25,858 bases of DNA from assembly GCF_001556515.1 (NCBI RefSeq), contig NZ_LSJA01000251.1, forward strand, positions 1 through 25,858, given 5' to 3'. A program made the translations under genes and the position numbers. The stretch comes from Caulobacter sp. CCH9-E1 (GTDB lineage Bacteria; Pseudomonadota; Alphaproteobacteria; Caulobacterales; Caulobacteraceae). The notes beneath the pieces were generated by a model. The model searched no databases, was not told the DNA's origin, and was given only the letters and a program-made list of their open reading frames with translations. Positions 1-25,858 of the stretch are shown in pieces; position 1 is the stretch's first letter, and the number at the start of each line of letters is the position of its first letter.

Positions 1-32
1 GACTGGAGACCCGCCTGAACTCAACACGGTTG

Positions 33-53
33 CTCCCCCGCATCGCGGGGGAG
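33..53. repeat. GC-rich palindrome downstream of parE
   Basis: A perfect 9-bp stem (CTCCCCCGC at 33-41, GCGGGGGAG at 45-53) with a 3-base loop lies 10-30 bases past the parE stop. On the minus strand no T-run follows, so it is not a textbook intrinsic terminator, though it may still stabilise or end the parE transcript. Its sequence resembles the palindrome at 2337-2356 on the other side of parE, which suggests a dispersed intergenic repeat family. Confidence 0.6.
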
Positions 54-62
54 GAACTAGGA

Positions 63-2168
63 TCAGAGATCCAGATCCGCCGCCGCGAACTCGGCGTTTT
101 CCTGGATGAACCTGAACCGCAGCTCCGGTTTGCGGCCCATCAGGGTCTCGACCAGGCTTTCGACGGCTTCTTCGCTGCGGGGCAGGGTGACGCGGGCCAG
201 GGTGCGCTTCTTGGGGTCCATGGTGGTCTCCTTCAGCTGGGAGGCCATCATCTCGCCCAGGCCCTTGAAGCGGCCGATCTCGGGCTTCTTGCCCTTGAAG
301 ACCGTGGCCAGCAGCTCGTCCTTGTGGGCGTCGTCGCGGGCGTACTCGGACTTGCCGCCGTGGCTGATGCGGTACAGCGGCGGCAGGGCCAGGAACAGGT
401 GACCCTGGCGGATCACGTCCGGCATGGTGCGGTAGAAGAAGGTGATCAGCAGGGAGGCGATGTGGGCGCCGTCGACGTCGGCGTCGGTCATGATGATGAT
501 CCGCTCGTAGCGCAGATCCTCTTCACGGTACTTCGATCCGCCCTGGGCCCCCAGGGCCAGCATCAGGTCCGACAGCTCCTTGTTGGCGGTGAACTTCTCG
601 CCGCTGGCCGAGGCGACGTTCAGGATCTTGCCGCGTAGGGGCAGGATCGCCTGGTACTTGCGGTCGCGGGCCTGCTTGGCGGAACCGCCGGCGCTGTCGC
701 CTTCGACGATGAACAGCTCGGCGCCGTCGACCGCGCTCCCGGCGCAGTCGGCCAGCTTGCCGGGCAGGCGCAGCTTGCGGGTCGCCGAGGCGCGGGAGAC
801 TTCCTTGTCCTTGCGGCGCTTGAGACGCTCCTCGGCCCGCTCGATGACGAATTCCAGCAGGGCCTGGGCGTTTTTCGGGCTGGAGCTGAGCCACAGGTCG
901 AACGGGTCGCGCAGGGCCTGCTCGACGAAGCGCTGGGCCTCGCTCGTGGAGAGCTTTTCCTTGGTCTGGCCCTGGAACTCGGGGTTCTTGATGAACACCG
1001 AGATCAGCGCCCCGGCCTGGGCGACGACGTCGTCGGCGGTGATGATCGCGCCGCGCTTCTCGCCCTTGAGCTCGGCATAGGCCTTGAGGCCGCGGGTCAG
1101 GGCGGCGCGGAAGCCGCTCTCGTGGGTGCCGCCCTCGGGGGTGGGGACGGTGTTGCAGTACGACTGCATGAAGCCGTCGTGCTCGCCGAAGCCCTGGGGC
1201 GTCCAGGTGACGGCCCACTCGACAGCGCCGGCCTCGCCCTGGCGCTCGATGCGGCCCGAGAAGCTCTCGGGGGTGATGGTGGTCAGGCCCTTGGTCCGCT
1301 CGGCCAGGAAGTCGGCCAGGCCGTTGGGGAAGTGGAAGACAGCTTCGGGCGGGGTCTGGTCATGGATCCGCGAGGGATCGCAGGACCATTTGATCTGCAC
1401 GCCGCGGAACAGGTACGCCTTCGACCGCGCCATGCGGTACAGGCGCGCCGGCTTGAAATTGGTCCCGTCGCCGAAGATCTCGTCGTCGGGCTTGAAGCGC
1501 ACCATGGTGCCCTTCTTCTTCGACGGCGCGACCTGCTGGATCGGACCCAGCGGCTTGCCGCGGGCGAACACCTGCAGGTGCTCGAAGCCGTCGCGCCAGA
1601 CGGTGACCTCGACGCGCTCGGACAGGGCGTTGACGACGCTGGCGCCGACGCCGTGCAGGCCGCCCGAGGTCTCGTAGGCCTTGCCCGTGAACTTACCGCC
1701 GGCGTGCAGGACGGTCATGATGACCTCCAGCGCCGACTTGCCGGGGTACTTCGGGTGCGGGTCGACGGGCATGCCGCGACCGTCGTCCTTGACCGACAGG
1801 AAGCCGTCGGCGTCGAGCTTGACCTCGATGGTCTTGGCGAAGCCGGCCACGGCCTCGTCCATCGAGTTGTCCAGCACTTCGGCGAACAGGTGGTGCAGGG
1901 CCCGCTCGTCGGTGCCGCCGATGTACATGCCCGGCCGCTTGCGGACCGGCTCCAGGCCTTCCAGCACCTCGATGTCGGCGGCCGAGTACTCGCCGGGCGC
2001 GGATGGCTTGGCGGCGGGCGTGGGCTTGGACGAGGGGGGCGGCGGCGGGATCGGGCGCGGCGTCGGCTCGACGTGCGGCTCGACGCTGCTCAGCAGCGGC
2101 GCGGCCGGAACCGGGGCGAGGGCGTCGTCGTCGCCAAACAGGGAGGGGGTCTTATCGGAGGAGGACAT
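63..2168 (-). CDS. parE: DNA topoisomerase IV subunit B (ParE)
   Basis: ATPase subunit of topoisomerase IV, which with ParC unlinks daughter chromosomes in the cytoplasm. The 701-residue product has a GHKL ATPase fold: EVLDNSMDE near 97-105, DDGRGM at 128-133, GGLHGVGAS near 169-177. The transducer domain follows, then the TOPRIM metal site, EGDSAGG at 489-495 and DADVDG at 562-567. The C-terminal GRFKGLGEM motif is also present. GyrB is the nearest alternative, but the roughly 700-residue length without a long insert and the QTKEKL region fit ParE. An N-terminal extension of about 60 residues, rich in proline and alanine and probably disordered, precedes the ATPase domain. The start is the ATG at 2166-2168. 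The gene is alone on its transcript as far as can be seen, with 198 bases of repeat-containing DNA upstream. Confidence 0.95.
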   Translation of the reverse strand: MSSSDKTPSLFGDDDALAPVPAAPLLSSVEPHVEPTPRPIPPPPPSSKPTPAAKPSAPGEYSAADIEVLEGLEPVRKRPGMYIGGTDERALHHLFAEVLDNSMDEAVAGFAKTIEVKLDADGFLSVKDDGRGMPVDPHPKYPGKSALEVIMTVLHAGGKFTGKAYETSGGLHGVGASVVNALSERVEVTVWRDGFEHLQVFARGKPLGPIQQVAPSKKKGTMVRFKPDDEIFGDGTNFKPARLYRMARSKAYLFRGVQIKWSCDPSRIHDQTPPEAVFHFPNGLADFLAERTKGLTTITPESFSGRIERQGEAGAVEWAVTWTPQGFGEHDGFMQSYCNTVPTPEGGTHESGFRAALTRGLKAYAELKGEKRGAIITADDVVAQAGALISVFIKNPEFQGQTKEKLSTSEAQRFVEQALRDPFDLWLSSSPKNAQALLEFVIERAEERLKRRKDKEVSRASATRKLRLPGKLADCAGSAVDGAELFIVEGDSAGGSAKQARDRKYQAILPLRGKILNVASASGEKFTANKELSDLMLALGAQGGSKYREEDLRYERIIIMTDADVDGAHIASLLITFFYRTMPDVIRQGHLFLALPPLYRISHGGKSEYARDDAHKDELLATVFKGKKPEIGRFKGLGEMMASQLKETTMDPKKRTLARVTLPRSEEAVESLVETLMGRKPELRFRFIQENAEFAAADLDL

Positions 2169-2245
2169 CAGCGGAAGTCTAGGCGATTCGAACGCGGGGG
2201 CCTCGTATGGCGGGCCCGGCTTCCCCTGAAAAGCGAAAATGAAAT

Positions 2246-2356
2246 CCTCTCCCCGTGGGAGAGGTGTCGCCGTCAGGCGACGGAGAGGGAAGGGACAGGC
2301 CTTGCCGAACTTCCCCCTCCGTCCGTTTCACGGCTGCCTCCCCCGCTAGGGGGAGG
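2246..2356. repeat. Composite intergenic palindromic repeat (three hairpins)
   Basis: The 198-base gap between parE and the next gene holds three short inverted repeats in a row. CCTCTCCC/GGGAGAGG lies at 2246-2253 and 2257-2264. GTCGCC/GGCGAC lies at 2266-2271 and 2276-2281. CCTCCCCC/GGGGGAGG lies at 2337-2344 and 2349-2356. The third resembles the palindrome at 33-53. The layout is that of a dispersed, structure-forming intergenic element rather than a promoter or gene. It lies downstream of the amidohydrolase gene and upstream of parE, so it may act as a transcript end or mRNA stabiliser. No T-run follows the stems on the minus strand. Confidence 0.6.
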
Positions 2357-2366
2357 ATTTCCAGGC

Positions 2367-3719
2367 TCAGCGATAGGCCGGCGGATAGCCGCCCGGGTCG
2401 CTGGCGACGTAGCGGGCCTTCAGCTGCTCGTGGCGGCCGTCCTTGGGCTGCTCGACGCCGCCGACCAGGACCGTGGTCGGCCAGCTGGTGGTCTCCAGCG
2501 GATCGCCGTTCCAGACCACGACGTCGGCCAGCTTGCCGACCTCCAGCGACCCGATCTTGGCGTCCTGGCCCCAGATCTTGGCCGGAACCAGGGTCACGCC
2601 CGCCAGGGCGGCCGAGTAGGGTAGGCCGTTGGCGACTGCGAGGCCGGCGTTCAGGCGTTCCTGGCGCAGGTTGTTGAAGTCCCGCGAGCCGTTGATCGCC
2701 ACCGCGACGCCAGCCGCGTGCAGGCGGGCGGCGTTGTCGAGACGCGAGCCCAGGGTCTCGAAGCTGCCGGGCAGGTCGTCCTGCGGATCGACGATGACAG
2801 GGACCCCGGCCTTGGCGATCTCGGGGGCGACCATCCAGCCTTCCTCGACGCCTTCGAAGATGACCTTGATCTTCTCCTCGGCCGCCAGCTTCAGCGCCTG
2901 GCGGATGTCGGCGGCGCGGGAGACGCGGATCAGCAGCGGCGTCTTGCCTTGGACGACGGGGATCAGGGCCTGCAGGTCCAGGCGCGAGAGGCCGAAGTCG
3001 CGGGTGGCGCCTTGCTCGAAGGCCGCGCGGCGGGCGGCGAAGGCGCGAGCATCCTCGAGGGCCGAACGGATCAGCACCAGATCTGCGCCGCGCGAGCCGC
3101 CGGCCGCCCGGGCGCCGCTCTCGCCCAGCGAGACGGTGACCGCCAGCTTCGAGGCCTCGACGATATCCGGCGCGCCGGCTTTCAGGCGGATGAACGCCGC
3201 CTGGCCGCCGAACAGCGGCGGGTCGCCGTCGCCGCTCTTGCCAGCGGTCATCTCCTCGACCACGCCGTCGTCGGCGTGTTCATGAGCGCCGCCGCCGGTC
3301 CCGGTGAGGATGGGCGTCACCGCCGAGCTGGTGATCCCGCCATCGCGGGCCAGACCCAGGAAGGTCGAGGCCGGGTTGATCCCGTAGCTGATGTCGAAGG
3401 CGGCCGAGAGCGCGCTGCCGGTGCCGTCGTCGCGGGTTTCACGCACGCCGTTGACCTCGGCGGCGCCCAGGTTCGAGGACGGGGCGATAAAGCCCGGGGT
3501 GACGACGCCGCCCTTGGCGTCGATCACCTTGGCGCCGGCCGGAACCGTGACCTTGGCGCCGAGCGCGGCGATCTTGCCGTCCTTGATCACCAGGGTCCCG
3601 TTCGGGATCGCGGCGCTGGAGACCGGCTCGATGCGGGCGTTGACGATGGCGACCGTCTGGGCCGCCGCGGGGAGGGCCAGGGCGCAGGCGGCGCTGGCGA
3701 GAAGCAGAGACCGGATCAT
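2367..3719 (-). CDS. Exported amidohydrolase-like protein lacking the HxH metal ligands
   Basis: The 450-residue product starts with a Sec signal peptide (hydrophobic residues 4-20, likely cleavage after AAA/Q at about 20-21), so it should be periplasmic. It has the composite-domain start (VNARIEPVSS, GTLVIKDGKIAALG) and end (GSLEVGKLADVVVWNGDPLE, 390-409) of the imidazolonepropionase-like amidohydrolases. However, the place where these enzymes carry the HxH metal pair reads APSSNLG (79-85). The later HSDD metal site of its neighbour is replaced by NGSRDF (343-348). It is therefore probably a non-catalytic paralogue or partner subunit. Its ATG overlaps the stop of the upstream amidohydrolase by one base (TGATG), indicating translational coupling. 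Substrate unknown. Confidence 0.85.
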   Translation of the reverse strand: MIRSLLLASAACALALPAAAQTVAIVNARIEPVSSAAIPNGTLVIKDGKIAALGAKVTVPAGAKVIDAKGGVVTPGFIAPSSNLGAAEVNGVRETRDDGTGSALSAAFDISYGINPASTFLGLARDGGITSSAVTPILTGTGGGAHEHADDGVVEEMTAGKSGDGDPPLFGGQAAFIRLKAGAPDIVEASKLAVTVSLGESGARAAGGSRGADLVLIRSALEDARAFAARRAAFEQGATRDFGLSRLDLQALIPVVQGKTPLLIRVSRAADIRQALKLAAEEKIKVIFEGVEEGWMVAPEIAKAGVPVIVDPQDDLPGSFETLGSRLDNAARLHAAGVAVAINGSRDFNNLRQERLNAGLAVANGLPYSAALAGVTLVPAKIWGQDAKIGSLEVGKLADVVVWNGDPLETTSWPTTVLVGGVEQPKDGRHEQLKARYVASDPGGYPPAYR

Positions 3720-5191
3720 CAGTTGAACGCTCCCTGGCCGGGCTGGCCGAGCTCGAAATCGGACTTGGGCTGGAAGCGCGCGTCCTTGCGGTCGTAGACC
3801 AGCGCGCCGTCGATGAAGACCTTTTCGGCCTGGGCGTAGACACTGAACGGGTCGCGGCTCCAGACGACGAGGTCGGCGGCCTTACCGGCTTCGAGGCTGC
3901 CGGTCTTGTCGCTGATGCCCATGGCCTTGGCCGGGTTGGCTGTGATCCACTTGATCGCCTCGGCGCGGGGGATGTCGACGCCAAGCTTGGCGCCGGCGGC
4001 CATGGCGATCGCGGCCTCCTGGTTCAGTCGCTGGGTCATGATCGCGTCGTCGGAGTGGATCACCACGCAGGCGCCGTTCTTCCACAGGATCGCGGCGTTG
4101 GCGTCGATGCCGTCCAGGCTTTCCATCTTGAAACCGGTCCACGAAGCCCAGGTGGCCGAGCAGATGCCTTCCTTGGCGAGAAGCGGCGCGATCTTGTAGC
4201 TCTCGATCGCGTGGTGGAACATCGTGATCTTGTAGCCAAACTCCTTGGCGATATCGATCATCGTGGCTTCTTCGTCCGCGCGGTAGCAGTGGTTCTGCAC
4301 CAGGATCTCGCCCTTCAGCACGCCGGCCAGGGTTTCCATCTGCAGGTCGCGCTTGGGCGGATCGGCTTTCTCGCCTTTCTGCTGCTTGGCGCGGTAGTCT
4401 TCCCACTTGCGAGCGTAGTCGGCCGCGTCGATCCAGGCCTTGCGATAGCCGAAGACGTTGCCCATCGCCGTCGAGGGCGAGCGACCGCGGCCGCCGTAGA
4501 CGCGCTTGGGATTCTCGCCGCAGGCCATCTTCAGGCCATAGGGCGCGTCCGGGAACTTCATGCCCTGGGTCGTCAGCGACGGCACGTTCTTCAGCGTCAC
4601 CGAGCGGCCGCCGAACAGGTTGGCTGACCCCGGGAGGATCTGCAGGGTCGTGACGCCGCCAGCGCGGGCCCGGTTGAAGCCCGGATCCTGCGGCCAGACC
4701 GAATGCTCGGCCCAGACCTGGGCGGTGTTCGGGTCGGTGGCCTCGTTGCCGTCCGAGCGCGCCGACACGCCGGGCGAGGGATAGACGCCGAGGTGGCTGT
4801 GAGCGTCGATGACGCCCGGGGTGATCCACTTGCCGGTCGCATCGACCTTGAGGACGTCGGCCGGGATCGGCGTGTCCGGTCCGCCCACGGCGACGATCTT
4901 GCCGCCCGAGGCGATCACCACGCCGTTCTCGATCTGCTGGCCGGTGGCGGTCAGGACGGTCGCGCCGACGAAGGCGGTCGGACGCGAGGGTAGGGGCTTG
5001 TAGGTCGACGGGAAGCCGCTCGACGCCTGACCGTCCAAACCCTTGGGCAGCGGCTTGATCTCGGCCTTCTCAGCGGGCTTGGCGCTCGCTTGGGTGGACT
5101 TGGCGGGCGCGTTCGTCCCGGTGGTCGCGCAGGCCGAAAGCCCCAGCGCGAGCAGGCTCGCGGCGGTCGCCGCGTAACGCCATCTGATCAT
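3719..5191 (-). CDS. Amidohydrolase lipoprotein, metal-dependent
   Basis: The ATG at 5191 gives 490 residues. A TTG at 5227 would extend the protein by 12 residues ahead of the signal sequence and is less likely. The N-terminus is a lipoprotein signal: positive MIRWR, hydrophobic stretch, lipobox LSAC with Cys21. It should be a membrane-anchored periplasmic protein. The amidohydrolase fold shows HSH at 131-133 (first metal pair), NHCYR with His301, FHHAIE with His326/327, and HSDD at 379-382 with the catalytic aspartate. The C-terminal GSLEAGKAADLVVWSRDP is the usual composite-domain signature. Related enzymes hydrolyse cyclic amides or N-terminal dipeptide-like substrates; the substrate here cannot be told. 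It is co-transcribed with the downstream degenerate amidohydrolase. Confidence 0.88.
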   Translation of the reverse strand: MIRWRYAATAASLLALGLSACATTGTNAPAKSTQASAKPAEKAEIKPLPKGLDGQASSGFPSTYKPLPSRPTAFVGATVLTATGQQIENGVVIASGGKIVAVGGPDTPIPADVLKVDATGKWITPGVIDAHSHLGVYPSPGVSARSDGNEATDPNTAQVWAEHSVWPQDPGFNRARAGGVTTLQILPGSANLFGGRSVTLKNVPSLTTQGMKFPDAPYGLKMACGENPKRVYGGRGRSPSTAMGNVFGYRKAWIDAADYARKWEDYRAKQQKGEKADPPKRDLQMETLAGVLKGEILVQNHCYRADEEATMIDIAKEFGYKITMFHHAIESYKIAPLLAKEGICSATWASWTGFKMESLDGIDANAAILWKNGACVVIHSDDAIMTQRLNQEAAIAMAAGAKLGVDIPRAEAIKWITANPAKAMGISDKTGSLEAGKAADLVVWSRDPFSVYAQAEKVFIDGALVYDRKDARFQPKSDFELGQPGQGAFN

Positions 5192-5393
5192 GAAAAACCC
5201 CGACTCTCGAAGAGGGCGAAAGGACAAACGAAAAGTCGCGCCTTATCAAGTCGGACAATGTTCGATGAAGCCGATCGCCAGCGAAAGACTTGCGCTTGCC
5301 GTTGGGACCGCGCCTGTCGCCCAATATGCTGGCTGCTGACATGATCAGGCTCGTCCCGGGTCATACCCGGCTTGGGCGGAGGGGAGCGGAGCA

Positions 5394-5783
5394 ATGGGCG
5401 TCGAGTTGGACAGGCGGGGAGCGCTGGCGGGCGGCTTGGCCGTCATGGCTCTTTCTGGAACCGCGCAATCTGAGGAGAGGAAATCCATGTACGGACTGAT
5501 CGGCCAGATGCTGGCGGCGCCCGGCAAGCGGGACGAGCTTCTGGCGATCCTCGGCGAAAGCACAGTCGGGATGCCGGGCTGTCTGAGCTATGTGATCGCC
5601 AAGGACCCCGCCAATGCCGACGCGCTTTGGATCACCGAGGTCTGGACCGACAAGGAGGCCCACGCCGCCTCGTTGAAGTTGCCCGCCGTACAGGCGGCCA
5701 TCGCCAAGGCTCGACCGATTATCGCGGGCTTTCCGCAGCATTTCGAGACCGAGCCGGTGGCCGGGCAGGGCCTCAAGATCTGA
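5394..5783 (+). CDS. Antibiotic biosynthesis monooxygenase (ABM) family protein
   Basis: The ORF of 129 residues contains a complete ABM-type ferredoxin-like domain (residues about 32-125: MYGLIGQMLAAPGKRDELLAI... ITEVWTDKEAHAAS). Members are small dimeric cofactor-free monooxygenases or heme/quinol-handling proteins; the role here is unknown. Two starts are possible. ATG 5394, preceded by a GGAG-like site, adds a 31-residue leader with a twin-arginine-like DRRGALAGGLAVMALSGTAQS. ATG 5487 has a stronger ribosome site, GAGGAGAGG at 5472-5480, six bases upstream, and gives the bare domain. The longer form would be exported by Tat, the shorter cytoplasmic. It is transcribed divergently from the amidohydrolase pair, with 202 bases between the starts. 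Confidence 0.75.
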   Translation: MGVELDRRGALAGGLAVMALSGTAQSEERKSMYGLIGQMLAAPGKRDELLAILGESTVGMPGCLSYVIAKDPANADALWITEVWTDKEAHAASLKLPAVQAAIAKARPIIAGFPQHFETEPVAGQGLKI

Positions 5784-5793
5784 CGACAAGAAA

Positions 5794-5825
5794 AAGGCCG
5801 CGGATCGCTCCGCGGCCTTCGTCTT
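5794..5825. terminator. Bidirectional intrinsic terminator
   Basis: A perfect 10-bp stem (AAGGCCGCGG at 5794-5803, CCGCGGCCTT at 5810-5819) with a 6-base loop. An A-run precedes it (5791-5795), giving a U-run on the minus strand, and a T-rich tract follows. It lies between the convergent ABM gene and TonB receptor gene and can serve both. Confidence 0.85.
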
Positions 5826-5842
5826 TTCCAGATCTCGTGATC

Positions 5843-8020
5843 TTAGAAGCGCGCGTCGATCGCGACGCCGACCACGCGCGGTTCGTTGACGAACGCGGTC
5901 AGGTTGTTGAAGTCGATCGCGCCCTTGATGTTGCTCTCGTTGGTGATGTTGCGGGCGAACGCCGCCACTTCCCAGCCGCCTTCCTTGTTGGCGTAGCCCA
6001 GCTTCAGGCCGCCCTCGAAGTCGCCCTTCGTGTAGAACTCCTTCGACTGGTACAGGAAGATGTTGGTGTAGCCCTGCACCTTCCAGTCCGTGAACGCGAA
6101 CAACTCTCCCGAGGCGATCGGGTAGCTGTAGCGAGCGGTGAAGTCGAAGGTGTACTTCGGCGCGTTCGGGAACGGGTTGCCGTTCACCAGGGCCTGGCCG
6201 GCGGCGTTCAGCGGATCCGTGACGGTGCAGGCGGCGCAGGGCGCGACGGCCAGCGTGCTGTCCTTGATCTTGGTGTGGGCGTAGCTATAGCCGGCCGTGA
6301 CCACGAAGTTCGGGGTGACGACGAATTCGCTGTCCAGTTCCAGGCCGTAAGCCTCGCCCTTCTTGGCGTTGATCAGGCGGTTGGAGTTCGAACCACCGCC
6401 GACGGCGCTGAACTGCGGGTCGTCGATCGTGTAGGAGAAGACCGCGCCGTTCAGGCGGACGCGGCGGTCGAACAGTTCGCTCTTCAGGCCCAGCTCATAA
6501 GACATGATGGTTTCGGACTTGGCGGCCGAGGCCGGCGAGCCGAACGCGATGTCGCGGCCCTGGATCGACGGGCCGCGGAAGCCGGACGCCACCTTCGCGT
6601 AGACGCTGACGTTCTCGTCGATCTTGTAGAAGGCCGACAGGTCCCAGGTCACTTTGGAATCGGACACCGAGACCGCCGGGGCGGCGTTGCCGGACACCAC
6701 GTTCATGTCCTTGTCGTCGTCGGTGTAGCGTAGGCCGCCGGTCAGGGTCAGTTGATCGTTGACCGCGTACGAGGTCTGGCCGAACAGCGCCCAGGACTTG
6801 TTCTTCTGGCGCAGGGTGGTGGCCGGAATGTAGAACGGATCGGTGCGGATGTCGTACTTGGTGTCGAAGTAGAAGCCGCCGACCTGCCAGGTCAGCGGGC
6901 CGTCGGTGTCGCTGGCCAGGCGGACTTCCTGAGTCCACTGGAACAGGTTCTTGATGCCGTCACGGGTGTTCGACTGGAACGGGATGAAGCCCGGACCATT
7001 GGGGTTGCCGCCGTCGATGTCGCCCAGGCTCGAGCCGTGGGTGTTCTCGTAAGCGGTGATCGAGGTCAGCTTGGCGCCATCGAAGTCGTACTGGATGTTC
7101 GCCGACGCGCCGTAGCCCTTGTACTTCTGCGGATTGTTGGCCGTGTTGTCGTAGGCGACCTTGTCGCGCTCGTAGTTGCTGTTCAGCTTGTTCGAGCCCT
7201 TGGTCAGCACGTTGGCGCGGAACACGGCGGCGGTGCCGTCCAGGTCGCGGGCGTGCACATTGAACAGGGCCGAAAGCTTTTCGTTCGGCGTGAACAGCAC
7301 CTGCAGGCGGCCGGCCCTCTCATCGAAGCCGCCCAGGGCGTCGTTCTTCTTGGTGTAGGTGTTGTCGATCCAGTTGTCGCGGTGCTGGATCAGGACCGAG
7401 GCGCGGGCCGCGACCTTGCCCTCGACAAGAGCGCCGCCGACGCCGCCGTCAAAGGTGATGGTGTTGTAGCTGCCGTAGGTGGCCGTCGCGCGGCCCTTCA
7501 TCTCTTCAGTCGGCTTGATGGTGTCGAACTTGACGATGCCGGCGGTCGTGTTGCGGCCGAACAGGGTGCCTTGCGGGCCGCGCAGCACTTCGACGTGGTC
7601 GAGATCGTAGATCGGGGAGCTCTTCAACACGACGTTTTCGAGGACGACTTCGTCCTGAATGATCGAGACGGGCTGCGAGGCGGCCAGGTCGAAGTCGGCG
7701 TTGCCCAGGCCGCGGATATAGAAGCGCGGCGCGGCGCGGCCGTTCGAGGACTCGGCGTAGAGGCCGGGCGCCTTGGCCGAAAGGGCCAGGATGTCTTCGC
7801 CGGCGGCGAAGGTCGATTGCAGCTTCTCGCCGCCGATGGCGGCCACCGAGACCGGCACGTCCTGCAGGTTTTCACTACGCTTTTGGGCGGTGATGATGAT
7901 CTCGCCGACCTTGGTGTCCTGGGCGAACGCCGCCGGGGCGACGACCATCGCCGTGGTCAGGGCGGTCAGGCCGCACGACAGAGTCAGGGCGCGACGAAGA
8001 GAGCTGTTGAGCTTGGGCAT
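5843..8020 (-). CDS. TonB-dependent outer-membrane receptor
   Basis: The 725-residue protein has a Sec signal peptide (hydrophobic core about 13-30, cleavage near AFA/Q at 33-34). A probable TonB box follows in the stretch GEIIITAQKR, then the plug domain with FYIRGLGN and VEVLRGPQGTLFGRNTTAG. A long beta-barrel ends in the terminal phenylalanine typical of Omp85-inserted proteins (...VAIDARF). It imports a ligand across the outer membrane using TonB/ExbBD energy. The ligand cannot be read from sequence: no siderophore, vitamin B12 or sugar gene is adjacent. It stands alone, with a terminator shared with the convergent ABM gene and about 250 bases of upstream DNA before the glnA terminator. 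Caulobacters carry dozens of such receptors. Confidence 0.93.
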   Translation of the reverse strand: MPKLNSSLRRALTLSCGLTALTTAMVVAPAAFAQDTKVGEIIITAQKRSENLQDVPVSVAAIGGEKLQSTFAAGEDILALSAKAPGLYAESSNGRAAPRFYIRGLGNADFDLAASQPVSIIQDEVVLENVVLKSSPIYDLDHVEVLRGPQGTLFGRNTTAGIVKFDTIKPTEEMKGRATATYGSYNTITFDGGVGGALVEGKVAARASVLIQHRDNWIDNTYTKKNDALGGFDERAGRLQVLFTPNEKLSALFNVHARDLDGTAAVFRANVLTKGSNKLNSNYERDKVAYDNTANNPQKYKGYGASANIQYDFDGAKLTSITAYENTHGSSLGDIDGGNPNGPGFIPFQSNTRDGIKNLFQWTQEVRLASDTDGPLTWQVGGFYFDTKYDIRTDPFYIPATTLRQKNKSWALFGQTSYAVNDQLTLTGGLRYTDDDKDMNVVSGNAAPAVSVSDSKVTWDLSAFYKIDENVSVYAKVASGFRGPSIQGRDIAFGSPASAAKSETIMSYELGLKSELFDRRVRLNGAVFSYTIDDPQFSAVGGGSNSNRLINAKKGEAYGLELDSEFVVTPNFVVTAGYSYAHTKIKDSTLAVAPCAACTVTDPLNAAGQALVNGNPFPNAPKYTFDFTARYSYPIASGELFAFTDWKVQGYTNIFLYQSKEFYTKGDFEGGLKLGYANKEGGWEVAAFARNITNESNIKGAIDFNNLTAFVNEPRVVGVAIDARF

Positions 8021-8123
8021 GGAGAGATCCTGTTGTGAATCTTGGACGCCGGGTCGCTCGTTCTGACTGGAGCGTTGGCGGCGATTCCGTTTGCGCTGCG
8101 ATAGGCCAAGTCTCGGCCTCGCG

Positions 8124-8154
8124 GATATCTCTCGCCATGTGATTTGAGCCGCAA
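8124..8154 (-). promoter_or_regulatory. Candidate promoter of the TonB receptor gene
   Basis: Read on the minus strand, TTGCGG (8149-8154) is followed after 18 bases by AGATAT (8125-8130), roughly 100 bases before the start codon. The match is modest. Two tandem copies of GTTGCGA (8176-8182 and 8184-8190) lie about 20 bases upstream and may be a regulator site. The rest of 8021-8270 shows no gene. Confidence 0.3.
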
Positions 8155-8175
8155 TTGGCTGATTACGTCCGTTAT

Positions 8176-8190
8176 GTTGCGAAGTTGCGA
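8176..8190. repeat. Tandem GTTGCGA direct repeat
   Basis: GTTGCGA occurs twice with an 8-base period (8176-8182, 8184-8190), upstream of the TonB receptor promoter candidate. The pair is bounded by TGT at 8175-8177 and ACA at 8190-8192. Direct repeats of this size are often activator or repressor sites, but no regulator is identified. Confidence 0.4.
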
Positions 8191-8267
8191 CATTTTTGTT
8201 CAGTCGCTGCCTCTAAGTAATAAATCATTCCCAGTTCTGGCGGTCGCTCTTCTTGCGTCGCGCAACG

Positions 8268-8298
8268 AAAAAGGGCCGGAGATCGCTCTCCGGCCCTT
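8268..8298 (-). terminator. Intrinsic terminator of glnA
   Basis: A perfect 12-bp stem (AAGGGCCGGAGA at 8271-8282, TCTCCGGCCCTT at 8287-8298) with a 4-base loop. On the minus strand it is followed by a T-run (complement of the A-run at 8268-8272). It lies just past the glnA stop. Confidence 0.88.
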
Positions 8299-8321
8299 CG
8301 TTCGTCCTAAGGCTTACGCGC

Positions 8322-9731
8322 TTAGCACTTATAGTACATGTCGAACTCGACGGGGTGCGGGTGCAGTTGCAGGCGCATCACCTCTTCCATCTTCAACTCG
8401 ATGTAGCTGTCGATGAAGTCGTCATCCATGACGCCGCCGGCCTTCAGGAAGGCGCGGTCCTTGTCCAGGTTCTCCAGGGCTTCGCGCAGCGAGCCGCAGA
8501 CTTCCGGGATCTTCTTCTGCTCGCGCGGCGGCAGGTCGTACAGGTTCTTGTCGGCCGGAGCGCCCGGATCGATCTTGTTGATGATGCCGTCCAGGCCGGC
8601 CATCAGCAGGGCGACGAAGGTCAGGTACGGGTTGCCCATCGGGTCGGGGAAGCGGGCTTCCAGACGCTTGGCCTTCGGGCTGTCGACGTGCGGGATGCGG
8701 ATCGAGGCCGAGCGGTTGCGCGAGCTGTAGGCCAGCTTCACCGGGGCTTCGTAGCCGGGCACCAGGCGCTTGTACGAGTTCGTCGTCGAGTTCGAGAACG
8801 CGTTGATGGCCTTGGCGTGCTTGATGATGCCGCCGATGTACCACAGGCATTCCTGCGACAGACCAGCGTACTTGTCGCCGGCGAACAGCGGCTTGCCGTC
8901 CTGCCAGATCGACTGGTGCACGTGCATGCCCGAGCCGTTGTCGGCGAACATCGGCTTGGCCATGAAGGTGGCCGTCTTGCCGTAAGCCGCGGCCACGTTG
9001 TGGATGACGTACTTATAAAGCTGCATCCGGTCGGCCATGGTGACCATGGTGTCGAACTTAAGGCCGAGTTCGTGCTGGGCCGGGGCCACCTCGTGGTGGT
9101 GCTTTTCCGGCTTCATGCCCAGCTCGCCCATGACGGCCAGCATTTCGCCGCGCAGGTCCTGGCAGCTGTCGACCGGGTTCACGGGGAAGTAGCCGCCCTT
9201 CGGGCCCGGGCGGTGACCCATGTTGCCTTCCGGATATTCCTTGCCCGAGTTCACCGGCAGTTCGGTCGAGTCGAACGAGTAGCTGGTGTGGTGCGGGGCG
9301 GTCGACCAGCGCACGTCGTCGAAGATGAAGAACTCGGCTTCCGGACCGAAATACACGGTGTCGCCCACGCCGGCCGACTTGAGGTAGTTCAGGGCGGCCT
9401 TGGCGATCGAGCGCGGGTCGCGGTTGTACGGGGTGCCGGTGTCGGGGTTCACGACGTCGCAGAACAGGGCCAGCGTGGTCTGCTGGTAGAACGGGTCGAT
9501 GATGGCGCTGTCCAGATCAGGACGCAGCTTCATGTCCGACTCGTTGATGGCCTTCCAGCCGGCGATCGACGAGCCGTCGAACATGGTGCCGTCGTTCAGG
9601 AAGTCGTCGTCCACCAGATCGATGTCGAACGTGACGTGTTGCATCTTGCCGCGCACGTCGGTGAAGCGGACGTCGACGTACTTGACGTCCTTTTCCTTGA
9701 TCAGGTTCAGGATATCCTTGGCGGTGGTCAT
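8322..9731 (-). CDS. glnA: Type I glutamine synthetase
   Basis: Makes glutamine from glutamate, ammonia and ATP; cytoplasmic dodecamer and main route of ammonia assimilation. The 469-residue length is standard for GSI. Visible landmarks are DGSS near 52-55, the metal site [11 protein letters not shown] (128-138), [10 protein letters not shown] (265-274), and NRSASIRIP (339-347). KNLYDLPP with Tyr398 is the residue adenylylated by GlnE in GSI-beta enzymes. An AAAGGGG ribosome site precedes the ATG. It is 45 bases downstream of glnB on the same strand, so the two form the classic glnBA operon. It ends at a strong hairpin terminator. Confidence 0.98.
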
Positions 9732-9776
9732 TCCGTATCCCCTTTGTAGAAATCTCGTAAGTGTTGTCGGTCAGGC

Positions 9777-10217
<441 letters not shown>

Positions 10218-10304
10218 CTATCGGTTGACTTCTGGGCGCCTGTTCAAAAATTGCGCTGATGGCGCCGCTTTTTGATGCATTGCTGGAATGTCGTCCAAAT
10301 GACC

Positions 10305-10332
10305 TTGCGACGCGCGTTTTCGCGCCTAGGAT
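10305..10332 (+). promoter_or_regulatory. Candidate housekeeping promoter of the thiolase-like gene
   Basis: TTGCGAC (10305-10311), then 13 bases, then CCTAGGAT (10325-10332), a 5/8 match to the Caulobacter -10 pattern GCTANAWC at an allowed spacing. It would give a very short leader before the ATG at 10353. Confidence 0.35.
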
Positions 10333-10352
10333 CGCCCCCAACGATCGTTTGA

Positions 10353-11903
10353 ATGGGGGTGGAGATGCGCGACGACACGCCGGTTTTGATCGGCGCGGGC
10401 CAATTCACGTATCGCGGAGATGCGGGAAACTCGCCGTCTCCGTTGGAACTGCTGAAAGTTGCGGCGGAGCGCGCCGCGCTTGATGCCGGGCTGAAGGGGT
10501 CTGTTCTTGCCGATCTGGACGCTTTGGCGGTCGTCGCGTTCAGCATCGACGCTCCGGGAGGGTTGTCTAAGCTGCCGTTGCCTAGGTTGAGTGATCCGCC
10601 AGCCTCGCTCGCCCGCGCCGTTTCCGCCTCGCCAGCCTGGAGCGTTTATACCGAGACGGGCGGAAACAGCCCTCAGCAGGCGGTCAATGTCGTCTGCGAA
10701 CGGATCGCCCAGGGCGACGCGAACCTAGCGCTCGTAAGCGGGGCGGAGTTTCTGGGTTCGCTGATGAAGCGGATGAAGGGCGGCCTTGGCTTTGACGGCT
10801 GGGCTGACGACATCGACAGCAAGCCGCGGCGGATCGGCGATCCCCGCCCGGGCGTGACGCCGCAGGAGGCGGCGCATGGGCTGGGTTATCCGGTCAATAC
10901 CTATCCGCTGTTCGAGAACGCGCTGCGGGCGCGGGACGGCCGATCGATCGAAGACCACCAGAAAGCCCTGGGCGCCTTGTTCGCGCCTTTCACCAAGGTG
11001 GCGGCCGCTAATCCTTATGCTTGGTTCCCAGTCGAGCGTTCGGCCGAGGAACTGGTCACGGTCACGGACCGCAACCGCATGGTCGGGTTCCCTTATCCGA
11101 AATACCTCAACGCGATCATGGAGGTCGATCAGTCGGCCGCGGTTCTGATCGCCAGCGTCCGTAAGGCGCGGGAGTTGGGCGTCCCTCAGGACAAGTGGGT
11201 CTTCCTGCATGGCTGCGCCGACGCGTCCGACCTTTGGCACCCGCTGGAGCGGCAGAACTACCACTCCAGCCCCGCCATGCGCCTGACGGGCGAGCGCGCC
11301 TTCGATATGGCGGGGATCACGGCGGCGGACCTGTCTCTGATCGACCTCTATTCCTGCTTTCCGTCGGCCGTGCGGATCGGGGCCGAGGAACTGGGCCTGG
11401 CGCTGGACGACCCGCGGGGGCTGACCGTGACCGGCGGTCTGCCGTACTTCGGTGGCCCGGGGAACAACTACGCCCTTCACGCGATCGCCGAGATGGTGAC
11501 CCGGCTGCGCGCGCGGCCCGGCGCCTACGGTCTTTCGACCGCCAATGGCTGGTTCCTGACCAAGCAGTCCGTCGGGATCTATTCGACGAAGCCCGTCGAA
11601 GGCCGCTGGAAGCGGCAGTCGCCCGCCGTGATCCAGGCCGAGATCGACGCCTTGCCCCATCCCGAGATCGTGGAGAAACCCGAGGGGCGGGCCCGGATCG
11701 AGACCTATACGGTCGTCCATGGCCGCGAGGGCGTTCGTATGGGGATCGTGATCGGCCGGGACGCCCAGGATCGCCGCTTCGTCGCCCAGACGCCGGATGA
11801 TCCCGCCGTGCTGAAGGACCTGGAGGCGCGGGAAGGCGTCGGGCGGACCGGAACAGTCGGGCCGCATCCGGACGGCGTCCGCAATCTCTTCACGCCGGAC
11901 TGA
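10353..11903 (+). CDS. Thiolase-like (acetyl-CoA acetyltransferase family) protein, atypical active site
   Basis: The 516-residue product follows the SCP-x/thiolase fold with a C-terminal OB-fold-like extension (about 435-500) common in CoA-handling thiolase paralogues. The signature places are altered. Where thiolases have the nucleophilic cysteine in an N-C-x-S-G context, it reads GGNSPQ (103-108). The H-D-C-F type loop reads DLYSCFPS (331-338). The GHP motif is GGLPYFGGPGNNYA (361-374). It may use a different residue, act on CoA esters without Claisen chemistry, or be structural. ATG 10353 has little ribosome site; ATG 10365 is an alternative. It is first in a probable operon with the phosphatase and nnr (4- and 10-base gaps). 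The annotated name acetyl-CoA acetyltransferase should be used with caution. Confidence 0.8.
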   Translation: MGVEMRDDTPVLIGAGQFTYRGDAGNSPSPLELLKVAAERAALDAGLKGSVLADLDALAVVAFSIDAPGGLSKLPLPRLSDPPASLARAVSASPAWSVYTETGGNSPQQAVNVVCERIAQGDANLALVSGAEFLGSLMKRMKGGLGFDGWADDIDSKPRRIGDPRPGVTPQEAAHGLGYPVNTYPLFENALRARDGRSIEDHQKALGALFAPFTKVAAANPYAWFPVERSAEELVTVTDRNRMVGFPYPKYLNAIMEVDQSAAVLIASVRKARELGVPQDKWVFLHGCADASDLWHPLERQNYHSSPAMRLTGERAFDMAGITAADLSLIDLYSCFPSAVRIGAEELGLALDDPRGLTVTGGLPYFGGPGNNYALHAIAEMVTRLRARPGAYGLSTANGWFLTKQSVGIYSTKPVEGRWKRQSPAVIQAEIDALPHPEIVEKPEGRARIETYTVVHGREGVRMGIVIGRDAQDRRFVAQTPDDPAVLKDLEAREGVGRTGTVGPHPDGVRNLFTPD

Positions 11904-11907
11904 GCGC

Positions 11908-12477
11908 ATGGGCCTCATTCACGTCATCCGTCATGGCAAGCCCGCCTCGACCTGGGGCGGATCCGATGACGATCCGGGCCTGGACGCCGCGGGCCTGGAG
12001 CAGGCCAGGGCGGTCGCTCGCGAGATCATGGCTCTGCCAGCGAGCGTCAGGCCCGATCGCGTGGTGTCCTCACCGTTGAGGCGCTGCCGCGAAACCGCCG
12101 CGCCTCTGGCCGAAGCCCTGGGCGTGGAGGTCGAGATCGATCCTCGGGTCGGTGAAATCCCGACGCCCGCGGCCCTGTCCGCCGACGAGCGGCCCGATTG
12201 GCTTCGGCAGGCTTTCGGGGGACTCTGGGCCGAGGTCGTCGGCGATCTGGACTATGCGGCCTGGGCGCAGAGCGTGGCGAGCGCGCTGATGGATCATCAG
12301 GGAAAGGCGGTGTTCAGCCATTTCGTCGCCTTGAATGCCGCGGTCGCGACCGCGACGGGAGACCCGCGCGTCGTGGCCTTTCGCCCCGACCATTGCTCGC
12401 GGTCCGTTTTTCGCGTGGAGGGCGACCGCTTGATCCTGGCAGAGAAAGGGCGCGAAGCTCAGAGCCAAGTGCTTTGA
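11908..12477 (+). CDS. Histidine phosphatase family protein
   Basis: A 189-residue member of the phosphoglycerate mutase-like superfamily. The phospho-accepting histidine is His9 in the IRHGK motif at the N-terminus, SSPLRRCRETA supplies the second arginine region, and FSHFVALNA carries the second catalytic histidine. Members remove phosphate from small metabolites or proteins; the substrate is not evident. It starts 4 bases after the thiolase-like gene and ends 10 bases before nnr, so the three are probably one transcript. Confidence 0.88.
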   Translation: MGLIHVIRHGKPASTWGGSDDDPGLDAAGLEQARAVAREIMALPASVRPDRVVSSPLRRCRETAAPLAEALGVEVEIDPRVGEIPTPAALSADERPDWLRQAFGGLWAEVVGDLDYAAWAQSVASALMDHQGKAVFSHFVALNAAVATATGDPRVVAFRPDHCSRSVFRVEGDRLILAEKGREAQSQVL

Positions 12478-12487
12478 AGGAGTAGCC

Positions 12488-13939
12488 GTGGCGCGAGAGA
12501 TTCTGACCGTCGCCCAGATGGTCGCGGCCGACCGCGCGGCCGTGGCGAGCGGCACGCCGACCCAGGTGTTGATGGAGCGAGCGGGCGGAGCGGTCGCGAC
12601 GGCGATCCGGGATCGGTACGCGCGGCGCCCGGTCGTTGTCTGGTGCGGACCAGGCGACAACGGCGGCGATGGCTATGTCGCCGCCCGTCACCTGAAGCGT
12701 CGCGGATGGCCAGTCGTGGTGGAGGCGGCTTATCCGCCCGCGACCGACGCCGCGCGGTGGGCGGCCTCGCGATGGAAGGGCGAGGTCCGGCCGCTGTCTG
12801 CGCGGCCCGCGCCCGGACATCTTTACATAGACGCGCTGTTTGGCGCGGGGCTGTCGCGGCCGCTTGAGGGGCCGGTCGCCGAGCTTGCGCGGGCCGCCCG
12901 AAAGACTGGAGTCCAGGTCGTGGCGGTCGATACGCCCTCGGGCGTCCACGGCGACACGGGGCGAGCCCTGGGGGGTATCGCCTTCCGCGCCGAGACCACG
13001 GTGACCTTCCATCGTCGAAAGCCCGCCCATGTCCTGGCCGAAGGGCGTGACGCCTGTGGCGAGATCATTGTGGCGGACATAGGACTGGAGACGGTCGAAG
13101 CTGTCGATCTGTTCGAGAACGAGCCTGAACTCTGGCTTCCGCGCTTTCCGTGGCCGGCCTTCGACGCGCACAAGCACAGCCGGGGGCGGCTGAAGGTCGT
13201 CAGCGGCGAGGCCTGGAGCACCGGCGCGGCCCGCCTCTCGGCTCGCGGAGGGCTGCGGATTGGCGCGGGCGCGGTGACCGTGTTGTCGCCGCCGGGCGCG
13301 CTGGCGGTCAACGCCGCGCACCTGGAGGCGATCATGCTGGCGCCGTTCGAATCCGACGCGGAGCTCGCCATGGCCGCAGAGGAAGCGGACGCGGTGATCA
13401 TCGGACCGGCCGCGGGCGTCGGCGAGGCGACAACACGCAATCTGCAGGCCCTGGCCCGCACCGGCGCGGCGATGGTCGTGGACGCCGACGCGCTGACCAG
13501 CTTCCGTTATGATCCGGAAGACCTGTTCGCCTGCCTGGATCGCGATGACGTCCTGACGCCTCATCCGGGCGAGTTCGAGCGCGTCTTCCCGGGGCTCCTG
13601 GCCAAGTCGCCCGAGCGGATCGCGGCCGCCCGCGAAGCCGCTCGTCGCGCCGGCGCGGTGGTGCTGCTGAAGGGGCCCGACACAGTCGTCGCCGCGCCCG
13701 ATGGCAGAGCCGCCGTCCTGCTGAACGGCGCGCCCTGGCTGGCGACAGCCGGATCAGGCGACGTGCTGGCCGGCTTCATCGGCGGCCTGATCGCTCAGGG
13801 CATGGAGAGCTTCGAGGCCGCTTGCGCCGGCGCATGGATCCACGCGGCGTGCGGCGCCGGTCACGGACCGGGCTTGATTGCCGAGGACATCCCCGGCCTG
13901 GCCCCCGCTATTCTGGCCGAGCTCTACGCGAAACGCTGA
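12488..13939 (+). CDS. nnr: Bifunctional NAD(P)H-hydrate repair enzyme (epimerase + ADP/ATP-dependent dehydratase)
   Basis: Repairs damaged NADH and NADPH: the N-terminal domain interconverts the R and S hydrates, and the C-terminal kinase-like domain dehydrates the S form. The 483 residues show the YjeF N-terminal nucleotide loop GPGDNGGDGY (54-63) and YIDALFGAGLSRP (113-125). The C-terminal domain has DAHKHSRGRLKVVSG (226-240), LTPHPGEFERVFPG (356-369) and GSGDVLAGFIGGL (422-434). The start is GTG at 12488, placed by an AAGGAG ribosome site at 12477-12482 that overlaps the end of the preceding gene. Third gene of the operon. Confidence 0.95.
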   Translation: MAREILTVAQMVAADRAAVASGTPTQVLMERAGGAVATAIRDRYARRPVVVWCGPGDNGGDGYVAARHLKRRGWPVVVEAAYPPATDAARWAASRWKGEVRPLSARPAPGHLYIDALFGAGLSRPLEGPVAELARAARKTGVQVVAVDTPSGVHGDTGRALGGIAFRAETTVTFHRRKPAHVLAEGRDACGEIIVADIGLETVEAVDLFENEPELWLPRFPWPAFDAHKHSRGRLKVVSGEAWSTGAARLSARGGLRIGAGAVTVLSPPGALAVNAAHLEAIMLAPFESDAELAMAAEEADAVIIGPAAGVGEATTRNLQALARTGAAMVVDADALTSFRYDPEDLFACLDRDDVLTPHPGEFERVFPGLLAKSPERIAAAREAARRAGAVVLLKGPDTVVAAPDGRAAVLLNGAPWLATAGSGDVLAGFIGGLIAQGMESFEAACAGAWIHAACGAGHGPGLIAEDIPGLAPAILAELYAKR

Positions 13940-13940
13940 G

Positions 13941-13968
13941 CGGACTTGCGCCCCGCGCTTCAAGTCCG
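13941..13968 (+). terminator. Hairpin after nnr, possible terminator
   Basis: CGGACTTG (13941-13948) pairs perfectly with CAAGTCCG (13961-13968) across a 12-base loop, starting one base after the nnr stop. No T-run follows, so termination is uncertain. It lies just upstream of tRNA-Leu and could instead be a leader structure. Confidence 0.4.
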
Positions 13969-13983
13969 TAATCCCCCTCGAAC

Positions 13984-14068
13984 GCGGATGTGGCGAAACT
14001 GGTAGACGCACTGGATTTAGGTTCCAGCGCCGCGAGGCGTGGAGGTTCGAGTCCTCTCATCCGCACCA
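13984..14068 (+). tRNA. tRNA-Leu (anticodon UAG)
   Basis: An 85-base gene including encoded CCA. The acceptor GCGGATG (13984-13990) pairs with CATCCGC (14058-14064). The anticodon stem CTGGA/TCCAG encloses loop TTTAGGT, giving anticodon TAG, which reads CUA and related leucine codons. A long variable arm, typical of tRNA-Leu, is present, and the T arm contains GGTTCGAGTCC. Confidence 0.96.
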
Positions 14069-14073
14069 CTCTT

Positions 14074-14104
14074 CTCACCGGGCTCTTCGGCCTGCGTGAG
14101 TTTT
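14074..14104 (+). terminator. Terminator of tRNA-Leu
   Basis: CTCAC (14074-14078) pairs with GTGAG (14096-14100), with further G-C pairing inside and a single bulge, and TTTT follows at 14101-14104. Confidence 0.6.
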
Positions 14105-14117
14105 ATCGCCGCTGCTC

Positions 14118-14146
14118 TTGGATGCTCGCGCACGTCGTGACATAAG
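14118..14146 (+). promoter_or_regulatory. Candidate tig promoter
   Basis: TTGGAT (14118-14123), 17 bases, CATAAG (14141-14146). Both boxes match the general housekeeping consensus at four of six positions, and the site lies after the tRNA terminator and about 100 bases before tig. Confidence 0.35.
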
Positions 14147-14243
14147 GGCGCTCTTTCGCCGCCCCGGTCCTCGCGGGCGGCGTCGATCTTTTGGACCCCA
14201 GGGCGGAGCTCGGGCGCCCGGCGCCCCGACCCGAAAATTAAGA

Positions 14244-15608
14244 ATGTCGATGCAGATCGTTGAAAAGTCGGGCGAAGGCCTCAGCCGCGTTTTTGGCGTC
14301 ACGGTGCCCGCGAGTGAACTGGCCACGCGTCTGGATGCGCGGATCGCCGAAGTCGCCCCGCAGATGAACGTGAAGGGCTTCCGTCCCGGCAAGGTGCCGA
14401 CGGCCCACGTCCGCCGCATGTATGGCAAGGCCCTGATGGGCGAAGTCATCGAGCAGGCGCTGAACGAGACCACCCAGAAGGTCCTGGAAGAAAACAAGCT
14501 GCGTCCGGCCGGTCAGCCCGAGCTGAACCCGTCGTCGGACATGGAAAAGGTCATCGCCGGCGGTGAAGACCTGGCCTTCGAACTGGCCGTCGAAGTCATG
14601 CCGGAGTTCGAGCCGATCGACCCGGCTTCGATCGAGCTGGTGAAGCCGGTCTACAAGGTCACCGACGCCGAGGTCGACGAGGCCCTGGACGAGCTGGCCA
14701 AGCAGGCCCGCACCTACGAGCCGCGCACCGGCAAGACCGTTAAGGCCAAGGACGGCGACCAACTGCTGATCGACTTCGTCGGCACGATCGACGGCGTCGA
14801 ATTCGCCGGCGGCAAGGCCGAAGGCGCTGAGCTCGTCCTGGGTTCGGGCCAGTTCATCCCGGGCTTCGAAGACCAGCTGGTCGGCGCCAAGCCGGGCGAC
14901 GAGGTCGTCGTGAAGGTGAAGTTCCCGGAAGAATACCAAGCCAAGGATTTGGCCGGTAAGGACGCCGAGTTCGCCACCAAGGTTCAGGAAGTCCGCGCCC
15001 CGGTCGACGGCAAGGCCGACGACGAACTGGCCAAGCGCCTGGGTCTGTCGGACCTGGCGGCCCTGAAGGAGCTGCTGCGCTCGAACCTGTCGGGCCGCTA
15101 CGACAACTCCTCGCGCTTCAAGCTGAAGCGCGCCCTGCTGGACGTCCTGGACACCAAGCACGACTTCCCGCTGCCGCCGCGCATGGTGGAAGCCGAGTTC
15201 GCCGGCATCTGGCAACAGGTCGAGGCCGACAAGGCCCGTGGCGGCCTGCCGCCGGAAGACGCCGAGAAGTCGGACGACCAACTGCAGTCGGAGTACCGCA
15301 AGATCGCCGAGCGCCGCGTGCGCCTGGGTCTGGTGCTCGCCGAGATCGGCCGCAAGAACGACGTGGTCGTCACCGACCAGGAACTGACCGACGCCATCAT
15401 GCGCGAAGCTCGCCAGTACGGCGCGCAAGCCCAGCAGGTGTTCGACATGTACCGTCAGCGCGCCGATCTGCAGGCCGCGCTGCGCGCCCCGATCTACGAA
15501 GACAAGGTCGTCGACCTGATCTTCGGCAAGGCCAAGGTCGAGGAAAAGGAAGTCTCCAAGGACGAGCTCCTGGAAGAAGACGACCTGCCGGAAGGCTACG
15601 GCGGCTAA
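14244..15608 (+). CDS. tig: Trigger factor, ribosome-associated chaperone and peptidyl-prolyl isomerase
   Basis: Binds near the ribosome exit tunnel and helps nascent chains fold. The N-terminal ribosome-binding domain has the signature GFRPGKVP (45-52). The central FKBP-type isomerase domain covers roughly 160-250 ([24 protein letters not shown]..., GFEDQLVG). The helical C-terminal chaperone arms follow, with a charged end. Length 454 residues fits the family. The open frame reaches back to 14118, but homology begins at [12 protein letters not shown], so ATG 14244 is used; ATG 14250 is equally possible and both have weak ribosome sites. It precedes clpP, as is usual in proteobacteria, but a terminator separates them. 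Confidence 0.96.
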
Positions 15609-15632
15609 TCGCTGGCCAAGGCTTGCGAAACG

Positions 15633-15664
15633 AGGCGCGGTTCGAAAGGGCCGCGCCTTTTTTC
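15633..15664 (+). terminator. Intrinsic terminator of tig
   Basis: AGGCGCGG (15633-15640) pairs with CCGCGCCT (15651-15658) and a run of six T follows (15658-15663). Confidence 0.88.
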
Positions 15665-15689
15665 ATGTCTGGAGGTTTTCGTCCGCGCC

Positions 15690-15718
15690 TTGCAACCTGT
15701 TAAGCGCCACGCGATATG
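15690..15718 (+). promoter_or_regulatory. Candidate clpP promoter
   Basis: TTGCAAC (15690-15696), 14 bases, GCGATATG (15711-15718), a 6/8 match to the Caulobacter -10 pattern GCTANAWC. The leader to the clpP start would be about 60 bases. The tig terminator just upstream supports an independent clpP promoter. Confidence 0.4.
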
Positions 15719-15787
15719 CGTTGTCGACGGCGCGCGGGGGCTGATTCGTTTTCGCGCCGCCAGCACAAACGAAAAGGGTGATACCCC

Positions 15788-16420
15788 ATGATGTACGATC
15801 CGGTTTCGACGGCCATGAACCTCGTGCCGATGGTGGTCGAGCAGACCAGCCGCGGCGAGCGCGCGTTCGACATCTTCTCGCGCCTGCTGAAGGAGCGGAT
15901 CATCTTCCTGACCGGTCCGGTCGAGGACGGCATGGCCAGCCTGATCTGCGCCCAGCTTCTCTTCCTGGAGTCCGAGAACCCCAAGAAGGAAATCGCCATG
16001 TACATCAACTCGCCGGGCGGCGTGGTGACGGCTGGCCTCGCGATCTACGACACCATGCAGTACATCAAGAGCCCGGTCTCGACCGTGTGCATGGGCATGG
16101 CCGCGTCGATGGGCAGCCTGCTGCTCGCCGCCGGCGCCGCTGGCCAGCGCATCTCGCTGCCGAACGCCCGCATCATGGTGCACCAGCCGTCGGGCGGCTT
16201 CCGCGGCCAGGCCTCGGACATCGAGCGCCACGCCGAGGACATCATCAAGACCAAGCGTCGCCTGAACGAAATCTACGTCAAGCACTGCGGCCGCACCTAT
16301 GAAGAGGTCGAGCGCACGCTCGACCGCGACCACTTCATGAGCGCCGACGAAGCCAAGGCCTGGGGCCTGGTCGACCACGTCTATGACAGCCGCGAAGCGG
16401 CCGAGGCCGGCGCTGAATAA
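15788..16420 (+). CDS. clpP: ATP-dependent Clp protease proteolytic subunit
   Basis: Serine protease that forms the two-ring proteolytic barrel used by ClpX and ClpA. The catalytic triad is complete: Ser107 in MGMAASMGS, His132 in MVHQPSGG, Asp181 in LDRDHFM, each exactly ten residues beyond the mature E. coli numbering. Length 210 is normal, with a short N-terminal propeptide region likely to be processed. In Caulobacter, ClpXP removes cell-cycle regulators such as CtrA. The gene is not contiguous with clpX: cicA lies between them in the opposite direction and clpP ends at its own terminator. ATG 15791 (second Met) is an alternative start. Confidence 0.98.
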
Positions 16421-16442
16421 GGCGCAGCCCCGCTAAAATAAG

Positions 16443-16475
16443 AGCCGCCGGTCATCCGATCGGCGGCTTTTTTAT
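16443..16475 (+). terminator. Intrinsic terminator of clpP
   Basis: AGCCGCCG (16443-16450) pairs with CGGCGGCT (16461-16468), extended by weaker pairs inside, and a T-rich tract follows (16468-16473). It also faces the 3' end of cicA. Confidence 0.85.
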
Positions 16476-16500
16476 TGTCCGGAGGGTGCGGCTAATCCGC

Positions 16501-17175
16501 TCAGGTGACCGGCTTGCCGCGGAAGATCCGGTAGCCTTTCTCTTCGGCGATCGCGAGCATTTCGGTGTCGCCCGAGGTGTCGCCATAGGCGGCCGTCAGA
16601 TGGACGTCCGGCCCGAAAACCTCGCGCAGGCGGACGACCTTTTCCTTGGCGCGGCAGTTGGCGCCGTCGAGGCCGCCGAGAATGCGACCATCTTCCGAAC
16701 AGGTCAGCCGCGTGCCGATTAGGACGTCGGCGCCGAGGCCTCGCGCGAACGGCGCGACGGTGATCTCGGGCGAGGCGGTGACGATCACGATCCGCGCGCC
16801 CTTGGCCCGCCAGGCGCGCCAAACGGCCACCGCGTCGGGCCGGAGCAGGGAAGGGGCGTAAGCCTGGGCGAAGGCCCGCGCGTCGGCCTCGATCTCGGCG
16901 ATGGTTGCGCCCTTCAGGAACTCGCGAACCGCGGCGGCCTTGAGTTTTCCACGGTTGCGATCGAACACGTAGGTCAGCAGGGCGGGGGTCAGCCGCAGCA
17001 CGCCGCGGGTCCATCGCCGGGGCCCGGCGCGCCACTTCAAGAAGGCGTTGAAGCTGTCCTTGACCGTCAGGGTGCCGTCGAAGTCGAAGGCGACCAACGC
17101 GCGCTCATGACCCATTTCGCCGGTCATCGGGCGCGAGGCGCTCAACCCCTTCGACATCAACGAACGCTTGGCCAT
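16501..17175 (-). CDS. cicA: HAD-superfamily phosphatase CicA
   Basis: HAD subfamily IB hydrolase. With the start at ATG 17175, set by a GGAAGG ribosome site, the product is 224 residues. The frame is open to 17283, but the extra part lacks a ribosome site. HAD motifs are all present: DFDGT with the nucleophile Asp31 and Asp33, VTAS at 132-135 (motif II), Lys177 in the RAKEK segment (motif III), and GDTSGDTEML at 198-207 (motif IV). Position and family match Caulobacter cicA, a phosphotransferase-superfamily gene located between clpP and clpX whose dosage affects growth and cell shape; the substrate is unknown. Close relatives also include phosphoserine phosphatase-like enzymes. The assignment to cicA rests on synteny and family. 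Confidence 0.85.
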   Translation of the reverse strand: MAKRSLMSKGLSASRPMTGEMGHERALVAFDFDGTLTVKDSFNAFLKWRAGPRRWTRGVLRLTPALLTYVFDRNRGKLKAAAVREFLKGATIAEIEADARAFAQAYAPSLLRPDAVAVWRAWRAKGARIVIVTASPEITVAPFARGLGADVLIGTRLTCSEDGRILGGLDGANCRAKEKVVRLREVFGPDVHLTAAYGDTSGDTEMLAIAEEKGYRIFRGKPVT

Positions 17176-17512
17176 CAACCTTCCATGCCGTCGCGTGACG
17201 CGCGCCGGTTCCACACGATTCCAGCCCTCGTAATAAGGGCTTCGAGGGATGGCGATAAGGGCCAAGTCGCGCAACGCTTGCACCCAAGCGCCAATCGCCC
17301 AATTTAGATGGCGAGGTCATGACACGATCCGGCGCGTTGAAGCGTTTGAGGCGGGAAAGGCGCTGGCAAGGCTTGTGAAGCGCGCCCGGATCGGGGAATG
17401 TCAAGGATTAGACAACTCCCGGCGTATATCCTGGCTGCTTCGGTGGCGGCTTATGCGCTCGGAGGGGCGTCTCGGCGTTAAGCCGTATGTCGCCATAGTG
17501 TGAGAAGCGATC

Positions 17513-18775
17513 ATGACGAAAGCCGCGAGCGGCGACACGAAAAGCACTCTCTACTGTTCTTTCTGCGGAAAGAGCCAACATGAGGTGCGCAAGCTCATCG
17601 CGGGACCGACGGTGTTCATTTGTGATGAATGCGTCGAGCTCTGCATGGACATCATCCGCGAAGAGCACAAGATCGCCTTCGTGAAGTCCAAGGACGGCGT
17701 TCCGACGCCGCGCGAAATCTGCGAAGTCCTGGACGACTACGTGATCGGGCAAGGCCACGCGAAGAAGGTCCTCGCGGTGGCGGTCCACAATCACTACAAG
17801 CGCCTCAACCACGCGTCGAAGAACAACGACGTCGAACTGGCCAAGTCGAACATCCTGCTGGTCGGTCCGACCGGTACGGGTAAGACCCTACTGGCGCAGA
17901 CCCTGGCTCGAATCATCGACGTGCCGTTCACGATGGCCGACGCCACGACGTTGACCGAAGCCGGTTACGTCGGCGAGGACGTCGAGAACATCGTGCTGAA
18001 GCTGCTGCAAGCCGCCGACTACAACGTCGAGCGCGCCCAGCGCGGCATCGTCTATATCGACGAAATCGACAAGATCAGCCGCAAGTCCGACAATCCGTCG
18101 ATCACTCGCGACGTGTCGGGCGAGGGCGTGCAGCAGGCCCTGCTGAAGATCATGGAAGGCACCGTCGCCTCCGTGCCGCCGCAAGGCGGGCGCAAGCATC
18201 CGCAGCAGGAATTCCTGCAGGTCGACACGACGAACATCCTGTTCATCTGCGGCGGCGCCTTCGCCGGGCTTGAGAAGATCATCTCGGCGCGCGGCGCGGC
18301 CAAGTCGATCGGCTTCGGCGCCAAGGTGACCGATCCGGAAGAGCGCCGGACGGGCGAGATCCTGCGGAACGTCGAGCCTGACGATCTGCAGCGCTTTGGC
18401 CTGATCCCGGAATTCATCGGCCGTCTGCCGGTGGTCGCGACCCTGGAGGACCTCGACGAGGCCGCCCTGGTCAAGATCCTGACCGAGCCGAAGAACGCCT
18501 TCGTCAAGCAGTACCAGCGCCTGTTCGAGATGGAGAACATCGGCCTGACCTTCACCGACGACGCCCTGCATCAGGTCGCCAAGAAGGCCATCGCCCGCAA
18601 GACCGGCGCGCGCGGTCTGCGTTCGATCATGGAAGGCATCCTGCTGGAGACCATGTTCGAACTGCCCAACTACGAGGGCGTCGAGGAGGTGGTGGTCAAC
18701 GCCGAGGTCGTCGAAGGCCGGGCCCAGCCGCTGCTGATCTACGCGGAGAAGAAGGGCGGCGCGGCTTCGGCCTGA
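17513..18775 (+). CDS. clpX: ATP-dependent Clp protease ATP-binding subunit ClpX
   Basis: AAA+ hexameric unfoldase that feeds substrates to ClpP. The 420 residues begin with the zinc-binding domain: Cys15, Cys18, Cys37 and Cys40. Then come Walker A GPTGTGKT (118-125), the pore loop GYVGED (151-156), Walker B IVYIDEID (179-186) and the ClpP-docking IGF loop at 266-268. The C-terminal AAA+ small domain ends the protein. The ATG lies 337 bases from the cicA start, and the genes are divergent. In that gap I saw no convincing promoter. Confidence 0.98.
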
Positions 18776-18796
18776 TCGCCCGCTTTCTGAGATTGA

Positions 18797-18830
18797 GGGC
18801 GCGTCTTCCTTGTGGAGACGCGCCCTTTTT
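18797..18830 (+). terminator. Intrinsic terminator of clpX
   Basis: A perfect 10-bp stem, GGGCGCGTCT (18797-18806) with AGACGCGCCC (18816-18825), followed by TTTTT (18826-18830). Confidence 0.9.
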
Positions 18831-19171
18831 CGTGGATAACCCGCTTTGGGGCGCAGCGTTGTCCCGACGGTGAGGCGCGGGCGCCACAACGTCACGAGGC
18901 GAGAGAAAGCGCTTTAAAGTCCAGATCTTGGATGAACTCGCCTCTAGGGCGCTCACCTGGGGCATGCCCGTTTCAACTTGACCGGACATGCGCGACCTCT
19001 CGCCGCTGTGAGGCGAGTGTGCTTGAACCGTGTTGTAAAACGTCCACATAAATAACGACATTCCGCCCAGTCCAGGGCGGACGGGCCGATCGACTCAGGC
19101 GCATCGTCTGACGTGACGGCGGCCCGCATGGCCAAGGCGCTTCCCCCGCCGCGGCCGGGAGTATTGAGCAC
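18831..19171. other. Non-coding gap upstream of lon
   Basis: No gene is supported in this 341-base stretch. It contains the palindromes AAAGCGCTTT (18906-18915) and GGGCATGCCC (18960-18969), and a hairpin CTCGCC/GGCGAG (18999-19004, 19012-19017), then the heat-shock-type promoter at 19022-19049. The lon leader would be about 110 bases. Confidence 0.6.
19022..19053 (+). promoter_or_regulatory. Sigma-32 (heat-shock) type promoter of lon
   Basis: CTTGAAC (19022-19028), 15 bases, then CCACATAAAT (19044-19053). The sigma-32 pattern is CTTGAAA, 13-17 bases, CCCCATnT, so both halves and the spacing agree. lon is a heat-shock gene in related bacteria, which supports the call. Confidence 0.7.
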
Positions 19172-21571
19172 ATGTCCGAACTACGTACGCTTCCTGTCTT
19201 GCCGCTGCGGGACATCGTTGTTTTCCCGCACATGGTGGTCCCGCTTTTCGTGGGCCGCGACAAGTCCGTGCGCGCCCTCGAGGAAGTGATGCGCGGCGAC
19301 AAGCAGATCCTGCTCGTGACGCAGAAGAACTCGGCGGATGATGATCCGGCTCCGGGCGATATCTTCGACGTCGGCGTGCTGGCCACCGTCCTGCAACTGC
19401 TGAAACTCCCCGACGGCACCGTGAAGGTGCTGGTCGAGGGCAAAGGCCGCGCGGCCGTCGTGAAGTTCACCGACCAGGAGGCCTATTACGAGGCCCAGAT
19501 CGGCGAGGTCAGCGAAGACGAAGGCGCAGGCCCCGAGGCCGAAGCCCTGTCGCGCGCGGTCGTCGAGCAGTTTGAAAACTACGTCAAACTGAACAAGAAG
19601 GTGCCGCCGGAGGCCCTGGCGTCGATCCCGCAGATCGCCGAGCCTGGCAAGCTGGCCGACAGCATCGCCGCGCACCTCTCCGTCAAGATCGGCGACAAGC
19701 AGAACCTGCTGGAGATCTTCGACGTCGTGAAGCGCCTGGAGAAGGTCTTCGCCCTCATGGAAGGCGAGATCTCGGTGCTGCAGGTCGAGAAGAAGATTCG
19801 CTCGCGCGTGAAGCGCCAGATGGAGAAGACCCAGCGCGAGTATTATCTGAACGAGCAGATGAAGGCGATCCAGCGTGAGCTGGGCGATCCCGATGATGCT
19901 CGCGACGAGCTGATCGACCTCGAAAAGCGCATCAAGAAGACCAAGCTTTCGAAGGAAGCTCGGACCAAGGCCGAGGGCGAGCTGAAGAAGCTGCGCAACA
20001 TGAGCCCGATGTCGGCCGAGAGCACGGTCGTCCGGAACTATCTGGACTGGCTGCTGTCGATCCCGTGGGGCAAGGCCAAGACCAAGAAGATCGACCTGAC
20101 CGAGGCCGAGGGCATCCTCGACGCCGATCACTACGGTCTGGAGAAGGTCAAGGAACGCATTCTTGAGTACCTGGCCGTCCAGGCCCGGACCAACTCGCTG
20201 AAGGGGCCGATCCTGTGCCTCGTTGGTCCTCCCGGCGTCGGCAAGACCTCGCTCGGCAAGTCGCTGGCCAAGGCGACCGGCCGTGAGTTCGTGCGCATGA
20301 GCCTCGGCGGCGTGCGTGACGAGGCCGAGATCCGCGGTCACCGCCGCACCTACATCGGCTCGATGCCCGGGAAGGTCATCCAGTCGATGAAGAAGGCCAA
20401 GACCACGAACGCCTTCGTGCTGCTGGACGAGATCGACAAGATGGGCAGCGACTACCGCGGCGATCCCGCCTCGGCGCTGCTGGAAGTGCTCGATCCGTCG
20501 CAGAACTCGACCTTCGGCGACCACTATCTCGAGGTCGACTACGACCTGTCGCAGGTGATGTTCGTCACGACGGCCAACAGCCTGAACATGCCCCAGCCGC
20601 TGCTGGACCGCATGGAGATCATCCGCATCCCCGGCTACACCGAGGATGAGAAGCTGGAGATCGCCAAGCGGCACATCCTGCCGAAGCTGGCCAAGGATCA
20701 CGGCTTGAAGCCGGCCGAGTTCATCGTGCCGGACAAGGCGATCCGCGACCTGATCCGCTACTACACCCGGGAAGCCGGCGTTCGGTCGCTGGAGCGAGAA
20801 CTGGGCGCCCTGGCGCGGAAGACGGTCCGCGACCTGGCCCGCGAGAAGGTGGCCTCGATCACGATCGACGACGAGCGCCTGGCCAAGTACGCGGGCGTCA
20901 AGAAGTACCGTTACGGCGAGACCGACGAGGTGGACCAGGTCGGCATCGTCACCGGTCTGGCCTGGACGGAGTTCGGCGGCGACATCCTGACCATCGAAGC
21001 CGTGAAGATGCCGGGCAAGGGTCGCATGCAGATCACCGGCAACCTCAAGGACGTGATGAAGGAGTCGATCGCGGCGGCCAACAGCTATGTCCGCTCGCGC
21101 GCGCTGCAGTTCGGCATCAAGCCGCCGGTCTTCGAGAAGACCGACGTACACATCCACGTGCCGGACGGCGCCACGCCCAAGGACGGTCCGTCGGCCGGTA
21201 TCGCCATGGCCCTGGCCATGGTCTCGGTGCTGACCGGCATCCCGATCCGCAAGGATATCGCCATGACTGGCGAAATCACCCTGCGCGGTCGGGTCACCGC
21301 CATCGGCGGCCTGAAGGAGAAGCTGCTCGCGGCCCTACGCTCTGGCGTGAAGACGGTGCTAATCCCGCAGGAGAACGAGAAGGACCTCGTCGACGTGCCT
21401 CAGAGCGTCAAGGACGGCCTGGAGATCATCCCGGTCTCGACGGTCGACGAGGTGCTCAAGCACGCGCTCACCGGACCTCTGACGCCGGTCGAGTGGAACG
21501 AGGCGGAGGAGCCGATTGCTGCGGGTGCGAAGAAGGATGATGGCGACAGCGACGCCATTCTGACCCACTAA
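19172..21571 (+). CDS. lon: ATP-dependent protease Lon
   Basis: Homohexameric AAA+ serine protease that degrades damaged proteins and, in Caulobacter, regulators such as CcrM, DnaA and SciP. The 799 residues show the N-terminal LAN substrate domain (LPVLPLRDIVVFPHMVVPLFVGR) and a coiled-coil region near 200-270. Walker A is GPPGVGKT (352-359) and Walker B FVLLDEID (415-422). The protease dyad is Ser674 in DGPSAG and Lys717 in GGLKEK. The length and catalytic number match Caulobacter Lon. Bacterial LonA type. It is preceded by a heat-shock-type promoter and followed by a terminator hairpin. Confidence 0.98.
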   Translation: MSELRTLPVLPLRDIVVFPHMVVPLFVGRDKSVRALEEVMRGDKQILLVTQKNSADDDPAPGDIFDVGVLATVLQLLKLPDGTVKVLVEGKGRAAVVKFTDQEAYYEAQIGEVSEDEGAGPEAEALSRAVVEQFENYVKLNKKVPPEALASIPQIAEPGKLADSIAAHLSVKIGDKQNLLEIFDVVKRLEKVFALMEGEISVLQVEKKIRSRVKRQMEKTQREYYLNEQMKAIQRELGDPDDARDELIDLEKRIKKTKLSKEARTKAEGELKKLRNMSPMSAESTVVRNYLDWLLSIPWGKAKTKKIDLTEAEGILDADHYGLEKVKERILEYLAVQARTNSLKGPILCLVGPPGVGKTSLGKSLAKATGREFVRMSLGGVRDEAEIRGHRRTYIGSMPGKVIQSMKKAKTTNAFVLLDEIDKMGSDYRGDPASALLEVLDPSQNSTFGDHYLEVDYDLSQVMFVTTANSLNMPQPLLDRMEIIRIPGYTEDEKLEIAKRHILPKLAKDHGLKPAEFIVPDKAIRDLIRYYTREAGVRSLERELGALARKTVRDLAREKVASITIDDERLAKYAGVKKYRYGETDEVDQVGIVTGLAWTEFGGDILTIEAVKMPGKGRMQITGNLKDVMKESIAAANSYVRSRALQFGIKPPVFEKTDVHIHVPDGATPKDGPSAGIAMALAMVSVLTGIPIRKDIAMTGEITLRGRVTAIGGLKEKLLAALRSGVKTVLIPQENEKDLVDVPQSVKDGLEIIPVSTVDEVLKHALTGPLTPVEWNEAEEPIAAGAKKDDGDSDAILTH

Positions 21572-21574
21572 GCG

Positions 21575-21596
21575 TAACTTATTGATGATAACTTAT
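21575..21596. repeat. AT-rich direct repeat after lon
   Basis: TAACTTAT occurs twice (21575-21582 and 21589-21596), 14 bases apart, in a very GC-rich setting, and directly abuts the lon terminator stem. It could be a regulator or nucleoid-protein site, or chance. Confidence 0.35.
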
Positions 21597-21621
21597 GCGG
21601 CGCGGGAGTTTCCCGCGCCGC
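21597..21621 (+). terminator. Hairpin terminator of lon
   Basis: An 11-bp perfect stem, GCGGCGCGGGA (21597-21607) with TCCCGCGCCGC (21611-21621), and a 3-base loop. The tract that follows is only moderately T-rich. Confidence 0.75.
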
Positions 21622-21627
21622 TCTCGT

Positions 21628-21655
21628 TTGACGAGGCCTTTTCTGCCGCCATAAT
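21628..21655 (+). promoter_or_regulatory. hupB promoter, housekeeping type
   Basis: TTGACG (21628-21633), 16 bases, CATAAT (21650-21655): five of six matches in each hexamer. It also fits the Caulobacter pattern, TTGACGA, 13 bases, GCCATAAT. The leader to hupB would be about 50 bases. Confidence 0.75.
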
Positions 21656-21714
21656 CCCCAGCGAGCGCAGCGCCGTAAGCAAAAACACGTCGCCGCTCAG
21701 GCTGGGAGAAAAAC

Positions 21715-21993
21715 ATGACCACAAAAGCCGAACTCGTCACGGCGATCGCCGAGAAGGCGGGCATCAACAAGAACCAAGCCAAAGACGCGCTGGAAGCCTT
21801 CATCGACGCCGTCACCGACTCCCTGAAGTCGGGCCAGGATGTGCGCCTGGTCGGTTTCGGCACGTTCAAGGCCGTGACCCGCGCCGCGGGCACCGCGCGA
21901 AATCCGCGGACAGGCGAGACGGTCAACCGTCCCGCGTCGAAGACCGCGCGTTTCCAGGTCGGCGAAGGCCTGAAGTCGTCTCTGAACGGCTGA
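21715..21993 (+). CDS. hupB: DNA-binding protein HU
   Basis: Small histone-like protein that bends DNA and compacts the nucleoid, acting as a dimer. The 92 residues match the HU/IHF fold from end to end: helical N-terminus (ELVTAIAEKAG), the VGFGTF core, and the DNA-grasping arm RNPRTGETV. HU rather than IHF is supported by the arm sequence and by the position directly after lon, a common arrangement. A GGGAG ribosome site precedes the ATG. It has its own promoter. Confidence 0.96.
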   Translation: MTTKAELVTAIAEKAGINKNQAKDALEAFIDAVTDSLKSGQDVRLVGFGTFKAVTRAAGTARNPRTGETVNRPASKTARFQVGEGLKSSLNG

Positions 21994-22012
21994 TCCAGTT
22001 TCCGCATAAGAG

Positions 22013-22047
22013 AGGCGGGGCGTCGCGGGGGCTGACGTTCCGCCTTT
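22013..22047 (+). terminator. Probable terminator of hupB
   Basis: AGGCGG (22013-22018) pairs with CCGCCT (22040-22045), and CGTC (22021-22024) with GACG (22034-22037) inside. TT follows the stem. The bulge makes it less certain than the other terminators here. Confidence 0.5.
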
Positions 22048-22060
22048 CGTATTTCGGGCT

Positions 22061-22088
22061 TTGCCCGAACGCGCGCGCCCGCTAGAAG
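22061..22088 (+). promoter_or_regulatory. tRNA-Val promoter, Caulobacter housekeeping type
   Basis: TTGCCCG (22061-22067), 13 bases, GCTAGAAG (22081-22088): a 7/8 match to GCTANAWC with allowed spacing. It lies about 100 bases upstream of tRNA-Val, leaving a leader of about 90 bases to be removed in maturation. Confidence 0.7.
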
Positions 22089-22163
22089 CGGCGGCCTTGG
22101 GGCGCGCCAGGTTTGGATGCGAGCGGCGAAACCGCTCGAACGCGCTTCAAGCGCAAGGAGATT

Positions 22164-22182
22164 GAGCCTGTCCGTCAGGCTC
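22164..22182 (+). other. Hairpin in the tRNA-Val 5' leader
   Basis: GAGCCTG (22164-22170) pairs with CAGGCTC (22176-22182) across a 5-base loop, ending four bases before the mature tRNA. It may assist 5' processing or be a remnant of an upstream structure. Confidence 0.45.
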
Positions 22183-22186
22183 CAGA

Positions 22187-22261
22187 GGGCAGTTAGCTCA
22201 GCGGTAGAGCGTCTCGTTTACACCGAGAGGGTCGGGGGTTCGATCCCCTCACTGCCCACCA
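22187..22261 (+). tRNA. tRNA-Val (anticodon UAC)
   Basis: A 75-base gene including CCA. The acceptor GGGCAGT (22187-22193) pairs with ACTGCCC (22251-22257). The anticodon stem TCTCG/CGAGA encloses loop TTTACAC with anticodon TAC. The D arm TAGCTCAGCGGTAGAGC and T arm GGGGGTTCGATCCCC are canonical. Confidence 0.97.
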
Positions 22262-22313
22262 TTCCTCTTCACAGCCAAGGCATCCGGCCCCCGGGCCAAG
22301 GTCACGCTTTCGC

Positions 22314-22341
22314 TTGGAGTTTGCGATCAAGATGATATCAT
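22314..22341 (+). promoter_or_regulatory. Candidate promoter of the SPFH operon
   Basis: TTGGAG (22314-22319), 16 bases, TATCAT (22336-22341). The -10 box lies inside the palindrome at 22321-22352, so a protein bound there would block RNA polymerase. Confidence 0.45.
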
Positions 22342-22352
22342 TTTGATCGCAA
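22321..22352. promoter_or_regulatory. 32-bp near-perfect palindromic operator
   Basis: TTGCGATCAA (22321-22330) and its exact reverse complement TTGATCGCAA (22343-22352) flank ATGATATCAT (22332-22341), itself a perfect palindrome. Only the G22331/T22342 pair breaks the symmetry. It ends four bases before the GGAGG ribosome site of the SPFH gene. Its length and symmetry point to a dimeric or tetrameric regulator; the ribbon-helix-helix protein of the same operon is the obvious candidate, and a PadR-type regulator elsewhere is another. A role as an RNA hairpin is less likely, since the likely start of transcription lies within it. Confidence 0.75.
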
Positions 22353-22367
22353 CGCTGGAGGTGCGTC

Positions 22368-23261
22368 ATGTCTGAGACCCGGACCATCAACCCGACCAAC
22401 GAACGCCCGTACGGCGGCGTGAACGGGGGTGCCGCGCTATTGGCCGCACCCTTGCTTCTAGGACTCGGGATTTGGCTGCTCCTTCAGGCGCGAGACGGCG
22501 GCGGCGCGTTTTTCACGCTCTCTGGCGCGGGGTGCGTGAGCCTCGCGATCCTGGTGTCGTGCGGCTTCTATTCGCTGCAGCCGAACGAGGCCTACGCCAT
22601 CACGCTGTTCGGCGCGTATGTGGGCACGGACCGCGCGACGGGCCTGCGCTGGATCCTGCCTTGGTATGGCCGCAAGAAGATTAGCCTGCGGGTGCGCAAC
22701 GTGACCAGCGAGACGCTGAAGGTGAACGACAAGCGCGGCAACCCGATCGAAATCGCGGCCAACATCGTCTGGAGGGTCAAGGACTCGGGGCAGGCGCTGT
22801 TCGACGTCGATGACTACGCCGCCTTCGTGAACATCCAAATCGAGACGGGCCTGCGCGAGGTCGCCTCGCACTACGCCTACGACCATGCGGAGGAGGGCGA
22901 GCCCACGCTGAGGGCCGACGCTGAGGAGGTGGGGGATCGCCTGCGAAAGGATCTGCAGCAGCGCACCGCCGTCGCCGGCGTTGCGATCGACGAAGCGCAC
23001 CTGATGCATCTGGCCTACGCGCCGGAGATCGCCGGCTCGATGTTGAAGCGTCAGCAGGCCGAGGCCGTGCTGGCCGCTCGCCGAACCATCGTCGCCGGCG
23101 CCGTCGACATGGTCGAAAGCGCGCTTGGCCAGCTCAGTGACCGCGGCGTGGTCGCTCTAGACGACGAGCGCCGAGCCTCAATGGTGTCCAACCTGCTGGT
23201 GGTGCTCTGCGCCGACCGCGAGGCCCAGCCCGTGGTCAACACCGGCACACTCTACGGCTGA
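22368..23261 (+). CDS. SPFH (prohibitin/stomatin-like) membrane protein
   Basis: The 297-residue product has a polar N-terminus of about 20 residues, two hydrophobic segments (about 20-40 and 48-68) and then a cytoplasmic SPFH/Band-7 domain to about 250 (GFYSLQPNEAYAITLFGAYVGTDRATGLRWILPWY...). An alanine- and charge-rich helical part and a short C-tail follow. SPFH proteins oligomerise in membranes and scaffold proteases, lipids or stress responses; the specific role is unknown. The ATG has a GGAGG ribosome site at 22356-22360. The gene ends one base before a ribbon-helix-helix gene, and such SPFH/RHH pairs also occur, as I recall, in xanthomonad-type gammaproteobacteria. No NfeD-like partner is present. 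Confidence 0.88.
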   Translation: MSETRTINPTNERPYGGVNGGAALLAAPLLLGLGIWLLLQARDGGGAFFTLSGAGCVSLAILVSCGFYSLQPNEAYAITLFGAYVGTDRATGLRWILPWYGRKKISLRVRNVTSETLKVNDKRGNPIEIAANIVWRVKDSGQALFDVDDYAAFVNIQIETGLREVASHYAYDHAEEGEPTLRADAEEVGDRLRKDLQQRTAVAGVAIDEAHLMHLAYAPEIAGSMLKRQQAEAVLAARRTIVAGAVDMVESALGQLSDRGVVALDDERRASMVSNLLVVLCADREAQPVVNTGTLYG

Positions 23262-23262
23262 C

Positions 23263-23463
23263 GTGGCGAGCGACCAAAATGACGCCAAGGGCGGTCGGCG
23301 CGCATTCCTGATGCGCGTCAGTCCCGAGGTCCTGTCGGCCATCGAGCGACTGGCGGCGTCCGAGTTGCGTAGCGTGAACGCACAAGTCGAGGTATTGCTA
23401 CGCGAAGCGCTAGGGCGTCGCGGCGTTGCTCGGAAATCGTCCGGGAACGGCGAGGAACCCTAG
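23263..23463 (+). CDS. Ribbon-helix-helix (Arc-like) protein
   Basis: A 66-residue protein with the core of an Arc/MetJ-type fold: strand RRAFLMRV at 12-19, then PEVLSAIERLAASELRSVN and a second helix AQVEVLLREALGRRG. Such proteins bind palindromic operators as dimers of strands. The GTG at 23263 follows the SPFH stop by one base and lacks its own ribosome site, so translation is probably coupled; a downstream ATG at 23311 would cut the strand and is less likely. It may repress its own operon at 22321-22352. The HicB-antitoxin name often given to relatives is not supported here, as no HicA toxin is adjacent. Confidence 0.8.
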   Translation: MASDQNDAKGGRRAFLMRVSPEVLSAIERLAASELRSVNAQVEVLLREALGRRGVARKSSGNGEEP

Positions 23464-23529
23464 CTGTCGCAAAAGCTTTATCGATCCAAGGCCGAATGGG
23501 GAGGCCTGGCGTAGCGATGAGGATTCGGC

Positions 23530-24738
23530 GTGACGGATACGAGAACGGATCGGCCGTTCGGCCCGAGTAGCTTTGCCGCCGAGATCGATCCGCCGTTTGA
23601 CACTGTCCGTCTCGTAGACACGACCATGCTCTACGCGCCGCGTAGCGGCGGCGTTCGCCGATATCTCTCGTCCAAGCGGGCATGGCTGGCGGCCAACAGG
23701 CCCGCCGTTCGCCATACGCTGGTCGTCCCCGGGGCGAGGGACTCCTACGATGGCAAAGGGCGGGTCTCGATCTACGCCGCGCCGCTGCCGTTCGGAGCAG
23801 GCTATCGCTGGCCGGTGGTGAAAGCCGCCTGGATGGAGCGGCTGATTCGTCAGAGGCCTGACATCATCGAGGCCGGAGATCCCTATACGCCCGGTTTGGC
23901 GGCCCTGAGGGCGGGGGAGGCCTTGGGCATTCCCGTCGTCGGCTTTTGTCACACCGATCTCGGCAAGCTGGCGGCGTTGCACATCGGCGAATGGGCCGAG
24001 AAGCCGGTTCAGAAGCGATGGGCCGCCGTCTATCGCCAGTTCGACCAGGCCGTGGCGCCGAGTCGCTTCATCGCGGGCCGTCTGATCGAGGCCGGCGTCC
24101 ATAACGCCGTCGGCCTGCCTCTGGGCGTGGATACCGAGCTCTTCCACCCAAGCCGCGCTGATCGCGGGACGCTCCGCCGCCGGCTGGGCGTGTCCTCCGA
24201 CGAAAGGCTGCTGGTCTTCGCGGGGCGGCCGGCGCGAGAGAAGCGTCTCGACGTGCTTGTCGGCGCGGTCGAGCGGCTGGGAGCGCCCTACAAACTGCTG
24301 TTCGTTGGCGCGGGCGGCGGCGCGCCTGCGAGCGATCGCGTCATCAGCCTGGACTATGTGCGAGACCCCGCCGAGCTGGCGGGAATCCTGGCCAGCTGCG
24401 ACGCCTTCGTGCACGCCAATGACAACGAGCCTTTCGGCCTCATCGTCCTGGAGGCGATGGCGTGCGGTCTCCCCGTTGTCGGCGTCGCCGCGGGCGGCGT
24501 CGCCGAGTCGGTCGATGACGAGGTGGGGCAGCTAGCCGTGCGCTCCGAGCCCGGAGCCTTCGCCGAAGCCGTCGAGGCCCTGTTCGCGCGTGACCTCGCC
24601 GCCATCAGCGTCGCCGCGCGCCGACGCGCCGTGGAGCGGCACGGATGGGACGCGGTCTTCCGCCAGCTCTGTTTCATCTATGGCGGCCTGACGGGACGCC
24701 ACGCCTTCGGCGGACTATCCCAGCCGCGCGATCACTAG
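23530..24738 (+). CDS. Glycosyltransferase, family 4 type (GT-B fold)
   Basis: The 402-residue product has the N-terminal Rossmann domain of GT-B enzymes with [19 protein letters not shown] (27-45) in the acceptor loop. The C-terminal nucleotide-sugar domain has [10 protein letters not shown] (232-241, basic phosphate-binding residues) and the EX7E motif, Glu300 and Glu308 in [12 protein letters not shown]. It transfers a sugar from a nucleotide donor to an unknown acceptor, possibly a lipid or polysaccharide; no polysaccharide cluster surrounds it. The start is GTG 23530, with a GAGGA site seven bases ahead. It may be a separate transcription unit from the SPFH pair (66 bases apart). Its stop overlaps the convergent downstream gene. 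Confidence 0.87.
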
Positions 24739-25727
24739 GCGGTACGCAGTCCCGCCAGGATCTCGTAGCTGTGTTTGCGCGCGGCATGATCGTAGATCTG
24801 CGAAGCCGCCATTAGCTCATCCGCGCCGGTCATATCCAGAACCTGGTCGATCTTGCGCTTCACCGTCTCGGGCGAACCGATGGCGGAGTACTGGAAGGTG
24901 TGGTCCAGGCCCGCCAACTCCGCTGGCGAGGCATGCTCGCGGATGTCATCGACTGGCGGCGGCAGCAGACCGGGCCGGCCACGTCTCAACGCCAGGAACT
25001 GCTGCTGGGTCGAGGTCGCCAGACGCGCGGCCTCCTTGTCGGTGTCGGCGGCGCAGACGCCGATGCAGACCATCGCATAGGGCTTGTCCAAGGCTTCCGA
25101 CGGCTTGAAGTGACGGCGATAGAGGAGGAGGGCGTCCAGCAGGGCGTCGGGCGCGAAGTGGGCGGCGAAGGCGTAGGGCAGTCCCAGAGCCGCGGCCAGT
25201 TGCGCGCCCCAGGTCGAGGAGCCCAGGATCCAGATCGGCACGTCCTGTCCTTCGCCGGGGACGGCCCGAACGCCCTGGTCCGCCGTCGCCGGTTTGAACC
25301 AGTGCTGCAGTTCGACGACGTCCTGGGCGAACGAATCGACCGCGCCGGCATAGCGCCGCAGCGCGCGCATGGTCGCCTGGTCGGCGCCGGGCGCGCGGCC
25401 CAGGCCCAGGTCGATACGGCCGGGGTAGAGCGCGTTCAGCGTGCCGAACTGCTCGGCCACCAACAGCGGGGCGTGATTTGGCAGCATGACTCCGCCGGAG
25501 CCGACTCGAATCGTCGAGGTGCCGCCGGCCACGTGACCGATGACGACGGCCGTCGCCGCGCTGGCGATGCCTGGCATGTTGTGATGTTCGGCCAGCCAGT
25601 AGCGGTGGAAGCCGAGACGTTCGGCATGCCGCGCCAGGTCCAGACTGTTGTGGAGAGCTCGGCCAACGTCGGTTCCTTGGGGAACGGGCGCCAAGTCGAG
25701 GACGGAGAAGCGGGGATAAGCGACCAT
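24735..25727 (-). CDS. LLM-class flavin-dependent oxidoreductase (luciferase-like)
   Basis: A 330-residue TIM-barrel enzyme of the bacterial luciferase-like family that uses reduced FMN or a related flavin. The N-terminal FSVLDLAPV, the [13 protein letters not shown] region and the [15 protein letters not shown] stretch match the MsnO8/YhbW-type subgroup. The start is taken as ATG 25727; a TTG at 25730 would add one residue. No clear ribosome site is visible. Substrate unknown. Its stop codon shares CTAG (24735-24738) with the stop of the convergent glycosyltransferase. Confidence 0.88.
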
Positions 25728-25805
25728 CAACGCTAGATGGCGCGTAAAGTCCGCAACTCAAGGCGTTGCGAAACGGTTCTCTATGTCGTGGAAGCCACTG
25801 GACGG

Positions 25806-25858
25806 TGGCGCGAATGACGGGGCTCGAACCCGCGACCTCCGGCGTGACAGGCCGGCGC
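25806..25858 (-). tRNA. tRNA-Asp (anticodon GUC), partial
   Basis: The 3' part of a tRNA on the minus strand, cut by the window end. Encoded CCA lies at 25806-25808, the 3' acceptor strand CATTCGC at 25810-25816, and the T arm at about 25817-25833. The anticodon stem CCGGC/GCCGG encloses loop CTGTCAC with anticodon GTC (25846-25848). The 5' half lies beyond the window. Confidence 0.9.

Follow-up and report, generated by a model that had tools for sequence, protein, structure and literature searches.

A Caulobacter palindrome as a probable Arc-kind operator of an autorepressed SPFH-RHH operon

Autorepression of an operon by its own product is a well-known principle. In the case of the Arc repressor, the half-sites of the operator lie 11 bp apart and residues of the protein strand enter the major groove, Q9, N11 and R13 being the strand contacts. 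Bacterial SPFH proteins, for their part, are often of unknown function. The Escherichia coli ribbon-helix-helix (RHH) antitoxin RelB is described, in the available text of its report, as binding in adjacent dimers on one face of the DNA and autorepressing its own operon (PMC2812701). Concerning SPFH membrane proteins, the available parts of two further reports describe the NfeD-SPFH, HflK-HflC and QmcA operons, in which the SPFH protein has an operon partner (PMC8656257, PMC13086221). No paper linking SPFH operons with RHH or Arc-family DNA-binding proteins was found in the open-access literature and, among the matches listed, an operator switch of an SPFH-RHH operon seems undescribed.

The palindrome considered here stands between a tRNA-Val gene (22187-22261) and an SPFH/Band 7 gene in the window, that is, the whole 25.9-kb stretch of DNA that was analysed, whose nearest kin are Caulobacter genomes. 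It is formed by two 16-nt arms that are 94% complementary, without spacer and with a single non-matching pair, and it is the top-scoring palindrome of the window. Among 200 copies of the window generated with a second-order Markov model, 1 reached its score, and its G+C content is 34% versus 66% window-wide. These results confirmed the preliminary description, which had reported an almost perfect 32-bp palindrome at this position and had considered its length and low G+C content very unlikely by chance. In our opinion, with a probability of about 80%, the palindrome is an Arc-kind operator of an autorepressed SPFH-RHH operon, whose features are collected in Table 1. An assignment of the palindrome to the tRNA-Val gene is not supported, since the box described below accompanies the SPFH operon where the upstream neighbours differ.

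Table 1. Features of the SPFH-RHH operon and of its putative operator in the window.
Feature	Position	Strand	Basis or remark
Weak -35-like hexamer TTGGAG	22314..22319	+	direct reading
Putative whole operator, 32-bp near-perfect palindrome TTGCGATCAAGATGATATCATTTTGATCGCAA	22321..22352	.	palindrome search and sequence
Upstream outer box TGCGATCA, 6/8 to TGATATCA, 11 bp from centre	22322..22329	.	
Central box TGATATCA, 8/8	22333..22340	.	window's only exact copy
-10-like hexamer TATCAT, 16 nt past TTGGAG, inside operator	22336..22341	+	direct reading; putative element
Downstream outer box TGATCGCA, 6/8 to TGATATCA, 11 bp from centre	22344..22351	.	
Shine-Dalgarno GGAGG	22357..22361	+	
SPFH / Band 7 membrane protein, 297 aa, operon gene 1	22368..23261	+	Pfam PF01145, E 3.7e-20
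Arc-type ribbon-helix-helix protein, 66 aa, GTG start, proposed operator reader	23263..23463	+	family profile

Read in the register of TGATATCA, the operator consists of three 8-bp boxes at 11-bp steps (TGCGATCA, TGATATCA and TGATCGCA). Comparison of the regions upstream of orthologous SPFH-RHH operons, suggested beforehand as a check, revealed that this operator is conserved. In fact, among the best 80 of 124 confirmed relatives, TGATATCA with at most one mismatch was located within 120 nt of the SPFH start in 70 loci. In nine of the remaining ten, AAAGTGATATCACTTT occurs without mismatch at a greater distance upstream, ahead of a short first gene; the last one, the Caulobacter locus L029, has none. 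Sphingomonad and gammaproteobacterial loci also present the box, often with a second or third copy 11 bp off.

Regarding the gene order, Asticcacaulis, Devosia and Phenylobacterium have a short gene of about 65-68 codons ahead of SPFH, and the operator is shifted to a position before this gene (L042:2292-2489, L040:2130-2336; L095:2617-2805). In L095, the RHH gene is followed by a DUF4177-like gene, a match with an E of 1e-4 that is below the cut-off.

The co-occurrence of the box with the RHH gene was analysed in all the loci collected, pooled and with duplicates removed, which resulted in 142 SPFH loci, 134 with and 8 without RHH according to the profile. The box was accepted with at most one mismatch from -400 to +40 nt of the expected SPFH start. 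It was found upstream in all 134 RHH-bearing loci (127 exact and 7 with one mismatch) and in none of the 8 RHH-less ones (L029, L120, L130, L132, L133, L134, L169 and L170, the sequence 3' of SPFH being just 156 nt long in L134). As controls, other 440-nt stretches of the same loci gave 32/554 matches with at most one mismatch and 1/554 exact, and shuffled upstream regions gave 48/710 and 2/710, respectively. Moreover, the eight genomes with RHH-less loci showed no RHH match genome-wide (searched at E 1e-4 in G718 and at E 1e-3 in the other seven). Since the box and the RHH gene are present or absent together, the RHH protein, already named as a candidate regulator in the preliminary description, is the probable reader of the box.

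A tree was built with 69 of the 142 SPFH proteins, which included all eight RHH-less ones, most of those from outside the genus Caulobacter and a selection within it. On this tree, the RHH status must have changed at least three times, and the co-occurrence rests on only about three independent changes. L029 is placed inside Caulobacter and L120 beside the RHH-bearing L121, both on well-supported branches, and L133, L134, L169 and L170 are distant or long-branched. In the RHH-less rows other than L029 and L120, which are partly long-branched, the RHH gene may never have been there. As for L029, its promoter aligns with those of its sisters, the left half of the operator being kept and the right half decayed. 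We read this locus as an RHH loss inside Caulobacter and its operator half as a relic; a half-decayed site is the expected result if the operator lost its reader.

To describe the spacing, TGATATCA was scored at each offset from -36 to +36 from the main box in the 134 RHH-bearing loci. Matches of at least 6/8 were found at +11 in 86 loci and at -11 in 47, and no other offset within 36 bp gave more than three. With a threshold of at least 5/8, none of the 134 loci lacks an outer box at 11 bp from the main box (both in 58, downstream only in 52, upstream only in 24, neither in 0). The only peaks are those at -11 and +11, so the sub-sites are about one helical turn apart, as in Arc-type sites. 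According to these counts, the conserved feature is a series of boxes spaced by one helical turn, and the palindrome of the window just happens to be symmetrical. What was seen earlier as two nested dyads is therefore more fittingly read as three boxes of 8 bp that recur every 11 bp; the earlier proposal of an operator is supported. The long arms TTGCGATCAA and TTGATCGCAA were rejected as a motif: with up to three mismatches they were matched in 7 of 61 genomes, the TGATATCA core being in the middle only in G001 and G031, and arms that are both long and perfect occur in close relatives only.

Alternatively, the palindrome could work at the RNA level by forming a hairpin in the 5' leader, immediately ahead of the ribosome site, and the window sequence does fold at -22.6 kcal/mol (z -4.51). 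However, the 32-nt stretch of the window, with -18.3 kcal/mol, is the third lowest of the 134 loci, whose median is -6.5, the symmetry at a distance of 8-14 bases from the centre is down to 34-49% of the loci, and a 5/8 outer box is present on one side only in 76 of the 134. Furthermore, if transcription started just past TATCAT, most of the palindrome would not be part of the transcript. The hairpin as a conserved feature was rejected on the folding and symmetry of the 134 loci, although that of the window itself is strong, and a function in RNA is considered very improbable.

Another regulator encoded elsewhere (PadR, TetR, GntR or the like) could read the operator, with the RHH protein doing something else; many families bind palindromic operators. 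This is unlikely, given that it leaves unexplained both the loss of the box alongside that of the RHH gene and the register of direct repeats at 11 bp, and no constant neighbour besides RHH was seen among the neighbours, which were viewed unsystematically. PadR-family regulators had been proposed for binding assays, but nothing pointing to PadR was found, and no PadR gene came up among the four scanned genes of the window.

Regarding the promoter, most of TATCAT falls inside the central box, and the operator ends four bases 5' of the Shine-Dalgarno sequence. A strict sigma-70 scan found no promoter at 22250-22400 because the -35 candidate TTGGAG is weak, and for this reason the promoter is one that we infer. 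TTG[ACG][CA] words help in this respect: they begin 19 bases before the main box, the same offset as TTGGAG, in 36 of the 134 RHH-bearing loci, with 24 further counts at 20-21 bases. No terminator was found by scan. It is likely that the palindrome overlaps the -10 element of the SPFH-RHH operon, which agrees with the earlier proposal of an operator over the promoter and just before the ribosome site. This position is also relevant to the possibility that the boxes are an activator site or that the RHH protein both represses and activates, as some RHH proteins such as AmrZ do according to the part of their description that is available. However, a central box that coincides with a -10-like hexamer would usually mean occlusion; hence, activation seems hardly credible at this site, and autorepression by the RHH protein is preferred.

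The RHH gene begins one base after the end of the SPFH gene, and it is followed in the window by a glycosyltransferase gene. On its own, the window RHH protein is below the Pfam cut-offs (RHH_5, E 0.0075; Arc, E 0.052). The family was represented by an alignment of 41 proteins, with RHH frames picked by profile search (117 of 133 were obtained and 40 of these were used). The best solved relatives of the 41-member profile are Arc repressor chains (1u9p, E 9.2e-9; 1arq, E 1.9e-4), and Pfam Arc was matched by 22 of the 41 members at E ≤ 0.01. The family profile thus presents Arc homology over the RHH core. The AlphaFold2 monomer lacks the RHH fold: it contains helices at 15-18 and 21-53, the second a long one, and no strand (pTM 0.45), although a monomer gives no measure of an intertwined dimer. 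Concerning toxin-antitoxin systems, no toxin gene was found beside the RHH gene, its neighbours being the SPFH and glycosyltransferase genes, and one plasmid RHH homologue is merely annotated as a HicB-family antitoxin.

The 16-mer AAARTGATATCAYTTT was searched in 75 genomes of the genus Caulobacter with one mismatch allowed. SPFH was found in 40 of these genomes, RHH in 43 and the 16-mer in 39, at 45 places; the 16-mer written backwards, used as a control, gave 1 match. Comparison of positions placed 38 of the 45 sites just upstream of SPFH, and 38 of the 39 genomes having both SPFH and RHH carry the 16-mer there with at most one mismatch. In the remaining genome, G734, the 8-mer is present without mismatch and its flanks are weaker. 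Four other genomes (G034, G731 and G002, corresponding to L248-L250, and G745) present N-terminally incomplete RHH matches, without SPFH and without the 16-mer, and these matches are probably relics of operon deletion.

Beyond the genus, paired boxes 11 bp apart, with one mismatch, were found in 20 of 249 genomes in a phylum-wide search. The pattern written backwards was found in 1 genome, although we judge it a poor control as it is rich in rare TATAG-type words. Among the 20 fetched paired-box loci, 7 are SPFH-RHH loci and the other 13, two of which were read, are away from SPFH and RHH; chance may be one explanation for the latter. Four TGATATC(A/G) boxes at 11-bp steps are located at about 1501-1541 of L151, a stretch without SPFH or RHH.

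Seven plasmid records with an RHH match were also surveyed, six of which were fetched. In five of these six, SPFH precedes RHH, and all five have the box: exact in Qipengyuania, Bosea and two Deinococcus plasmids, and with one mismatch in Rhizobium. Hence, the box reaches beyond the phylum, to the two Deinococcus plasmid SPFH-RHH loci. In a Thermus thermophilus plasmid (L259), an RHH relative with 49% identity closes a row of ABC-transporter genes, and no TGATATCA box was found within 5.1 kb of it. Therefore, use of the TGATATCA box does not necessarily extend to RHH relatives in other settings, and the Thermus protein is possibly the same type of regulator with a different operator.

Each of the seven AAARTGATATCAYTTT places that are not at SPFH (in G012, G715, G724, G726, G027, G020 and G728) is followed 53-69 nt later by an open frame of 33-34 codons (L242-L247 and L255). 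This frame encodes a hydrophobic, MLG...RL(V/A)A.VLFGALLAGG-like micropeptide, a membrane-spanning candidate judging from its sequence alone, and in the loci that were read its neighbour is a 2-hydroxyacid dehydrogenase gene. The single copy tested had no Pfam or NCBIfam match. A protein search at E 0.01 detected the micropeptide in 7 of the 75 genomes, namely six of the seven site-bearers and G026, whose copy has no site; the G728 copy was found by reading only. Because the same site precedes this frame, the micropeptide gene may be a second target of the RHH protein in some Caulobacter. The G728 site precedes the micropeptide frame in an assembly (91% complete, 370 contigs) where neither SPFH nor RHH was found, which speaks in favour of the regulator encoded elsewhere that was considered above. 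A tentative extension of the proposed autorepression is a membrane circuit with two targets, where the Arc-type protein would control its own operon and, in some Caulobacter, the micropeptide gene, with the repression lifted by the SPFH protein or by the state of the membrane. If this were true, the SPFH scaffold and the micropeptide would rise together. The site also marks this unannotated membrane micropeptide as a possible partner.

What the sequences show directly is the boxes with their spacing and conservation, and that boxes and RHH gene occur or are missing together. From this, we infer that the RHH protein binds, that the outer boxes are filled cooperatively and that the effect is repression rather than activation. 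In the proposed mechanism, the 66-aa product of the second gene would bind the TGATATCA box as a dimer, and the outer boxes, 11 bp away, would receive further dimers on the same face of the DNA. The row of dimers would cover the -10 element and the start site and would exclude RNA polymerase, and the SPFH and RHH genes would thereby be held at a low, self-set level. With this, a conserved SPFH family of Alphaproteobacteria, Gammaproteobacteria and Deinococcus gains a predicted dedicated repressor and a predicted operator, and knowing what lifts the repression would tell when the cell wants the SPFH scaffold. What makes the case interesting is the strict linkage with SPFH and the possible micropeptide target; the principle itself is not new.

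In comparison with the NfeD-SPFH, HflK-HflC and QmcA operons, where the partner is a membrane or protease-linked protein and the available parts of the reports name no RHH partner (PMC8656257, PMC13086221), the partner here is a DNA-binding protein. RelB and its operator relO, as far as described in the available text, share with this locus the side-by-side RHH dimers, whose binding is predicted here, and the autoregulation of their own operon (PMC2812701). According to the same text, relO differs in that its two 12-bp half-sites contain 6-bp repeats and in that a toxin serves as co-repressor (PMC2812701). No toxin gene is evident here. The likeness to the Arc repressor of phage P22 extends over a gap-free alignment of 42 residues, in which the F-x-L-R strand and the RSVN turn are shared, and includes the 11-bp spacing of the sub-sites. 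Nevertheless, the sub-sites here are themselves palindromic TGATATCA boxes, often three of them, and the positions of Arc Q9, N11 and R13 are occupied by A14, L16 and R18. Unlike in Arc, the target is a cellular membrane-protein operon, and the proposed reader is encoded by the downstream gene of that operon.
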